Part shown: positions 1 to 64,000 of the stretch, one piece after another
Layout of the letters: each line of letters begins with the position of its first letter
Position numbering within the stretch: position 1 is the stretch's first letter
NCBI RefSeq assembly: GCF_004363005.1
Contig: NZ_SNYH01000001.1
Coordinates: forward strand, 186,001 to 250,000
DNA: 64,000 nucleotides
Source of the DNA: Tenacibaculum caenipelagi
GTDB lineage: Bacteria; Bacteroidota; Bacteroidia; Flavobacteriales; Flavobacteriaceae
Direction: 5' to 3'
The notes under the pieces: generated by a model
The model's database searches: none
What the model was told of the DNA's origin: nothing
The model's input: only the letters and a program-made list of their open reading frames with translations
Program-made: the position numbers and the translations under genes

Positions 1-3000
1 TTGGTTGTTGATAAGCCATCTATACTATATGCTAGTGTATACCCTGATATACTACCACTTACCAAGTTAACTGCTATTGATCCACTACTATCACCATTAC
101 ATAAAACATGAGTTGGTGTTGCTGTAAATACTAATTCTGGTTCTACAACAACTGTTGCTTCCGCTGTTATAGTACAATTGTTATCATCTCTAAGTTCAAA
201 AACATAAGTACCCTCATTACCCATAGTTACCTCATAGGTAGTATCAGTAAAATATACTTTGTCTGCATCAGCTACAGATGTACCGTTGATTGAAATTACC
301 GCAAATTCATATGGCGCTGTTCCACCTCCCGGTGTTAATGTTATTATTCCTGGTGAACTTCCATCTTTACAGGTAATATTTTTAGTTGTAACTGCTGATA
401 ATGTAACTGGATCGGGTATGGTTATCACTCTTGTTTCATTAGCAGAACATCCATCTTCCGTAGTCACTAAAATTTCGTACGCACCACTTTCAGTTATAGT
501 ATATCTCTGGTCATTACTGCTTATATAACCGTTTGAACCAGTCATATATACATTATCTTTTCTTATCTCATAAGAATAACCACCTGGAACATTTTCTATT
601 TGTACAACAAGCTCAGATAAACCTCCACAGGCATCAATATTTGTAAGTACATTCAAGTTAATGTCTAACTCTTGTATGCTTATATTTTCTGTTACATAAC
701 TACATGCCGTATCTGAAGATCCTGCTAAACGAATAGTTACTGTATAAGTACCTGGTTGTGTAATTGCGAAAGAATTGCTCGTTTGAAACGGAGTAGTAGT
801 TCCATTTCCTGACAAGCTATATTCATAACCATTTGGAACACCATTAATTACAATACTACCATCTGCACCACAAATAATATCTTTAGACACTATAGTAGGT
901 GATAATGTATTTCTAAAAACATTAAAATAATATGTTCTCGGACATATTCCGTTGTATAAAACTTCTAACTTATAAGCCCCTACCTCACTAAAAGATTGAG
1001 TTAAATCTGTTCCTAATGATGTCCATGAACAACCTGTATCTGTTGGTGCACAATTATTAGTTTCATAATCATAACCACAACCTCCATCTCCATTAAGTTT
1101 AAACCATTCTACTGTAGTACTTGATCCAGCAAATGGCAATGTAATATCTCTAGTACTATTACCATCTCCACATAAATAAACTTCAGCAAGCTCAGTTGTA
1201 TTACTGGTACAAGCTGTATTAAATCTATCTGAAAATGGAGAATCTAACGGGTTAGATACATTAGCAAAACTAATAACCTCTATAATTTCTGGTTTGGTAA
1301 GACACCCTAATGTTGTTGTTTTAGTAACTGTATATGTACCTGCACTGGCAACCGTAATACTTTGGGTACTTCCTAAATTATTACCTTTTTCATCTTTCCA
1401 ACTATAAGTATCGAAACCGTCTCCTGCTGTTAATTCTACACTACCACCACAAAGTACTTCTGTTCTTCTGAAATCACAAGCATCAATATCAACTAAAAAG
1501 TTTGACGATCCAACTATACCGAAATCACAATCATCAAAACCTGAGTAACTTGGTTCGTTATCTATTGATGAACCTCCTCTAACTCCATCATATCTAGCAA
1601 ATGCTTGGTTTTGAATAAGATTAGAACAAACATCACGTAATTGATTACAATCAGAAACCACTTGTACATGCAAACGAATATTGTATTTTGCTCCACCTTC
1701 TAGTACCATACCATCTGGAATAGCAAACTCTACTTCAGCTCTAAAACCATTAGCTACTGAAGGAGCTTCATAATCATTTATTGTTACTCCTGCTGGTAAA
1801 TCTATATCAAAACGGGTACCATTATACACAGTACCTCCAGTTACAGTTTCTAGTAAATCTACATTTTTAGGTAATCTATCCGTTATAATTGTATTCGTTG
1901 CATCATCCGTACCAACATTCTGATAACTGATATCATACCATAACTCGCTCCCTAAGGTAACAGGGGTTCCTTGAACATCATTTCCTGAACTATCAACTAC
2001 AGACTTCACCATTTGAAGTTCTGGCTCAATTATCTCAACCGCTAACGCATTTAAAAAAGGCCAATAAACATCTCCACTAGTGGTAAACTTTACTTCAGCA
2101 GAAGTTTGTCCGTTTGTAATTACACTATTATTTGGGTTACTTAACTGATATAAATCTACATCAAATCCTAAAGTATTTTCGCTATCAGGGATACGAGAAG
2201 TCACATATTGATCATTTATACTAATGGAACCATTAAAGAAATTATACTTCCATTCCCCAGCCCAACTATCCCATTCCATAGGGTTTACATTCGTTGTTAC
2301 TTGATCTACATAATTACCACTTGTATCTTTAATTTGAAAACTATCTCCAAGTATACTTCTATCTCCTTCTAAAGTTGCTGCTAATAAACTAACTCTTACT
2401 GGTGCAGGATTTGCTGGATTACCAACAGGTACTGTGGTAAAACCAGAGTATGAAAGTTCTACATCATTACTTCCGTCAACATCTGCATATCCATCAAAAA
2501 TGGCTATATTTTTACTTGATAAGGTTTGATTTTCATAAATCACTACCATAGTCCAACCTGCTGATCCACCGAGCCCATAACTTGATCTATATTGATCCAA
2601 CCCTGTAACTCCTCTAATATTAGCCGCTACATAAGTACCATTATGACCATCAGGATCAGTTGTTGCTAAGCCTTGAATATCTGTAGTAATATCTTTATAG
2701 TAAACATAACTAAACCCCTCATCATAAATTTTTTCATCAGCTACAATATCTTGATAAACTCCTCCTGGTAATTTAAATTTTATTTGACTAGGGTCTCCTG
2801 ATCTATCATTTTCATAATACCATGTTTCATATGGGTATACACCAGCCCAATACAACCCTGCAAATACTACTCTTGAACAAGTAGGTAAACTTAAAGCATC
2901 AGAACTCGATGAAAATGTAGATGCATCACCATCAATATCAATATATTGCATATCAACACTTCCGTTTGAGCTAGTACCATCATAAGGATCATTTGGATCA

Positions 3001-3278
3001 CGCTTATTAGTATCAATACTTAAAATATTATTGGCTATGAAGGTTATATCTCCTTTAATGTTTATACCTCCGGAACTACCATCAGGATTTATGGTACGCT
3101 GATTAAAACCAGCTGGTAATTTAGCGCTGATTTTACCTGTTTCTAATGATAAGGCTGCTTTCAATTTAGCATAGCCTTTCGCTTCATTTAAAACTTTTGG
3201 GGGTGTTTTCGGTTTTTCTTGTGAAAAACTAAAAAAGGTCTGTAATACAATTAATAATAAAGTAATTATTTTTTTCAT
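1..3278 (-). CDS. Large SprB-like surface adhesin, T9SS-dependent (partial, 3' end outside window)
   Basis: The minus-strand frame is open from an ATG at 3278 to the window edge, about 1,092 codons with no stop, so the C terminus is missing. It starts with a signal peptide (MKKIITLLLIVLQ...FSFSQ). The first half is a secreted beta-rich region with a GLYWAGVYPYETWYY-type segment often seen at the start of flavobacterial gliding and adhesion proteins. The last third holds Cys-containing Ig/SprB-like repeats of the form C-GADGSI or C-KDGSSPGIITLTPGGG followed by a YEY/YEF segment. It lies 45 bp after a PorP/SprF gene, the usual partner of SprB-type adhesins. A C-terminal T9SS sorting domain is expected beyond the window but not seen. 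An eight-C tract on the coding strand lies just before the ATG. Confidence 0.85.
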   Translation of the reverse strand, partial: MKKIITLLLIVLQTFFSFSQEKPKTPPKVLNEAKGYAKLKAALSLETGKISAKLPAGFNQRTINPDGSSGGINIKGDITFIANNILSIDTNKRDPNDPYDGTSSNGSVDMQYIDIDGDASTFSSSSDALSLPTCSRVVFAGLYWAGVYPYETWYYENDRSGDPSQIKFKLPGGVYQDIVADEKIYDEGFSYVYYKDITTDIQGLATTDPDGHNGTYVAANIRGVTGLDQYRSSYGLGGSAGWTMVVIYENQTLSSKNIAIFDGYADVDGSNDVELSYSGFTTVPVGNPANPAPVRVSLLAATLEGDRSILGDSFQIKDTSGNYVDQVTTNVNPMEWDSWAGEWKYNFFNGSISINDQYVTSRIPDSENTLGFDVDLYQLSNPNNSVITNGQTSAEVKFTTSGDVYWPFLNALAVEIIEPELQMVKSVVDSSGNDVQGTPVTLGSELWYDISYQNVGTDDATNTIITDRLPKNVDLLETVTGGTVYNGTRFDIDLPAGVTINDYEAPSVANGFRAEVEFAIPDGMVLEGGAKYNIRLHVQVVSDCNQLRDVCSNLIQNQAFARYDGVRGGSSIDNEPSYSGFDDCDFGIVGSSNFLVDIDACDFRRTEVLCGGSVELTAGDGFDTYSWKDEKGNNLGSTQSITVASAGTYTVTKTTTLGCLTKPEIIEVISFANVSNPLDSPFSDRFNTACTSNTTELAEVYLCGDGNSTRDITLPFAGSSTTVEWFKLNGDGGCGYDYETNNCAPTDTGCSWTSLGTDLTQSFSEVGAYKLEVLYNGICPRTYYFNVFRNTLSPTIVSKDIICGADGSIVINGVPNGYEYSLSGNGTTTPFQTSNSFAITQPGTYTVTIRLAGSSDTACSYVTENISIQELDINLNVLTNIDACGGLSELVVQIENVPGGYSYEIRKDNVYMTGSNGYISSNDQRYTITESGAYEILVTTEDGCSANETRVITIPDPVTLSAVTTKNITCKDGSSPGIITLTPGGGTAPYEFAVISINGTSVADADKVYFTDTTYEVTMGNEGTYVFELRDDNNCTITAEATVVVEPELVFTATPTHVLCNGDSSGSIAVNLVSGSISGYTLAYSIDGLSTT

Positions 3279-3285
3279 AATCTCA

Positions 3286-3293
3286 GGGGGGGG
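3286..3293. repeat. G8/C8 homopolymer just upstream of the adhesin start
   Basis: Eight consecutive G on the plus strand (C8 in the adhesin mRNA) end eight bases before the adhesin ATG, in the short gap after the PorP/SprF gene. Long G/C runs are rare in this AT-rich DNA and are classic slippage sites. Length variation here would alter the translation-initiation region; that consequence is inference. Confidence 0.6.
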
Positions 3294-3323
3294 ATTAGTT
3301 AATCAAGTTCTTCTTTTGTATTC

Positions 3324-5159
3324 TTATTTAATATGTACGATGGTTTTACGATCGTAAAATGCTCCTTTTAAGTTTGTATTATACATCTTAATAGCTTCTT
3401 CTCTATTGTCTGTCTTAAAAATATAAATATGCATATAACCCGTTTTTGGATTTATAAAATAACCTGCTTCTATATCATCATTTCTTAACTCATCAACATT
3501 TCTGTCGGCTAACGCTTTTTGAGAATTTACATACACCTGTAAATAATATCCTGGTTCTACACCTTCTAGTTCCATTGTGCGCACCCTTGCTGGTGGTTGT
3601 GTTTTAGGCTCTTCGTAACTTTCTCTTTCATCTCCTCCTAATGTAATTTTAACTACATACACAGGATCTTTCGTTATTTTCTTAACTTTTATTGTCGCAT
3701 CATCTTTCTTATCTTCATTCTTTTCAAATAAACGAGTTTTATCATTAAAATCGTCTACTTTTTCTTGAGCGTCTTCTTCTTTTGCAAATCTATCTATATA
3801 TACGTAATATAATTTTTTTCTTGGTTCAAATACATATTTAGCTTCAATATCTAATCGTTTCCATTTTTCTATTAAAACTTCAGCATTTTCTTTACTTCTA
3901 AATTGATCAGAAATTACATAATACATAGTACCTCCTCCACCTGAACGTGTAATAGTACTTTTACGCCACGGTTTATCCGATCTTCTTCGCAACGTAGTAT
4001 CTTTTACCTGAGCAACAGTATCTTTAACAATTATATTATTCGTAATCGTTTTTGGTGCTGGTTGATTTTTCAACAATCGTAATACTTCATCTATCTTTTT
4101 ATTTAAAATATCAATAGAGTCTTGTGCTTGCTGAATTTCATCCGACAAATCATTATGTTCAGGATTCTTATATTCTATTTGTTTTTGAGGTGCTCTCTCT
4201 GGTAAAGCCACTTTAACATTACCTCCCCTACGTTTAGGACGCTCTCTAACAAATGATTTTTTACCAAAATTATAAATCAGACCTATCTCGTTAGTAGCGG
4301 CAAAACTGCTTTTTTCATACGTAAAACCTATAGCCAACCTATCTGATAAATTTACTCCCATTCCTGCAGAAATACCATAAGTTTTATCATAACCTGCTTT
4401 TACCCAACCTGCTTTGGGTAAATCTAAAATTGCATTTCCTGATAATCCAAATTCACCATCTCCAGGTTTTCTGGCAATTGCCATAAGTCTTATATCGGCT
4501 CCTTCAAAAAGACCTGAGGCATACGTAAGTTCGTGTGAGTACATTACATGCCCAGAAAATGTTTTCTCGCCGAACGATGTAGCCATCTCACTTTTTTTCA
4601 TATTGAAATCTAGCAGATTTTCAAAGAATACTCCCACATCAAACTTACCTACCGATAAGGTAATAGCTGGCTGCAAATTCACGACAGGAACGTCTTGAAA
4701 ATTGGCTACTTGCGGATCTGGCTCGGTTGAATTTACCTTCAATCCATCAGCACTTCTTCTACTGTATAAAAAGTTAAATCCGAAGGTTAAATCCATGGTT
4801 TCGTTTAACTGCAAACGGTGCGCATAGTTAGCTAAGGCACCGAAATCTTTAAATACTCCTACTTCTTGTTGGTAAATTGCCATACCAGCGCCGACGTTTT
4901 CCCGCATTTTTCCAGAGTAAGCAGCGAGATACAACCTCGGGTTGTCTTCAAATTCTATATTACTATTCCTCACTATAGCTGACAATGAGGTTTTATTTTC
5001 TCTTAAAGCAGAAAAAGTAGGTACGGTTAAAAAGCGATTAAACTTCATAAAATTACGAGAGCTAAAAGTATTATACTGCTGCTCATTACTAGAAGTTTGT
5101 GCTTGTAAAGCAAACACATTTAACACTACTATAATAAAGAAAGTAATTTTTTTTATCAT
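3324..5159 (-). CDS. PorP/SprF family T9SS outer-membrane protein with C-terminal SPOR-like repeats
   Basis: 611 aa. A signal peptide (residues 1-20, ending ALQAQ) is followed by a PorP/SprF-type beta-barrel at about 25-320, with typical stretches such as ENVGAGMAIYQQEVGVFKDFGALANYAHRL and YSRRSADGLKVN seen in part. PorP/SprF proteins help export or anchor partner adhesins made by adjacent genes. Unusually, the barrel is followed by a linker with a short helix (about 355-390) and two SPOR-like modules (about 425-490 and 545-610; YYVISDQFRSKENAEVLIEKW and GYYLQVYVNSQKALADRN types), which may bind peptidoglycan. It sits 8 bp after the T9SS type B gene and 45 bp before the large adhesin, so the three are probably one operon. 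Function in adhesin export is inferred from family and position. Confidence 0.85.
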   Translation of the reverse strand: MIKKITFFIIVVLNVFALQAQTSSNEQQYNTFSSRNFMKFNRFLTVPTFSALRENKTSLSAIVRNSNIEFEDNPRLYLAAYSGKMRENVGAGMAIYQQEVGVFKDFGALANYAHRLQLNETMDLTFGFNFLYSRRSADGLKVNSTEPDPQVANFQDVPVVNLQPAITLSVGKFDVGVFFENLLDFNMKKSEMATSFGEKTFSGHVMYSHELTYASGLFEGADIRLMAIARKPGDGEFGLSGNAILDLPKAGWVKAGYDKTYGISAGMGVNLSDRLAIGFTYEKSSFAATNEIGLIYNFGKKSFVRERPKRRGGNVKVALPERAPQKQIEYKNPEHNDLSDEIQQAQDSIDILNKKIDEVLRLLKNQPAPKTITNNIIVKDTVAQVKDTTLRRRSDKPWRKSTITRSGGGGTMYYVISDQFRSKENAEVLIEKWKRLDIEAKYVFEPRKKLYYVYIDRFAKEEDAQEKVDDFNDKTRLFEKNEDKKDDATIKVKKITKDPVYVVKITLGGDERESYEEPKTQPPARVRTMELEGVEPGYYLQVYVNSQKALADRNVDELRNDDIEAGYFINPKTGYMHIYIFKTDNREEAIKMYNTNLKGAFYDRKTIVHIK

Positions 5160-5167
5160 ATATTCAC

Positions 5168-7402
5168 TTAATCTAATACCGATATTGTTCCTGCTTTCAT
5201 CAACTTATCGTCTTTAATAATCTTATAATAAAATATTTTTTGATTACCCAAACTCTCCATTGGCCAATCATTTTTATAATCGGTTGTATTTAAAATTTCT
5301 TTTCCATTTGAATTGTACAATATTACTTGTACACTAGGCTGATATGCATACGAATTTGATAATTTCCAAGTATCATTTATACCATCCTGATTAGGTGACA
5401 CAATATTAGGCACTATAATTTGCCCATCTGGTTCTACCACTTCTATTGTTTTTTGCACCGTACAATTTCCTACTTTTACATATACCGTATAAAAACCTAG
5501 AGTAGTTACTATTAATTCTTCCGTCGTTGACAACAAAGCTCCTGAATTATCTTCACCTTGATACCATTCATATGTCTCGCCTCCTGCAGCAACTACTGTA
5601 GCAGAACTTCCTGCTTCCATCACCACAATTTCTGATGGTGTTATGGTAACTGCAGAATCGTCAAAAGGAACTACAACAATTGGATTTAATTCACTATTAC
5701 ACCCAAAACCTGAGTATTTCAACACATATTCTCCAACTTCTGTAACCTCTAAGATTTTTGGATCTGCAGGTGTTACATCTTGAGTACCATCTTTTATCCA
5801 CTGATATGTATAACCTGTAATAACATTATTTATTGTATAAGTAATTGGCACTCCTACACACAATGAGTTAGAAGCTGAGCTAGAAGTAACCTGAGGAACC
5901 TCTACTAATTTAACATCTAAGTTATTAGAACTTCCTGGTATAGCTCCTACACTTACTGTTAAGGTATACATACCGCTATCAATAAATGAGTTAAGCGTCA
6001 ATTCATTATTGGTTGCTCCAGAAACAGGAGCGCCATCTTTATTCCATTGATAACTTAACAAGCCTATTTGGGCAGCTGTCAAATCATATGTGTTCCCATC
6101 TTTAGCTTTTGCTTGTACGCCTACAATACTTAACTTTGCAGTTGAAGATTTACATTCTTCATAATTTGTATCAGTTCTAATAGATGCTATTAGCGAATCA
6201 ACACCTAACAAAGTATATTTCTCAGAATCTACTATAGCATCACAAGAAGACCCTGTACTCTCTTTTACACTAGCAAAATAAACTCCTGCAACTTTTGCAT
6301 TGAAACATAGTTGATTAGCCGCGGTACCTAAAGAAACATCATCTTTATACCATTGAATTGTTCCAGAAGACGCATCGTGCGTAATACACAAATCTCTCGT
6401 TTCTCCTGGCAAAATCACGGTTTTTAATGTTCCTGTGGTATTTACATTAAAGCCAGCTGTTGTCTTTTGCTGTAACACAACATTATCTGAAACCGTTGTA
6501 CAACTTCCAGTTTCAATCTCTAAACGATAAGTTCCAAATTGCCCAGCATTAGGTGTAGTATATGTAGGCTCATTAGAAGACTTTACCAAATTACCATCTT
6601 GGTACCATTTATATGTATATGAAGTATTGGTTACCTTAGCGTTAAAAGTGTATGGTACCCCCCCACAAATTTCAACAGTTGTTGATGGCACATCTATCTG
6701 AGCTTCATTATTACTAAGTCCTGAAACATTTAAATAATTAGACCTAATACCACCACATTTCCCATAATCAATAAAAACATAATATAATCCTGCTTTAGTT
6801 ATCGTATACTTGGGTTCTTGTGTTGTTGCCACAAGTTCATCAGTCGTTCCACTTTTCGATATATACCATAAATACTCTCCAACTACACTAGTATTAAGCG
6901 TTACTTCTTTTGTTTCACTATTACACAATGTAAAGGGCACTCCTCCATTAATTTCCAATTCTCCTTCTGCAAACATATCATAATATGCTTCAAAAAAATC
7001 TGATTCTTGCGACATTACAGGAGAAGTTGTTCTAACTCGTATTTTATAGTTTTTACCAAAAGTACCTGCTGGCAACTGAAAAGTTGTTTCTATTTTATAT
7101 AATTGATTATAATTAGTTCCTCCTACAGTGCTAATAAGCCTCCTTACTTCTTTCACTTTACTAGCATCTGCAAAAGAACCATTTTCGTCAGAAAGCTCAG
7201 TAATAAAAACATTATCGTCGTTAAAAGGTGCAGTGTTAAATGTTATTCTTAAAGGAAAGTCAGTCGTACCCGTTAAATCACATGCCTGTCCCTCTCCATT
7301 TGCTACAATGGGAGTCTCCAAAACCTGAGACACCACGCTCGTGCTTACGCAAAAGAGGAGCATCGCTAAAAGTACTAAAATGCTTTTAGTGTGTTTTTTC
7401 AT
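5168..7402 (-). CDS. Secreted Ig-repeat protein with gliding-associated C-terminal (T9SS type B) domain
   Basis: 744 aa. The signal peptide is at residues 1-26. The body holds about six to seven Ig-like/PKD-like repeats with recurrent YTYKWYQDGN / GTIQWYKDD / YQWIKDGTQ signatures and paired Cys. The last ~80 residues are a type B sorting domain (VSPNQDGINDTWKLSN... through the Tyr-rich FYYKI strand). Such domains direct export through the T9SS. First gene of the adhesin operon, 8 bp before the PorP/SprF gene. Its coding sequence contains a G7 run at 6658-6664 (codons for Cys-Gly-Gly-Val), a potential frameshift point. The partner ligand is unknown. Confidence 0.88.
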   Translation of the reverse strand: MKKHTKSILVLLAMLLFCVSTSVVSQVLETPIVANGEGQACDLTGTTDFPLRITFNTAPFNDDNVFITELSDENGSFADASKVKEVRRLISTVGGTNYNQLYKIETTFQLPAGTFGKNYKIRVRTTSPVMSQESDFFEAYYDMFAEGELEINGGVPFTLCNSETKEVTLNTSVVGEYLWYISKSGTTDELVATTQEPKYTITKAGLYYVFIDYGKCGGIRSNYLNVSGLSNNEAQIDVPSTTVEICGGVPYTFNAKVTNTSYTYKWYQDGNLVKSSNEPTYTTPNAGQFGTYRLEIETGSCTTVSDNVVLQQKTTAGFNVNTTGTLKTVILPGETRDLCITHDASSGTIQWYKDDVSLGTAANQLCFNAKVAGVYFASVKESTGSSCDAIVDSEKYTLLGVDSLIASIRTDTNYEECKSSTAKLSIVGVQAKAKDGNTYDLTAAQIGLLSYQWNKDGAPVSGATNNELTLNSFIDSGMYTLTVSVGAIPGSSNNLDVKLVEVPQVTSSSASNSLCVGVPITYTINNVITGYTYQWIKDGTQDVTPADPKILEVTEVGEYVLKYSGFGCNSELNPIVVVPFDDSAVTITPSEIVVMEAGSSATVVAAGGETYEWYQGEDNSGALLSTTEELIVTTLGFYTVYVKVGNCTVQKTIEVVEPDGQIIVPNIVSPNQDGINDTWKLSNSYAYQPSVQVILYNSNGKEILNTTDYKNDWPMESLGNQKIFYYKIIKDDKLMKAGTISVLD
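6658..6664. repeat. G7 homopolymer inside the coding sequence of the T9SS type B protein
   Basis: Seven C on the plus strand, read as GGGGGGG in the mRNA within a CGGVPYTF segment. An equivalent GGVPFTL segment elsewhere in the protein is encoded without a homopolymer, so the tract is not required by the amino-acid sequence. A one-base slip would truncate the protein. Confidence 0.55.
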
Positions 7403-7635
7403 CTAAGGGATCCTTTTAGGGGTTGTCAAATTTAGGCTTTTTCTCAAAAAAAACGCAAAAAATTCTTAACAAAATTAACGTTGGAATATATAAAATCTAT
7501 CTGTAAGATACAATTAAAGTTTCTTGAAAAACAAAACCGCTGCTAATTATTTCAAAAGAACATTCATCAAAAACAAATAACAAACTCATTAAAAGCTTGT
7601 TAAAAAAGACATCTAATAAGCACTACAACTCTTGT

Positions 7636-7664
7636 TTGTTTTTAGAATATCTACCATATCTTTG
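7636..7664 (+). promoter_or_regulatory. Bacteroidota housekeeping promoter for cmk
   Basis: TTG at 7636-7638, an 18-bp spacer and TATCTTTG at 7657-7664 match the Bacteroidota sigma consensus TTG-N17-23-TAnnTTTG. The ATG of cmk follows 17 bp later. Confidence 0.7.
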
Positions 7665-7681
7665 CAATCCATTTTTTTATC

Positions 7682-8371
7682 ATGACAAAGAAAATCACTA
7701 TAGCTATCGACGGTTTTTCTTCTACAGGAAAAAGCACCATTGCGAAACAACTTGCAAAAGAATTGGGATATATATATGTAGATACAGGTGCCATGTACAG
7801 AGCGGTTACCTTATATGCCATGCAACAGAATTATATTTCTGAAAATCATTTTAACCCAAATGATTTAATAACAGATTTAAGCAATATTTCTTTATCGTTT
7901 ACTTTTAATGAAAACCTTGGCTTTGCTGAAATGTTTTTAAACGGAATTAATGTTGAAAAAGAAATTAGAACCATTGAGGTTTCTAAACTAGTAAGTAAAG
8001 TTGCTGCCATTTCTGAAGTACGAAAAAAATTAGTTAGTGAGCAACAAGAAATGGGTAAAAACAAAGGCATTGTAATGGATGGTCGCGATATAGGAACCGT
8101 GGTTTTTCCTGATGCTGAATTAAAATTATTTATGACTGCCTCTGCCGACAAACGCGCTACCAGACGCTACAAAGAACTCATAGAACGTGGCGATAAGGTT
8201 AACTACCAAGAAATTTTGCAAAACGTACAAGAGCGCGACAGAATAGATTCTACCAGAGAAGATTCTCCCTTAGTAATGGCTAGCGATGCTATTGAGTTTG
8301 ATAATTCTGACATGGGACTCAAAGAACAATTTGAACGCATTATGAGTCTGGTTAATAACCGAATTAACTAA
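7682..8371 (+). CDS. cmk: Cytidylate kinase
   Basis: 229 aa, the normal length for bacterial CMP kinase, which phosphorylates CMP and dCMP with ATP in the cytosol. Visible motifs: P-loop GFSSTGKST at about 11-19, DTGAMYRA at about 35-42, the MDGRDIGTVVFPDA signature at about 132-145, and the Arg-rich lid ASADKRATRRYKEL followed by RDRIDSTREDSPL. The ATG was chosen because the protein begins directly at the kinase fold (MTKKITIAIDG) and lies just after a good promoter. Single-gene unit with a strong terminator immediately downstream. Confidence 0.97.
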   Translation: MTKKITIAIDGFSSTGKSTIAKQLAKELGYIYVDTGAMYRAVTLYAMQQNYISENHFNPNDLITDLSNISLSFTFNENLGFAEMFLNGINVEKEIRTIEVSKLVSKVAAISEVRKKLVSEQQEMGKNKGIVMDGRDIGTVVFPDAELKLFMTASADKRATRRYKELIERGDKVNYQEILQNVQERDRIDSTREDSPLVMASDAIEFDNSDMGLKEQFERIMSLVNNRIN

Positions 8372-8383
8372 TACACATAATTA

Positions 8384-8415
8384 AAAACCCGCAATTTTAG
8401 CGGGTTTTATTTTTT
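8384..8415 (+). terminator. Rho-independent terminator after cmk
   Basis: A nine-base-pair stem (AAAACCCGC / GCGGGTTTT) with a seven-base loop, followed by a T-rich tract, lies 12 bp after the cmk stop. Confidence 0.9.
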
Positions 8416-8447
8416 GAATATCGTGTTTAAAGTCGTAAATTTCTTAC

Positions 8448-9935
8448 ATGGATAATCTTCAAAAAATACTTGACACTTCTCAAATAAGAAAGACTGACAA
8501 ACACACTATTGCTGAAAAAGAGATTACTTCTTTCGCTCTCATGGGGCATGCAGCTCTTGCTTTTGTCAGTGCTATTGAACCATTTCTACTCCATTCACAA
8601 AAAATTGCAATTGTTTGTGGAATTGGTAATAACGGTGGTGATGGTTTTGCTGTTGCTCGAATTTTAAGGAGTAAGAAATACAAGGTACACCCTATATTAA
8701 TTCAATTTAAAGAAACGCTTTCTCCTGATTGTAATACTAATTTTCAAAAACTCAACGATACCATCATTGTAAAATCGAATGATCATATTCCTAATTTCTC
8801 TGAATATGACGTAATTATTGATGCAATTTTCGGTTCAGGACTCTCAAAACCCATCACTGGTTTTGTACAACAAGTTATCGAAAGTATCAACCAAGCTAAA
8901 AAAACTGTGTATTCCATTGATATTCCTTCTGGATTGTATTGTGATGAGTTATCTAATTCTGAAACGATTATTCAAGCAGATCTTGTGGTTAGTTTTCAAC
9001 GACCAAAATTTTCATTCTTTTTTCCTGAAAATGGAAACTATGTAAAAAATTGGAAAACAGTTGATATTGGTTTAGATGAAGTGTTTATTCAACAACAAAG
9101 TAGCAACTATTATGTTTTAGACGAACAAATTGTAGACATTCTAAAGCCAAGACCTCGTCAATCACACAAAGGAAGTTACGGACACGCTTTATTAATTGCA
9201 GGTTCTTACGGAAAAATAGGCGCTGCTGTACTATCCTCAAGAGCTTGCTTGAGAAGTGGTGTTGGCTTACTAACAACTTATATTCCTAAATGTGGATATA
9301 ACATTATACAATCTACCATACCAGAGGCCATGTGTCTAATCGATGAGAATGAAGAATTCACGACCCAACTCCCAAAAATTTCCAAATACGACATTGTCGG
9401 GATAGGTCCAGGACTTGGTATTCATAACAAGACTGCTAAAGTTTTAAAGAAATTACTTTCAGAAAGCAACAATCCACTAGTTATTGATGCAGATGCTATT
9501 AATATACTCGCAAACAACCAAGACCTAAAATCTTTAATTTCTGAAAATTCTATTTTAACACCGCATATTAAAGAGTTCGATAGATTAGCAGGAACCTCAC
9601 ATACCTCAACCGAACGTTTTCAAAAACAATTAGCTTTTTCAGTAAAACATAAATGTATTGTCGTTTTAAAAAATGCTTATACAAGTATCTCTTCTCCTGA
9701 AGGGAATTTGTATTTCAACACTTCTGGAAATCAAGGTATGGCTACGGGTGGTAGCGGTGATGTACTCACTGGAATTATAACAGGACTACTAGCTCAAAAC
9801 TACAATTCTTTACACGCCGCTTTACTAGCTGTTTATTTTCATGGGAAAGCAGGTGACGAAGCAGCTAACAAAAAAGGCTACAATGCATTAATTGCTTCTG
9901 ATATTATTGAGCATTTACGAATAGAAAAAAGTTAG
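8448..9935 (+). CDS. nnr: Bifunctional NAD(P)H-hydrate epimerase / ADP-dependent NAD(P)H-hydrate dehydratase
   Basis: 495 aa, typical of the fused NnrE-NnrD protein that repairs hydrated NAD(P)H. The N-terminal YjeF_N epimerase domain (about 1-215) shows GNNGGDGFAVARIL and an IDIPSGL segment. The C-terminal ribokinase-like dehydratase domain (about 230-495) shows KGSYGHALLIAGSYGKIGAAVL, LTPHIKEFDRL and the nucleotide-binding GNQGMATGGSGDVLTGIITGLL. Start ATG at 8448, just past the cmk terminator. The stop overlaps the convergent symporter stop by 4 bp. Confidence 0.96.
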   Translation: MDNLQKILDTSQIRKTDKHTIAEKEITSFALMGHAALAFVSAIEPFLLHSQKIAIVCGIGNNGGDGFAVARILRSKKYKVHPILIQFKETLSPDCNTNFQKLNDTIIVKSNDHIPNFSEYDVIIDAIFGSGLSKPITGFVQQVIESINQAKKTVYSIDIPSGLYCDELSNSETIIQADLVVSFQRPKFSFFFPENGNYVKNWKTVDIGLDEVFIQQQSSNYYVLDEQIVDILKPRPRQSHKGSYGHALLIAGSYGKIGAAVLSSRACLRSGVGLLTTYIPKCGYNIIQSTIPEAMCLIDENEEFTTQLPKISKYDIVGIGPGLGIHNKTAKVLKKLLSESNNPLVIDADAINILANNQDLKSLISENSILTPHIKEFDRLAGTSHTSTERFQKQLAFSVKHKCIVVLKNAYTSISSPEGNLYFNTSGNQGMATGGSGDVLTGIITGLLAQNYNSLHAALLAVYFHGKAGDEAANKKGYNALIASDIIEHLRIEKS

Positions 9936-11590
9936 TCCTTAGAAAACGATTGAATTAGTACTGCTAATAACATTACTAAACCACAACCTAGTGCATTTAA
10001 CCATAAATATGGTAACCAATCAATATACCAAACAGCAATGATGATAAATTGTGTTATAATTGCTGCTATAAACACCGCACTTCCTTTTACATACTTTATA
10101 AAAAAAGCGAGTAAAAATATTCCTAACACGTTTCCGTAAAAAATAGAACCAATAATATTTACCAACTGAATTAGGTTATCGAACAGATTAGCCACACAAG
10201 CAACTAAAATTGCCATAATACCCCACCCTAACGTAAACCATTTTGACATTTTTACATAATGACCTTCGCTATATTCTTTTGTTACGTTGCGTTTATACAA
10301 ATCAATTGCAGTAGTACTTCCCAAAGCGTTTAACTCAGAAGCTGTAGAAGACATGGCTGCAGATAAAATAACCGCCAATAACAAACCTATTAAACCTTTT
10401 GGTAAGTTATTCAAGATAAAGTGAATAAAAACATAGTCTTTATCATTCGTCTCTACTAGTGGGTCAGCTTTAGAAATAATAGTCTTTCCCTTTTCTTTTA
10501 ATATTTTATCTTGCTCATTAAACTCTTTAATTTGTGCAATATTTTCAGACGTTAATCCTTCAAAAATTAATGCTTTTTTTCGGCCTTCAATAAAACGATG
10601 TTGTTCTTCTAATTTTACATATTCTTCAATTGTTTCAAGATTAGAATTTGCAATAGCTTTTCCTGCTTTTGGATTGAAGTTAAGTGGAGAGGGATTGAAT
10701 TGATAAAACACAAATACCATTACCCCTACTAATAAAATAAAAAACTGCATAGGTACTTTTAACAATCCGTTAAAAATCAACCCTAACTGACTCTCACGTA
10801 ACGATTTTCCAGACAAATATCGCTGTACCTGACTTTGATCAGTCCCAAAATATGATAACATTAAAAAAGTCCCTCCCAAAATTCCTGTCCAAACTGTATA
10901 GCGGTTGTTTAAGTCCCAAGAGAAATTAAGTACTTTCATTTTATCAGAAGCTCCAGCGATTTCTAATGCTTTAGTAAAAGTAATATCATCAGGTAAGTAC
11001 TGTAATATCAAACAAAACGCAATAAACATTCCTGCAAAAATTACCGCCATTTGCTGTTTTTGTGTTACACTCACAGCCTTGGTACCACCAGAAACCGTAT
11101 AAATAATCACCAAAACACCAATGATAATATTTAACTGTATTAAATTCCAACCCAACACAGCCGATAATATAATAGCAGGTGCAAAAATGGTAATTCCAGC
11201 TGCTAATCCACGCTGAATTAAAAATAAAATTGCGGTTAACGTTCGTGTTTTTTGATCAAATCTTCCTTCTAAATATTCGTAAGCTGTATACACCTTTAAT
11301 CGGTGATAAATGGGAATAAACACCAAACAAATAATGACCATAGCAATAGGCAGCCCGAAATAAAATTGCACAAATCCCATTCCACTGTGAAATGCTTGTC
11401 CTGGAGTTGATAAAAACGTAATTGCACTGGCTTGTGTTGCCATAACCGACAAACCAATTGTCCACCATTTACTTTCGTTTCCTCCTTTTAAATATTCATT
11501 AACGTTTTTACTTCCTCTAGTTTTCCAAGCTCCATATAAAACAATAAACAATAAAGTTACAGAAAGAACAATCCAATCTAATATTTGCAT
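9932..11590 (-). CDS. Sodium:solute symporter (SSS family)
   Basis: 552 aa with about 13 hydrophobic segments. The N-terminal signature (YLKGGNESKWWTIGLSVMATQASAITFLSTPGQAF) is typical of the SSS family, inner-membrane Na+-coupled uptake carriers. A soluble insert lies at about 305-385, between transmembrane segments, before VFIHFILNNLPKGLIGLLLA. The substrate cannot be read from sequence; relatives carry sugars, sialic acid, iodide or vitamins. A 34-residue membrane peptide ends 3 bp upstream and is probably co-transcribed. Confidence 0.92.
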   Translation of the reverse strand: MQILDWIVLSVTLLFIVLYGAWKTRGSKNVNEYLKGGNESKWWTIGLSVMATQASAITFLSTPGQAFHSGMGFVQFYFGLPIAMVIICLVFIPIYHRLKVYTAYEYLEGRFDQKTRTLTAILFLIQRGLAAGITIFAPAIILSAVLGWNLIQLNIIIGVLVIIYTVSGGTKAVSVTQKQQMAVIFAGMFIAFCLILQYLPDDITFTKALEIAGASDKMKVLNFSWDLNNRYTVWTGILGGTFLMLSYFGTDQSQVQRYLSGKSLRESQLGLIFNGLLKVPMQFFILLVGVMVFVFYQFNPSPLNFNPKAGKAIANSNLETIEEYVKLEEQHRFIEGRKKALIFEGLTSENIAQIKEFNEQDKILKEKGKTIISKADPLVETNDKDYVFIHFILNNLPKGLIGLLLAVILSAAMSSTASELNALGSTTAIDLYKRNVTKEYSEGHYVKMSKWFTLGWGIMAILVACVANLFDNLIQLVNIIGSIFYGNVLGIFLLAFFIKYVKGSAVFIAAIITQFIIIAVWYIDWLPYLWLNALGCGLVMLLAVLIQSFSKD

Positions 11591-11593
11591 AGC

Positions 11594-11698
11594 TTATTTT
11601 GTATATATATTGGTGATAAAATAAAAGATGATGATATACACTAAATTAGCCACTAAGACTAAAGTGTATTCTTTTTTCCATATATACTTTTTATCCAT
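11594..11698 (-). CDS. Small single-pass membrane protein upstream of the symporter (34 aa)
   Basis: Open frame from ATG at 11698 to TAA at 11594, starting MDKKYIWKKEYTLVLVAN and ending in NIYTK. It has a basic N terminus, one hydrophobic helix (about residues 13-30, TLVLVANLVYIIIFYFI) and a short polar tail, as expected for a membrane mini-protein with the N terminus in the cytosol. It ends 3 bp before the symporter ATG, a spacing that suggests translational coupling. Short hydrophobic proteins next to SSS transporters are known in other bacteria as accessory peptides; that role here is inference. I do not recognise the specific family. Confidence 0.6.
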   Translation of the reverse strand: MDKKYIWKKEYTLVLVANLVYIIIFYFITNIYTK

Positions 11699-11808
11699 AA
11701 TTGAATTGTTTCGTTGATTGATTTTTATTCGGCTTTCAATTTATAGATTTAGGAATAAAAAAACGTTAACTTTTTCTAAATGTTCTTTTCTAATCCGCAA
11801 AAAATAAA

Positions 11809-11838
11809 AAACTCTCTAAAGATATTTTTAGAGAGTTT
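11809..11838 (-). terminator. Terminator of the PhoX/peroxidase operon
   Basis: Perfect 12-bp stem (AAACTCTCTAAA / TTTAGAGAGTTT) with a six-base loop. On the minus strand it is followed by a U-rich tract, 30 bp after the peroxidase stop. Confidence 0.88.
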
Positions 11839-11868
11839 CTGTTGTTAACTATAAAAAACAGAATGATT

Positions 11869-13665
11869 TTACTCATCTGTAAGAGTCTCCATAAAGGCTA
11901 TTAAATCTTGAATTTCATTCTCTGACAAATTCAATTTATCTGCTGGTAACGTTTGATTAGAAACATGGTACCCTAAACCTTGCCCTCCTCCTTTATTGTA
12001 AAAATCAACTACTTGCTGTAAAGTCTTATACACCCCATTATGCATATAGGGAGCTGTTTTGGAAATATTACGAACCGTAGCTGTTTTAAAAAAATGTTTT
12101 CTTTCTTCAGTTTTAAACACATTATAAACTCCTAAGTCACTATCTAATCCCGTTTCTTCTAAATTTGGAACTCCTATAGACTCCACTTCAGTTTCTGAAA
12201 AATTAGGAGGAACCGTTCCATTAAATACAGGTGGAAAATGACAAGTAGCACATTTTGCTTTTCCCATAAAAAGATTGAATCCATTAATCTCAGAAGTAGT
12301 TAACGTGTTTTCTTTTTTATTGATATTCTTATCAAATTTAGAACTAAAATCACCTAAACTTCTTATATAATCTGCTATGGCATTTCTAATATTGAAGTCG
12401 TTGACTTTTCCGTATAAACTTGTAAACGACGCTACATACGCACTATCATTTTCAATCGATGTTGTTAAGTTTTCTAAATCGGTATGGAACTCATTTTTAT
12501 TTTCAACCACTCCTACAATTTGCCCTTCTAAACTTCCTGCTCTTCCATCGTGAAAAAAGCTTTGTTGATACGCTGCATATGCTAACGTTGGCGTATTTCT
12601 AATTTGCTTCGGAAAAGCCACTAAACCATCTGTAAACGCTTTGTCTTTGATATGACAGGTAGCACAGCTCATCACACCATCTTTAGACAAACTTGTATCG
12701 TTGAACAACTTTTTTCCTAAAGCTATTTTTTCTTTAACCTTTGCATTCTCTGCCTGATGATAATCGTTAAAGAAATTAATATTAAACGTTTCTTTTGAAA
12801 ACAAAGATGTTATATTGTTATTGAATGCCATAGTTAACGGAAACTCTACCTTCCAATCTTCTACTGTATTTGCTAATAATTCTAATTGCTTATGTGCATG
12901 ATTTTTGATAAAATAAAAACGATTAAAAGAAGTAAATTCACCTTCTTGCAATACTTTTTGAGTTTCCTTTAATTCATTTACCAATGCAGTATATCTTTTA
13001 AGACTTGAAAATTCATTTTTATATACGTTCACTATAAAAAGTAAAGTTTCGTAGTTTGTTTTAGCTTCTATTAATGACTGCTCTAAGACTGGAGAATCAA
13101 AACCTGTAATTCCTACTAAAGCTATACGAGCAATCTGATCGCGTAGCAACCATAGTACATGGTATTTTTTTAAATATAACTTATTATTGTTTGCTATTAA
13201 TTTAAGTCGATTTGCGGTTTTACACACCGTTTCTTTAACCGCAACTAAGTCTACTTGATCTTCATGCAATAATTCTTCTATAACTTGGAATCCGAAAGGA
13301 TTTCGAATCTTAATATCTGTTGCATCTTCTTCTTCAACTTTTAATAGATTAGGAGCATTTACACTTTTATAGTTTTCTTTATCAGTAAAGGCCAAAATAG
13401 GTTCAATTAACTTGAATTCCCTCCTTGCTGACTTATATTTTCTTAGCTTTTCTGAAACTGCTTCAAGAGTATTTATTTCTTCTAACAACCTAATACAACT
13501 ATCGAGATGTTGCGAGTAATACTCTTGAATTTTAGCTACATAAGCTTGATTATTATCAACCTTTATATAACTGGCTGTTTTTTCTTGTTTACAACCAACT
13601 ATAGATACTAGAAAAAGACACATGATAACATGTGTCTTTTTTATTTTTTTAAAACTGTTTGTCAT
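11869..13665 (-). CDS. Di-heme cytochrome c peroxidase family lipoprotein with long N-terminal helical domain
   Basis: 598 aa, much longer than classic di-heme peroxidases (about 330-350 aa). Lipobox IVGC near residue 25 predicts a periplasmic lipoprotein. Two c-type heme motifs CATCH are visible near residues 333 and 471, with the MauG/CcpA-type context DGRAGSLEGQ and a late YMHNGVYKTLQQVVDFYNKGGG segment. Residues about 30-300 form a separate heme-free helical region; its FGFQVIEELLHE stretch faintly resembles imelysin motifs (weak inference). The stop TAA of the upstream PhoX-like gene shares one base with this ATG, indicating translational coupling. Confidence 0.9.
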   Translation of the reverse strand: MTNSFKKIKKTHVIMCLFLVSIVGCKQEKTASYIKVDNNQAYVAKIQEYYSQHLDSCIRLLEEINTLEAVSEKLRKYKSARREFKLIEPILAFTDKENYKSVNAPNLLKVEEEDATDIKIRNPFGFQVIEELLHEDQVDLVAVKETVCKTANRLKLIANNNKLYLKKYHVLWLLRDQIARIALVGITGFDSPVLEQSLIEAKTNYETLLFIVNVYKNEFSSLKRYTALVNELKETQKVLQEGEFTSFNRFYFIKNHAHKQLELLANTVEDWKVEFPLTMAFNNNITSLFSKETFNINFFNDYHQAENAKVKEKIALGKKLFNDTSLSKDGVMSCATCHIKDKAFTDGLVAFPKQIRNTPTLAYAAYQQSFFHDGRAGSLEGQIVGVVENKNEFHTDLENLTTSIENDSAYVASFTSLYGKVNDFNIRNAIADYIRSLGDFSSKFDKNINKKENTLTTSEINGFNLFMGKAKCATCHFPPVFNGTVPPNFSETEVESIGVPNLEETGLDSDLGVYNVFKTEERKHFFKTATVRNISKTAPYMHNGVYKTLQQVVDFYNKGGGQGLGYHVSNQTLPADKLNLSENEIQDLIAFMETLTDE

Positions 13666-15125
13666 TATCTATCTAATCCTTGAATCACATATAATTGACT
13701 TCCTTCTTTTGTTGTTTCAGCAGCATCATTTGCTAAAGGATCGGTAAAAGCTCCTCCATCTGCTGGAACCCAACCGTGATTTTGAGTAATTACTAAAAAT
13801 GTATTACTTATTCCTATTGTTTTAGAAATATCAATCATACCAGTAATTTCCCAAGCGTTTTCTGCAAAAGTACTTCCGTACCCTGCAGCTGAAGCTGCTA
13901 CTTGATCACATTCTAATACTTTCTTTAACTCTCCTGTTTTTAAGTTATATTGATATAAACTTGCAGCGTGATTTTTTTCTCCATCAAAATACCCATTTGG
14001 ATCTTCTTGGATGTACGCATAGTTTTCTGTTACAACAATATTATCTGGACTATGGAAAAGTTTTGCTTTACCTTCTAATTTATCTCCATCTAACACACAC
14101 GTAATTTTAGCTGCTCCGGTAGGATCATTTTCGTTTAATTCTACTTTATAAACACGCCCGTAAACTGTTCCCTTACCAATTAATCCATCTTTCTTACGTC
14201 CTGTTACACAAAAATAAATTTCGCGATTGTTCTTAGCAGAACCTCTTCTCCAATCAATATCTTCTAAACGAGAGAATCCCATCACTCCTTTTTCTTTTGC
14301 CTCAGCATCTAATAAATCAAGGTTTTTCTCTGTCAATTCAACAAAAGAAGCATTATATATTGTACCTTCTTCCATATCCATCTCATAAGTAACTCCTTCA
14401 TCAGTTACTTTTAATCCATATAGTTTACCACCTTCTAAATCTCCTCTATTTCCTACATACATACCTAGCTGCCCTGAAGGAACTTCATTATCTGAGTGAT
14501 CGTCACCAATAAACACAACAGTTTTATCACTGTATGCATCTTTACCTATTGCTACAGCGTTTTCAGTTGACCATTGCCCCATAGCTGTTAACATTCTTGG
14601 TGTACTTGCTGCTGAAGCATCTTTGAATGGATCGGTTGCAAAAACACCTTTAGAAGCACCTCCCCATTCACCTCCTGATAAATATAAAGGTCCAAAACCA
14701 TGCTCTTCCATAGTAATTAAAGAACCTGAACATTGAGCTGTACTTGCAGTTGCATTAGCATTTAAAATGTACTCTCCATGAATTGGCTTAAATGTTTCAT
14801 CAAATTTAATTCGAGCAATAGAATAATCTGCTTCAATATTATTTACTAAACTGTAAGTACCATCTGAATTTCTAATTAATCCAGAACCATCGGCCATAGA
14901 GCCATACACAAAGTTTGGTGCATCTTCTAATTTATCTTCTGATGATAAGATTGGGTAAATTTTCACTCCTGAAAACTCAGATTCTAATTTTAAAAAGTTA
15001 GGGGTTTTAGAATGAGCCTTTAATTCAATTGAATCTCCATGGTTAGGTGTACTCTCAGAATCACATGATGTTAATGTAATAGTAGTACAAACACCTAATA
15101 ATCCTAATTTAAGTAAGTTTTTCAT
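13665..15125 (-). CDS. PhoX/DUF839-like lipoprotein
   Basis: 486 aa. Lipoprotein signal with lipobox TLTSC near residue 21, so probably anchored in the outer membrane or periplasm. The fold signature is that of the PhoX/DUF839 beta-propeller family: GPLYLSGGEWGG, EIYFCVTGRKKDG and the C-terminal FHSPDNIVVTENYAYIQEDPN segment, which matches the SPD...QED metal-site region of PhoX. PhoX enzymes are Fe/Ca phosphatases. Whether all metal ligands are kept cannot be judged by eye, so phosphatase activity is not certain. First gene of a two-gene operon with the di-heme peroxidase. The ATG fits the signal peptide. Confidence 0.85.
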   Translation of the reverse strand: MKNLLKLGLLGVCTTITLTSCDSESTPNHGDSIELKAHSKTPNFLKLESEFSGVKIYPILSSEDKLEDAPNFVYGSMADGSGLIRNSDGTYSLVNNIEADYSIARIKFDETFKPIHGEYILNANATASTAQCSGSLITMEEHGFGPLYLSGGEWGGASKGVFATDPFKDASAASTPRMLTAMGQWSTENAVAIGKDAYSDKTVVFIGDDHSDNEVPSGQLGMYVGNRGDLEGGKLYGLKVTDEGVTYEMDMEEGTIYNASFVELTEKNLDLLDAEAKEKGVMGFSRLEDIDWRRGSAKNNREIYFCVTGRKKDGLIGKGTVYGRVYKVELNENDPTGAAKITCVLDGDKLEGKAKLFHSPDNIVVTENYAYIQEDPNGYFDGEKNHAASLYQYNLKTGELKKVLECDQVAASAAGYGSTFAENAWEITGMIDISKTIGISNTFLVITQNHGWVPADGGAFTDPLANDAAETTKEGSQLYVIQGLDR

Positions 15126-15282
15126 TGTTTTGTATTAATTTTTATTTTACAAACGCAAATCAACAATACTTACTTTAACAAGTTCTTAACTACAGTTTAA
15201 ATCTAGCTCACTAAAAAGTTACGAAGGTTACTATAACATTAAGTATATCAAAACTAAACCTACAGTTAATAGCTTAACTATC

Positions 15283-15326
15283 AAGCGTCTTAAAAAAACA
15301 TCATCAACTCCAAAATGAAGACGCTT
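15283..15326. repeat. Inverted repeat in the PhoX upstream region
   Basis: AAGCGTCTT at 15283-15291 and its exact complement AAGACGCTT at 15318-15326 are separated by 26 bp. The element is upstream of the PhoX-like gene and downstream of a minus-strand terminator. It could be an operator or an RNA hairpin. The GCGTC/GACGC core recurs in the terminators at 15846 and 16295. Otherwise 15126-15388 shows no gene. Confidence 0.4.
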
Positions 15327-15388
15327 AACAAATAAAAAACATATAAAATTAGATTTATCAACATTACTCTTATTCTTTTTAACAAAAA

Positions 15389-15408
15389 AACGCCTTAAAA
15401 AAGGCGTT
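15389..15408 (-). terminator. Terminator of a minus-strand mini-transcript
   Basis: Eight-bp stem AACGCCTT / AAGGCGTT with an AAAA loop. The A-run on its left side gives a U-tract only on the minus strand. No annotated gene ends here, so it implies a short unlisted minus-strand transcript, presumably the 15411-15473 unit. Confidence 0.75.
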
Positions 15409-15410
15409 CT

Positions 15411-15473
15411 TCAACTTGCATCATAGTTTTTACTTTGGTTAGAGTAAAAAATCATTTTGTTTTCTTTTTTCAT
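15411..15473 (-). CDS. Tiny ORF (20 aa) before a minus-strand terminator
   Basis: ATG at 15473 to TGA at 15411, with a possible internal start at residue 7. The tail MIFYSNQSKNYDAS resembles the beginning of the 38-residue ORF at 16151 (MILIYTNRSNN). A TATCTTTG box lies upstream at 15557-15550 without a well-spaced TTG, and a strong terminator lies 2 bp after the stop. Whether the product is translated or the unit is a small RNA cannot be decided from sequence. Confidence 0.3.
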   Translation of the reverse strand: MKKENKMIFYSNQSKNYDAS

Positions 15474-15577
15474 AGAATTTTCCCCAACGACGTGATATAA
15501 ATCCCCTTCTTATATCTTACCTTACTTAAGGCTTAAATTTTAACCGAAGCAAAGATATTTTATACATTTTACAACTT

Positions 15578-15621
15578 GGTGAGGTTCGCCCTTACTTTTG
15601 GTGAGGCTCACCCTTACTTTT
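15578..15621. repeat. Tandem 22-bp repeat between divergent mini-transcripts (candidate operator)
   Basis: Two adjacent 22-bp units, 15578-15599 and 15600-15621, differ at two positions. The second contains the palindrome GTGAGGCTCAC. They lie between the minus-strand box at 15550-15557 and the plus-strand box at 15676-15683, where a regulator could act on both units. Function is inference. Confidence 0.55.
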
Positions 15622-15675
15622 CACAAAAAAAAACAGTCAACCAATTAGTATTATGTACTATTTTGGTAAATATTG

Positions 15676-15683
15676 TATATTTG
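15676..15683 (+). promoter_or_regulatory. -7-type box TATATTTG before the 42-aa ORF
   Basis: Exact match to TAnnTTTG seven bases before the ATG at 15691. No TTG at the usual distance, so the promoter is weak by eye; if used, the mRNA would be nearly leaderless from 15691 or would start translation at 15700. Confidence 0.4.
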
Positions 15684-15690
15684 CTTTATT

Positions 15691-15819
15691 ATGAAAAAAA
15701 TGATTTTACATATAGCACAGGAGCTTACAAGCCCAAAATGTGGTTTTCGAGGAAATACTGATGAAGTAACCTATCGAAATCGGACGTTATATGTTAATTA
15801 TAATGAAACTCAAACATGA
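15691..15819 (+). CDS. Small ORF (42 aa) in its own transcription unit
   Basis: ATG at 15691 (in-frame ATG also at 15700) to TGA at 15819. It begins MKKMILHIAQELTSPKCG and ends near YVNYNETQT. One Cys, no signal peptide or membrane helix. A TATATTTG box precedes it and a perfect terminator follows 27 bp after the stop, so a short transcript of about 190 nt is likely. No family recognised. It may be a peptide or an RNA with a chance ORF. Confidence 0.35.
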   Translation: MKKMILHIAQELTSPKCGFRGNTDEVTYRNRTLYVNYNETQT

Positions 15820-15845
15820 TTTGATTATAAAAACTAACTATATAT

Positions 15846-15876
15846 AAAGCGTCCAAGTTATTTGGACGCTTTTTTT
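15846..15876 (+). terminator. Terminator of the 42-aa ORF unit
   Basis: Perfect 11-bp stem AAAGCGTCCAA / TTGGACGCTTT with a five-base loop and a following T7 tract. Confidence 0.9.
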
Positions 15877-16062
15877 ATATATTTTTTTAAGACTATGATA
15901 TTTTAATTTGAAACATACAAAAACTATCTAATTGAACACTAAGCAACTGACAAACAAAATGTTGCAAAAACAATAAATATCTGGATATAATCCGGACAGC
16001 TACCCTACATTCTAAAAACAAACTAACTTATTGATTATCAATTAATTAAATTAAATAAATTC

Positions 16063-16092
16063 TTGTTTTATTATAAAATATTCATATATTTG
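16063..16092 (+). promoter_or_regulatory. Consensus promoter of the 38-aa ORF unit
   Basis: TTG at 16063-16065, exactly 19 bp, then TATATTTG at 16085-16092: a full Bacteroidota consensus promoter with no annotated gene behind it other than the small ORF at 16151. Confidence 0.75.
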
Positions 16093-16150
16093 TACCATAC
16101 TTATTAAGCAATTCTTAATTGGTATTTAAAACAAAATAATAACAGAAACT

Positions 16151-16267
16151 ATGATATTAATTTACACAAACAGAAGTAACAACAAGTCTCTTAACAGAGG
16201 TGTTGATTACAAAACTAAAAAAGATAAGGATGTTTATTGTGAAGAACAATATTTTATGAAGAATTAG
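16151..16267 (+). CDS. Small ORF (38 aa) in its own promoter-terminator unit
   Basis: ATG at 16151 to TAG at 16267. It begins MILIYTNRSNNKSLNRGVDY and is Lys-rich with a late EEQYFMKN tail. It lies about 50 nt after the predicted transcription start of a consensus promoter, and a 14-bp perfect terminator follows 27 bp after the stop, giving a transcript of about 230 nt. The start shares a [YF]-[ST]-N-[QR]-S-[KN]-N pattern with the 20-residue ORF at 15411. No known family. Peptide versus non-coding RNA is open. Confidence 0.45.
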   Translation: MILIYTNRSNNKSLNRGVDYKTKKDKDVYCEEQYFMKN

Positions 16268-16294
16268 CAATTATTCTATACTAATATATAACAC

Positions 16295-16327
16295 AAAGGC
16301 GTCTTTTTAAAAAGACGCCTTTTTTTT
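16295..16327 (+). terminator. Terminator of the 38-aa ORF unit
   Basis: Fully palindromic 28 bp (AAAGGCGTCTTTTT and its complement) followed by a T-tract; one of the strongest terminators in the window. Confidence 0.92.
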
Positions 16328-16405
16328 GAAATACATTTTGCAACAAGCTAAAAACTTGTACAATTCGTTTTTTTTCACTATATTAATAGGACAAATTTAA
16401 CAGCT

Positions 16406-16513
16406 ATGAAAACATTAAAATTGCACACACTAAATGAAAAAGGACGTTTACTCAAAAAACAAGAACGCTTACTAAAATTACATTCATTATTTATAATGGT
16501 GTCACTATTTTAG
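16406..16513 (+). CDS. Possible small basic ORF (35 aa)
   Basis: ATG at 16406 to TAG at 16513: a basic, Leu/Lys-rich stretch (MKTLKLHTLNEKGRLLKKQ) followed by a short hydrophobic tail. No clear promoter box and no terminator directly behind it, so support is weak. Listed because it lies in the same array of tiny units. Confidence 0.2.
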   Translation: MKTLKLHTLNEKGRLLKKQERLLKLHSLFIMVSLF

Positions 16514-16798
16514 AATTAAAAATCAACTAGCGTTCATTTCAAAATTGCAAACGCTTCCTTATTAACGGCAAAGTAGAATTTCCTGAAGTCTGTTGTACTC
16601 AATAGGCCTTAGCAGTTACACATCTTCATACATTGATGTTTCCATCAATTTAATTCTACCAACTACCCATAATTACTTGGGCTAGATGACTATTGCTTCA
16701 ATTTAATTGAAGTTAAATAAATCGAAAAAACATTTCGATGCTATACAAGCTGCATATGCGGCCAGGAAAACTATTGTCAAAATTTAAAAATTGAAATT
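16514..16798 (+). other. Long leader or spacer before the small lipoprotein gene
   Basis: 285 bp with no convincing ORF. It contains two hairpin-forming repeats, CTTCAATTTAATTGAAG at 16696-16712 and ATCGAAA...TTTCGAT at 16721-16739. It may be the 5' leader of the 16799 gene; no known riboswitch class was recognised. Confidence 0.35.
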
Positions 16799-16993
16799 AT
16801 GAGAACTTTAAAAATAATACTACTAATAAGCATGTTAACTCTTTTAACCACTAGTTGTACAGATTTAACAGAAGATATAGTACCAAACAACACCATTGAG
16901 AAAACTGAATTAATTAACTCAATTGACACTGATAACCCAATTGATGATACTGGTGGTGATGGTGGTGAAGATCAAGGAACTGGTAAAGGTTAA
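16799..16993 (+). CDS. Small acidic lipoprotein upstream of a TPR sensor kinase
   Basis: 64 aa. Basic start MRTLKIILLISML and lipobox LTTSC with Cys20 predict a lipoprotein of about 45 mature residues. The mature part is acidic (CTDLTEDIVPNN) and ends in a Gly/Asp-rich tail (DDTGGDGGEDQGTGKG). It has its own terminator 9 bp after the stop and precedes, in the same direction, a kinase whose TPR domain is predicted to be periplasmic. No family recognised; a ligand or accessory role for the kinase is inference. Confidence 0.7.
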   Translation: MRTLKIILLISMLTLLTTSCTDLTEDIVPNNTIEKTELINSIDTDNPIDDTGGDGGEDQGTGKG

Positions 16994-17002
16994 TCCTTTT
17001 TT

Positions 17003-17035
17003 GCCTTAGGTAAATTTACTTAAGGCTTTTTTTTT
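17003..17035 (+). terminator. Terminator or attenuator between the small lipoprotein gene and the sensor kinase
   Basis: Twelve-pair stem (GCCTTAGGTAAA / TTTACTTAAGGC, one G-U) with essentially no loop and a T9 tract. It lies 13 bp before the kinase ATG, so the kinase depends on read-through or on its own start signal. Confidence 0.88.
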
Positions 17036-17042
17036 AGATTTG
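17035..17042 (+). promoter_or_regulatory. -7-type box TAGATTTG directly before the kinase ATG
   Basis: Exact TAnnTTTG match ending five bases before the ATG at 17048 and overlapping the terminator T-tract. No TTG at the expected distance. If used, the kinase mRNA would be leaderless. Confidence 0.3.
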
Positions 17043-17047
17043 CTCAT

Positions 17048-19063
17048 ATGAAAAATCTTGTTTTTTTTAGTTTCTTAGTATTATTTTCATTTTTTGCTGT
17101 TAGATGTAAAAAGCCTATTACAAATATAAATAGCATACTAAATGATAGCATTAATATTTGGATAAATAAAACAAAAAACGAAGAACTAGATTTAAATAAA
17201 AAGAAACAACTTTTACAAAAGGCTTACTCTAAAACTTTATTAAATAAAAATGATAGTCTGAAAGCTATTAATCTTAGCTCCATTGCATATAGATACTATA
17301 AATTAAATGACTCTATCAATTTTTTTAAAATCAATAAAGAGGCTTTTGGTTTAGCAAAGAAAATTAACAACTCCTACATCTTAGGTGACGTCCACTGGAG
17401 TTTTGCTAACTTTCATAAAACAGCAAAAAAATTTGAACAAGCTTATTATCATTTCAATAATGCTCACAAATACTTCCAAAAAACAGATAATACAGATAAT
17501 TCTGCTATAATGCTTTATGGAATGGCTTTTATAAAAGGTAGATATAGGGATTATTCAGGAAGTGAAATACTAACTATAGAAGCTATCAAAAACTTCAATC
17601 AAACAAAAAATAACAAGAGACTATTCTCTTGTTACAATCATCTTGGCTTACTACAAAATGATATCAAAGAATATGATAAAGCTCTAGAATACTACAATAA
17701 ATCCTTAAGTTATCTAATAAAACTTGATAATAAAAATTCAGAAGCAAGATACATATCTCTTTACACCAATATAGGTAATACTTATTTAAAAAAGAAAGAG
17801 TACAAAAAAGCTATAGAATTTTATAACAAAGCTTTAAAAAAAGAAGTAACACCTAATAGTTATGCTATAACACTAGATAATAGAGCTTATTGTAAACTTT
17901 TATCAAGAGACACTTTAAATATAAAATCAGAACTTTTTAAAGCCCTATCTATAAGAGATAGCTTAAAAAACATTGAAGGGTTATTAACTTCTAAAACACA
18001 TATTTCAGACTACTACAAGTACATAAACGATACACTTAATGCTCTTAGCTATGCTAAAGAAGCTAACAATATTGCTAAAAAACTAAAAAACGGTAGAGAT
18101 TATTTAACTACCTTAAATCAGCTGGCTAACTTAGACACCAAAAACTCTAAAAAATACTTGGACAGCTATATTGAATTCAACGATAGTTTGATTAGTGCAG
18201 AGCGAAGAATACAAAATAAATTTACGCGTATTGAATTTGAAACCGATGAATATATTGAAGAAACCAAACGTTTGAGTCAGCAACGTATTTGGATACTTAT
18301 TACCAGTTTTGCTGGGATTTTAATCCTTAGTTTATTGTATTTCTTAGGAGTTCAGAAAGCTAAAAACGAAAAACTTAGCCTAGAGTCTGAACAACAAAAA
18401 GCGAACGAAGAAGTTTATATACTTACTTTACAACAACAAGCTAAACTAGAAGAAGAAAAAATTAAAGAACGCAACCGAATATCAGAAGAATTACACGATG
18501 GTATTTTAGGCAAATTGTTTGGTACTCGTTTTGGTTTAGGTTTTTTAAATATTCAAGGTGATGAAGAAGTTTTAGAAAAACACCAAACTCTCTTAAACGA
18601 GCTACAAGACATTGAAAAAGAAATAAGAGACGTTTCCCATAAATTAAGTGATAATTTTGACGGTTCCAACATCAATTTCACCTCTATTATTGAACAACTT
18701 TTAAAAGACAAAAGCGAAATCGGGAATTTTAAATATCAATTTATATCTGATGAAAATATCTCTTGGAAAAGTATAGATGAAATCACCAAAGCAAATGTAT
18801 ATCGTATTATACAAGAAGCTTTACAAAATATTATTAAGCATGCTGAAGCTAAAAACATTACCCTCAGCTTATCTACAGATACACACAACCTTATAATTCA
18901 CTTAAAGGACGATGGAAAAGGGTTTAATGTTAAAAAGAAAAAAACAGGTATTGGAATAAAGAATATTAATTCTCGAATAAAAAAGCTAAAAGGTACTGTG
19001 CAACTAGATTCAGAAATTAATAATGGAACTTTATTATCTTTGACCATTCCTCTTAAAAGTTAA
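17048..19063 (+). CDS. TPR-domain sensor histidine kinase (HisKA_3/NarX type)
   Basis: 671 aa. An N-terminal hydrophobic signal ends in a possible lipobox (FAVRC, Cys20). Residues about 60-390 are TPR repeats (for example KEYDKALEYYNKSLSYLIKL and KEYKKAIEFYNKALKKE). One transmembrane helix at about 412-435 (IWILITSFAGILILSLLYFL) leads to a coiled coil. The dimerisation/phosphoacceptor segment is RNRISEELHDGILGKLFGTR with His near 483. The ATPase N-box is EALQNIIKHAEA and the G-box DDGKGFN...GIGIKNI. The TPR part should face the periplasm. The response regulator follows 3 bp later. The ligand is unknown. Confidence 0.93.
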   Translation: MKNLVFFSFLVLFSFFAVRCKKPITNINSILNDSINIWINKTKNEELDLNKKKQLLQKAYSKTLLNKNDSLKAINLSSIAYRYYKLNDSINFFKINKEAFGLAKKINNSYILGDVHWSFANFHKTAKKFEQAYYHFNNAHKYFQKTDNTDNSAIMLYGMAFIKGRYRDYSGSEILTIEAIKNFNQTKNNKRLFSCYNHLGLLQNDIKEYDKALEYYNKSLSYLIKLDNKNSEARYISLYTNIGNTYLKKKEYKKAIEFYNKALKKEVTPNSYAITLDNRAYCKLLSRDTLNIKSELFKALSIRDSLKNIEGLLTSKTHISDYYKYINDTLNALSYAKEANNIAKKLKNGRDYLTTLNQLANLDTKNSKKYLDSYIEFNDSLISAERRIQNKFTRIEFETDEYIEETKRLSQQRIWILITSFAGILILSLLYFLGVQKAKNEKLSLESEQQKANEEVYILTLQQQAKLEEEKIKERNRISEELHDGILGKLFGTRFGLGFLNIQGDEEVLEKHQTLLNELQDIEKEIRDVSHKLSDNFDGSNINFTSIIEQLLKDKSEIGNFKYQFISDENISWKSIDEITKANVYRIIQEALQNIIKHAEAKNITLSLSTDTHNLIIHLKDDGKGFNVKKKKTGIGIKNINSRIKKLKGTVQLDSEINNGTLLSLTIPLKS

Positions 19064-19066
19064 ATT

Positions 19067-19750
19067 ATGGGCAATAAAGAGTATACTGCTTTAATCATTG
19101 ACGATCATCCACTAATTTCTGAAGCTTATAAAAGCGCTTTCAATCATGTAACGAAGTTGAACCAACATACAACTTTTAACATACATATAGCACATAACTG
19201 CGATTCAGCATTTACTTTATTGCAAGAACATATAAATACTAGCTCACAAATTGACATTGTTTTTTTAGACATGAGGCTTCCTCCTTCTAAAGATGGAAAA
19301 ATTTTATCTGGTGAAGACTTAGGGTTGAAAATAAAAGAAATGCACCCAGAAGCAAAAATAATTGTTTCTACTACTTTTAATGATAACTATAGAGTACATA
19401 GCATCTTAAAAAACATCAATCCTGATGGATTTTTGGTAAAAAACGATATCACTCCACATGAATTAGTTACCGCTATACAAGAAGTTATAACGGACCCTCC
19501 ATATTACAGTAAAACTATCACAAAACTTCTTAGAAATGAAGTTACTAGTGATTATTTACTTGATGATATAGACAGAAAAATAATACATGAACTTTCAATA
19601 GGTACACGTATGAAAGATTTACCTGAGATAGTGCATTTATCAATAGCAGCGATAGAAAAAAGAAAACGTCAAATGAAGCTAACATTTGGTATTAAAAGCC
19701 CAGACGATAAAGACCTTATTCTAATAGCGAGGGATAAAGGTTTTATTTAA
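19067..19750 (+). CDS. NarL/LuxR-type response regulator
   Basis: 227 aa. Receiver domain at about 1-140: acidic pair IIDDHPLIS, phosphoacceptor Asp near 68 in DIVFLDMRLPP, the Thr/Ser switch at VSTTF, and Lys in GFLVKND. The C-terminal helix-turn-helix at about 165-227 (IIHELSIGTRMKDLPEIVHLSIAAIEKRKRQMK) is a divergent LuxR-type DNA-binding domain. Starts 3 bp after the kinase stop, so the two form a cognate pair. Target genes are unknown; the upstream mini-transcripts are candidates by position only. Confidence 0.92.
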   Translation: MGNKEYTALIIDDHPLISEAYKSAFNHVTKLNQHTTFNIHIAHNCDSAFTLLQEHINTSSQIDIVFLDMRLPPSKDGKILSGEDLGLKIKEMHPEAKIIVSTTFNDNYRVHSILKNINPDGFLVKNDITPHELVTAIQEVITDPPYYSKTITKLLRNEVTSDYLLDDIDRKIIHELSIGTRMKDLPEIVHLSIAAIEKRKRQMKLTFGIKSPDDKDLILIARDKGFI

Positions 19751-19760
19751 TAAAAATAAA

Positions 19761-19790
19761 AAAAGCCAAGAGAAAAATCTCTTGGCTTTT
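19761..19790. terminator. Bidirectional terminator between the response regulator and acs
   Basis: Twelve-bp stem AAAAGCCAAGAG / CTCTTGGCTTTT with T-tracts on both strands, between convergent genes. Confidence 0.9.
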
Positions 19791-19793
19791 TTA

Positions 19794-21701
19794 TTACAAT
19801 CGATTATCTATAATACTTTGTACAACTTCTGGGTTTAAGAGTGTAGAAACATCTCCTAAATTGTTTAATTCGTCATGTGCAATTTTACGTAAAATACGAC
19901 GCATAATTTTTCCCGAGCGCGTTTTGGGTAATCCTTCTGTAAACTGAATTTTATCTAGTTTAGCAATAGGACCAATATGTTCGGTAATTATCTGGTTAAT
20001 TTCTTTTCGAACATTATCTTGATTTCTTGTTTCTCCTGTTTCTTTTAAAATTACATAACCATATAACGCATTTCCTTTTACTTCATGAGGAAAACCTACA
20101 ATAGCACTTTCTGCTACTGCTGGATGCTCGTTAATAGCATCTTCTATAGGAGCTGTACCTAAATTATGTCCTGAAACAATAATCACATCATCTACCCTAC
20201 CTGTTATTCGATAATACCCTACCTCATCTCTAAGCGCTCCATCACCTGTAAAATACATATTATTAAAGGCAGAAAAATAGGTTTCTTTATAACGTTGATG
20301 ATTGCCCCAAATAGTTCTTGCTATAGAAGGCCAAGGAAACTTTACACACAAACGACCATCTACCTGATTTCCTTTTACTTCTTTACCATTTTCATCCATC
20401 AAAGCCAATTGGATTCCTGGTAATGGTAATGCTGCATATGTTGGTTTAGTAGGTGTGATATATGGTAAAGGTGAAATCATCATTCCTCCTGTTTCTGTTT
20501 GCCACCATGTATCTACAATTGGGTTTTTCTTTTTCCCCACGTTATCATTATACCAGTGCCAAGCTTCTTCATTTATGGGTTCTCCTACAGTTCCCAATAC
20601 TTTTAATGATGATAAATCGTATGCATCTACAAATTCTAACTTTTCTTTTGCCAACGCTCTTATCGCTGTAGGTGCAGTATAAAATTGGGTAATTTTATGT
20701 TTTTCTACCACTTCCCAAAAACGTCCAAAATCCGGATAGCTTGGAACTCCTTCAAACATTACAGTTGTTGCTCCATTTGCTAATGGCCCATATACAATAT
20801 AGCTATGTCCTGTAATCCAACCAATATCGGCCGTACACCAATACACATCATTTTCTTTATAGTTAAACACGTTTTTAAACGTATATGCTGTGTATACCAT
20901 GTATCCTCCTGTAGTGTGTAACATTCCTTTTGGACTTCCTGTTGATCCTGAAGTATATAAAATAAACAACGGATCTTCAGCATCCATAATTTCAGGAACA
21001 CAATCTTGATATGCTTCTTCTAATAAAGGTTCTAACCATTTATCACGCCCTTCTTTTAACTGAATATCTGAATGAATTCGTTTAGCTACTAATACTGTTT
21101 TTACAGAAGAGCAATTTTCCAATGCTTCATCAACAATACTCTTTAAATCTATTGTTTTTGCTCCACGATAAGAACCATCAGAAGTAACCACCATTTTAGC
21201 TTCGCAATCATTAATTCTAGTTGCTAATGCTGTTGATGAAAAACCTGCAAAGACTACCGAATGTACTGCTCCGATTCGAGCACAGGCTAGCACAGAAATT
21301 GCTAACTCAGGAATCATCGGTAAATAAATACAAACTCTATCTCCTTTTTTAATTCCTTGATCTTTTAACACATTAGCAAATTTACATACACGTTTATGTA
21401 GTTCTTTATATGAAATATGTTCTGCTTCTTCATCTGGACTGTTAGGTTCAAATAAAATCGCTGTTTTATCTCCTCGAATATGTAAATGACGATCAATACA
21501 GTTTTCTGTAATATTTAGCTGAGCACCTTCAAACCATTTAAATTCTGGTTTCTCAAAATCATAACTTAAAACCGTATCCCACTTTTTTCTCCAGACGAAA
21601 TGTTCTTCTGCTATTTCTTCCCAAAACAATTCAGGGTTTCTTACTGACTTTCTATATACATGAAAATATTCTTCTAACGTTTTAACGTGATAATTACTCA
21701 T
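19794..21701 (-). CDS. acs: Acetyl-CoA synthetase
   Basis: 635 aa, full length for AMP-forming acetate-CoA ligase, which activates acetate to acetyl-CoA in the cytosol. Visible: SHSVVFAGFSSTAL-like region, the AMP-binding motif YTSGSTGSPKG, the WWQTETGG active-site segment, YFTGDGALRDEVGYYRITGRVDDVI and the C-terminal catalytic-lysine motif PKTRSGKIMRRILRKIA, the usual site of control by acetylation. Single-gene unit, convergent with the two-component system and sharing its terminator. Confidence 0.97.
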   Translation of the reverse strand: MSNYHVKTLEEYFHVYRKSVRNPELFWEEIAEEHFVWRKKWDTVLSYDFEKPEFKWFEGAQLNITENCIDRHLHIRGDKTAILFEPNSPDEEAEHISYKELHKRVCKFANVLKDQGIKKGDRVCIYLPMIPELAISVLACARIGAVHSVVFAGFSSTALATRINDCEAKMVVTSDGSYRGAKTIDLKSIVDEALENCSSVKTVLVAKRIHSDIQLKEGRDKWLEPLLEEAYQDCVPEIMDAEDPLFILYTSGSTGSPKGMLHTTGGYMVYTAYTFKNVFNYKENDVYWCTADIGWITGHSYIVYGPLANGATTVMFEGVPSYPDFGRFWEVVEKHKITQFYTAPTAIRALAKEKLEFVDAYDLSSLKVLGTVGEPINEEAWHWYNDNVGKKKNPIVDTWWQTETGGMMISPLPYITPTKPTYAALPLPGIQLALMDENGKEVKGNQVDGRLCVKFPWPSIARTIWGNHQRYKETYFSAFNNMYFTGDGALRDEVGYYRITGRVDDVIIVSGHNLGTAPIEDAINEHPAVAESAIVGFPHEVKGNALYGYVILKETGETRNQDNVRKEINQIITEHIGPIAKLDKIQFTEGLPKTRSGKIMRRILRKIAHDELNNLGDVSTLLNPEVVQSIIDNRL

Positions 21702-21771
21702 AACAAGATTTACTTAAAAAATGTTTTTTAATTGGTTAGGAAGTTAATATTTAGTTTTGGATAGTCAAAAT

Positions 21772-21801
21772 AAAAAAAGCCAACACTCATTCAGTGTTAG
21801 C
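21772..21801 (-). terminator. Terminator of the candidate small RNA
   Basis: Nine-pair stem with a GAAUG loop followed by U7 on the minus strand. It lies upstream of acs, not behind any annotated gene. Confidence 0.75.
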
Positions 21802-21909
21802 TTTCTTTTTCTTTCTTTAGCAAAAAAGTGCTAAAATTAACAGGGGGGGACAATTAACTCTTCTTTTAAAAAGAGTAAAGAAAATTAACTTAACTTTCTA
21901 TTTTTCACA
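21772..21909 (-). ncRNA. Candidate structured small RNA between acs and the AraC gene
   Basis: A TAAATTTG box on the minus strand (21923-21916) is followed by about 138 nt ending in a terminator. The predicted RNA has a hairpin ACUCUU/AAGAGU, an unpaired C7 run at 21849-21843, a hairpin UUUAGCA/UGCUAAA and the terminator stem GCUAACACU/AGUGUUGGC. That last stem pairs fully only on the minus strand (a G-U pair becomes C-A on the plus). No ORF of useful size is present. No known RNA family recognised. Confidence 0.45.
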
Positions 21910-21990
21910 CATTAGCAAATTTATCTATATATTGCAATTAAAGATTGAACTATATTATTAAAAAATTGAACTATATCACCAAAATAAAGC

Positions 21991-22920
21991 ATGAAAAACA
22001 AAAATATCGCAATACAACATCATTACAATACACGAAAGTTGACTACCCTTATTGAAAACAAAACTACTTACGCTTCTGAATATGCAGAGTTAAATATTTT
22101 TGAGACTTATAAAGCCACTAAAAATGTAATTTTAAATTTTGATTCCACTATTATAGCGAGCATGTTAACTGGGAAAAAATCAATGAGTATTGACAACGGA
22201 AAATATTTTGATTTTATTCCTGGAGAATCTTTGGTTATACCTGAAAATATGAATCTTCATATTGATTTTCCTGATGCAAGTCTAAAAAAGCCTACTCAAT
22301 GTTTAGGATTATCTATCGATCAAAACAAAATAAACGAAGTCGTTTATAATTTTAATGAAACTACAGTTATTGAAAGGACAAATAATGATTGGAACCTAAA
22401 AAAAGACCCTTCTCATTTGACAAATAATACTGAAATTGATTTACTTGTTAGTAGACTAACCAGCACTTTTATTAAAAACACAAAGTCTAAAGATGTGCTA
22501 TTAGATTTAATGATACAAGAATTAATTATAAGACTTTTACAAAGTAAAGCCAGACAAGTTATTCTAAACAATGTTAATGATGCTTTTAACGATACAAGAA
22601 TTGGCTTTACAGTAAAATACATAAAAGAGCATTTAACCGAAAATGACTTAACTCTCGATAAAATGGCAGAAAAAGCCTGTATGAGTAAGTCTCACTTTAT
22701 TAAAAAATTTAAAAATACTCTAGGAGTTACCCCTATTGATTTTTTAAATTCAGAGAAAATAAAACTAGCCAAACACCTAATTAAAAGTCATCCTAACGAA
22801 CGTATTTCTGACATTGCATACAAAGTTGGGTATAATAATGTTAGCTACTTTAATCGCCTTTTTAAAAAACACGAACTATTAACTCCACAGCAATTCAAAA
22901 ACACTCTTGTTAAAAACTAA
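21991..22920 (+). CDS. AraC family transcriptional regulator
   Basis: 309 aa. The N-terminal ligand-type domain of the AraC_N kind spans about 20-190. The C-terminal double helix-turn-helix spans about 205-305 (KMAEKACMSKSHFIKKFKNTLGVTPIDFLNSEKIKLAKHLI, and the signature ISDIAYKVGYNNVSYFNRLFKK). It acts as a DNA-binding regulator in the cytosol. Its own gene is divergent from acs; the next gene, a TauE/SafE exporter, is on the same strand 76 bp later. Neither is proven to be a target. Confidence 0.9.
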   Translation: MKNKNIAIQHHYNTRKLTTLIENKTTYASEYAELNIFETYKATKNVILNFDSTIIASMLTGKKSMSIDNGKYFDFIPGESLVIPENMNLHIDFPDASLKKPTQCLGLSIDQNKINEVVYNFNETTVIERTNNDWNLKKDPSHLTNNTEIDLLVSRLTSTFIKNTKSKDVLLDLMIQELIIRLLQSKARQVILNNVNDAFNDTRIGFTVKYIKEHLTENDLTLDKMAEKACMSKSHFIKKFKNTLGVTPIDFLNSEKIKLAKHLIKSHPNERISDIAYKVGYNNVSYFNRLFKKHELLTPQQFKNTLVKN

Positions 22921-22996
22921 GTATTGGTTTTAGTTATATTTTTTGATTGTTTATGAATTAACTTTATAAAAAACTTATTTTTACTCTCAAAAACAA

Positions 22997-23767
22997 TTGA
23001 ATATACTTATTGAAACAGTTTTTTTAAACTGGCACATCATTTTACTTTTTTTCTTTATTGCCATTTTATACTCTTCTGTAGGGTTTGGTGGCGGATCTAG
23101 TTATTTAGCTGTTTTAGCTCTAACCAGTTTACTTTTTACTCAAATTAGAGCCACAGCACTCTTATGTAACATCATAGTTGTTACAGGGAATGTTTATATA
23201 TATATGCGTCAAAAACAATACCAGTGGAAAAAGGTTATTCCTCTTACTCTTTTTAGCATTCCCTTAGCTTTTTTAGGAGGGTATTTACGCATTAGTCAAA
23301 CATTCTTTTTTATTCTTTTAGGATTTACCCTACTCTTTGCTGCTATTACTATGTGGATTTCTAACAAAACAATTAGTAACAACAAAACAATCAACTTAAG
23401 CTTAACAAAAAATGCTGGTTATGGAGGAATCATTGGCTTTATTTCAGGAATGGTAGGTATTGGAGGTGGTATTTTTTTAGCTCCTTTATTACACTTAACC
23501 AACTGGGATACTCCTAAAAGAATTGCCGCTACAGCTAGTTTTTTTATTCTGGTTAATTCTATTTCTGGATTAATAGGTCAATATACAAACCCTGAATTTT
23601 CTATTGATAAAAATTTAACTTTACTTTTATTGGCTACAGTTTTTATTGGTGGACAAATTGGTAGTAGAATGAGTAATAAATTCTTTACTCCAATTCAATT
23701 AAAAAAGGCAACCGCTATTTTGATTGCCTTTGTAAGTATTCGTATTTTAATTAAGTATTTATTCTAA
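22997..23767 (+). CDS. TauE/SafE (TSUP) family membrane protein
   Basis: 256 aa with about eight hydrophobic segments and the two family repeats marked by SSVGFGGGSSYLAVLAL and GFISGMVGIGGGIFLAPLL. Such proteins export sulfite, sulfoacetate or related organic anions; the substrate is not readable. The frame begins with TTG at 22997. The nearest upstream ATG is in another frame and the first helix begins right after the TTG, so the TTG start is accepted with moderate certainty. Confidence 0.88.
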   Translation: MNILIETVFLNWHIILLFFFIAILYSSVGFGGGSSYLAVLALTSLLFTQIRATALLCNIIVVTGNVYIYMRQKQYQWKKVIPLTLFSIPLAFLGGYLRISQTFFFILLGFTLLFAAITMWISNKTISNNKTINLSLTKNAGYGGIIGFISGMVGIGGGIFLAPLLHLTNWDTPKRIAATASFFILVNSISGLIGQYTNPEFSIDKNLTLLLLATVFIGGQIGSRMSNKFFTPIQLKKATAILIAFVSIRILIKYLF

Positions 23768-23795
23768 TTTCGCTTTTAACTCCTTTTATTACTCT

Positions 23796-25184
23796 TTAAC
23801 TTTGATTAGACATATGAATACCTTTTTCTTTTTTTATTCTATTTTGAAAGATTGCTGTTTTCTTTCCTTTTTTCTCTGAAAACTTATACGTGTAAAATCC
23901 GTCTTCAAAAGAAAAATTATTTGGTGATGTTGGGTAAATTTTAAATTTGCTTGAACTCCCTTCTCTTTGACTGTACAATTGATTGTTTTCCATCGTAATA
24001 ACACGAATTCCTCCATCTTCAAACTTATAAGCACCTACCCACTTTTGCTGCTCTTCTTTTGATAAAGACACCTCACTTTTACCTTTAGAAAAAGGTTTAT
24101 TAATAGCCAATCCTGCTATTTTTATAGCTGTATTTGTCGGTGATTGATTCCCACAATTAGAAAATATAATTACATACACATCTTCGCTTTGAACATACAC
24201 TCCCATAGACCTATATCCTGGTATTGCCCCACCGTGTTCAATAGTCGGTACACCATTTATTTCATTAAAACTCCAACCATACCCATAATTTATCTTCTTA
24301 CCATTATTTAACGTGTAATTAGTAAAAGCTTTATCAATTGTTTCTTTTTGCACTAGTGTATTGTTACTAATTGCTGTTTGCCATTGTAACATATCATCTA
24401 CATTCGACATAATTGATCCTGCTGCATAAGGTAATGTTAAACTTATGTATTGAGCATTTACGAACTCTTCATTCCTTTTTTGGTATCCTGTGGCTCTGTT
24501 TTTAATCAATCTTGTATGACTTCCGTAGTAAGAAGAATTCATGTTTAATTTCTTAAAAATTCGTTCTTCTACAAATTTTGGATAACTCATTCCACTTACT
24601 TTTTCTACAATATATCCCAAAATGAAATATCCAGAGTTATTGTATTTATACTGTTCTCCTGGTTCAAAATCCATCGGTTCATTTTTAAAGAAATCGATAA
24701 ACTTTAAAGGAGATTCATCTATAGTCATCACTTCACTAAACTTTCGCATTGATGTATAACTTTTAATACCTGAGGTATGTGTTAATAAATGGTGAACGGT
24801 AATTTGTTTTCCTTTAGTTGGGTAATCGGGTATAAACTTAGTTATATCATCTTCTAAACTTAATTTCCCTTCTTCTAGCAACATTAATATTGAAACTGCT
24901 GTAAATTGTTTTGTAATTGAACCTACTTCGAAAACATTTTCTGGCTTCATATTTACATCAAGCTCTAAATTAGCTTTTCCAAATGCTTTTCTGTAAAGAA
25001 CGTTTCCTTTTTTAGCAACCAAAGCAGACACTCCTGTTTCATTACTTTTAAATTGAGCTTTTAATATTTCATCTATTTTTGACTCTAAATTTTGAGCAGA
25101 GATTATACTTGTTAGTAAAAAACATAAAGAGAAGAAAAGCACTTTTTTAATTTGAATTTGGTTTTTCATTTGGTTTGTTTTCAT
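23796..25184 (-). CDS. Beta-lactamase-fold serine hydrolase, secreted
   Basis: 462 aa. Signal peptide KKVLFFSLCFLLTSIISAQ; the start may be the second Met (25169), which removes five residues. Class C/penicillin-binding catalytic motifs: SITK in EVGSITKQFTAVS near residue 90, the Tyr-x-Asn motif YNNSGYFILGY and the HGG triad in TIEHGGAIPGYRSMG. The C-terminal ~100 residues form a small beta domain (KWVGAYKFEDGGIR). Relatives are peptidases or esterases, rarely true beta-lactamases; the substrate is unknown. Confidence 0.88.
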   Translation of the reverse strand: MKTNQMKNQIQIKKVLFFSLCFLLTSIISAQNLESKIDEILKAQFKSNETGVSALVAKKGNVLYRKAFGKANLELDVNMKPENVFEVGSITKQFTAVSILMLLEEGKLSLEDDITKFIPDYPTKGKQITVHHLLTHTSGIKSYTSMRKFSEVMTIDESPLKFIDFFKNEPMDFEPGEQYKYNNSGYFILGYIVEKVSGMSYPKFVEERIFKKLNMNSSYYGSHTRLIKNRATGYQKRNEEFVNAQYISLTLPYAAGSIMSNVDDMLQWQTAISNNTLVQKETIDKAFTNYTLNNGKKINYGYGWSFNEINGVPTIEHGGAIPGYRSMGVYVQSEDVYVIIFSNCGNQSPTNTAIKIAGLAINKPFSKGKSEVSLSKEEQQKWVGAYKFEDGGIRVITMENNQLYSQREGSSSKFKIYPTSPNNFSFEDGFYTYKFSEKKGKKTAIFQNRIKKEKGIHMSNQS

Positions 25185-25242
25185 GATTATTACATTTAAG
25201 ACGAAACTAGAGCAAATAGGTTACATACTACTTCTCAAAAAT

Positions 25243-25270
25243 AAAAAAGCAGCATTATTTCATGCTGCTT
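25243..25270 (-). terminator. Terminator after dps
   Basis: Eight-bp stem AAGCAGCA / TGCTGCTT with an eight-base loop, followed on the minus strand by a U-tract. It lies 28 bp after the dps stop. Confidence 0.85.
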
Positions 25271-25298
25271 ATGATCCCCAAAAGTATGAATGATGTTC

Positions 25299-25769
25299 TT
25301 AGCCTAACCAAGCGTTCATCATCCATAAAGTTTTTTCCTGTTCCGAGATAAAATCACTCATCATAGAATTTGTTCCTTCATCTTCTGCCTCTCCTGACAA
25401 CTCCAAAATAGTACGTTCAATTTTTAACAATTCAGACAATGAATTCACGACCAGTTTAACAGCCTCTACATCGTTAGAAATATTTTTTCCAACGGGCACT
25501 TTCGATACTTTTGTGTAATCTTCAAAAGTATGCAACGGAGTTCCTTGTAAGGTTAGAATTCTTTCTGCAATTAAATCTACTTTTTCTTGTGCATCGGTAT
25601 AAAACTCTTCAAACTTAACATGTAATTCGAAGAAATTTTTTCCTTTAATATTCCAATGCAACCCTCTTACGTTTTGATAATACACTTGAAAGTTTGCTAA
25701 TAGAATATTTAGTTCACTCACTAAATTTACTGTTTTTTCTTTATCTAACCCTAAAATTGTTGTTAACAT
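25299..25769 (-). CDS. dps: Dps-family ferritin-like DNA protection protein
   Basis: 156 aa, typical Dps length. The intersubunit ferroxidase motif is visible as LHWNIKGKNFFELHVKFEEFYTDAQEKVDLIAERIL (split here in description: His in LHWN, Asp and Glu in the following helix). Dps dodecamers oxidise and store iron and protect DNA in oxidative stress. The gene is divergent from oxyR across a 116-bp gap, a common arrangement in which OxyR controls dps. The control here is inferred from position. Confidence 0.95.
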   Translation of the reverse strand: MLTTILGLDKEKTVNLVSELNILLANFQVYYQNVRGLHWNIKGKNFFELHVKFEEFYTDAQEKVDLIAERILTLQGTPLHTFEDYTKVSKVPVGKNISNDVEAVKLVVNSLSELLKIERTILELSGEAEDEGTNSMMSDFISEQEKTLWMMNAWLG

Positions 25770-25885
25770 ATTATATTGATTTTAAGTTTTTTGCTTTTTC
25801 TCCAACAAAATTACCGCAACTTTTAACACTTTTACCATAAAGCGAATTGATTGTTTTAATATCTTTATCAAAAATTATTATACTG

Positions 25886-26827
25886 ATGACTATAACGCAA
25901 TTAAAATATACACTTGCTGTTGCTGAATATAAAAACTTTACGATTGCTGCTGAACATTGTTTTGTTACGCAACCAACACTTAGTATGCAAATTCAAAAGC
26001 TAGAAGAAGAATTAGATGCTAAAATTTTTAATCGTTCAAAAAAGCCAATTGAATTGACTGACGTTGGTAAACGTATTGTAGAGCAAGCTAAAGTTATTGT
26101 GGATGAAAGCAATCGAATTATCGACATTGTACATCAACAAAAAGGGTATGTAGGAGGAGAATTTAAATTAGGGATTATACCTACCATTATGCCTACTTTA
26201 CTACCAATGTTTTTAAAAACATTTAGCAAAAGTTTTCCAAAAGTACAATTGATTATAGAGGAGTTAACTACAGAAGAAATTATTAGAAAACTAACTGATG
26301 GACATATTGATGCTGCCATTGCAGCAACTCCTTTAGAAAATGAAGCCATTAAAGAACGAGTACTTTATTACGAACCTTTTGTTGGTTTAATACCTAACGA
26401 ACATCGATTGTTCAAACAGAAAAAGATTAAAATTGATGATTTAGAGATTGACGATATTTTATTGTTAGAAGATGGTCATTGCTTTAAAGACAGTGTTATT
26501 AATTTGTGCAGAACAAATAAAAGAAGTACAACACATCATTTTCAATTAGAAAGTGGAAGTTTTGATACATTAATAAAACTATCAAAAGATGGACTAGGAA
26601 TGACTTTACTTCCATATTTAAATACACTTGATTTAAATGAACAAGACAAAACGCATTTAAGAGAATTTGAAACTCCGCCTCCAGCTCGTGAGGTAAGTTT
26701 AATATATCATAAATCGCAATTAAAAATGCAATTAATTGAGGCTTTAAAAAATACTATTGATGGTGTTATTAGAGGCGCCATAGCTTTTAGTGATGTAGAA
26801 ATCATTAGTCCAATTCATAAGAATTAA
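25886..26827 (+). CDS. oxyR: LysR-type regulator OxyR
   Basis: 313 aa from the ATG at 25886, where the conserved start MTITQLKYTLAVAEYKNF begins; a longer frame from a TTG at 25847 is less likely. LysR helix-turn-helix at about 1-60 (FTIAAEHCFVTQPTLSMQIQKLE). The sensor domain has Cys in the LLEDGHCFKDSVINLC segment, matching the peroxide-sensing Cys pair of OxyR. Activates defence genes after peroxide oxidation. Divergent from dps. Confidence 0.93.
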   Translation: MTITQLKYTLAVAEYKNFTIAAEHCFVTQPTLSMQIQKLEEELDAKIFNRSKKPIELTDVGKRIVEQAKVIVDESNRIIDIVHQQKGYVGGEFKLGIIPTIMPTLLPMFLKTFSKSFPKVQLIIEELTTEEIIRKLTDGHIDAAIAATPLENEAIKERVLYYEPFVGLIPNEHRLFKQKKIKIDDLEIDDILLLEDGHCFKDSVINLCRTNKRSTTHHFQLESGSFDTLIKLSKDGLGMTLLPYLNTLDLNEQDKTHLREFETPPPAREVSLIYHKSQLKMQLIEALKNTIDGVIRGAIAFSDVEIISPIHKN

Positions 26828-26831
26828 CAAT

Positions 26832-26860
26832 AAAAAATCCCGCTAGTTGCGGGATTTTTT
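26832..26860. terminator. Bidirectional terminator between oxyR and the SulP gene
   Basis: Twelve-bp stem AAAAAATCCCGC / GCGGGATTTTTT with a TAGTT loop between convergent genes. Confidence 0.92.
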
Positions 26861-26862
26861 AT

Positions 26863-28755
26863 TTAAAAACTATATTCTGATAATGGCTTCGGAAAATCTT
26901 CTGGATTTGCTGCTAAGTGATAACGAGGATCATCAACTGCTTCTTCAATAACATCTGCAAAAATTGGACTTGCTTTATATAACAACACCTTACAATCTTC
27001 ACTCAAATGCTTTAAAGTTACTTTTTTTCCTGCCTTTTGATATTTCTCTACTAATATAAAAATAGCTTCAATAGCTGAATGATCAGAGATACGAGATTCT
27101 ACAAAATCAATCTCTACATTAGCTGGATCGTTTTTAATATCAAACTTTTCATTAAAAGCAGTAATACTTCCGAAGAATAAAGGTCCCCAAATTTCATAAA
27201 TCTTAGTTCCGTCTTCTTTAAAACGCTTTCTTGCTCTAATTTTCTTTGCATTTTCCCAAGCAAAAACTAATGCTGAAATTATTACCCCTACAAATACTGC
27301 TATCGCTAAATCAAAAATTACTGTTACTGCAGATACAATGATTAATACAATAGCATCAGATTTTGGAATTTTATTCATAATTCTAAAACTAGACCATGCA
27401 AATGTATCAATTACCATCATAAACATTACTCCTACCAAAGCTGCAATAGGCACTTGCTCTATATATTTATCTGCAAATAAGATAAAAATTAATAAGGTAA
27501 CTGCCATCGTTACTCCAGACAAACGACCTTTACCACCAGCATTAATATTAATTACAGTTTGACCAATCATACCACAACCACCAGTTCCTCCAAACAATCC
27601 ACTTAACATATTTCCTGCTCCTTGCGCTACACACTCTTTATTACCGTCACCTCTAGAATCAGTTAACTCATCAACTAAATTCATGGTCATTAAGGTTTCT
27701 ATCAATCCTACTGAAGCTGCTAAAAAGGCATAGGGCGCAATAAACTTTAACGTATCTATATTAAACGGTAGATTACTCCAAAGCTCTAATAGGTTCATTT
27801 TTTTTGATATTTCATCAAAACCATTTAAACCTGCTCCACCACCGTCTCTAATAAAATCTCCTACATTGATAGACTCTAATCCTCCAAAAATAGACACAAA
27901 CGTAACAATTAAAATAGCTGTTAACGCTGCCGGTATTTTTGTTGTAAGTTTAGGAAGTAACCATATAATTAACATGGTTAATAATACCAAACCAATCATC
28001 GTATACAATTTTGTTCCTTGTAGGGTAGATTTCACTACTCCACTATCTTTTACCGAATAGAATCCGTCATTTGCTATATTATAAACTACTTTTTTTGTCT
28101 GTGCATCAAACACTTGAGTATCTGACTTTACAAAAACTTCTTGGTTTGTTTGATTACTAATGATTGAATTTCCTTTGATAGAAAATAAAGCAGTATCAGA
28201 AACTAGATCTTTCACTTCTCCATCAGCAACCTTGTATACCAATTCTTTCGATTCAGTTTTGCGCATATTTTGTCCGAAAATATCCTTTTTATTCTCTTTA
28301 AACATTCCCAACTGAGCTATAAAAATAACTACAGCTAAACCATTTACAAACCCCATCATTACTGGGTGCGGAATTAATCGGACTAATTTCCCTAACTTAA
28401 AAACCCCAGCAAATACCTGAATAATCCCCATTAACACCACTGCTGCTAGCAAATAGAAATATCCCATATTTTCTACAGGGGTATCAAACAATAGCCCTTT
28501 AGCATGACCTTCTTGTATCATGTTTACAAAAATTACGGCTACCGCACCAGCTGCACCAGAAATCAATCCTGGTCTACCTCCAAATAATGCTGAAGTTATC
28601 CCTATTACAAAAGCTCCAAAAAGTGCAACAATAGGACTAATTTGAGCTACAAAAGCAAAAGCAACTACTTCTGGTATCATTGCCAAAGAAACAGTGATAC
28701 CCGCTAATGAGTCATCTTTTATGTTAATCTTCTTATTTTTAATGTATTTCATCAT
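26863..28755 (-). CDS. SulP family inorganic anion transporter with STAS domain
   Basis: 630 aa inner-membrane carrier. The N-terminal signature DDSLAGITVSLAMIPEVVAFAF and GGRPGLISGAAGAVAV match bicarbonate/sulfate SulP proteins of the BicA kind. GGTGGCGMIGQTVININAGG lies mid-protein. The C-terminal STAS domain begins at about 530 (VEIDFVESRISDHSAIEAIF). Between transmembrane segments, residues about 155-250 form a soluble insertion (DIFGQNMRKTESKEL to VVKSTLQGTKLY) that is not usual in the family. Bicarbonate versus sulfate cannot be decided. Single-gene unit. Confidence 0.92.
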   Translation of the reverse strand: MMKYIKNKKINIKDDSLAGITVSLAMIPEVVAFAFVAQISPIVALFGAFVIGITSALFGGRPGLISGAAGAVAVIFVNMIQEGHAKGLLFDTPVENMGYFYLLAAVVLMGIIQVFAGVFKLGKLVRLIPHPVMMGFVNGLAVVIFIAQLGMFKENKKDIFGQNMRKTESKELVYKVADGEVKDLVSDTALFSIKGNSIISNQTNQEVFVKSDTQVFDAQTKKVVYNIANDGFYSVKDSGVVKSTLQGTKLYTMIGLVLLTMLIIWLLPKLTTKIPAALTAILIVTFVSIFGGLESINVGDFIRDGGGAGLNGFDEISKKMNLLELWSNLPFNIDTLKFIAPYAFLAASVGLIETLMTMNLVDELTDSRGDGNKECVAQGAGNMLSGLFGGTGGCGMIGQTVININAGGKGRLSGVTMAVTLLIFILFADKYIEQVPIAALVGVMFMMVIDTFAWSSFRIMNKIPKSDAIVLIIVSAVTVIFDLAIAVFVGVIISALVFAWENAKKIRARKRFKEDGTKIYEIWGPLFFGSITAFNEKFDIKNDPANVEIDFVESRISDHSAIEAIFILVEKYQKAGKKVTLKHLSEDCKVLLYKASPIFADVIEEAVDDPRYHLAANPEDFPKPLSEYSF

Positions 28756-28837
28756 AATATTTAGGCTTCTTTTGTAAAAGTGGGCAAATGTAAAGATTAT
28801 TTTATAGACATCCTTTTACGTTTCATTAAGTTTAATT

Positions 28838-28867
28838 TTGTCGGCGTTATTTTTTGCCTTAATTTTG
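28838..28867 (+). promoter_or_regulatory. Consensus promoter for pyrR-pyrB
   Basis: TTG at 28838-28840, 19 bp, then TAATTTTG at 28860-28867. It leaves a leader of about 30 nt before the pyrR ATG, with a short ACCAATTTGGT palindrome at 28883-28893. Confidence 0.7.
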
Positions 28868-28902
28868 AACGTTGAACTATCAAACCAATTTGGTAGCAAC
28901 AC

Positions 28903-29457
28903 ATGAGCAGAAAAATACTACTTACTTCGAAAGAAATTGAAATCATTCTGCATCGATTAGCTTGTCAGTTAATCGAGAATCACAACGATTTTTCTAATAC
29001 CGTTTTAATAGGATTACAACCTAGAGGTACTTATTTAGCAAACCGTTTAGCTAAATTACTAAAGAATGAATATCATATTAAAGACTTACAATTAGGTTTT
29101 TTAGATATCACTTTTTATCGTGATGATTTTCGCAGAAGAGAAGCACCTTTAGAAGCCACCTCAACACAAATTGACTTTTTAATTGAAGATAAAAAGGTGG
29201 TAATTATTGATGATGTTTTATACTCAGGAAGAAGCGTACGAAGTGCATTAACAGCACTGCAATCATACGGTAGACCTGATAGTATTGAACTATTGGTATT
29301 AATTGACCGTCGTTTTAGCCGTCATTTACCAATTCAACCTAATTACCGAGGAAGACAAGTAGATGCCATCAACGAAGAAAAAGTAGTTGTTAACTGGCAA
29401 GAAACTCATAAAGAAGATACAATTTACCTTGAACCCAAGCCTACAAAGCTTGATTAG
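28903..29457 (+). CDS. pyrR: PyrR-like phosphoribosyltransferase / pyrimidine operon regulator
   Basis: 184 aa. The PRPP-binding motif VVIIDDVLYSGRSVRSALTAL at about 105-125 and DITFYRDDFRRREAP identify PyrR, a uracil phosphoribosyltransferase-like protein that in many bacteria binds pyr mRNA. It starts the pyr transcription unit, 24 bp before pyrB. RNA-based attenuation is known in Firmicutes; whether it applies here cannot be seen from the short leader. Confidence 0.93.
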   Translation: MSRKILLTSKEIEIILHRLACQLIENHNDFSNTVLIGLQPRGTYLANRLAKLLKNEYHIKDLQLGFLDITFYRDDFRRREAPLEATSTQIDFLIEDKKVVIIDDVLYSGRSVRSALTALQSYGRPDSIELLVLIDRRFSRHLPIQPNYRGRQVDAINEEKVVVNWQETHKEDTIYLEPKPTKLD

Positions 29458-29481
29458 TTATGATTAAAAAAACAAACTAAG

Positions 29482-30414
29482 ATGAAGCAGTTAAGCGTTG
29501 AACATTTATTAGGAATTAAATACCTTAACAAAAATGACCTTGAGCTTATTTTTGAAACTGCTGCTCATTTTAAAGAAGTCATTAACCGACCTATAAAAAA
29601 GGTTCCTTCGTTACGTGATATTACTATTGCCAACTTATTTTTTGAAAATAGTACACGTACAAAACTTTCGTTTGAATTAGCTGAAAAACGTCTCTCTGCC
29701 GATGTTATCAATTTCTCTGCAGGACAATCTTCAGTTAAAAAAGGAGAAACTTTAATTGATACCGTAAACAACATTTTATCAATGAAAGTTGATATTGTGG
29801 TAATGCGTCATTCAAATGTAGGAGCAGGAATTTTCTTATCGAGACATGTTGATGCAAAAATTATCAATGCAGGTGATGGTACTCATGAACACCCTACTCA
29901 AGCCTTATTGGATAGTTTTTCGATGCGTGAAGCTCTTAATAGCGACTTGAAAGGTAAAAAAATTGTAATTGTAGGTGATGTATTACATTCTCGTGTAGCC
30001 TTATCAAATATTTTCGCTTTACAACTACAAGGAGCTAAAGTAAAAGTTTGTGGTCCTACAACATTAATTCCGCGTTATATTTCTAGTTTAGGAGTTGAAG
30101 TAGAAACCAACCTTAAAAAAGCTTTAGAATGGTGTGATGTTGCCAATGTTTTACGTGTACAGCACGAACGTATGGATATTAAATATTTTCCATCAACTAG
30201 AGAATACACACAACTTTTTGGAATTAATAAGGAAATTTTAGACAATCTTGACAAAAAGATTGTCATTATGCACCCAGGACCTATAAATCGTGGAGTAGAA
30301 CTAACAAGTGATGTTGCCGACAGCAGTCAATCAATTATCTTAAATCAAGTAGAAAATGGAGTAGCTGTACGAATGGCAGTTATTTATTTGTTAGCACAAC
30401 AAATAAAAAGATAG
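29482..30414 (+). CDS. pyrB: Aspartate carbamoyltransferase catalytic subunit
   Basis: 310 aa, full length. Carbamoyl-phosphate site FFENSTRTKLSFE at about 53-65, HPTQALLDSFSMRE, and HPGPINRGVEL near the C terminus are diagnostic. It makes carbamoyl-aspartate, the committed step of UMP synthesis, in the cytosol. It is followed 2 bp later by a 110-residue gene and then a T9SS mini-protein and rnz on the same strand, so it is likely part of one transcript with pyrR upstream. Confidence 0.97.
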   Translation: MKQLSVEHLLGIKYLNKNDLELIFETAAHFKEVINRPIKKVPSLRDITIANLFFENSTRTKLSFELAEKRLSADVINFSAGQSSVKKGETLIDTVNNILSMKVDIVVMRHSNVGAGIFLSRHVDAKIINAGDGTHEHPTQALLDSFSMREALNSDLKGKKIVIVGDVLHSRVALSNIFALQLQGAKVKVCGPTTLIPRYISSLGVEVETNLKKALEWCDVANVLRVQHERMDIKYFPSTREYTQLFGINKEILDNLDKKIVIMHPGPINRGVELTSDVADSSQSIILNQVENGVAVRMAVIYLLAQQIKR

Positions 30415-30416
30415 TC

Positions 30417-30749
30417 ATGAAAACAACTCATAAAACAGATTATACACTAATTACTTCTGATGAAAAATCTTTTTCAGACTTTATAAAAAACTTTGAAAAA
30501 GAATATAAAAACTATACAGGAAAAAACCTGATTCTTCAAATTTCAGAAGAATATAACACCACTAACAAAAATATTTTGTTATTTTTGAAATACGCTCATG
30601 AACACCAAAACAATGGCACATCTTTTGTTGTAGTATATAAAGATGTAACTATCGATGATTTTCCTGATACATTTAACATTGTTCCTACTTTAACAGAGGC
30701 AGAAGATGTTATAGAGATGGAAAACATTGAACGCGATTTGGGCTTTTAA
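30417..30749 (+). CDS. Small conserved-looking cytosolic protein between pyrB and rnz
   Basis: 110 aa, no signal or membrane helix. It starts 2 bp after the pyrB stop. The pattern NLILQISEEYNTTNKNILLFLKYAHEH, then SFVVVYKD and an acidic EAEDVIEMENIERDLGF tail, suggests a small alpha/beta (STAS-like) fold. Similar short genes in Flavobacteriaceae are sometimes labelled after the adjacent ribonuclease Z (from memory). It lacks every metal-beta-lactamase motif, so it is not an RNase Z itself. Function unknown. Confidence 0.75.
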   Translation: MKTTHKTDYTLITSDEKSFSDFIKNFEKEYKNYTGKNLILQISEEYNTTNKNILLFLKYAHEHQNNGTSFVVVYKDVTIDDFPDTFNIVPTLTEAEDVIEMENIERDLGF

Positions 30750-30791
30750 GCTAATATTTAATAATTATTCATTCCCCCTAAATGATAATCT

Positions 30792-31112
30792 ATGGTAAAA
30801 AAAATACTATTTTTAACTTTCTTCTTGACTATTTCATTTGGTTTCTCACAAGAAAAATCGATTGAAAAGTTAGTTGCTTCCCCTAACCCATTTACAAATA
30901 GTACCACTATTTACTTTAATGCAAACAACGAACAAACAGTTATTTTAACTGTAAGAAACGTGTTAGGAAAAACGGTTTTTAACAAAGAACTTAAAGTTGT
31001 GAAAGGACGTAACTCTTTTCCATTTCAACGTAACGATTTAAAGTCAGGAATGTACATTTACGCAATACAAAGCAATAAAGAGATTATATCTAAACGCTTT
31101 GTGATAAGATAA
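30792..31112 (+). CDS. Minimal T9SS type A sorting-domain protein (106 aa)
   Basis: A signal peptide (MVKKILFLTFFLTISFGFSQ) is followed, after about ten residues, directly by a type A sorting domain: ASPNPFTNSTTIYF, VILTVRNVLGKTVF, and the closing KSGMYIYAIQSNKEIISKRFVIR strand. There is no cargo domain between. Type A domains are normally the removable C-terminal address label of large exported proteins. The gene ends where the rnz ATG begins (TAA-ATG abutting). Its role in an operon of cytosolic enzymes is unexplained. Confidence 0.85.
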   Translation: MVKKILFLTFFLTISFGFSQEKSIEKLVASPNPFTNSTTIYFNANNEQTVILTVRNVLGKTVFNKELKVVKGRNSFPFQRNDLKSGMYIYAIQSNKEIISKRFVIR

Positions 31113-32054
31113 ATGAGTTTACACTTAACTATTTTAGGTTGCCATTCAGCAACCCCAAGAGTTAATGCTTACCCCACTGCTCAATATTTAGAGATAAACA
31201 ATCGTCATTTTTTAATAGATTGTGGTGAGGGTACACAACGACAAATGCGAAAATATAAGGTTGGTTTTTCTAAAATCAACCATATTTTCATTTCTCATTT
31301 ACATGGCGATCATTTTTTTGGCTTAGTTGGACTAATAGCTACTTTTGGTATTTTAAATAGAGAAAAAGAGCTTCATATTTATGGTCCAAAAGGAATTAAA
31401 GAAGTTACAACTCTTCAATTAAAGCTTTCTAAATCGTGGACAAAATATGCTATTATTTTCCACGAATTAGAATCAAAAGAGAGTGAATTAATTTTTGAAG
31501 ATGATAAAGTTTCGGTAAGAACTATTCCTTTAGATCACAGAATCTATACTAATGGTTTCCTATTTACAGAAAAACCTAAACCAAGAAAACTCCACATCGA
31601 AAATATTCAGCAATATGACGAGATAGAAACCTGTGATTTTCACAACATTAAAGCAGGAAAAGATTTTGTACTCTCTACTGGTGAGATCATTCCTAACGAT
31701 GAGTTAACCATCGATCCGCCCAAACCATTAAGTTATGCATTTTGTAGTGATACAGCTTACAAACCAGATATTGTTCCTACAATTAAATATGTTGATTTAT
31801 TATATCATGAGGCTACCTTCTTAAAAGATAGAGAAGATTTATGTGAAAAGACTAAACATTCAACCTCAGAACAAGCAGCTCTAATAGCAAAACAAGCTAA
31901 CGCTGGTAAACTTATAATTGGTCATTATTCTAGTAGATACGACAATATAAATGACTTCAAAGCAGAAGCTCAAACTGTTTTTGAAAATGTTGAATTAGCA
32001 GAAGCTGGTAAACTTTACAGTACCAACTCATTCCCTATTGAAATTTTAAACTAA
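31113..32054 (+). CDS. rnz: Ribonuclease Z
   Basis: 313 aa. The zinc site of the metallo-beta-lactamase fold is seen in IFISHLHGDHFFGLVGLI at about 58-75, with FCSDTAY near 208 and IIGHYSSRYD near the C terminus. Processes the 3' end of tRNA precursors in the cytosol. Starts immediately after the T9SS mini-protein stop, so translation is probably coupled. Its stop overlaps the convergent CoA-binding gene by 4 bp. Confidence 0.95.
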   Translation: MSLHLTILGCHSATPRVNAYPTAQYLEINNRHFLIDCGEGTQRQMRKYKVGFSKINHIFISHLHGDHFFGLVGLIATFGILNREKELHIYGPKGIKEVTTLQLKLSKSWTKYAIIFHELESKESELIFEDDKVSVRTIPLDHRIYTNGFLFTEKPKPRKLHIENIQQYDEIETCDFHNIKAGKDFVLSTGEIIPNDELTIDPPKPLSYAFCSDTAYKPDIVPTIKYVDLLYHEATFLKDREDLCEKTKHSTSEQAALIAKQANAGKLIIGHYSSRYDNINDFKAEAQTVFENVELAEAGKLYSTNSFPIEILN

Positions 32055-32414
32055 TATTGATTCGTAGATAACAACACCAATGTGCAAGCTTCTATAGGAG
32101 CTATTCCACGGTCTTTCAATCTATCAAAAAACTCTTTATTTTCTGTTCCAGGATTGAAAATTACTCTTCGAGGTTTCAAACTAATTACATAATCATAATA
32201 TTCTTTTTGATGTTCTGGGTTTAAATACAAAGTAACTGTATCAACATTTGTAAACATTTTTTTTTTTGGTGTCAATAGTAACATCAAACACCTTACCTTC
32301 TCTCAAACCAATAGCCAACACAGGTATATCTTTACCTATCAACCTTTTAATAGCAATGTTAGCATACCTATTCGGATTTAAAGAAGCTCCTAATACTAAT
32401 GTTGTTTTATTCAT
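32051..32414 (-). pseudogene. CoA-binding domain protein, frameshifted at an A11 run
   Basis: From ATG at 32414 the frame encodes MNKTTLVLGASLNPNRYAN...IDT, the Rossmann start of YccU-type CoA-binding proteins. It then reaches an A11 run (plus-strand T at 32257-32267) and stops shortly after. The other frame continues from the run (MFTNVDTVTLYLNPEHQ... PGTENKEFF...CTLVLLSTNQY) and is the rest of the same domain. Ten A instead of eleven would give one protein of about 120 aa. This may be a true frameshift, a sequencing error in the homopolymer, or slippage-based expression. Confidence 0.85.
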
Positions 32415-32509
32415 ATTTGTTAAGAATACGTTAAACTCTGTTAATCTAGGTAACAAAAATACCCTATAAGTAGTCTATTAGGCATAAAAACAATCCAAAA
32501 AACACCAAA

Positions 32510-34906
32510 ATGAAAAACATATTATTGATACTTTTAACTGTATTAAGCACTAGTATATATGCTCAAATGCCCAAAAGTAGCCTTCCTAAACCAGGAGTAA
32601 TTTCTGGTAAGGTTATCGATCAAACAACCCAACAACCACTTCCCTATGTTAACATTATAATCAAAGATGCTGCCAAAAAAATTATCACTGGTGGCATTAC
32701 TGATGACAATGGATTATTTTCTATAAAAAATATTCCAGAAGGGAACAATACTGTTGAAGTTCAATTTATAGGTTATAAAACTTTCACAAAACCCGTTTTA
32801 GTAGACCGTAAATCGAGCAAAATTAATTTAGGAACCATTAGTCTTGAAGAAGATAGTACCACTTTGGATGAAGTTGAAGTTCGTGCAGAAACCTCTACCG
32901 TAACTCAAAAAGTAGATAGAAAAGTTATTAATGTTGGTAAAGACTTAACTTCTGCGGGCGCTACCGCTTCTGAATTATTAAATAATGTACAATCGGTTAG
33001 TGTTGATAGTCAGTCAGGTAACATTAGCTTACGCGGTAACGAAAATGTACGTGTATTAGTTGACGGAAAACCTACCAACATCCCCGCTTCAGAACTATTA
33101 AAGCAAATCCCTTCTTCATCAATCAAAAGCGTTGAGTTGATTACCAACCCATCTGCTAAATACAATCCTGAAGGAATGAGTGGAATTATTAACATTATTC
33201 TGAATAAAAATGCCAATATGGGCTTTAACGGTTCTATAAATACTGGTGTTGAAGCTGGACATTATGTTCGTTACAATGCTTCTACAAATATGAATTACAA
33301 AACAGGAAAAGTTAATTTCTTCGGTAACTACGGATTTAATGGTGGGGATCGTTACAACTTTGGTTATGTTAACAGACCTGGAACTAACAATCAAGATTTT
33401 ATTTTTATAAATGATAATGAATCTCACTTGTTTAAGATTGGAGCTGACATTTATTTAGATGATAAAAACACTTTATCTCTTTACACTACTCAAAACTGGT
33501 TTGATAGCAACGCTAACGGGCGTGCCATAATTACAGATAACAATGGTAATTTAATAGAACATTCTCCTAATACTCAAACTAGTGAAAGCCATAATCAAGC
33601 CTATAATGTAAATTACAAACATGATTTTGAAAAAGAAGGACACAATATAGAGTTTGAAGCCAACTTTTCAAAGAATGACTCTCCTAATTTTTTAGAAAAT
33701 AGATTTTTAGAAGGTTCTCAGCCAGATTATATTAATGATATAAACAGCAAAAGAGAGGGTACGCTTTTAAACTTAGACTATACAAACCCTATTTCTAAAA
33801 ATGGAAAATTAGAATTAGGTGCAGAATATCGAGTAAATAAAACTGATAATACAAACCTTACTACTCAGATTAACTTTAACAATTCTTCTTTTACTTATGA
33901 TAGAGATGTTTACTCTGCTTATGCTAATTATAATCACAAATTTGGTAAGCTAGATATGCAAGTAGGTGCACGTTTTGAGCAATATAAAATAAAAGGAATA
34001 TTCAATCAAGAAGGTGAACCTACAGAAATTGTTACAGATGATATTTTTACTGTATATCCATCAGCTTTTCTTACCTATAATCCTAATGAAAAAGACCAAT
34101 TTCAATTAAGTTATAGTAAAAGAGTAGATAGACCAAGTGTTGGACAAGTAAACCCTATTAGAGAATGGAGTACTCCATTAATTACATCTGTAGGTAACCC
34201 AGATCTTGTGCCACAATTTACAAATTCAGTTGAATTCAATTATACTAGAAAAATAAAAGGTGGATCTATAACTATAGGAAGTTTTTATAGAAATATTAAT
34301 GATGTTATTAACAGAGCCACTTATAAAGACCCTAGTGATGATAATGACGTAAGGCAAATATTAACTTTTGCGAATTTTGATGATACAGATGCTTATGGTT
34401 TAGAATTTTCAGCAAACTATAAAATTGCAAAATGGTGGAGAGCAAATGCTAGTATGGATTACTATTCTCAAAAACAATTTGGTACTACAGATTTAAGCGA
34501 CCCTAACGCTCCTACTACTGAAGTTAAAGCAGATATTTTTAATGCAAGAATCAGTAACAATTTTACAGTCTCAAAGAAATTACGTTTACAATTATTTGCT
34601 ATGTATAGAGGGCCTAGAAAAGATATTCAATGGGATGTAGATCCTATGAAAATGGTAAACATCGGTGCTAACTATAGTATCCTTAAAGGAAAAGGAGACA
34701 TCAACTTTAGAGTAAATGACATTTTTAACACTATGAGATTTAAGTTTGACTCTACTAGACCTTTTGTTCAAAACGGACGCTTTAAATGGGAAAGTAGAAC
34801 CGTTTACATTGGATTTAACTATAGATTTGGTGGAGGTAAAAACAAAGCTCGTACAAGAAAAAGACGTGACAATAATGATGCACAAGGAGGCGGAGGTTTC
34901 CTATAA
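32510..34906 (+). CDS. TonB-dependent-receptor-like outer-membrane beta-barrel protein
   Basis: 798 aa. Signal peptide to about 19, a carboxypeptidase-like (CarboxypepD_reg) domain at about 30-115 (ISGKVIDQTTQQPLPYVNIIIK), a plug domain at about 120-225 (SGNISLRGNENVRVLVDGKPTNIPASELLKQIPSSSI) and a large beta-barrel to a terminal FGGG/Arg-Lys-rich tail. Outer-membrane family PF14905-like by pattern. The substrate is unknown. Single gene with a terminator shared with fabH. Confidence 0.9.
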   Translation: MKNILLILLTVLSTSIYAQMPKSSLPKPGVISGKVIDQTTQQPLPYVNIIIKDAAKKIITGGITDDNGLFSIKNIPEGNNTVEVQFIGYKTFTKPVLVDRKSSKINLGTISLEEDSTTLDEVEVRAETSTVTQKVDRKVINVGKDLTSAGATASELLNNVQSVSVDSQSGNISLRGNENVRVLVDGKPTNIPASELLKQIPSSSIKSVELITNPSAKYNPEGMSGIINIILNKNANMGFNGSINTGVEAGHYVRYNASTNMNYKTGKVNFFGNYGFNGGDRYNFGYVNRPGTNNQDFIFINDNESHLFKIGADIYLDDKNTLSLYTTQNWFDSNANGRAIITDNNGNLIEHSPNTQTSESHNQAYNVNYKHDFEKEGHNIEFEANFSKNDSPNFLENRFLEGSQPDYINDINSKREGTLLNLDYTNPISKNGKLELGAEYRVNKTDNTNLTTQINFNNSSFTYDRDVYSAYANYNHKFGKLDMQVGARFEQYKIKGIFNQEGEPTEIVTDDIFTVYPSAFLTYNPNEKDQFQLSYSKRVDRPSVGQVNPIREWSTPLITSVGNPDLVPQFTNSVEFNYTRKIKGGSITIGSFYRNINDVINRATYKDPSDDNDVRQILTFANFDDTDAYGLEFSANYKIAKWWRANASMDYYSQKQFGTTDLSDPNAPTTEVKADIFNARISNNFTVSKKLRLQLFAMYRGPRKDIQWDVDPMKMVNIGANYSILKGKGDINFRVNDIFNTMRFKFDSTRPFVQNGRFKWESRTVYIGFNYRFGGGKNKARTRKRRDNNDAQGGGGFL

Positions 34907-34938
34907 AAATCAATTTTCAGAAGATTCCCTAGTAACAA

Positions 34939-34970
34939 AAAATCCGAAGTTAATACTTCGGATTTTTTAT
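34939..34970. terminator. Bidirectional terminator between the barrel gene and fabH
   Basis: Thirteen-bp stem AAAAAATCCGAAG / CTTCGGATTTTTT with a six-base loop between convergent genes. Confidence 0.92.
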
Positions 34971-34988
34971 TTTATGTATCAGTAAAAA

Positions 34989-35999
34989 TTACCAACGAAT
35001 CACAACCGATCCCCATGTAAACCCACTACCAAAAGCAGCCAACACAACTAAATCACCATCGTTGATTTTTCCTTTCTCCCAAGCCTCTGTTAATGCTATA
35101 ATTACAGAAGCAGCAGTAGTATTACCATACTTCATAATGTTGTTATACACTTTGTCATCAGACAATTGGAATTTCTTCTGAATAAACTGTGCGATACGCA
35201 AATTCGCCTGGTGCGGAATTAACATATCAATATCTTCTTTTTGCAATCCGTTTGCTTGTAAACCTTCCATTATGGCTTCTGAAAAACGAACTACTGCATG
35301 TTTAAACACAAACTGACCATTCATATACGGATAGTAAGAAGTATCATCTGGATCATTCGCTTTCATAATTTCAGGTACCCAACGACCTGTTGAAGGGCCT
35401 TCTAACACCAATTCTTTAGCATATTTTCCTTCAGAATGTAGATGAGAAGATAAAATTCCTTTTCCTTCTTCCTCACTACGTGATAAAACCGCTGCTCCTG
35501 CTCCATCACCAAAAATTACAGTTACTCCACGACCACGAGTAGAACGCTCTAAACCTCCAGAATGGTTTTCAGAACCAATTACTAAAACATTTTTATACAT
35601 TCCTGTTTTAATGAACTGATCTGCTACAGAAAGTGAATAAATAAATCCAGAACATTGATTACGTACATCTAATGCTCCAATTGTAGGCATATCTAATAAA
35701 TCTTGTATCTGTACTCCTCCTCCAGGAAAGTATAACTCAGGACTTAACGTAGCAAAAATGATAAAATCAATATCATCTTTTGTCAAACCAGCACGCTCAA
35801 TAGCTATTTTTGCGGCTTTTGCTCCCATTACTGATGTTGAATCATCAGAAGTTTTTGGGTCAATCCAACGACGCTCTTTGATACCAGTTCTTTCCTGTAT
35901 CCATTCATCACTCGTCTCCATAAACTGAGTTAAGTCGTCGTTAGTCACTACGTTCTCAGGAACATAATAACCTAATCCTGTAATTTTTGAATTATACAT
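34989..35999 (-). CDS. fabH: 3-oxoacyl-ACP synthase III family protein (FabH-like)
   Basis: 336 aa. Thiolase-fold ketosynthase with nucleophilic Cys in GALDVRNQCSGFIYSLSVAD near residue 115, His in LIPHQANLRIAQF and Asn in KYGNTTAASVIIAL, the Cys-His-Asn triad. Starts fatty-acid synthesis by condensing an acyl-CoA with malonyl-ACP. A stand-alone gene away from other fab genes, so it could be a second FabH-like paralogue with another starter; this cannot be decided here. Confidence 0.92.
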   Translation of the reverse strand: MYNSKITGLGYYVPENVVTNDDLTQFMETSDEWIQERTGIKERRWIDPKTSDDSTSVMGAKAAKIAIERAGLTKDDIDFIIFATLSPELYFPGGGVQIQDLLDMPTIGALDVRNQCSGFIYSLSVADQFIKTGMYKNVLVIGSENHSGGLERSTRGRGVTVIFGDGAGAAVLSRSEEEGKGILSSHLHSEGKYAKELVLEGPSTGRWVPEIMKANDPDDTSYYPYMNGQFVFKHAVVRFSEAIMEGLQANGLQKEDIDMLIPHQANLRIAQFIQKKFQLSDDKVYNNIMKYGNTTAASVIIALTEAWEKGKINDGDLVVLAAFGSGFTWGSVVIRW

Positions 36000-36162
36000 A
36001 TATTTTTATCTTGATTATTTTGTTGTTAGCAAATTAAAAGCCTGTAAAAGTATGAATTTTATACAATCCGTACAAAAGGTGTCATCTTGTCACTAATTTT
36101 TATTTGGTATTTTTTTTGACTATTCATTCAGTAGAAAATAATATCAAACAAAATATATAATT

Positions 36163-38076
36163 ATGAGTAAAGGAAACATTAATGTGTCGGTTGAGAATAT
36201 ATTTCCGCTGATTAAAAAATTCTTGTATTCTGATCACGAAATCTTCTTACGTGAATTAATTTCTAATGGAACTGATGCAACTACTAAATTAAAGCATCTT
36301 ATTTCTATTGGTGAAGCAAAAACAGAATTAGGCGACGCTAAAATTGAAATAAGTATTGATAAAGATGCGAAAACCTTAACTATTAAAGACCAAGGAATTG
36401 GTATGACTATGGAAGAGGTTGAAAAATACATTAATCAAATTGCTTTTTCTGGTGCTGAAGAGTTCTTAGAAAAGTATAAAGACGATAAAAACGAAACAGG
36501 TGTTATCGGTCACTTCGGATTAGGTTTCTATTCGGCTTTTATGGTTGCAGATAAAGTAGAAATTTTTACCAAATCGTTCAAAGACGAGCCTGCTGCTCAC
36601 TGGACATGTGATGGCTCGCCAGAATATACTTTAGTAGAACACGACAAGTCTGATAGAGGTACTGAAATCGTATTACACATTGCTGAAGATTCTACTGAGT
36701 TTTTAGAAGAAGGTAAAATCCGTGGATTATTGACTAAATACAATCGTTTCAACCAAGTACCAATTAAGTTTGGAACAAAGAAAATAAACGATCCTGACTT
36801 TACTCCACAAACTACAAAAGACGAAGATGGTAAAGAAGTTACTGAACCTCACAAGCAAATTGAAGTAGACAATATCATCAACAACACAGATCCTGCATGG
36901 ACTAAAAAACCAGCAGATTTAGAAGATGAGGATTATAAAAACTTCTATCGTGAGTTGTATCCAATGCAATTTGAAGAGTCTTTATTCCATATTCACTTAA
37001 ATGTAGATTATCCATTTAACTTAACAGGAATTTTATATTTTCCTAAGTTAACACAGAACTTGGATATGCAAAAGGATAAAATCCAATTATACCAGAACCA
37101 AGTATTTGTTACCGATAACGTAGAAGGAATCGTTCCTGATTTCTTACAAATGTTAAAAGGGGTAATTGACTCTCCAGATATTCCATTAAACGTTTCTCGT
37201 TCGTATTTGCAAGCAGACGGAGCTGTAAAGAAAATCTCAGGATACATCACTAAAAAAGTGGCAGATAAACTTTCTTCTTTATTCAAAAATAACCGTGAAG
37301 ATTTTGAGCAAAAATGGAACGATATCAAGGTTATTATTGAGTATGGAATGTTATCGGAAGAAAAATTCTTTGATAAAGCGAAGAAGTTTGCCTTATACCC
37401 TACTGTTGATGGTAAGTTCTTTACGTTTGATGAGTTAGTTGAAAAAACTAAAGATGCTCAAACTGACAAAGACGGAAATCACATCGTTTTATATGCTGCT
37501 CACAAAGATGCACAACACAGTTATATTGAAGATGCAAAAGCAAAAGGATACGAAGTGTTATTATTAGACTCTCCTATCGTTTCGCATTTAATGCAAAAGT
37601 TAGAAATGGAGTCTGGCGATGCTAAAGTACAATTCAAGCGTGTGGATGCTGACCATATTGATAACTTAATTAAGAAAGACGATACCGTTATTTCTAAACT
37701 TTCTGACGAAGAAAAAGAAAAGTTAAAGCCTGTTATTGAAGGAGCTGTAAACAACACAAACTATACAGTACAGCTAGAAGCAATGGATTCTAACGCTTCT
37801 CCTTTCATAATTACCGTACCAGAATTTATGCGTCGTATGAAAGAAATGAGTGCTACTGGTGGTGGTGGAATGATGGGAATGGGTAATTTACCTGAAATGT
37901 ACAATTTGGTAGTAAACACCAACCATGAGTTAGTATCAGAAATTTTAAATGCTGATGAAGACAAGCAAAAACAATTAGTTTCTCAAGCCTTTGATTTAGC
38001 TAAATTATCTCAAAACCTATTACATGGTGAAGAGTTAACCAACTTTATCAAACGTTCATATGAACTAATTAAATAG
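36163..38076 (+). CDS. htpG: Molecular chaperone HtpG (Hsp90)
   Basis: 637 aa. N-terminal ATPase: FLYSDHEIFLRELISNGTDA (the family usually has N-A-S-D-A), DQGIGMT and GHFGLGFYSAFMVAD. The middle domain has LYFPKLTQNLDMQKDKIQLYQNQVFV and PLNVSRSYLQ. The C-terminal dimerisation domain has a Gly/Met-rich loop GGGGMMGMGNLPEMYNL. Cytosolic dimer that folds client proteins under stress. Single gene followed by a terminator. Confidence 0.97.
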   Translation: MSKGNINVSVENIFPLIKKFLYSDHEIFLRELISNGTDATTKLKHLISIGEAKTELGDAKIEISIDKDAKTLTIKDQGIGMTMEEVEKYINQIAFSGAEEFLEKYKDDKNETGVIGHFGLGFYSAFMVADKVEIFTKSFKDEPAAHWTCDGSPEYTLVEHDKSDRGTEIVLHIAEDSTEFLEEGKIRGLLTKYNRFNQVPIKFGTKKINDPDFTPQTTKDEDGKEVTEPHKQIEVDNIINNTDPAWTKKPADLEDEDYKNFYRELYPMQFEESLFHIHLNVDYPFNLTGILYFPKLTQNLDMQKDKIQLYQNQVFVTDNVEGIVPDFLQMLKGVIDSPDIPLNVSRSYLQADGAVKKISGYITKKVADKLSSLFKNNREDFEQKWNDIKVIIEYGMLSEEKFFDKAKKFALYPTVDGKFFTFDELVEKTKDAQTDKDGNHIVLYAAHKDAQHSYIEDAKAKGYEVLLLDSPIVSHLMQKLEMESGDAKVQFKRVDADHIDNLIKKDDTVISKLSDEEKEKLKPVIEGAVNNTNYTVQLEAMDSNASPFIITVPEFMRRMKEMSATGGGGMMGMGNLPEMYNLVVNTNHELVSEILNADEDKQKQLVSQAFDLAKLSQNLLHGEELTNFIKRSYELIK

Positions 38077-38099
38077 TAGTAAATCACTACAGATAAATT

Positions 38100-38137
38100 A
38101 AAAGCCTCTTTGTATATACAGAGAGGCTTTTGTTTTT
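38100..38137 (+). terminator. Terminator after htpG
   Basis: Ten-bp stem AAAAGCCTCT / AGAGGCTTTT with a 12-base loop and T-tract, 23 bp after the stop. Confidence 0.88.
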
Positions 38138-38195
38138 AATTCTCTACAAAATACATTAGATTCGTTTCACTAAAAAACAGCAATAAACTGAGATT

Positions 38196-38816
38196 ATGAC
38201 ACATATTATTTGTTTTGGAGATAGTATTACTAGAGGCGAAAATGATAGTGAAAAAGGTGGTTGGGTAGATCGTTTGAAAGCTCACTGCATGAAACTTTTT
38301 CTAAAAACCAGAAAAGATGAGATTTGTGTTTTCAATATGGGTATTGGAGGAGAAACGACTGATGGTTTAGTCAAAAGGTTTGTAAACGAATTCGATACTA
38401 GACTCTTAAAAGATGGTAACAATATTGTAACACTAGCCTACGGTGCCAATGATATTACTTTGTTAAATGGTAAAAACACCGTTTCCTTAGAAAAATTTCG
38501 CGACAATCTTAATTTATGTATAGAACATGCCTTAAAACACAATGCAACTGTCTATTTAATCAATATACTTCCAGTTATAGAAGACGATAATAATATTAAA
38601 AAGAGGTCTCTAAAAGATATTTTAAGATATAATGACATTTTGTTATCAATCGCACAAAAGCAAGACATTCATTTTATTGATGTACATAGCAAATTTGACA
38701 TTGTTAAAGAGAATTTACTTACCTATGATGGTGTTCATCCCAACGCAGAGGGACATGAAAAAGCTTTTAACCTAATTAAAGAGGCTATTTTTAACAAATC
38801 ACAATCAACAACCTAA
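38196..38816 (+). CDS. SGNH/GDSL-family hydrolase
   Basis: 206 aa without signal peptide. Block I ICFGDSITRGEN has the catalytic Ser; block III TLAYGANDITLL holds the Asn/Asp; block V DGVHPNAEGHEKAF holds the catalytic Asp-x-x-His. An esterase or lipase acting in the cytosol on an unknown ester. Independent unit between htpG and the DUF885 gene. Confidence 0.9.
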   Translation: MTHIICFGDSITRGENDSEKGGWVDRLKAHCMKLFLKTRKDEICVFNMGIGGETTDGLVKRFVNEFDTRLLKDGNNIVTLAYGANDITLLNGKNTVSLEKFRDNLNLCIEHALKHNATVYLINILPVIEDDNNIKKRSLKDILRYNDILLSIAQKQDIHFIDVHSKFDIVKENLLTYDGVHPNAEGHEKAFNLIKEAIFNKSQSTT

Positions 38817-38880
38817 TATATTTTTTTCTAAATATTATTATAGCTTCTGAAATTCACCAAACCCTATATTTTCTTTTTGA

Positions 38881-38888
38881 TATATTTG
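38881..38888 (+). promoter_or_regulatory. -7 box TATATTTG before the DUF885 gene
   Basis: Exact TAnnTTTG, ending 21 bp before the ATG at 38910. It overlaps the codons of a longer reading (ATG at 38877), which argues for the 38910 start. No clear TTG upstream. Confidence 0.45.
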
Positions 38889-38909
38889 TTCACAATCAAA
38901 AATATAATC

Positions 38910-40703
38910 ATGAAGAAAATCCTCTTAACCATAGTAGCTACCGCTACACTTCTTACTTCTTGTAAACAAGAAAAAAAAGAAGCGGTTAACACTCCTACTC
39001 CAGAAAATATAGAGTTTAATCAGTTACTAAAAGACTATAACGAAGGAAAACTGCAATTAAACCCCGTTAATGCGACTTTTGCGGGTGATAATCGTTTTAA
39101 CGATCAATTTCCTAATACACTTTCAGACGAATATCAAACGAAAAGCAATGAGTTTTTCAAAAACTACAAAACAAAACTTAGCAATTTTAATGACGCTGAC
39201 TTAACAGAAAGTCAACAAATGAGTAAAGCTGTGCTTGATTGGGATTGTGATATGGCATTGGCACAAGCTAGTTATAAAAATGACTTATTAATGCCCATTA
39301 ACCAAATGTGGACAATTAACCTTACTATGGGGCAATTGGCAAGTGGTAGTAGTGCACAACCTTTTAAAACAGTTGAAGATTACGACAATTGGTTAAGCAG
39401 ATTAGACAAATACAATACCTGGTTACAATCAGCTAAAGAGCGCATGCAAGAAGGAATGAATGAGGGCTATGTATTGCCAAAATCATTAATTAAAAAAGTT
39501 ATTCCTCAATTTGAAAGTTTAGCTTTCAAAAAAAATCTTAAAAATCATTTATTCTATTCTCCGATAAACGCTTTACCAGCTGATTTTTCTGATGCTGATA
39601 AAACTAGACTAACAGAAGCATATACCAATATTTTGAATGATAAATTAATTCCGTCATTCAAAGTTGTGTATGAATTCTTAAAAAATGATTATTTAGCTGC
39701 TGGTAGAGAAAGTAGTGGTATTTCTGATATTCCTAATGGAACAGCATACTATCAACACGCTATAAAAAACTACACTACTACCAATATGACTGCTGATGAA
39801 ATTCATGAGTTAGGGCTGAAAGAAGTTGCTCGAATTTTATCAGAAATGGAAAAAGTAAAAGAGCAAGTAGGTTTTGAAGGAAGTTTAAAAGAATTCTTTG
39901 ATTTTGTTCGTAACAACAAAGAATTAATGCCATATACAGAGCCGCAACAAATTATTGATAACTTTAATGCGATTCACCAAAAAATGAAGCCACAATTAGA
40001 AAAGTTATTTGGTAACAAGCCAAAAACTCCATTTGTGGTAAAGCAAACTGAAAAATTCAGAGAAGCATCAGCAAGTGCTGAATACAACCCTGGTTCGTTA
40101 GACGGAACTCGTCCTGGAGTTTTCTATACACCAATTCCTGATGCTACTAAATACAATGTATTTTCTGATGAAGCTTTATTTTTGCATGAGGCTATTCCGG
40201 GTCACCATTATCAAATTTCATTAACGCAAGAAAATAAAGACTTACCAGATTTTAGAAAAACTTTATGGTACAGTGCTTATGGTGAAGGTTGGGCATTGTA
40301 TACTGAAAACTTGGGAAAAGAATTAGGTTTATATACCGATCCTTATCAATACTTCGGAATGTTAGGTATGGAAATGCACCGAGCGATTCGTTTAGTAGTT
40401 GATACAGGAATACATGCTAAAGGTTGGAGTCGTGAAAAAGCAATTCAATATTCATTAGATAACGAAGCGGAAGGTGAAGCAAGTATTATCTCTGAAATTG
40501 AACGTTACATGGCGAATCCTGGACAAGCATTATCATATAAAATCGGACAATTAAAAATCCGTGAATTACGAGCTAAGGCTAAAAAGGAATTAGGTGATAA
40601 ATTCGACATTAAAGAATTTCACAATCAAGTTTTAGAAACTGGATGTATTCCTCTAGCGTTGTTAGAAAACAAAATTGATAAATGGATTGCTTCTCAAAAG
40701 TAA
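38910..40703 (+). CDS. DUF885 family metallopeptidase-like lipoprotein
   Basis: 597 aa from ATG 38910, chosen because the lipoprotein signal MKKILLTIVATATLLTSC begins there and a promoter box overlaps the longer start. The DUF885 zinc-peptidase-type motif HEAIPGHHYQ lies near residue 425, with EGWALYTE near 460 and RAIRLVVDTGIHAKGWSREKA downstream. Probably a periplasmic or outer-membrane lipoprotein hydrolase. The substrate is unknown. Confidence 0.88.
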   Translation: MKKILLTIVATATLLTSCKQEKKEAVNTPTPENIEFNQLLKDYNEGKLQLNPVNATFAGDNRFNDQFPNTLSDEYQTKSNEFFKNYKTKLSNFNDADLTESQQMSKAVLDWDCDMALAQASYKNDLLMPINQMWTINLTMGQLASGSSAQPFKTVEDYDNWLSRLDKYNTWLQSAKERMQEGMNEGYVLPKSLIKKVIPQFESLAFKKNLKNHLFYSPINALPADFSDADKTRLTEAYTNILNDKLIPSFKVVYEFLKNDYLAAGRESSGISDIPNGTAYYQHAIKNYTTTNMTADEIHELGLKEVARILSEMEKVKEQVGFEGSLKEFFDFVRNNKELMPYTEPQQIIDNFNAIHQKMKPQLEKLFGNKPKTPFVVKQTEKFREASASAEYNPGSLDGTRPGVFYTPIPDATKYNVFSDEALFLHEAIPGHHYQISLTQENKDLPDFRKTLWYSAYGEGWALYTENLGKELGLYTDPYQYFGMLGMEMHRAIRLVVDTGIHAKGWSREKAIQYSLDNEAEGEASIISEIERYMANPGQALSYKIGQLKIRELRAKAKKELGDKFDIKEFHNQVLETGCIPLALLENKIDKWIASQK

Positions 40704-40723
40704 TAATTCAACTTATTACTATT

Positions 40724-40761
40724 AAAAATCCGCGTTGAATATTCAACGCGGATTTTTTTTT
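40724..40761. terminator. Bidirectional terminator at the DUF885/anti-sigma-like junction
   Basis: A perfect 17-bp palindromic stem (AAAAATCCGCGTTGAAT and its complement) followed by T8, between convergent genes. Confidence 0.95.
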
Positions 40762-41173
40762 ATGAATTTAAATGTTTCGTAAAATGATTTTTCAGAACAT
40801 AAATCTGAATAAAAATCATTACTGTAAATAAAAAGCTAGTATATAGTACAGTATGTGAAATTGTAAATCCTTCAAAGAAATTAGGAAATTGAATATTCGA
40901 TAAATAATCCATTTTTATTTCTGGTACTTTCAACCAGTTAAGAGAAGCTCCTTTCGATACATATAAAACACTAACGGCTAATATACTTGCTAACACAAAC
41001 CATACTTTCTTAGAAATTAATGGTGTTGCTTTGTAAACAGAAGTCTTTTCTTCTTTCAAGATAGTCTCCATAATATTTGCGGTAAAATCTATCGATGGAG
41101 TTTCTATCTCTATATCTTTGATATGCTTTTTTGTAAAAGCACTCAACTCTTCTATATGTTTATTTTCTCCCAT
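40760..41173 (-). CDS. Membrane protein paired with an ECF sigma factor (putative anti-sigma)
   Basis: 137 aa. A soluble N terminus of about 60 residues (HIEELSAFTKKHIKDIEIETPSIDF) precedes two membrane helices (about 53-68, KKVWFVLASILAVSVLYV; and about 108-128, TVLYTSFLFTVMIFIQIYVL). It overlaps the sigma gene by 14 bp, so translation is coupled. Position and topology fit an anti-sigma factor, with the cytosolic N terminus holding the sigma. No RskA or zinc-anti-sigma motif is visible, so the role is inference. Confidence 0.8.
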   Translation of the reverse strand: MGENKHIEELSAFTKKHIKDIEIETPSIDFTANIMETILKEEKTSVYKATPLISKKVWFVLASILAVSVLYVSKGASLNWLKVPEIKMDYLSNIQFPNFFEGFTISHTVLYTSFLFTVMIFIQIYVLKNHFTKHLNS

Positions 41174-41744
41174 AATGATTTATCAATTCAGGTTCAACAT
41201 TTTTCTCTACTATACTCAACAACATTTTTCTAGCCCTATGTAACTTCACTTTTACATTAGATTCTGAAAAATCTGTAATTTCAATGATTTCTTTCAAACT
41301 TAATTCTTCAAAATAAAACATCCACAAAATAGAACGTTCTTCCTCTGGCATACTCAACAAACAACTATTTATTACTTGTGCCCGTTCTTTTCGCTCAATT
41401 CCCTCTAAAACACTTTCAGTAGATTTTATTTTATTAATCGTAATTTCATCAATAACATCTACACTGTATTGTTCTTTTGTCTTTTTTAAAGCATCTAAAC
41501 AAGTTCTATAAGCTATCTTATATAGCCATGTAGAAAACTTTGATTCTCCTTTAAACTTACTCAAGCTCTTATATGCTTTTATAAAAGTATCTTGAGAAAT
41601 TTCTTCAGCTTCCTCTCTACTCTTCACCATTTTTAACGCCAAGGTAAATACCATTGTTTTATACTTTTCTACTAAAAAAGCATAAGCATTTGTATCTCCT
41701 TTTAGAATTTTATCTATGTAAGTTTGATCGTTAATAATAGTCAT
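41160..41744 (-). CDS. ECF RNA polymerase sigma factor
   Basis: 194 aa. Region 2 contains AEEISQDTFIKAYKSLSKFKGESKFSTWLYKIAYRTCLDALKK (split in description), region 4 contains MPEEERSILWMFYFEELSLKEIIEITDFSESNVKVKLHRARKML. Directs transcription of an extracytoplasmic-stress type regulon. It overlaps a two-helix membrane protein gene downstream. An ECF-type promoter ends about eight bases before the ATG, so its own mRNA may be leaderless and self-activated. Confidence 0.95.
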   Translation of the reverse strand: MTIINDQTYIDKILKGDTNAYAFLVEKYKTMVFTLALKMVKSREEAEEISQDTFIKAYKSLSKFKGESKFSTWLYKIAYRTCLDALKKTKEQYSVDVIDEITINKIKSTESVLEGIERKERAQVINSCLLSMPEEERSILWMFYFEELSLKEIIEITDFSESNVKVKLHRARKMLLSIVEKNVEPELINHYGRK

Positions 41745-41751
41745 TTTATAC

Positions 41752-41840
41752 TTTGACTGTATCTTGCTCTAAAAGGTTACAACTATTCATCAAAAAAAAT
41801 GAAAGTTTTCTGTAACCTTTTTTGAAATATAGCTGTCATA
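41752..41840. promoter_or_regulatory. Matched divergent ECF-type promoters (autoregulation)
   Basis: Both strands carry GTAACCTTTT, then exactly 13 bp, then GTCA. On the minus strand the -35 is 41780-41771 and the -10 GTCAAA is 41757-41752, facing the sigma gene. On the plus strand the -35 is 41812-41821 and the -10 GTCATA is 41835-41840, facing the DUF6249-like gene. AAC-containing -35 and GTC-type -10 elements are typical of ECF sigma promoters. That this sigma reads both is inference. Confidence 0.75.
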
Positions 41841-41881
41841 CCTGTAAACACATTAAAAATAATCATTTTAAATTCAAAAAT

Positions 41882-42265
41882 ATGGAAGCAGCAATTGTAT
41901 TTATGTTCTTATTTGCAGTAATCTTCGGAATCTTTTATTTATTCTATTCAACAAGAAACAAAGAACGTTTAGCATTAATTGAAAAAGGTGTAGATGCCAA
42001 AATTTTTATGCAAGGTGAAAAAAAACGTTCAACTTTAACAGGTAGAGTTATTATTTTGAACTTAGCTCTATTAGCTATGGGAATCGGTGTGGGTGTTTTA
42101 CTAGGAGCTTTATTAAGCTCTCTCTTCGGGTATAGTGGTCCATGGGAAACTCGTCCAACTGACGCCATAGATTCAGAAGTTTTCTTTATTGCTTCTATCT
42201 TTTTATGTGCTGGTGGAGCGCTATTAATTGGATTTAATCAAACTAAAAAATTAGACAACGAATAA
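41882..42265 (+). CDS. DUF6249-like two-helix membrane protein, divergent from the ECF sigma
   Basis: 127 aa from ATG 41882; a longer TTG frame from 41822 overlaps the promoter and is rejected. A helix at about 3-22 (AAIVFMFLFAVIFGIFYLFY), a loop with RLALIEKGVDAKIFMQGEKKR, a second helix pair near 55-80 and a last one near 100-120. Such proteins accompany ECF sigma genes in Bacteroidota (from memory). The ECF-type promoter lies 41 bp upstream. A sigma-controlled membrane product by inference. Confidence 0.82.
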   Translation: MEAAIVFMFLFAVIFGIFYLFYSTRNKERLALIEKGVDAKIFMQGEKKRSTLTGRVIILNLALLAMGIGVGVLLGALLSSLFGYSGPWETRPTDAIDSEVFFIASIFLCAGGALLIGFNQTKKLDNE

Positions 42266-42293
42266 ACTGTCTTTTTTTTAAAAATAAATATCT

Positions 42294-42325
42294 AAAAGAG
42301 AATGAAGTAAATTTCATTCTCTTTT
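42294..42325 (+). terminator. Terminator after the DUF6249-like gene
   Basis: Thirteen-bp stem AAAAGAGAATGAA / TTCATTCTCTTTT with a GTAAAT loop and T-tract. Confidence 0.9.
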
Positions 42326-42345
42326 TTGTTTTGTACATTAGTAAT

Positions 42346-42912
42346 ATGAATAACAAACCTCATCTATATTTTAAAACTCATATTGAATGGCGATTGTGGT
42401 TAATAGAAAACCATAATCAAAGTGACGGAGTACATTTAATTTTGTACAAAATTGATGTTGACATGCCCAGCATGCGTTGGGAAGAAGCTGTTAAAGTAGC
42501 TTTATGCTTTGGATGGATTGATAGCACCGTAAAAAGTTTAGGAAATGGAAAAAGACGACAATACTTTTGTCCGAGAAAACCTAAAAGTATATGGAGTGCT
42601 TTAAATAAAAAATATATTGAAGAATTAATTGCTGATAATTTAATGCATGCTTCAGGGTTTACTTCTATTAAAATAGCTAAAGAAAATGGCTCTTGGAATG
42701 CTTTAGATTCTGTAGAAAATTTAATTATTCCTAAAGACCTACAAACTGAATTTGATAAAAACCCCATTGCTTTTAACAACTATCAAAATTTTGCACCCTC
42801 TTACCGAAAAGGTTATTTATATTGGTTACAACAAGCAAAAAGAGAAACTACAAGAACAAAACGACTTCATGAAATTATTCGTTTGTGTGTTATTAATCAA
42901 AAATCTAAATGA
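42346..42912 (+). CDS. YdeI/OmpD-associated-like protein
   Basis: 188 aa from ATG 42346, just after a TTG of a longer frame. Pattern HIEWRLWLIENH, ILYKIDVDMPSMRWEEAVKVALCFGWIDSTVKSLGNGKRRQYFCPRKPKSIWSALNKKY (split in description) and the C-terminal AFNNYQNFAPSYRKGYLYWLQQAKREETR-type helix is the YdeI family. E. coli YdeI affects resistance to cationic peptides, but the biochemical role is unclear. Cytosolic, no signal. Confidence 0.85.
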   Translation: MNNKPHLYFKTHIEWRLWLIENHNQSDGVHLILYKIDVDMPSMRWEEAVKVALCFGWIDSTVKSLGNGKRRQYFCPRKPKSIWSALNKKYIEELIADNLMHASGFTSIKIAKENGSWNALDSVENLIIPKDLQTEFDKNPIAFNNYQNFAPSYRKGYLYWLQQAKRETTRTKRLHEIIRLCVINQKSK

Positions 42913-42946
42913 TTTTTAGTATTTTGTTGTCCAATCAATTAACTAT

Positions 42947-43474
42947 ATGCAACTAGAATCCCTCGTCAAAAAATTTAAAACCAAAGATGTAAAAGCTTTT
43001 GAAAGTTTATACGAAATGTATAATGAGAGTGTACAAGGTATTGTATTTAACATTGTTAGAGAACAAACCATTGCTGAAGAAATCACTCAAGATGTTTTTA
43101 TAAAAGCATGGAATAATGCCGAATCTTATTCAGAAAAAAAAGGACGTTTCTTTACATGGATTATTAATATTGCCAGAAATGCTGCTATTGATAAAACTCG
43201 ATCAAAAAATTTTAAGAATAATTCAAGAAACCTTGATGCCGAAATTTTCGTAGATATATTAGAGAATCATGATAGTTTAGACTCTAAAACCGATGCTATT
43301 GGTATTAGAAACTTTGTAAGCAAGTTAAAAGAAACTTGTATTAAGGTTATAGAGCTTCTTTACTTTAAGGGGTTCACGCAAAAAGAGGTTTCTGAAAGTT
43401 TAGACATTCCCCTTGGAACCGTAAAAACTAGAAACCGAAACTGTATTAACGAATTAAGAATTATGCTTAAATAA
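42947..43474 (+). CDS. ECF sigma factor (RskA-linked type)
   Basis: 175 aa. Region 2: AEEITQDVFIKAWNNAESYSEKKGRFFTWIINIARNAAIDKTRSK; region 4: IELLYFKGFTQKEVSESLDIPLGTVKTRNRNCINELR (both given in part). Its TAA shares one base with the ATG of the RskA-like gene, so the two are coupled. It probably controls an envelope regulon; the convergent DUF4331/TonB operon is a candidate by position. Confidence 0.95.
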   Translation: MQLESLVKKFKTKDVKAFESLYEMYNESVQGIVFNIVREQTIAEEITQDVFIKAWNNAESYSEKKGRFFTWIINIARNAAIDKTRSKNFKNNSRNLDAEIFVDILENHDSLDSKTDAIGIRNFVSKLKETCIKVIELLYFKGFTQKEVSESLDIPLGTVKTRNRNCINELRIMLK

Positions 43475-44271
43475 TGGCTGCAAACAAACACATAGAATCT
43501 GGAATTTTAGAACTATACATAGCTGGAGCACTTTCTGAAAAAGAAAACGAGCAAGTATATCGTTTAATAATGGAGTACCCAGAAATTTTAGAAGAAGTAA
43601 AAGAAATTGAAAAATCAATTGCTACTCTTACTTCTCACGTTGCTCCTAAAAATGTTAAAGGATCTTTTAAAGACATTTTAATTCAAATGTTACAAGAAAA
43701 AGAAGATTCGGCAAAAGTTGTTGCTTTAAAAACTTCAAAAAGAAATTGGGTTACCTACACAGGTTGGGCAGCAGCTCTAGTTGTAGGTAGTACCTTAATC
43801 TTGTCTTTAAACAAAAATGCTAATTTACAAGGGCAAATAGAGAGTATTAATGAAGCTAAAGAACAGTTTGAAATTCAACTAGATAAAACAAATTCTAATT
43901 TAGCTGAAAACAAAAAACTTTTAGCCGTAATAAGAAGTAAAGATATAGTTACAGTTCCATTACAAGGTCAAAAAGTATATCCTGAAGCTTATGCAAAAGT
44001 ATATTGGAATAAAGACTCTAAAAATATTTACTTAGATGTTCAAGGGTTACCTGATCCACCAGAAGGAAAGGTATACCAAGTATGGTCTTTAAAACTCGAT
44101 CCTTTATCTCCAACTAGCCTTGGTACCCTAGATGACTTTGCAACAAATGAAAATAAGGTATTCACTATAAATAACCCGAACGATTCACAGGCATTCGGGA
44201 TTACCTTAGAACCTGCCGGCGGTAGTAAAACACCTACCCTTGACCAATTATACACTTTAGGTGCCGTATAA
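43474..44271 (+). CDS. RskA-like anti-sigma factor
   Basis: 265 aa. A cytosolic N-terminal part with a zinc-less anti-sigma start (HIESGILELYIAGALSEKENEQVYRLIMEYPEILEEV), one transmembrane helix at about 91-108 (NWVTYTGWAAALVVGSTLILS), a coiled-coil stretch and a C-terminal RskA domain (VYPEAYAKVYWNKDSKNIYLDVQGLPDPPEGKVYQVWSL, FGITLEPAGGS). RskA proteins bind and inhibit SigK-type ECF factors until cleaved. Coupled to the sigma gene. Confidence 0.92.
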   Translation: MAANKHIESGILELYIAGALSEKENEQVYRLIMEYPEILEEVKEIEKSIATLTSHVAPKNVKGSFKDILIQMLQEKEDSAKVVALKTSKRNWVTYTGWAAALVVGSTLILSLNKNANLQGQIESINEAKEQFEIQLDKTNSNLAENKKLLAVIRSKDIVTVPLQGQKVYPEAYAKVYWNKDSKNIYLDVQGLPDPPEGKVYQVWSLKLDPLSPTSLGTLDDFATNENKVFTINNPNDSQAFGITLEPAGGSKTPTLDQLYTLGAV

Positions 44272-44292
44272 GATTCTTTAAATTTATAAATG

Positions 44293-44318
44293 AATATAGC
44301 CGCTTTTGCGGCTATATT
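44293..44318 (+). terminator. Terminator after the anti-sigma gene
   Basis: Eleven-bp stem AATATAGCCGC / GCGGCTATATT with a TTTT loop; the T-tract behind it is short. Confidence 0.8.
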
Positions 44319-44320
44319 TT

Positions 44321-44349
44321 GTTGTCATTCATCCTTCAAAAATGACAAC
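44321..44349. repeat. Small inverted repeat with TGTCATT ends
   Basis: GTTGTCATT at 44321-44329 and AATGACAAC at 44341-44349, 11-base loop. It has no T-tract suited to termination. The TGTCATT ends recall the REP-like element at 61857, possibly a remnant of such an element. Confidence 0.35.
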
Positions 44350-44380
44350 TTTACATGAAATTCCCCTAATAACATTTATA

Positions 44381-46609
44381 TTAAAAAGTATAACGTATTG
44401 ATGCTTTTACTGAAAAAGGCGTCCCAGGAGTAAAATGGATTTCTTCAACTGGATTTGGTTCATTTTGTAACCTCGATTCTGTAGCAAACTGTGTTTCGTT
44501 CCAAACTACATCAAAAAGATTTTCTAAAGCTACGCCTACTGTTATATTATTCATTTTATAACTAACATTTGCATCTGTAACAAAATAACCTTCTGCAACT
44601 ATTGAATTATCTTCATTTGCGGGTCTGTCTCCTATGTACCTGTAATTTATTCCTCCTGAAAAGTTCTTATAACTATTTACTGATAATCCTCCTGTTACTG
44701 TTATTTTAGGCGCTAAAGGAATATAGTTTTCACCTGACAAAGCATTAACACTTTCTGCTTTGGTATAAGTAGCATCGCTATCAAAATATAACCAATCTGT
44801 TAACTGATATCTAAGACCTAAATCGATACCATAACGTTGTGATTCTCCTGAAGGTTCTACAATACCTGCATCTCCAACATATACCAACTCGTCTTCTGAT
44901 AACAAGTACCATAATGCTGTATTAATAGCTATTCTTGAAGTAGGCTTCCAAACAGTTCCAAAATCAACACCATAAGCTCTTGGTAATGTTTTTCTATTAG
45001 GTTGTGTCGCCACTACCCTTGTATCATTTGAGTGAAATCCTATTCCTGATTTTAAAAACCATTGAATTTTAGCATTTGGAGTATAGATTACATTAATTTT
45101 AGGATTTACAACCACTTGCGATTCAGAAAACGTTTTATACTCGTCTAATAAATAGTCATTGTAATTAAACTTTAAATAATCTAAACGTAATGCAGGAGCT
45201 ACCATAAACTTACCAAATTCAAATTCACTATACACAAAAGCGTAATAGTTGGTTTGATTTACCTTTCCTAATTGAATTTGGTCTAATACTTCTTTTCTTT
45301 GAAGTGTATGCGATAACTCTAAATTATCTACGATATCAGCACGCAAACCTGTTCCAAAAGTTAACTCTACAGGTGTATTTGATAATTGTGTTTTCTTTTT
45401 AAACTGTGTATTAAACCCGAAAACATCTCTGTTTTCAGTTTGTTTTATTTGATCTCCATTTACAGGATCTTCTAAAAAGAAGGTAAAGTTTGAAAATAAA
45501 TTGAAGTTATAGTTTGAATAGAAAACATTTGAAGTTACACTAACATCATTCTTTAAAACTTTTGAGTGTTCTAAATTTATATTTGTTCGTGATGTGGTTC
45601 CTCCTTCAGTATCATCAATTGAACCAAAACGAGTAATATTTCCATTATCAACTTCTCTTTGTGGTATTTGCCCAGAAGCATCCCATTTACTCGTAAAATG
45701 AGATGCTGATAATGATAAACTACTATTATCTTTTAAAAAGGTTCTATATTTTGTAAAAATATTAATTCGGCTAAAATTCTGAGGAGACTCTACAAAACCA
45801 TCTGTTTCTAAATACTCAATAGCTACATAGGCATTGTCGGTACTGTTTTTATCTAACAAATTAAACATTCCTAAGGTTCTAAAGGTATTAAACTGACCTA
45901 CTCCCACTTCAACTCTACTGTTTTGCAAATATGTTTTTGTTTTAAAATCTACATAACCTGCTGTATTAAAGTCTCCTTTACTAGCGTAATAAGGTCCTTT
46001 TCCGAAGTTAATTTTTTCAATGGTTTCAGGAATTATAAAGTGTAAATCACTATACCCTTGTCCGTGTGCATGAGAAACCATATTTACAGGAGTGCCATCT
46101 ACTGATAATGCAATATCGGTACCATGATCTATATCAAAACCTCTTAAAAATATTTGTTCTGCTTTTCCTCCTCCTGCATGCTGCCCTATAAAAAGCCCTG
46201 GTACTCTTTGTAAAATTTGTTGAGATGAACTTACTGGCTTTTTATCTAAATCAACTCTTACAATTGTTTGTAATGGATCTTTTTTGTTAGTCAAGACCAT
46301 TTCATCTAATAAGAAGTTTTTCATCTCTAAAACAATTGTATTTATGGTTTTAAAGTTGCTTTCGTTAAGTTGTAGTCTAACTTTTTCGTACCCTAAAATT
46401 CCAAACTCAATAACATCCCCTTCTTTAGAATTATCTAAAATAAATTCTCCGCTTACTTTTGTATGTGTATGGCTATTACTGGTCATGTTATATACATACA
46501 CATTCTCTAAAGGTTTTTTATTGGCATTTAATACCTTTCCTTTAAATTGTTGTGAAAATACATGGTAGCTACCTAGCAGTAATGCTAAAAATAAAATCTT
46601 TGCTTTCAA
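44381..46609 (-). CDS. TonB-dependent receptor of the DUF4331-linked operon
   Basis: 742 aa. Signal peptide, CarboxypepD_reg-like domain at about 20-95 (FKGKVLNANKKPLENVYVYN), plug domain at about 110-230 (QILQRVPGLFIGQHAGGGKAEQIFLRGFDIDHGTDIALSVDG, in part) with a His-rich SHAHGQGYSDLHFIIPET segment, and a barrel ending in Phe (FSVKASIRYTF). A TonB-driven outer-membrane uptake gate. Its substrate is unknown. Last gene of a minus-strand operon after a TPR protein and two DUF4331 halves; 15 bp after the TPR stop. Confidence 0.92.
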   Translation of the reverse strand: MKAKILFLALLLGSYHVFSQQFKGKVLNANKKPLENVYVYNMTSNSHTHTKVSGEFILDNSKEGDVIEFGILGYEKVRLQLNESNFKTINTIVLEMKNFLLDEMVLTNKKDPLQTIVRVDLDKKPVSSSQQILQRVPGLFIGQHAGGGKAEQIFLRGFDIDHGTDIALSVDGTPVNMVSHAHGQGYSDLHFIIPETIEKINFGKGPYYASKGDFNTAGYVDFKTKTYLQNSRVEVGVGQFNTFRTLGMFNLLDKNSTDNAYVAIEYLETDGFVESPQNFSRINIFTKYRTFLKDNSSLSLSASHFTSKWDASGQIPQREVDNGNITRFGSIDDTEGGTTSRTNINLEHSKVLKNDVSVTSNVFYSNYNFNLFSNFTFFLEDPVNGDQIKQTENRDVFGFNTQFKKKTQLSNTPVELTFGTGLRADIVDNLELSHTLQRKEVLDQIQLGKVNQTNYYAFVYSEFEFGKFMVAPALRLDYLKFNYNDYLLDEYKTFSESQVVVNPKINVIYTPNAKIQWFLKSGIGFHSNDTRVVATQPNRKTLPRAYGVDFGTVWKPTSRIAINTALWYLLSEDELVYVGDAGIVEPSGESQRYGIDLGLRYQLTDWLYFDSDATYTKAESVNALSGENYIPLAPKITVTGGLSVNSYKNFSGGINYRYIGDRPANEDNSIVAEGYFVTDANVSYKMNNITVGVALENLFDVVWNETQFATESRLQNEPNPVEEIHFTPGTPFSVKASIRYTF

Positions 46610-46624
46610 AATACTGACGTTTAA

Positions 46625-47920
46625 TTATATACTTAGAATCTTTTTTGCCATTAATGGACCTAATTCAAAAGAGCTTTCTAATAACTCTTCTTTTAAAGCC
46701 ATAGCTTTATCTTTAATTCCATTTGCTTTGTAAATCTCAGCTATATGATATTGCACTTCGGGTTCGAAAGTTTTACCTACAACATGTGCATTAATTACTT
46801 CTAAAGCTTTTTTAAAATCTTTATTTTTGTAATAATACCAAGCTAATAAATCGTAAGATTGTGGTGTAGGTCTACTCTCTATTTCTTTTTCTATATATGG
46901 TAATGCATTTGCTGTATCATTAAGTTCTTCTAAATACAACTTAGCTAAATGCTGGTTATACATCACGCCATATAAGCTATTTTTTACAGCCGATAAATAT
47001 ACCTCTATATTACTTTCTTTTATCGTTAAATTATTCTTAAACTCAGCTATTTCTGCCTTTAACAAATAGTAGTCTGGTGAAGAATGTTCGTCGCTTATTA
47101 TATCTAAAATTCGTAGTGCTTCATCTGGGTTTTTATCATGAGAATACACTATCCAAGCAATGCCTTTTTTGGCATATGCATTACTGTTATCCAGCTCTAA
47201 TGCTTTTAAGTATAAATTATAAGAGTCTTTTATTTGTCCGTTATGTCCATAGAAGTCAGCCAAATTGGTATAACTCCAAGCTTTTAATTCTTTATTATTA
47301 GCTTCTTCTGCTTTTTTCATGGCCCTTTTCATAAAGCGAATAGCAGAAGTTAAATCTCCTTTATAATCATGCCATTTAGAGACTCTTATTAAATAATCAA
47401 AGTCAGAATAATTTTCAATTTTTGTTAAGTATTCTAAAGCTTTATTGGGTTCTCCTAACTCTAAATAAACATCAAACAGCATTTTTTGAGTAGCATTTAA
47501 ATTCTCTCCATTTATTGCTGCTTTTTTTAATAGTTCTAATGACTCTTTAAATCGATGTTGTGAGATATAATTCCTAGCTAAAGATCGTAAATGTGAAGCT
47601 TTCGCATAATTTGTTTTTTGATTAATTTGTAGTAACTTTTTCTCAGCCTCTATCAAGTAAGAAATATTTCCTTTTTCTGAGAAAAGTAATGTATTAGCTT
47701 TAGCTATTTTACTTAAATATGGGTATTGTGTTGGCTGATTATTTAGCTTTTTTTGCCAAAAATCTAGTTCTTTTTGTACTAACGATTCAGAAGTTTTTAT
47801 TGTATTATCTAAATACTTATTATACTCTTCTTTGTTAGCTATTTTAGTTGTTTTTGAAGTTGAACAACTTAATATAACACTACTTAAAATAGCACATATA
47901 ATTATCTTAATAGTTTTCAT
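46625..47920 (-). CDS. TPR-repeat lipoprotein
   Basis: 431 aa. Lipobox ILSC near residue 19, then TPR-like helical repeats throughout (for example AWSYTNLADFYGHNGQIKDSYNLYLKALELD). Likely a periplasmic scaffold. It lies between the DUF4331 pair and the TonB receptor, suggesting one transport or assembly unit. No catalytic motif. Confidence 0.88.
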   Translation of the reverse strand: MKTIKIIICAILSSVILSCSTSKTTKIANKEEYNKYLDNTIKTSESLVQKELDFWQKKLNNQPTQYPYLSKIAKANTLLFSEKGNISYLIEAEKKLLQINQKTNYAKASHLRSLARNYISQHRFKESLELLKKAAINGENLNATQKMLFDVYLELGEPNKALEYLTKIENYSDFDYLIRVSKWHDYKGDLTSAIRFMKRAMKKAEEANNKELKAWSYTNLADFYGHNGQIKDSYNLYLKALELDNSNAYAKKGIAWIVYSHDKNPDEALRILDIISDEHSSPDYYLLKAEIAEFKNNLTIKESNIEVYLSAVKNSLYGVMYNQHLAKLYLEELNDTANALPYIEKEIESRPTPQSYDLLAWYYYKNKDFKKALEVINAHVVGKTFEPEVQYHIAEIYKANGIKDKAMALKEELLESSFELGPLMAKKILSI

Positions 47921-48008
47921 TTTAGAAGGAATTTAGTTAGTAATTTGTTTAAAAATTGGTTGCTAAAAAGCAACCAATTTTAACTCCAGTAGGTTTAGTC
48001 ATCTCGTT

Positions 48009-48569
48009 TTACCAAGGACTTGCTAAATATGGGAATGATGTTAAGAAGTCTTTATCATTCGCATCTACATGATCATCTGATAATGTTGGATTTTCAGAAA
48101 AGTCTTCTCCTCCAAAAATCAATAATAATTCAACTGTAATTACATCATCTGCTAAAGCTCTACCTGTCAACACATTAGTGCCATCATAAAAAGTTGTTGT
48201 ACCATCTAATGAAACAGTTAAAACATCAGTAGCTAAAACACTTGCAAAAGTTGCAGCATCTAAACCTAATGCATTAGCATCTCCTTCATTTGCATATGCT
48301 GGACTTAAAGCTTTTAAATTCGTTTCAAACATTGTAGCAAAATTTGCTCCTTGCTCAGATGGTATTGTTACGTTAAATGCATCCTTCATATCACTATTTA
48401 CAAAAACTGTGTTTACTGCTGGTCTCCCCATTTGGTCTTTCTGCATATAAGTTCCTGAAAAATCAATAGAAGCCATTGGTGGTATATTGTTATCATCATC
48501 ACTACAACTTGCTAAGGCAAAAATTGATAGGATTGAAATTGCTAAGATTTTTATATTGTTAAGTTTCAT
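48009..48569 (-). CDS. Lipoprotein equivalent to the C-terminal half of DUF4331
   Basis: 186 aa. Lipobox ALASC with Cys22, followed by SDDDNN, an acidic stretch like the surface-export signal of Bacteroidota lipoproteins. The body shows MGRPAVNTVFVNSDMKDAFNVT, LTVSLDGTTTFYDGTNVLTGRALADDVITVELLLIFGG (in part) and a closing FPYLASPW, which match the C-terminal half of full-length DUF4331 proteins. It lies 27 bp after the gene for the other half. Function of DUF4331 is unknown. Confidence 0.85.
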   Translation of the reverse strand: MKLNNIKILAISILSIFALASCSDDDNNIPPMASIDFSGTYMQKDQMGRPAVNTVFVNSDMKDAFNVTIPSEQGANFATMFETNLKALSPAYANEGDANALGLDAATFASVLATDVLTVSLDGTTTFYDGTNVLTGRALADDVITVELLLIFGGEDFSENPTLSDDHVDANDKDFLTSFPYLASPW

Positions 48570-48596
48570 GTCTTTTATTTTTAAAGTTGATTGTTT

Positions 48597-49247
48597 TTAC
48601 TGCTTCGTTTTGGTTTCTACCCAAGTATTAATAGTCCCTGTGCCTCCAATCATAGATTTTGGCACTTCCACTACAACTGATAATACATTAGTACCTGCAA
48701 ATGTGTCTGCCCCTGGATCGTTAAAACCACCTGCATTTCCTGCTATAATTTCACCATATTGAGCAAAATCCATAAAGAAAGGATCGTCTCTAGGTCCTGC
48801 AAAAAATTGCATACCTCCTTTGCTGCCAATAATAGCACTCGATCCATAAGGAGTTATAGAAACCCCATACTCTGATCCATCTTGTGGCAACATACTACTT
48901 AAACCAGTAGTTGATGGATTGTATGGACCAAAAAAGTACATTTTCCCGTCTCTTGGAATTGCTTGAATTACCAAATCCTCAACTTTATCGTCGTTATTAT
49001 CAATATTAAATTCAATTAATACATTTTCATCAAAACTTGCTGATGCAGTAGCTGATGGACTTAATAAACCTTGAATATTGGCTACAAATACAAGATTCTC
49101 TGTATTTTCTCCTTGGAAAGCATAAAAGTCTGTTATATCACTTGAGCCTCCTGTTACATCTGGAGCATCTATATGATCTGCTGCTAATAACACCAGCCCT
49201 ATTAATGCTAAAGCACTTGCTCCAATAATTAGTTTCATTTTTTTCAT
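48597..49247 (-). CDS. Secreted protein equivalent to the N-terminal half of DUF4331
   Basis: 216 aa. Signal peptide (KKMKLIIGASALALIGLVLLAA) followed by ADHIDAPDVTGGSSDITDFYAF, the hallmark start of DUF4331 proteins, and IEFNIDNNDDKVEDLVIQ. It stops after MIGGTGTINTWVETKTKQ, where a full-length protein would continue with the region found in the next gene. First gene of the operon. An internal Met3 start is also possible. Confidence 0.87.
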   Translation of the reverse strand: MKKMKLIIGASALALIGLVLLAADHIDAPDVTGGSSDITDFYAFQGENTENLVFVANIQGLLSPSATASASFDENVLIEFNIDNNDDKVEDLVIQAIPRDGKMYFFGPYNPSTTGLSSMLPQDGSEYGVSITPYGSSAIIGSKGGMQFFAGPRDDPFFMDFAQYGEIIAGNAGGFNDPGADTFAGTNVLSVVVEVPKSMIGGTGTINTWVETKTKQ

Positions 49248-49444
49248 GATTGTAAATTTTTAATGATTAATTACTTATTCATCCTTACTTACGAGAAAAC
49301 AACTTGCATGGTTTTTATTTTTTCAATATTTTTTCAAAAAAAATCATGAGCTTACAATTTTAAAGGGCTATAGCTATTATTTTTTCTTTTAAAACTTTAT
49401 TTGATTTTCTACTTTTTGAAAATGAATACTTATTTTTGAATACT

Positions 49445-50338
49445 ATGGGTACAATTTTAATTACAGGTGGAACAGGTTTAATTGGAAAAGAATTAACCAA
49501 AAAGCTAACTGATAAAGGATATGCTGTTAATATTCTTACCCGTAGTCCTAAAAATGAAAATGAATATAGTTGGAATGTAAAAGATAATTTTATTGATAAA
49601 AATGCTTTTACCAATGTTACTCATATTATTCACTTGGCTGGAGCAGGGATTACTGATAAACGTTGGACAAATAACCGTAAAAAAGAACTCATTGATAGCC
49701 GTGTAAAAACAACCAACCTACTATTTGAAAAAGTAAAAAAACACCAAGTTCCTATAAAAAGTTTCATTTCTGCATCTGGTATCGGATATTACGGTGCTGT
49801 TACTTCTGATATAGTTTTTTCAGAAGAAGATAAACCTAAAAATGATTTCATATCAAAGATTTGTGTAAAATGGGAAGATGCTGCTCTTAAATTTGAGCAA
49901 TTGAATATTCCTGTAACAATTTTAAGAACTGGAGTAGTACTTTCTAAACAAGATGGAGCATTACAAAAAATGAATACACCTTTATTTTTATCTGTCTTAG
50001 GTGAAGGAAAACAATACATGCCTTGGATTCATATTGACGATTTATGTGAACTTTATACGAAAGCTATTGAGGACACTAATTTTAAAGGAATATTTAATGC
50101 AGTGGCTCCAGAACATCAAACCAATGAAAGTTTTACTAGAGCACTGTCTGTAGTTTTAAAAAAGCCTATGCTTCCCTTCAACGCTCCATCATTTGTTTTA
50201 AAAACAGCTTTAGGTGAGATGGCCTACATTTTATTAAATGGAAGTAGAGTTTCTTCAAAAAAAACAGCTAAATTTTATACTTTTATGTATCCTGATTTAA
50301 ATTCAGCTCTTTATAACATATATGAAAATAGACGATAA
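49445..50338 (+). CDS. TIGR01777-family NAD(P)-binding epimerase-like protein
   Basis: 297 aa from ATG 49445 (the preceding TTG at 49436 is unnecessary). Rossmann motif ILITGGTGLIGKELTKKL at about 4-21, HLAGAGITDKRW, ISASGIGYYG and VLRTGVVLSKQDGALQKM identify the family (E. coli YfcH, plant and human SDR39U1 homologues). The substrate is unknown. It overlaps the acetyltransferase gene by 17 bp. A TATTTTTG box ends six bases before the ATG. Confidence 0.92.
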   Translation: MGTILITGGTGLIGKELTKKLTDKGYAVNILTRSPKNENEYSWNVKDNFIDKNAFTNVTHIIHLAGAGITDKRWTNNRKKELIDSRVKTTNLLFEKVKKHQVPIKSFISASGIGYYGAVTSDIVFSEEDKPKNDFISKICVKWEDAALKFEQLNIPVTILRTGVVLSKQDGALQKMNTPLFLSVLGEGKQYMPWIHIDDLCELYTKAIEDTNFKGIFNAVAPEHQTNESFTRALSVVLKKPMLPFNAPSFVLKTALGEMAYILLNGSRVSSKKTAKFYTFMYPDLNSALYNIYENRR

Positions 50339-51011
50339 GTTAAAAAATCCTGTTTGGTATTCGTTGTGTGAAACACATCAAAAATTTGTTATTAATTATG
50401 ATGATGTAAAATTTTACGATCCTAAAATTTGTCCTTTTGGAGCTTTTACAGATGGCTCTAAAACAGCTACAGCTCTAAATGAATATGCTAAGCTAACAGA
50501 TAAATTCTTTTTAGTTTCTGAAAACGAAACTCCAACCTATGATAGTCGTTTTATTACATTAGATAAAAAAATAGAAGGTTGTCAAATGGTTCTTGATAAT
50601 TTGGTAGAACTAGAGATTTCAGAAGAAATTGTTCAACTAACCGAAAATCACGTTGATGAAATTTATAATCTAATATGGTTAGTAATGCCTGGGTATTATA
50701 AAAAAAGAACTTTTGATATGGGGAAATACTTTGGTGTTTTTAAAGACAATCAACTCGTGGCCATTACTGGGCAGCGTATGCAAACAGATGATTTTATTGA
50801 AGTAAGTGCCGTAGTTACCCATCCTAACTATACTAGAAAAGGATTAGCAAAGCAACTCACTCATTTTGTTACTCAAGAAATTATCAAAGATGGAAAGCAC
50901 CCTATTTTACATACCACTAAAGGAAATCCTGCTATTGGACTTTATGAAAAATTAGGATATCGTCTTACTAGAGATATGAATTGGTGGTACTATCATTCAA
51001 CTCAAATCTAA
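50322..51011 (+). CDS. GNAT family N-acetyltransferase
   Basis: 229 aa. The N-terminal ~105 residues are specific to this protein. The C-terminal GNAT domain (about 110-225) has VAITGQRMQTDDFIEVSAVVTHPNYTRKGLAKQLTHFVTQEI (in part), including the acetyl-CoA loop RKGLAK, and GNPAIGLYEKLGYRL. It overlaps the epimerase gene, so translation is coupled. The acceptor is unknown. Confidence 0.92.
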   Translation: MKIDDKLKNPVWYSLCETHQKFVINYDDVKFYDPKICPFGAFTDGSKTATALNEYAKLTDKFFLVSENETPTYDSRFITLDKKIEGCQMVLDNLVELEISEEIVQLTENHVDEIYNLIWLVMPGYYKKRTFDMGKYFGVFKDNQLVAITGQRMQTDDFIEVSAVVTHPNYTRKGLAKQLTHFVTQEIIKDGKHPILHTTKGNPAIGLYEKLGYRLTRDMNWWYYHSTQI

Positions 51012-51019
51012 CTAGTAAT

Positions 51020-52741
51020 TTATTTTACCACAGATGATTTTAATTCAATATCAGAAGTCTCCCATACTTCATTAAATCTGTTTTCCGTTTCTTCTTGATT
51101 GGTTACATCACCTAATTTTGAGTAGGCTATACTTAATCCCTTTAGCGCCCAACCATTTTTAGGAAGATTTTTTAAATCTTGAGTATATGTATTTACCGCA
51201 TCCTGATATTTCCCAGCATCTAATTGTACTGCTCCTAAATGATGTCTGACAGAAAAAAACCAATCAGGTGGCTCATTATAATTTAATGCATCTTCAATAG
51301 CAACAGCTTCTTTCAACAGAATAATACTTTGTTCATAGTTTTTTTCTTGTGAAAGTATTGTTGCTTTAAGCACTTTACTTGCTATTTGTACAAGTTCATA
51401 GACTGAGTTAATCTCCCAAATAGTAATTTCTCTCAACTCTTCTTTTGAGGCTATTTCATCTAAAGCTTGAAGTTCACTTTTAGCAGCTTTGATATTTCCT
51501 TTACCTACATTAGCCATTCCTTTGGCATAATGTAATACTGCAGTCGGGTAATCCAATTCGGGAACTTCATTTTCTATCGTAAGTATATCATCCCACTTAC
51601 CAAATTTTACATAAATATAGTAAGGTATCGTGTAGTAATGCTGAATAGTCCCCCAACCTGGTTCCTTCATTAATTGTTTATTGGTATTTCTTTGTAGAGC
51701 TTCAGCAGCATAAAACGCCCATTTACTGCTTCCTTCTAAAGTAGCTGTAGCTGACATGAAATGTTGGTTGTGCGGATAGTATGCCAAAGGATATGCTCCT
51801 TGTGCATTACATGCTGTTACATATGCACTATCTACCTTTATAGATTGTAAATTAGCTAACGTTCCTTTATGATAATCACCTGTTCTAATATACACATGAG
51901 AAGGCATGTGCACTAAATGACCTGCATTAGGTACAAGTCCTTTATCAAATAATTCAGCACTTATCAATGCTCTTTCAGGTGCATTTGACGCTTCCACCGC
52001 ATGAATGTAAAAATGATGCGCCCCAGGATGCTTAGGGTGTTTCTTTATAACACTCTCTATAGTGTTAATAATTTCTGGAGTCCATTCTTTATCTTTACCT
52101 TTTTTATCTTGTAAGTCCCACGGATGTAGATTCATTAACGATTCTGCATAAAGCACCCCTATTTCAGAATCGTTAGGATATTTATCATATAATACCTTCA
52201 TAGCATTCGCATATGCCTCATCTAATGAACGACGATTGTCTACAATACTATCTATATACCTTTTAGAAAGAGCCTCAATAAGATCTCTTTCTTTTTCGGT
52301 TGCATTATCTTTTGACAGTTTTATCGCCTCCTGAATAGCTTTATAGGCACGTTCATAGTTATCACTTTCCATACCTGCATTATAATTAGGACCTAGTACA
52401 TAAGCATAGCCCCAAAAAGCCATAGCACAGTTAGGATCGAGCTTGGTAGCATAATAAAAAGAACGGGCGGCTTCAGCATGATTAAAACCATAGGCTAAGA
52501 TTAAACCTTGATTAAAATATCTTTGAACCAACGAATCATTAGTAGATATAGAATAATATAAATCTCCAAGATTTTCAAACAAAGGAGCTTTATTATTGTT
52601 ATTATTATACCAATCTTTGTCTGATGTAATTGGAACGCACACTCTCGTAGAAGTGATTAAATCTTTTTCTTTCTTTTTATTTGAATTTTGACACCCAAAC
52701 AAAAAAATAAGCAATACAGTTATTACAATAGAATATTTCAT
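51020..52741 (-). CDS. TPR-repeat lipoprotein of unknown function
   Basis: 573 aa. Lipobox LFGC near residue 17. Helical repeats run throughout: HAEAARSFYYATKLDPNCAMAFWGYAYVLG, HPKHPGAHHFYIHAVEAS with LVHMPSHVYIRTGDYHKG, and closing TPR units. The HxxH-containing PGAHHFYIHAVE and MPSHVYIR segments are typical of a widespread bacterial TPR family lacking an assigned role. Convergent with the acetyltransferase gene. Confidence 0.88.
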   Translation of the reverse strand: MKYSIVITVLLIFLFGCQNSNKKKEKDLITSTRVCVPITSDKDWYNNNNNKAPLFENLGDLYYSISTNDSLVQRYFNQGLILAYGFNHAEAARSFYYATKLDPNCAMAFWGYAYVLGPNYNAGMESDNYERAYKAIQEAIKLSKDNATEKERDLIEALSKRYIDSIVDNRRSLDEAYANAMKVLYDKYPNDSEIGVLYAESLMNLHPWDLQDKKGKDKEWTPEIINTIESVIKKHPKHPGAHHFYIHAVEASNAPERALISAELFDKGLVPNAGHLVHMPSHVYIRTGDYHKGTLANLQSIKVDSAYVTACNAQGAYPLAYYPHNQHFMSATATLEGSSKWAFYAAEALQRNTNKQLMKEPGWGTIQHYYTIPYYIYVKFGKWDDILTIENEVPELDYPTAVLHYAKGMANVGKGNIKAAKSELQALDEIASKEELREITIWEINSVYELVQIASKVLKATILSQEKNYEQSIILLKEAVAIEDALNYNEPPDWFFSVRHHLGAVQLDAGKYQDAVNTYTQDLKNLPKNGWALKGLSIAYSKLGDVTNQEETENRFNEVWETSDIELKSSVVK

Positions 52742-52799
52742 ACCCCTTTTTTGTTAATTACAGCACAATAAATTTTTAAGTATCTTACTTATAAAAAAT

Positions 52800-52827
52800 A
52801 AAAGCTCAGGAAAATTCCTGAGCTTTT
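52800..52827 (-). terminator. Terminator after the duplicated-domain gene
   Basis: Thirteen-bp stem AAAAGCTCAGGAA / TTCCTGAGCTTTT, two-base loop. It shares its AAAAGCTCAGG core with the terminator at 53815. Confidence 0.85.
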
Positions 52828-52832
52828 ACCTA

Positions 52833-53654
52833 CTACTTGGTTAGTTCTGGCACAGAGGTATAAATATAATCTCCATGTTTACCTGTAAAATATTTTCTCA
52901 TTTTTTTACCAAACTCTTTTCTTTTAGCCTCATCTGACCAATGTTCTTTAAATAGCTCTGTACTTCTTTTACCTATATTATCCAAATCTCCCATTGAATC
53001 AACCACATAAACTCGAACATAATCAGTTTTATCTGACCCCCAAGCATGAGCGTGTTGATAAAACCCTTTTATAAGTTCATTCTTATTAATTACATTATCA
53101 ATATACTCTTTAGATAAGGCTTCAAACTCTTCTTTAGAACCATCTTCAGGAAAAGCGAAATGTCCTTTTACTACTAACCATATTGTTTCCTTATCTGAAG
53201 GAGGAAAGGGTTTCATCCCTGGAATAGGTACATAAATTTCATCCGAATGAGTAGCTGCGTAATATGCATCTTTCTCCTTAAAATACTCTTTTCTTTTATC
53301 CTTATCTGGCCATGCTTCTTTAATAAGCTCTCCACTTCTTTCAGATGCTTTATCTATATCTTCCCATGAAGCATAGGTGCTTACAAAAATTATTTCAGTA
53401 TTGTCTGGTGTAAAACGATGAGTGAAGACTAATGATTTGAGAATAAATTCATTCTTTTTAACAACTTTTTCTAAAAATTCTTTTTCTGTAGCAATCCATT
53501 TTCCTTTATCAAAGTTTTCATAGTTCATGTTCCAATGTCCTGTTGTTACTGTAATGTACTTTGGCTGTACATCTTCTGTTTGAGAAAAGGTAGTAATTGG
53601 AAATACCATTAATAGTAAAAGACCTATTAATAGTTTAAGTTTTACTGTTTTCAT
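52833..53654 (-). CDS. Secreted protein with two tandem copies of one domain
   Basis: 273 aa. Signal peptide ending TTFSQ. Two parallel units follow: about 33-145 (TVTTGHWNMNYENFDKGKW... SGELIKEAWPDKDKRKEYFKE... SDEIYVPIPG) and about 160-270 (LVVKGHFAFPEDGSKEEFEAL... STELFKEHWSDEAKRKEFGKKM... GDYIYTSVPEL). They share a GELIKE.WPDK/TELFKEHWSD.AKRKEF core and a final Y/I-Y-P strand, so the gene arose by internal duplication. The fold may be a dimeric alpha/beta-barrel (inference). Function unknown. A G7 run lies in its 5' region. Confidence 0.82.
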   Translation of the reverse strand: MKTVKLKLLIGLLLLMVFPITTFSQTEDVQPKYITVTTGHWNMNYENFDKGKWIATEKEFLEKVVKKNEFILKSLVFTHRFTPDNTEIIFVSTYASWEDIDKASERSGELIKEAWPDKDKRKEYFKEKDAYYAATHSDEIYVPIPGMKPFPPSDKETIWLVVKGHFAFPEDGSKEEFEALSKEYIDNVINKNELIKGFYQHAHAWGSDKTDYVRVYVVDSMGDLDNIGKRSTELFKEHWSDEAKRKEFGKKMRKYFTGKHGDYIYTSVPELTK

Positions 53655-53723
53655 AATAATAAAGTTTTAGTTATGATAAAAAATATTTTATAGGGAATTT
53701 GTTTAAAAAGTATAACAAACCAT

Positions 53724-53730
53724 CCCCCCC
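53724..53730. repeat. C7/G7 homopolymer in the 5' region of the duplicated-domain gene
   Basis: Seven C on the plus strand (G7 in the mRNA) about 70 bp before the ATG at 53654, in a CAGGGGGGGA context. That context also occurs at 3284 and 21841 on the plus strand. Confidence 0.5.
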
Positions 53731-53759
53731 TGGTATGAGAAGTATAAATAAGAGGTTAG

Positions 53760-53767
53760 CAAAGTTA
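53760..53767 (-). promoter_or_regulatory. -7 box TAACTTTG for the duplicated-domain gene
   Basis: Exact TAnnTTTG on the minus strand about 105 bp before the ATG; a well-spaced TTG is not seen. If used, the G7 run lies in the 5' untranslated region. Confidence 0.4.
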
Positions 53768-53814
53768 CAAAAACATAACACACTAAATTAAAGTGTTTTA
53801 ACTGTTTTTTAAGC

Positions 53815-53844
53815 AAAAAAAAGCTCAGGTAATCCTGAGCTTTT
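53815..53844 (-). terminator. Terminator after the DUF6263-like gene
   Basis: Eleven-bp stem AAAAGCTCAGG / CCTGAGCTTTT, TAAT loop, U-tract on the minus strand. Confidence 0.88.
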
Positions 53845-53867
53845 GACTTTATTATAATTTTTATGAT

Positions 53868-54605
53868 CTAATTCTTAAACTGATTAACTACCATATTCGT
53901 TGTTAAATCTTGACCTTGTATTTTCATTGTCATATTAATTTTAGACTCAGTCAGTATACCTGATTTTCTGTCTATATCTATAGACCCTGTAATGTTTCCA
54001 TCTGCAACTCCAGAAACTTTTCCGCTAACATCTAACAAAACATTTTTAGAAGATATAGATTTAACTTTATAAGTGAAGTCTAAACTCATACCATCCTTAT
54101 TTTTATTCATTGTCCAAGTATCACCTACTGCAACTGCATTTTCAGGGTACACAACACTATTTGACTGATCAGTAATTTTTTCAGCACCCTGAAAATTTGG
54201 TTCTGCCTTTGTTTCTAATATAGTTCCCATTCTATCTCCCTTCATAAAAATGGTAGCTTCTAACATAGGCTTCATCTGAGACTTCATCATTTTTCCTGTA
54301 TCATCTAATTCTTCTTCTTTCTTAGTCGAATCATATGACACTTGCATAGCACCTTGCTTCATATCCATCGCCATTTTAGTATATTTTGCAGTACTTTCAT
54401 AAGTATCATCTGAAACATTGGTTATATCATATTTCATTTGAATATTCATATCATTAGTCATTACTCCCATTCCCATTACTTGAGCCATCTTCATATTCAT
54501 AGTATATGAGTCTCCTTTTTCATAATTTAAACGAAGTAATACTTTCTCTTGTGCCAATGTTATTGTTGACACAAATAATAATAAAGCAATAATTTTTTTA
54601 GTCAT
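53868..54605 (-). CDS. DUF6263-like secreted protein
   Basis: 245 aa. Signal peptide ending TITLAQ. The mature part begins EKVLLRLNYEKGDSYTMNMKMAQ and is Met-rich and beta-rich; YPENAVAVGDTWTMNKN and NITGSIDIDRKSGILTESKINMTMKIQGQ follow. This pattern matches the DUF6263 family of Bacteroidota periplasmic proteins of unknown function (from memory). Single gene. Confidence 0.78.
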   Translation of the reverse strand: MTKKIIALLLFVSTITLAQEKVLLRLNYEKGDSYTMNMKMAQVMGMGVMTNDMNIQMKYDITNVSDDTYESTAKYTKMAMDMKQGAMQVSYDSTKKEEELDDTGKMMKSQMKPMLEATIFMKGDRMGTILETKAEPNFQGAEKITDQSNSVVYPENAVAVGDTWTMNKNKDGMSLDFTYKVKSISSKNVLLDVSGKVSGVADGNITGSIDIDRKSGILTESKINMTMKIQGQDLTTNMVVNQFKN

Positions 54606-54720
54606 TTTTTGTCAGATTTTAATTTTTAACGAATTTAAACAAATAAAAACACAAAAATTCTCAATTCCTATTTTGATTCTATTTTTTTTTTAGCCACATT
54701 TGAAGAACTATAACTTAATC

Positions 54721-56730
54721 ATGAAAACTACATTTAATATAAAAAACGATATTTCAATGCTTTACAATAGAGCAAGTCTTACCAATGAAGAACTAATTAA
54801 GCTTTATAAACAAATGCTTCTACCTAGACTAATAGAAGAAAAGATGTTAATTCTATTACGACAGGGTAAAATATCAAAGTGGTTTAGCGGTATCGGACAA
54901 GAAGCAATTTCTGTAGGAGTCACTTCTGCTCTAACCCATGATGAGTACATTTTACCTATGCATAGAAATTTAGGTGTTTTTACAACTCGAGAAATTCCTT
55001 TATATCGCTTATTTTCTCAATGGCAAGGAAAAGCTAATGGGTTTACCAAAGGAAGAGATCGTAGCTTTCACTTTGGAACTCAAGAGTACAAAATAGTCGG
55101 AATGATTTCTCATTTAGGTCCTCAATTAGGGATTGCTGATGGAATTGCCTTAGCGAACAAACTTAGAAAAGATAAAAAAGCTTGTGCTGTTTTTACTGGC
55201 GATGGTGGTACAAGTGAGGGAGATTTCCACGAAGCATTAAATGTTGCTTCGGTATGGAATTTACCTGTTTTATTCTGTGTTGAAAATAACGGATATGGGC
55301 TTTCCACTCCAACTTCAGAACAGTATAATTGTGAGCATATTGCCGATAGAGGAATTGGGTACGGAATGGAATCTCATATTATCGATGGAAACAATATCTT
55401 GGAAGTTTACACGAAAGTTTCTGAACTAGCAGAAAGTATTCGAGAAAACCCAAGACCTATTTTGTTAGAATTTAAGACATTTAGAATGCGCGGGCATGAA
55501 GAAGCCAGTGGTACTAAATATGTACCTGATCAATTGATGGAAGAATGGGCTGTAAAAGACCCTATTGATAATTACAGAAATTTCCTTATTGAAGAGAAAA
55601 TACTCACACCTGAAGAAGATGAGAAATTCAAAGACGAATTCAAAAATACAATTCAAGAGCACCTCAATGCTACTTTTGAAGAAGCTCCTATTACTTCCTC
55701 AATCGAAAACGAATTGAATGATGTGTATAAAATTTCTTCTCCTACTACTATAGCACCTAATTCAACTACGCAAAATATTCGCTTAATAGACGCCATTTCA
55801 GAAGGTTTAAGGCAATCTATGGAACGTTATGACGATTTAGTTGTTATGGGGCAAGATGTTGCTGAATATGGTGGTGTATTTAAAATTACTGAAGGTTTTA
55901 TAGAAGCTTTTGGAAAAGATAGAGTTCGTAATACTCCTATCTGTGAATCTGCTATTGTTTCTCTTGCTTACGGATTGGTTGTAAACGGAATGAAAGCGGT
56001 TATGGAAATGCAATTTGCCGATTTTGTTTCAACAGGATTTAACCCTATTGTCAATTTATTAGCCAAATCACATTATCGTTGGAATCAAGAAGCCGATGTA
56101 GTAATACGAATGCCTTGTGGTGCTGGTGTTGGTGCTGGACCGTTTCATTCTCAGACTAATGAAGCTTGGTTTACCAAAACTCCAGGATTAAAAGTTATTT
56201 ACCCCGCCTTTCCGTATGATGCGAAAGGATTATTAACAGCTGCAATTAATGACCTCAACCCTGTATTGTTTTTTGAACACAAAGGTTTATATAGAAGTAC
56301 CTATCAAGAAGTTCCTACCGATTATTATACTTTACCTTTAGGTAAAGCTTCCCTTTTAAAAGAAGGAAATGAGGTTACTATTATTAGTTTTGGTGCTGCA
56401 GTACATTGGGCTTTAGAAACATTAGAACAAGTATCTGTATCGGCAGATCTAATTGATTTACGAAGCTTACAGCCTTTGGATACTGAAACTATATACAATT
56501 CAGTTAAAAAGACGGGTAAAGTAATTATTTTACAAGAAGATTCTTTATTCGGAAGTGTTTCTAGTGATATTTCCTCACTTATTATGGAAAACTGTTTTGA
56601 GTACTTAGACGCTCCCGTAAAAAGAGTTGCAAGTATTGAAACACCTATCCCTTTCGCAGGAAATTTAGAAAAAGAATACTTACCCAAGAATCGTTTTAAA
56701 GAAGAACTTTTACAATTAATAGCTTATTAA
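54721..56730 (+). CDS. Fused alpha/beta E1 of branched-chain 2-oxo acid dehydrogenase
   Basis: 669 aa from ATG 54721; a longer TTG frame from 54700 is unnecessary. The alpha half (about 15-330) has the thiamine-diphosphate motif GDGGTSEGDFHEALNVASVWNLPVLFCVENN (in part). The beta half (about 350-669) has VMGQDVAEYGGVFKITEGF, FGKDRVRNTPICESAI and QFADFVSTGFNPIVN. Normally two subunits; here fused, as in several Bacteroidota. Makes acyl-CoA from branched-chain 2-oxo acids with E2 and E3. Convergent with the E2 gene. Confidence 0.93.
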   Translation: MKTTFNIKNDISMLYNRASLTNEELIKLYKQMLLPRLIEEKMLILLRQGKISKWFSGIGQEAISVGVTSALTHDEYILPMHRNLGVFTTREIPLYRLFSQWQGKANGFTKGRDRSFHFGTQEYKIVGMISHLGPQLGIADGIALANKLRKDKKACAVFTGDGGTSEGDFHEALNVASVWNLPVLFCVENNGYGLSTPTSEQYNCEHIADRGIGYGMESHIIDGNNILEVYTKVSELAESIRENPRPILLEFKTFRMRGHEEASGTKYVPDQLMEEWAVKDPIDNYRNFLIEEKILTPEEDEKFKDEFKNTIQEHLNATFEEAPITSSIENELNDVYKISSPTTIAPNSTTQNIRLIDAISEGLRQSMERYDDLVVMGQDVAEYGGVFKITEGFIEAFGKDRVRNTPICESAIVSLAYGLVVNGMKAVMEMQFADFVSTGFNPIVNLLAKSHYRWNQEADVVIRMPCGAGVGAGPFHSQTNEAWFTKTPGLKVIYPAFPYDAKGLLTAAINDLNPVLFFEHKGLYRSTYQEVPTDYYTLPLGKASLLKEGNEVTIISFGAAVHWALETLEQVSVSADLIDLRSLQPLDTETIYNSVKKTGKVIILQEDSLFGSVSSDISSLIMENCFEYLDAPVKRVASIETPIPFAGNLEKEYLPKNRFKEELLQLIAY

Positions 56731-56731
56731 T

Positions 56732-56764
56732 AAAAAAAGCTCACTAAAAAGTGAGCTTTTTTTA
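56732..56764. terminator. Bidirectional terminator between E1 and E2 genes
   Basis: Thirteen-bp stem AAAAAAAGCTCAC / GTGAGCTTTTTTT with a TAAAAA loop. Confidence 0.9.
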
Positions 56765-56778
56765 TTTCTATGTTCTTA

Positions 56779-58089
56779 TTAAAAATCTTGATTTACATTC
56801 CAAGACTCTAAAATTTCTTTAAATGTTTTGATAAACATACCACCTAAAGCTCCGTTCACTACTCTGTGATCGTAAGAATGTGATACTATCATTTTATGAC
56901 GGATTCCGATGAAATCTCCTTCTGGTGTTTCAACAACCGAAGGCATTTTTCTAATAGCTCCTAAAGCTAAAATTGCCACTTGTGGTTGGTTAATAATTGG
57001 AGTTCCCATGATTGAACCAAAACCTCCTACATTCGTTACTGTATATGTACCTCCTTGAATTTCGTCTGGTTTTAATTTATTAGCTCTCGATCTGTTTGCT
57101 AAATCATTTACTTGCTTAGTCATTCCAACTAAACTTAATTGATCTGCATTTTTAATTACAGGAACAATTAAATTACCATCTGGTAAGGCAGCAGCCATTC
57201 CTAAGTTGATATTTCCTCTTTGGATTATTTTATCTCCATCAACTGAAATATTGATTAATGGGTGCTTTTTAATTGTTTGCGCTACAGCTTGCATAAAGAT
57301 TGGGGTAAAAGTTAACTTCTCTCCTTCTCTTTTAAAATATGCATCTTTTACTTTATTTCTCCAGTTTACGATATTGGTAACATCTATTTCTATAAAAGAT
57401 TGAACATGCGCTGATGTTTGCACAGAGTCAACCATATGTTTAGCTATCAATTTACCCATTCGACTCATTTCAATTACTTGATCTTGTCCTCCTAAGGTAA
57501 TAGGTGTTGATACTACTTTTTCAGCAGGAGCTGCTTTTACAGAAGTTGCTACAGGCTTTTCAGCTACTTTTGGCTGACTTCCTCTGTTTTCTATATACGA
57601 TAAAATATCATTTTTAGTAACTCTTCCTTCTTTTCCAGTTCCTTGAATAGTTTCTAACTCTTCAGCAGAAATTCCTTCTGTTTGAGCAATACTTTTAACT
57701 AATGGTGAATAAAAACGATCACTTGCAGAAGTGTCAAACGTGGTAGTAGTAGTTTCTTTAGCTGTTTCTATTGTTTTTTCTACAGCTGCTACTGCTGCAG
57801 GTTGTGCTTCTTCTTTTTTTGGTGCTTCAGTTGCTGCTCCTTCTCCGCCTTCTGTTTCTATAATTGCGATGGTTTCTCCTACTTGTACAACAGCATCTTT
57901 TTCGAATAAGATTTCAACTAAGGTTCCTTCAACTTCACTAGGTACTTCACTATCCACTTTATCAGTAGCTACTTCAACAACGGTATCATCTATATCAATA
58001 GTTTCTCCAACTTCTTTTACCCAAGAAGTAATTGTCGCTTCTGCAACACTTTCGCCCATTTTAGGCAACTTCAATTCGTATCTAGCCAT
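56779..58089 (-). CDS. 2-oxo acid dehydrogenase E2 (dihydrolipoyl acyltransferase)
   Basis: 436 aa from ATG 58089. The protein begins with the lipoyl domain MARYELKLPKMGESVAEAT, so the upstream 22 residues of the longer frame (start 58155) are rejected. Lipoyl Lys in VEVATDKVDSEVPSEV near 44. An Ala/Pro-rich linker, the E3-binding domain (about 125-165, SPLVKSIAQTEGISAEELETIQGTGKEGRVTKNDIL in part) and a catalytic domain with SHSYDHRVVNGALGG. Acyltransferase core of the complex that uses the convergent E1. Confidence 0.93.
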   Translation of the reverse strand: MARYELKLPKMGESVAEATITSWVKEVGETIDIDDTVVEVATDKVDSEVPSEVEGTLVEILFEKDAVVQVGETIAIIETEGGEGAATEAPKKEEAQPAAVAAVEKTIETAKETTTTTFDTSASDRFYSPLVKSIAQTEGISAEELETIQGTGKEGRVTKNDILSYIENRGSQPKVAEKPVATSVKAAPAEKVVSTPITLGGQDQVIEMSRMGKLIAKHMVDSVQTSAHVQSFIEIDVTNIVNWRNKVKDAYFKREGEKLTFTPIFMQAVAQTIKKHPLINISVDGDKIIQRGNINLGMAAALPDGNLIVPVIKNADQLSLVGMTKQVNDLANRSRANKLKPDEIQGGTYTVTNVGGFGSIMGTPIINQPQVAILALGAIRKMPSVVETPEGDFIGIRHKMIVSHSYDHRVVNGALGGMFIKTFKEILESWNVNQDF

Positions 58090-58387
58090 AGTGTGTATAT
58101 TTTTAATGCTTGCGAAGTTACTAAAAAGCAACGATTTTTTCATGGTTTTATCCATTAATTATTTCTCATTTCTTTCTTTTTAAATTAAATTATCCTCAAC
58201 ACACTCCTTAAAAAACACACTCAAATTACAATTATCACCACAAAACACACATATTCTTACGAATTACCCAATCATGAAGTAAAGTTTTATTTATCAATAC
58301 AAAATTCTATTTTTGAAGCCTTTAACCTAAATTAAAATTATTGAGTACTATAGATTAACTATTTGATTTTTTTGTTCTACAACAACA
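58090..58387. other. Intergenic region, no gene seen
   Basis: About 300 bp between the E2 start and the hemF terminator, holding the E2 upstream sequence. It includes a TAACTTCG sequence (one mismatch to the -7 box) on the minus strand near 58115. No ORF, repeat or hairpin stood out. Confidence 0.4.
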
Positions 58388-58420
58388 AAAAAGACAAAAC
58401 ACTATCTGCTTTGTCTTTTT
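58388..58420 (-). terminator. Terminator after hemF
   Basis: Eleven-bp stem AAAAAGACAAA / TTTGTCTTTTT with an 11-base loop, T-rich on both sides. It lies 25 bp after the hemF stop. Confidence 0.82.
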
Positions 58421-58444
58421 CTCTATCTTATATCTATAAAAAGT

Positions 58445-59347
58445 TTACACCCAATTTTTAGGTTTTGCCAACACCACTAACAATTTTGCTTCTTCTGAGC
58501 CTTCTTCTGGGTGGTGGTTGTATTTCCATTGTACAGTAGGCGGTAAACTCATTAAAATACTTTCGATACGTCCGTTGGTTTTCAATCCAAATAATGTTCC
58601 TCTATCATGTACCAAATTGAACTCTACATAGCGACCACGACGCACTTCTTGCCAATCTTTATGTTCCTGAGTATATTCCATATCTTTTCTTCTCTCAACA
58701 ATAGGTGCATATGAGTTTAAAAAGCTATTTCCTACTTCGGTAACAAAATCATATCGATCTTGCATTGAGAACTCTTCTGTTTCTTTTAAATAATCAAAGA
58801 ATAAACCTCCTAAACCACGGGCTTCATTTCGGTGTGCATTCCAAAAATAGTTATCACAAGTTTCTTTATATTTCGGATAAAAATCAGGATGATGTTTGTC
58901 GCAAGCTTCTTTACAAACCGAATGAAAATGCACTGCATCCTCTTCAAATAAGTAATATGGAGTTAAATCTTGTCCGCCTCCAAACCACTGAGTAACAATA
59001 TTTCCTTCTCCATCATACATTTCAAAATAACGCCAGTTGGCATGTACTGTTGGCACAAACGGATTCTTAGGATGAATTACTAAACTTAATCCACAAGCAA
59101 AGAAATCACCACTTTCTACACCGAATTGTTTTCTTAACACCTCTGGTAATTCACCAAAAACTTTAGATATATTTACGCCTCCTTTTTCAAAAATATTTCC
59201 ATTTTCAATTACACGAGTTCTACCTCCTCCACCTTCGGCACGCTTCCATACATCTTCTTGAAATTTCGCTTTACCATCGACTTCTTCTAGTTTTGATGTT
59301 ATCGTGTCTTGTAATTGTTGAATATAGGCGTAAAATTGTTCTTTCAT
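58445..59347 (-). CDS. hemF: Oxygen-dependent coproporphyrinogen III oxidase
   Basis: 300 aa, the usual length. Signatures GGVNISKVFGELPEVL, GLSLVIHPKNPFVPTVHANWRYFEM (in part), WFGGGQDLTPYYLFEED and CDNYFWNAHRNEARGLGGLFFDYL. Decarboxylates coproporphyrinogen III to protoporphyrinogen IX using O2. Last gene of the heme run here, 28 bp after the EI24 gene. Aerobic heme synthesis is thus supported. Confidence 0.97.
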   Translation of the reverse strand: MKEQFYAYIQQLQDTITSKLEEVDGKAKFQEDVWKRAEGGGGRTRVIENGNIFEKGGVNISKVFGELPEVLRKQFGVESGDFFACGLSLVIHPKNPFVPTVHANWRYFEMYDGEGNIVTQWFGGGQDLTPYYLFEEDAVHFHSVCKEACDKHHPDFYPKYKETCDNYFWNAHRNEARGLGGLFFDYLKETEEFSMQDRYDFVTEVGNSFLNSYAPIVERRKDMEYTQEHKDWQEVRRGRYVEFNLVHDRGTLFGLKTNGRIESILMSLPPTVQWKYNHHPEEGSEEAKLLVVLAKPKNWV

Positions 59348-59375
59348 CTTAATTTCTATTGAAGTGCAAAAGTAC

Positions 59376-60122
59376 TTATTCTGGTAATTTTTTTAATTGA
59401 ATTTTTTTAATAGTTTCAGTAGTTGCTGCCGTAACTGATAATGGTAACACTAGGATGACTCCAATTATAGGAATTAATAAAAAAAGTATAAACACTATTC
59501 CGTTTCCTATTGCTAAACCTTTATTTTGTTTTACAAAACGGATGCTTTCTCTATACTTAAAATGACGTTCAAGTGTATAATCCATATTACCAAAACCTGC
59601 ATAATACGCCTGCATCAAAAACAACAGTATTGTTGAAATGATTCCTATAACAGGAATAAACCCTAATAATATGATAGGAATAGTTAATAGTAATTCTTTT
59701 GTTAAGTTTCTTACGTTAATTCGTATCCCCCTAATTAATTGCTCTCGAAAAGAGGTAATTCGGTACGTGTGGCCTTTACCTCTTAAATGATCTTCAATTT
59801 TTTCTGAAACTGGACTCATAAAAGGTGCTGACAACGCCATTACAATATGTTTATATAACACCAAGCCAATCACAACAATTAGTAATCCACTTATAAAAGT
59901 ACTAATTATCTCAAACGTTTGTCTACCAAATTCCCATTTCCAAAAATTGGCTACGTAGTGACCAATGTTGTCTGAAAACATATACGCCATAAACCCCACA
60001 AACACTGCCGTTAGTAGGCTTATAAACATTGGAATGATAAAATACTTCCATAGCTTTAATTTAGAAATCAATCCAAAAGCTCCAAAATAAGCTTGAATTC
60101 CTTTTACAATATTTTGTATCAT
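59376..60122 (-). CDS. EI24/CysZ-like membrane protein
   Basis: 248 aa with about four to six hydrophobic segments and the EI24 pattern (LWKYFIIPMFISLLTAVFVGFMAYMF; HIVMALSAPFMSPVSEKIEDHLRG; FGNMDYTLERHFKYRESIRFVKQNKGLAIGNG, each in part). E. coli CysZ moves sulfate; other EI24 proteins have unclear roles. Embedded in the hem run, between the thioredoxin-like gene and hemF. The role in heme synthesis is unknown. Confidence 0.88.
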   Translation of the reverse strand: MIQNIVKGIQAYFGAFGLISKLKLWKYFIIPMFISLLTAVFVGFMAYMFSDNIGHYVANFWKWEFGRQTFEIISTFISGLLIVVIGLVLYKHIVMALSAPFMSPVSEKIEDHLRGKGHTYRITSFREQLIRGIRINVRNLTKELLLTIPIILLGFIPVIGIISTILLFLMQAYYAGFGNMDYTLERHFKYRESIRFVKQNKGLAIGNGIVFILFLLIPIIGVILVLPLSVTAATTETIKKIQLKKLPE

Positions 60123-60141
60123 CTATTTTTTTTGTGAAAAT

Positions 60142-60170
60142 AAAAAACCTCTTTCGATTAAGAAAGAGGT
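60142..60170 (-). terminator. Terminator after the thioredoxin-like gene
   Basis: Nine-bp stem ACCTCTTTC / GAAAGAGGT with a six-base loop. The A-run on its left gives a U-tract on the minus strand, 23 bp after the stop, separating this gene from the EI24-hemF pair. Confidence 0.85.
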
Positions 60171-60192
60171 CTTAAAAAATATTACTTTTTAA

Positions 60193-60795
60193 TTACTTCA
60201 AAATTGGAGCTAAAAAATCTTCAAAATTCTTTGTATTGATTTCATTCACTTCATCCCAACCAACTTCTTTTGTTGGAGTAACTGCTCCTCTTTTTACATT
60301 TATAAATTGCTTGTCTTTATCTATTAAATAAGCTGTAGGATAATCTAATTTGTGTACAAAACCACTAACATCTAAATATCCTTTTTGAACTTTATCTATA
60401 TCTCTCGCAGGTACTAATTTTATTCTCTTATCTAACTTCTCTGCCATTCTTTTCACCTTATCTTCCTTATCCCAAAAAACCATGATAAACTCTAACTTAC
60501 CATGATATTTTTCTACCATTGCATTTAAGGCTGGTACATCTCCCCAACAAGGAGCTGACCAAGTAGCATTAGTAATTAGCACAATTGGTTTGTTAATCTT
60601 GTCTGTGCTTACCGTTTTACTATCTATCGTAGTAAAGTTATAATTTAATAAATAAGAGCCTTTAATGCACTTATCAATCAAATCTTCTGCACTTTCTTCA
60701 CCGCAATTGTTTACTGCAAAATTGTAATACGTTTTATTTTGTGCGAAAGTAACGGTAGTTAAAAAACACATCAAAACAAAAAATAGTTTCTTCAT
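60193..60795 (-). CDS. TlpA-like thioredoxin-fold protein lacking the first active-site Cys
   Basis: 200 aa. Signal peptide ending VTFAQ (about residue 19), so periplasmic. The thioredoxin fold begins near 68 (KPIVLITNATWSAPCWGDVPALNAMVEKYHGKLEFIMVFWDKED, in part). The usual W-C-x-x-C is W-S-A-P-C here (W79, S80, C83), so only the second Cys remains; C31 and C43 lie outside the motif. The cis-Pro loop is DYPTAYLID. Disulfide reduction by the normal mechanism is unlikely; a single-Cys or binding role is inferred. In the hem run, 20 bp downstream of hemE. Confidence 0.85.
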   Translation of the reverse strand: MKKLFFVLMCFLTTVTFAQNKTYYNFAVNNCGEESAEDLIDKCIKGSYLLNYNFTTIDSKTVSTDKINKPIVLITNATWSAPCWGDVPALNAMVEKYHGKLEFIMVFWDKEDKVKRMAEKLDKRIKLVPARDIDKVQKGYLDVSGFVHKLDYPTAYLIDKDKQFINVKRGAVTPTKEVGWDEVNEINTKNFEDFLAPILK

Positions 60796-60814
60796 TTTTA
60801 ATTATTTAAAGGGG

Positions 60815-61846
60815 TTATCTGTCGGCTTTATACTCCTTTACCGCATCTATAAATGCTTGTGCATTTTCGAGCGGAATGTTGGGTAAAATTCCATGCCCCA
60901 AGTTAACAATATATTTGTCTTTACCAAACTCATTAATCATTTGGTTTACCATCTTTTTTATTTCAGCAGGTGGAGACAGCAATCGCGAAGGGTCAAAATT
61001 ACCTTGTAAGGTAATATTACCTCCTGTTAAATAACGTGCATTTCTTGCTGAACATGTCCAATCGACTCCTAAAGCTGAGGCATTTGATTGTGCCATTTCG
61101 TGTAAGGCAAACCAACACCCTTTACCAAAAGCGATTACTGGAGCGTCATCTTTTAATGCTTCAATTATCTGATTGATATATTGCCATGAAAACTCTTGAT
61201 AATCGGTTGGAGATAACATTCCTCCCCAAGAATCAAAAACTTGTACTGCATTTACACCTGCTTCAACTTTTGCTTTTAAATAAGCAATTGTGGTATCTGT
61301 TATCTTCTGAAGCAATTCGTGTGCCAAAACTGGTTGTGTAAAACAAAATTCTTTTGCTTTATCAAAATTCTTAGACCCTTGCCCTTGTACAACATAGCAC
61401 AAAATAGTCCACGGAGAACCTGCAAAACCAATTAATGGAATTTCATCATTCAACTTTTCTTTGGTTGCTTTAATAGCATCCATTACATATCCTAATTCTT
61501 CATGTACATCAGGTATGATAACACTATCTAATCCTTTTTTATCTCTTACTGGGTTTGGTAAATACGGACCAAAATTAGGTTTCATTTCCACCTCAATATT
61601 CATTGCTTGTGGAATTACTAAAATATCTGAAAATAAAATAGCAGCATCCATTCCGTATCTACGGATAGGCTGTACTGTAATTTCAGAAGCTAATTCTGGA
61701 ATTCTACAACGTGTAAAGAAATCGTACTTTTCACGTAATTCCATAAATTCTGGCAAATATCTTCCTGCCTGACGCATCATCCATACTGGTGGACGATCTA
61801 CAGTTTCTCCTTTTAACGCTCTTAAAAATAAATCGTTTTTTATCAT
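60815..61846 (-). CDS. hemE: Uroporphyrinogen decarboxylase
   Basis: 343 aa. N-terminal signature [47 protein letters not shown] and [25 protein letters not shown] (in part) are diagnostic. Converts uroporphyrinogen III to coproporphyrinogen III. An 83-bp gap containing a REP-like element separates it from hemL. Confidence 0.97.
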
Positions 61847-61856
61847 ATTTCTTCTA

Positions 61857-61918
61857 CGTCATTGCGAACAGAGTGAAGCAATCTTATACTAACTTCGCCA
61901 CACTTTCTTGTAATGACA
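61857..61918. repeat. REP-like palindromic element in the hemL-hemE gap
   Basis: 62 bp starting CGTCATTGCGAACAGAGTG and ending TTTCTTGTAATGACA. The two halves form an imperfect full-length inverted repeat with TGTCATT-type ends. It fits the dispersed CGTCATTGCGA...GAAGCAATCT repeats common between genes in Bacteroidota (from memory). Only this copy was noticed here. Confidence 0.65.
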
Positions 61919-61929
61919 ATTTATTTATT

Positions 61930-63219
61930 CTACATTTTTGATACTGCTTCCATCGACTTATCAATGGCATTTGTTATCTTTTGGATATCCTTTTCGGTTA
62001 ATGCTGATGATAAGAACCAAGCTTCAAACTGACTTGGTGGTAAAAACACACCATTTTTAGTCATTTCCCAAAAGAAAGTAGCATATTTCTTCGTATCTGA
62101 AGTTTGTGCATCTTCAAAATTAGTTACTTCTTTATTTGTAAAAAATGGATTAATCATCGAACCAAATCGGTTAACCGTGATTTCTACTCCGTACTTTTTA
62201 GCCGATTCTAACAAGAATACCTCAATAATTTGAGCAATCTCATTGAACTTTTCATATGGATTTTGTTTCTTTAATTCTGTTAGAGTAGAAATTCCTGCTG
62301 CCATTGCAATTGGGTTACCACTTAACGTTCCCGCTTGGTACATTCCTCCTAACGGAGCCACCATTTCCATAATTTCATTACGAGCTCCATAAGCTCCTAC
62401 TGGGAAACCTCCTCCAATAACTTTTCCTAAACAGGTAATATCTGCTTCAACATCAAATAATTCTTGAGCTCCTCCAAATTTAGAACGGAAACCTGTCATT
62501 ACCTCATCAACAATCAATAGTGCTCCTTTAGATTGTAAATACACTTTTAATTCTTTTAAGAAATTGTTTTGTGGTGTTACCACTCCCATATTTCCTGCTA
62601 CAGGCTCTAAAATTACCCCTGCAATATCATCGTGAGCTTCAAAATGAGCTTTTACACTTTCTAAATCATTGTAGTTTGCAATCAACGTGTTTTTTACAGC
62701 TCCTTCTGGTACACCTTTACTCCCTGGTAAACTCAAAGTTGCTAAACCAGAACCCGCAGCTACTAATAAAGCATCTTGATGCCCGTGATAACAACCAGCA
62801 AACTTGATGATTTTATCTTTTCCTGTATAAGCTCTCGCCAAACGAATTCCACTTAACACCGCCTCTGTACCAGAATTTACAAAACGTACTTTATCCATTC
62901 CTGGAAAAGCATCACAAACAATTTTTGCAAGTTTGATTTCATTCTTAGTTGATGCTCCAAAAGAATATCCATTTTTTAAAGCCTTCGTAATCGCCTTTTG
63001 TACTTTCTTATGACGGTGACCTAAAATCATTGGTCCGTACGACAATACTAAATCGATATATGAATTACCATCAACATCGGTAATTTTACTTCCTTTAGCT
63101 TTTTTTATGAATAAAGGATTCCCTCCTACTGAAGCAAATGCACGTACTGGTGAATTTACCGCTCCTACAAGGTTTACTAATCCTTTGTTGTATAATTCTT
63201 GTGATTTTTTGAATTCCAT
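61930..63219 (-). CDS. hemL: Glutamate-1-semialdehyde 2,1-aminomutase
   Basis: 429 aa. PLP enzyme with VNSGTEAVLSGIRLARAYTG, the catalytic Lys in LGKVIGGGFPVGAYG and the YQAGTLSGNPIAMAAG segment. It makes 5-aminolevulinate from glutamate-1-semialdehyde, so heme is made by the C5 (glutamate) route. Starts directly after the stop of the 82-residue gene, within the hemB-led operon. Confidence 0.97.
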   Translation of the reverse strand: MEFKKSQELYNKGLVNLVGAVNSPVRAFASVGGNPLFIKKAKGSKITDVDGNSYIDLVLSYGPMILGHRHKKVQKAITKALKNGYSFGASTKNEIKLAKIVCDAFPGMDKVRFVNSGTEAVLSGIRLARAYTGKDKIIKFAGCYHGHQDALLVAAGSGLATLSLPGSKGVPEGAVKNTLIANYNDLESVKAHFEAHDDIAGVILEPVAGNMGVVTPQNNFLKELKVYLQSKGALLIVDEVMTGFRSKFGGAQELFDVEADITCLGKVIGGGFPVGAYGARNEIMEMVAPLGGMYQAGTLSGNPIAMAAGISTLTELKKQNPYEKFNEIAQIIEVFLLESAKKYGVEITVNRFGSMINPFFTNKEVTNFEDAQTSDTKKYATFFWEMTKNGVFLPPSQFEAWFLSSALTEKDIQKITNAIDKSMEAVSKM

Positions 63220-63468
63220 TTATTTTTCATTCATTTTAAGAAAGTCGACGTAATTATCAATTACATCATCACCAACTTTCCAGTTCTTACCTTTATTTTC
63301 TTTCAAGTATATTATACCTGCTAATTCAATTATATTATCAGCTATAGCTTCAAAATCCTCACCTTTTGCAACCCAATGTTCACTTTCTATAGATATTTTA
63401 AACCCTTTATCTAATAGTAGTTTATATATAGGAGCCTCTATATTTCCTGCTATAGCTATTCTTTCCAT
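63220..63468 (-). CDS. Small uncharacterised protein between hemB and hemL
   Basis: 82 aa. No signal peptide. Alternating hydrophobic/charged pattern with MERIAIAGNIEAPIYKLLLDKGF at the start and KGKNWKVGDDVIDNYVDFLKMNEK at the end; probably a small globular alpha/beta fold. Begins 1 bp after the hemB stop and abuts hemL, so it is in the operon. Function and family not recognised. Confidence 0.75.
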   Translation of the reverse strand: MERIAIAGNIEAPIYKLLLDKGFKISIESEHWVAKGEDFEAIADNIIELAGIIYLKENKGKNWKVGDDVIDNYVDFLKMNEK

Positions 63469-63469
63469 T

Positions 63470-64000
<531 letters not shown>

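Follow-up and report, generated by a model that had tools for sequence, protein, structure and literature searches.

The window, a 64,000-nt stretch of Tenacibaculum caenipelagi DNA, carries an array of short units between a PhoX gene and a gene encoding a TPR sensor kinase, and every element named there in the original prediction was found in its place (Table 1), including a 64-aa acidic lipoprotein gene with its own terminator directly before the TPR kinase gene. Scanning both strands between 14000 and 20500 identified 10 terminators, compared with 2.3 ± 1.7 in shuffled sequences. A terminator had been proposed after each unit and was returned by the scan for the 42-, 38- and 64-aa units, but the 20-aa unit, which reads on the minus strand and has a TATCTTTG element at 15557, ends in a terminator-like hairpin that is visible by eye in the sequence and is not listed by the scan.

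Table 1 Features of the lipoprotein-kinase locus, in window coordinates.
Feature	Position	Strand	Details
20-aa ORF, mini-unit	15411..15473	-	ORF doubtful as drawn; DNA kept in place in relatives; perhaps an RNA or a shorter peptide
42-aa ORF, mini-unit	15691..15819	+	TATATTTG at 15676; terminator 15846-15872
Candidate promoter of 38-aa unit, Bacteroidota-type	16063..16092	+	TTG-N-TATATTTG; motif match
38-aa ORF, mini-unit	16151..16267	+	Terminator 16295-16322
Leader of lipoprotein gene, probably non-coding	16380..16798	+	Conservation; core 16446-16779
64-aa predicted lipoprotein, proposed peptide-ligand precursor	16799..16993	+	Lipobox TTSC; acidic after Cys; tail DDTGGDGGEDQGTGKG
Terminator between putative ligand gene and kinase gene	17003..17026	+	Terminator scan
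TPR sensor histidine kinase	17048..19063	+	Signal peptide, TPR, TM helix, HisKA_3, HATPase_c
Cognate response regulator	19067..19750	+	Receiver domain; weak HTH

All three very short upstream ORFs are present. However, the 20-aa frame contains a stop in 7 of 12 syntenic matches, in which the FYSNQSK core and the DNA are kept, and the ORF as drawn is doubtful for that reason. Relatives keep both the 42-aa frame (in 13 other Tenacibaculum loci) and the 38-aa frame in synteny with almost no indels, but under weak constraint (pN/pS 0.64 and 0.79, respectively); the second codon position is the most variable, with the reverse ratio in shifted frames. No paralogs of the 38-aa ORF were found in its own genome. 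The consensus promoter ascribed to this unit is present as the single match to TTG-N(18-24)-TAnnTTTG on either strand of 15300-17100, but the motif alone is not significant, since 0.41 matches would be expected in this interval by chance. In a search of 58 Tenacibaculum genomes, the leader and the 38- and 42-aa units were seen only in those bearing the kinase: the 42-aa unit in five and the 38-aa unit in eight, where it always adjoins the kinase gene. The small ORFs, themselves candidates for translation, may also tune the kinase, for which the support is circumstantial.

The conserved leader (~400 nt) that heads the lipoprotein gene in Tenacibaculum was absent from the original prediction and is probably non-coding. 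A 35-aa ORF within it (16406-16513) was rejected as a gene, its frame being broken in locus L015, and a model of the leader gave no match in 5 of 18 kinase-positive genomes of the genus. Rfam returned no matches in the whole window at gathering score, on which ground membership of a known Rfam family was rejected for the leader, and none up to an E-value of 5 within the leader core. Two-sided changes were seen in 1 of 24 base pairs of the core, 13 of which never vary, and in 10 of 48 predicted pairs of a longer alignment; because covariation in the leader is weak, the predicted RNA structure of this conserved element is rated as plausible and no higher.

In the kinase, the TPR sensor follows a signal peptide and lies N-terminal to the transmembrane segment (helix at residues ~413-435, placed by eye), with HisKA_3 and HATPase_c domains beyond it (Pfam). 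The adjacent regulator is present as proposed, but its assignment to the NarL type is less secure, with no clear NarL/GerE domain in Pfam, which gives just a sub-threshold HTH_AsnC match to the DNA-binding domain, and with weak NarL-family NCBIfam matches far below cut-off. Residues 127-403 of the kinase, comprising the TPR region, match NCBIfam FimS (E 3.9e-11), although the score of 41.9 bits is far from the equivalog cut-off of 600. FimS/FimR of Porphyromonas gingivalis resembles the window pair in having a TPR-bearing sensor kinase of Bacteroidota; no small peptide gene is known to be part of its description.

Three asparagines of the sensor (Asn197, Asn241 and Asn278) are 85-97% conserved. 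When AlphaFold models of the sensor were compared with known structures using Foldseek, LGN in peptide complexes was the top match of both models. LGN/Pins, whose TPRs hold NuMA, Inscuteable and Frmpd4 peptides, is a eukaryotic cytosolic scaffold, however, with a function unrelated to that of the window kinase, and the likeness is one of predicted fold. The best 50 matches also include Rap (from rank 32 in the first model and rank 24 in the second) and NprR (rank 32 in the second), but designed repeats and OGT, which have TPRs and are no peptide receptors, were matched too.

A small ORF (38-130 aa, predicted to be secreted or lipidated) is found just upstream of the kinase gene in 109 of 121 orthologous loci, versus 14 of 378 control genes. 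These are the figures from the wider of two filters; an earlier, narrower one gave 77/93 loci versus 5/205 controls. The pairing of lipoprotein and kinase, whose loss would have told against the original prediction, is therefore kept across Flavobacteriaceae, and it could be recognised by eye in 26 of 29 loci newly added in a genus-level sample of the family. At 10 of the 121 loci no small upstream ORF was seen even by eye, and at L048 the filter took the wrong overlapping ORF though a real lipoprotein is present, and the 104 sequences considered below include this mistaken pick. The adjacency set contains 101 distinct precursor sequences, L015-L031 sharing species with L032-L049. A terminator-like hairpin separates the small gene from the kinase gene in 76 of the 109 loci (0.3 expected from shuffles). 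More distant TPR-kinase paralogs have an upstream small ORF in 6 of 20 cases, the kinase start being uncertain for several, and in the T. caenipelagi genome itself a small DTGG-bearing ORF precedes two (L010, L011) of eight other kinase matches, with none seen upstream of the remaining six.

A class-level search for the kinase (E <= 1e-40; 8 candidates scored per genome) gave matches in Flavobacteriaceae only, in 4 of 149 genomes. PhoX was matched in 8 and cytochrome peroxidase in 9 of the searched loci, many of which do not extend far enough to include them; both were rejected as fixed partners. With every locus coming from one family, the adjacency might reflect inherited synteny and no functional coupling, but the chance of this is taken to be next to negligible, as the pair is kept across many genera while these other neighbours change.

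In 11 loci the upstream ORF contains tandem copies, up to six, of one short peptide, belonging to six repeat types: xxGxGxxGGNVRLD (L067, L068, L071, L074, L107), SENGDGSAVTGGKRALVIQ (L075, L104), EIGGQSQRPTL (L088), LGGRDSTGGL (L096), CDDCAHDSDDRET (L117) and TGGGVDERD (L135). Differences between units of the same gene are mostly silent, and the units differ between genes. Across whole units (41 copies in the 11 genes), pS is 0.333 and pN 0.034, a ratio of 0.10; this figure is used in preference to the 0.045 obtained for repeat cores alone, a count that took pattern-matching cores and so favours low pN. Exceptions are L135 (whole-unit pN/pS 0.72, no clear silent-only variation) and L088 (0.25). 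In a set of 85 L071-gene homologs, copies within a gene are 0.99 identical (parse minimum 0.6), while last units compared between genes are 0.61 identical. The repeat genes thus look like multi-copy precursors of peptide signals. Relatives also combine, as pheromone systems do, a precursor that is hypervariable between species with a constrained putative mature peptide, while the window gene is single-copy, lacks repeats and ends in a low-complexity Gly/Asp stretch.

Since its counterparts are hypervariable and in several lineages repeat one short peptide within the gene, the lipoprotein gene of the window is considered fairly likely to encode the peptide ligand of its kinase. It would be one lineage among the hypervariable small genes that lie directly upstream of orthologous TPR kinases throughout Flavobacteriaceae. 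The original suggestion of the lipoprotein as source of the kinase signal gains from the family-wide adjacency, the repeated-peptide precursors in the same slot and the peptide-binding-like TPR fold, but not from AlphaFold models of precursor-sensor fusions, in which the TPR domain was confident and the tail undocked and disordered (pLDDT 31-54). Copy number in the L071 homologs ranges from 1 to 5, with the copies alike, and LGN-type TPR superhelices recognise extended motifs, both of which would suit a precursor, anchored or soluble, that clusters kinases through several TPR-binding motifs and requires no proteolytic release. This arrangement is judged quite improbable: most lineages have a single copy of the peptide, and 81 of the 85 homologs end in D/E, the last residue of the unit, a sign that a free C-terminus may be important.

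The C-terminus also stands out in tandem lipoprotein genes (four of L076, three of L079), where identity reaches 100% over the final 10 residues, compared with 90-93% for the acidic stretch after the Cys, 60-63% for the middle and 43-61% for the signal. A TG[GDE] tail signature is present in 60 of 104 distinct sequences (19.8 ± 3.6 when shuffled) and 74 of 104 have K/R among their final five positions (34 ± 4), although these shuffles and Fisher-type figures overstate significance because the sequences are related and not independent. At the other end of the protein, a loose lipobox pattern was identified in 72 of the 104 sequences (at least four, L097, L125, L127 and L131, doubtful), and in 66 of these 72 at least two acidic residues fall between +2 and +8, much as in the Bacteroidetes surface export signal (PMC5080379). 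Together with the good conservation of the acidic stretch among tandem genes, this would fit an anchored envelope sentinel or accessory subunit that reports the state of the membrane or of lipoprotein trafficking to the TPR kinase, much as NlpE does to CpxA, with no free peptide. Such a role is thought unlikely, given that this slot can be occupied by proteins with a signal peptide but no lipobox, built of tandem peptide copies, and that the tail is the best-kept part of the tandem genes.

Among bacteriocins, too, hypervariable secreted peptides occur next to two-component systems, and the small gene has its own terminator, so it might instead specify an output, that is a regulated, perhaps antimicrobial, surface peptide that merely sits beside its regulator. 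Only a very small chance is given to this: the mostly silent variation of the repeats and the single clear precursor locus per genome, in five of five genomes, fit a recognised signal, and the receptor fold resembles peptide-binding TPRs.

If the small gene does encode the ligand, its product would be exported, as a lipoprotein in the window and via a plain signal peptide elsewhere, and its C-terminal tail, still anchored or freed by proteolysis, would be bound in the concave groove that the TPR domain presents outside the cytoplasm, upon which the kinase would alter phosphorylation of the adjacent regulator. The peptide might signal between cells, as a pheromone, or only within one cell. The intergenic terminator would keep the mRNA of the ligand more abundant than that of the kinase. 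The putative ligand gene is headed by the leader in Tenacibaculum, and the mini-units, which travel with the module, could be its regulators or targets.

The agr, ComQXPA and fsr systems have polytopic membrane sensors, often modified peptides and dedicated processing genes. They share with the window a small (and, in the relatives, hypervariable) precursor gene beside a sensor kinase and response regulator, but sensing in the window would fall to a soluble TPR domain, and beside the pair there is no evident processing gene. NlpE-CpxA and RcsF, in which a small lipoprotein is believed to activate a kinase system of the inner membrane, resemble the signalling from lipoprotein to membrane kinase proposed here; unlike the window gene, those for NlpE and RcsF are not known to lie beside the kinase gene, and the proteins have folded domains and no known repeats. 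RRNPP quorum systems (Rap, NprR, PlcR, PrgX) combine a TPR superhelix receptor with a neighbouring gene whose product is a small exported propeptide; here, the window sensor has the TPR fold (Pfam; AF2 and Foldseek prediction) of a candidate peptide receptor, and the 109 loci have a small gene with predicted export. RRNPP receptors are intracellular, however, with DNA or a phosphorelay protein as their direct target, whereas the window TPR forms the N-terminal, sensing part of a histidine kinase in the membrane. RRNPP is described for Gram-positive Firmicutes (PMC10075063).

None of the matches listed from open PMC full texts describes a peptide-ligand/TPR-receptor-kinase system for Bacteroidota, and the window system would appear, from its sequence, to be a variant of peptide-signal/receptor-kinase systems that is itself new. 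If the ligand reading is right, many orphan TPR kinases would gain candidate ligands that can be read from genomes and synthesised, making signalling directly testable. More tentatively, Flavobacteriaceae may possess a peptide-pheromone language of their own, which would parallel RRNPP and agr in Gram-negative bacteria. In it, TPR receptor histidine kinases would sense, outside the cytoplasm, hypervariable peptides that are lipid-anchored or secreted through Sec and often occur as repeats, and the Tenacibaculum module would additionally include a leader RNA and units made of small RNAs or micro-ORFs. The window lipoprotein also has the lipobox Cys followed by acidic residues (CTDLTED) of Bacteroidota surface lipoproteins, similar but not identical to the published export signals SDDFE or QKDDE (PMC5080379), and may be surface exposed.

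The lipoprotein-kinase pair of the window, its nearest named relatives being mostly from Tenacibaculum, lies with three mini-units (short ORFs) and a response regulator gene in an array bounded by a divergent PhoX-like gene and, by eye, an acetyl-CoA synthetase-like gene. The original prediction gave correct coordinates.

Coordinates and strands of features in and next to the array (positions in the window)
Feature	Position	Strand	Location
PhoX-like and di-haem cytochrome c peroxidase genes	11869-15125	divergent from array	PhoX-like gene bounds the array
Mini-unit, 20-aa ORF	15411-15473	-	between PhoX-like and acetyl-CoA synthetase-like genes
Mini-unit, 42-aa ORF	15691-15819	+	same interval
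Mini-unit, 38-aa ORF	16151-16267	+	same interval
Leader ahead of lipoprotein gene	16380-16798		same interval
64-aa predicted lipoprotein gene	16799-16993	+	same interval
TPR histidine kinase gene	17048-19063	+	same interval
Response regulator gene			same interval
Acetyl-CoA synthetase-like gene (by eye)			bounds the array

The lipoprotein had been proposed to supply or tune the kinase signal, and its adjacency to the kinase is indeed conserved among relatives. Orthologous kinase loci were found in 18/58 genomes of the same genus (E ≤ 1e-100) and 34 of 41 genomes from other genera of the family (match at E ≤ 1e-20), with 78 loci from named genomes; 121 loci had sufficient upstream sequence (3 further loci were too short). 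A small exported-type ORF (ATG start, 38-130 aa, N-terminal hydrophobic segment, hydrophilic remainder, same strand, ending ≤650 bp upstream) precedes the kinase in 109/121 loci, versus 14/378 control genes from the same loci, with ORFs of this very kind accounting for two of those 14. By eye, two of the 12 loci missed (L074 and L107) have repeat precursors dropped by the filter, and ten are without a small ORF. Since such an ORF lies upstream of only 6/20 more distant TPR-kinase paralogs, it is a feature of some TPR kinases rather than of every one; within T. caenipelagi itself it precedes 2/8 other kinase matches. Four related kinases (L077, L081, L084 and L209) have, instead of a small ORF, a larger lipoprotein gene (~190 aa; complete only in L081 and L209). 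Because a terminator-like hairpin separates the small ORF from the kinase in 76/109 loci (0.3 expected from shuffles), the ORF mRNA is probably produced in excess.

Repeat precursors occupy the upstream slot in eleven loci: each begins with a signal peptide or a lipoprotein-type signal, behind which come 2-6 copies of one unit 10-20 residues long, and six unit types are represented. When whole units were aligned by register and pooled pairwise, copies differed at 217/652 synonymous and 66/1949 non-synonymous sites (pN/pS 0.10); L067, L068 and L074 copies are without any amino-acid difference, L088 (0.25) and L096 (0.18) are intermediate, and L135 (0.72) is the exception. Pattern-matched cores gave 0.045, a figure that the matching itself favours. 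The leader is also well preserved in 85 relatives of the L071 precursor taken from databases, which have 1-5 copies and a within-gene copy agreement of 0.99; last units agree at 0.61 between genes (65 distinct units in 74 genes). In 5/5 genomes the repeat precursor has a single clear site, located at the kinase; one of these genomes has a further weak match (E 0.017). Judged from the sequences, the upstream slot encodes peptides constrained as peptides, and the repeat precursors have the look of multi-copy peptide-signal precursors. One repeat-peptide precursor (P0058) is named 3-oxoacyl-ACP reductase in public databases, evidently a mislabel.

L076, L078, L079 and L080 carry three to five small lipoprotein or secreted-protein genes in tandem upstream of the kinase. 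Within each locus the last ten residues (TDPIIIPKKD type) are identical in every copy save the kinase-proximal one, whose C-terminus is NPILI(I/V)KND. The seven tandem genes compared (from L076 and L079) have identical ten-residue C-termini and an almost unchanged acidic stretch behind the Cys; their signal and middle parts drift. The window lipoprotein tail (DDTGGDGGEDQGTGKG) has a TG[GDE] core and, close to its C-terminus, a basic residue; the core occurs in 60/104 sequences (19.8 when shuffled) and the basic residue in 74/104 (34 when shuffled), descriptive counts as the sequences are related. Two paralogous TPR kinases in the same genome are preceded by small DTGG-bearing ORFs, one with a signal peptide and one without, and between lipoprotein and kinase in L027 and L048 lies a further 47-aa ORF whose tail (FTGGG...TGKE), on a different leader, nearly matches that of the lipoprotein; leaders thus change and tails recur. 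The N-terminal part of the 47-aa ORF contains GG, which we take to be possibly a double-glycine leader, suggesting an alternative export route for the lipoprotein's peptide.

The window sensor model has pLDDT mostly >93 in the TPR part. LGN was the best structure match of the window and L068 models, followed within the top 50 by designed consensus TPRs, OGT and Rap, and by NprR in one of the searches. Three asparagines (Asn197, Asn241 and Asn278), which by eye occupy equivalent positions of TPR helices, show 85-97% conservation in 116 distinct kinases; an asparagine ladder of this kind binds peptide backbone in OGT-type TPRs. In precursor-sensor fusion models the tail was not docked, an outcome compatible with binding as well as with its absence. 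Among the window kinase and its relatives, 43/116 have a Cys in a lipobox-like setting (loose pattern) behind the N-terminal hydrophobic stretch, so that the sensor kinase may itself be lipidated at the N-terminus.

We consider it reasonably probable that the window lipoprotein is the ligand precursor of its neighbour kinase, a confidence set slightly lower because the repeat-unit recount is less clean and quorum-receptor fold matches are not top-ranked. Of the readings, the most interesting is that the peptide acts as a signal from cell to cell, which we advance tentatively. The pair is proposed to work in like manner to peptide-pheromone receptor-kinase systems. Its TPR gives some likeness to RRNPP systems; membership was rejected, as the receptor here is a membrane histidine kinase.

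Most aligned Tenacibaculum loci conserve the leader; its conservation in Polaribacter locus L063 is weak, and the T. caenipelagi genome has a single copy. A covariance model of its core matched 13/58 genus genomes, always at the kinase, with one additional match at E 0.05; all 13 belong to the 18 kinase-positive genomes, five of which are without a match. Covariation is little, and a leader structure is plausible. The 38-aa and 42-aa units occur in 8/58 and 5/58 genomes, all kinase-positive (chance 2e-5 and 2e-3, respectively, relatedness ignored). Both frames may be weakly coding, since in-frame pN/pS is 0.79 and 0.64, respectively, and the ratios are reversed in shifted frames. The 20-aa frame is interrupted in 7/12 syntenic matches. 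The PhoX-like and cytochrome c peroxidase genes, with matches in 8 and 9 fetched loci, are possible candidate targets of the response regulator.
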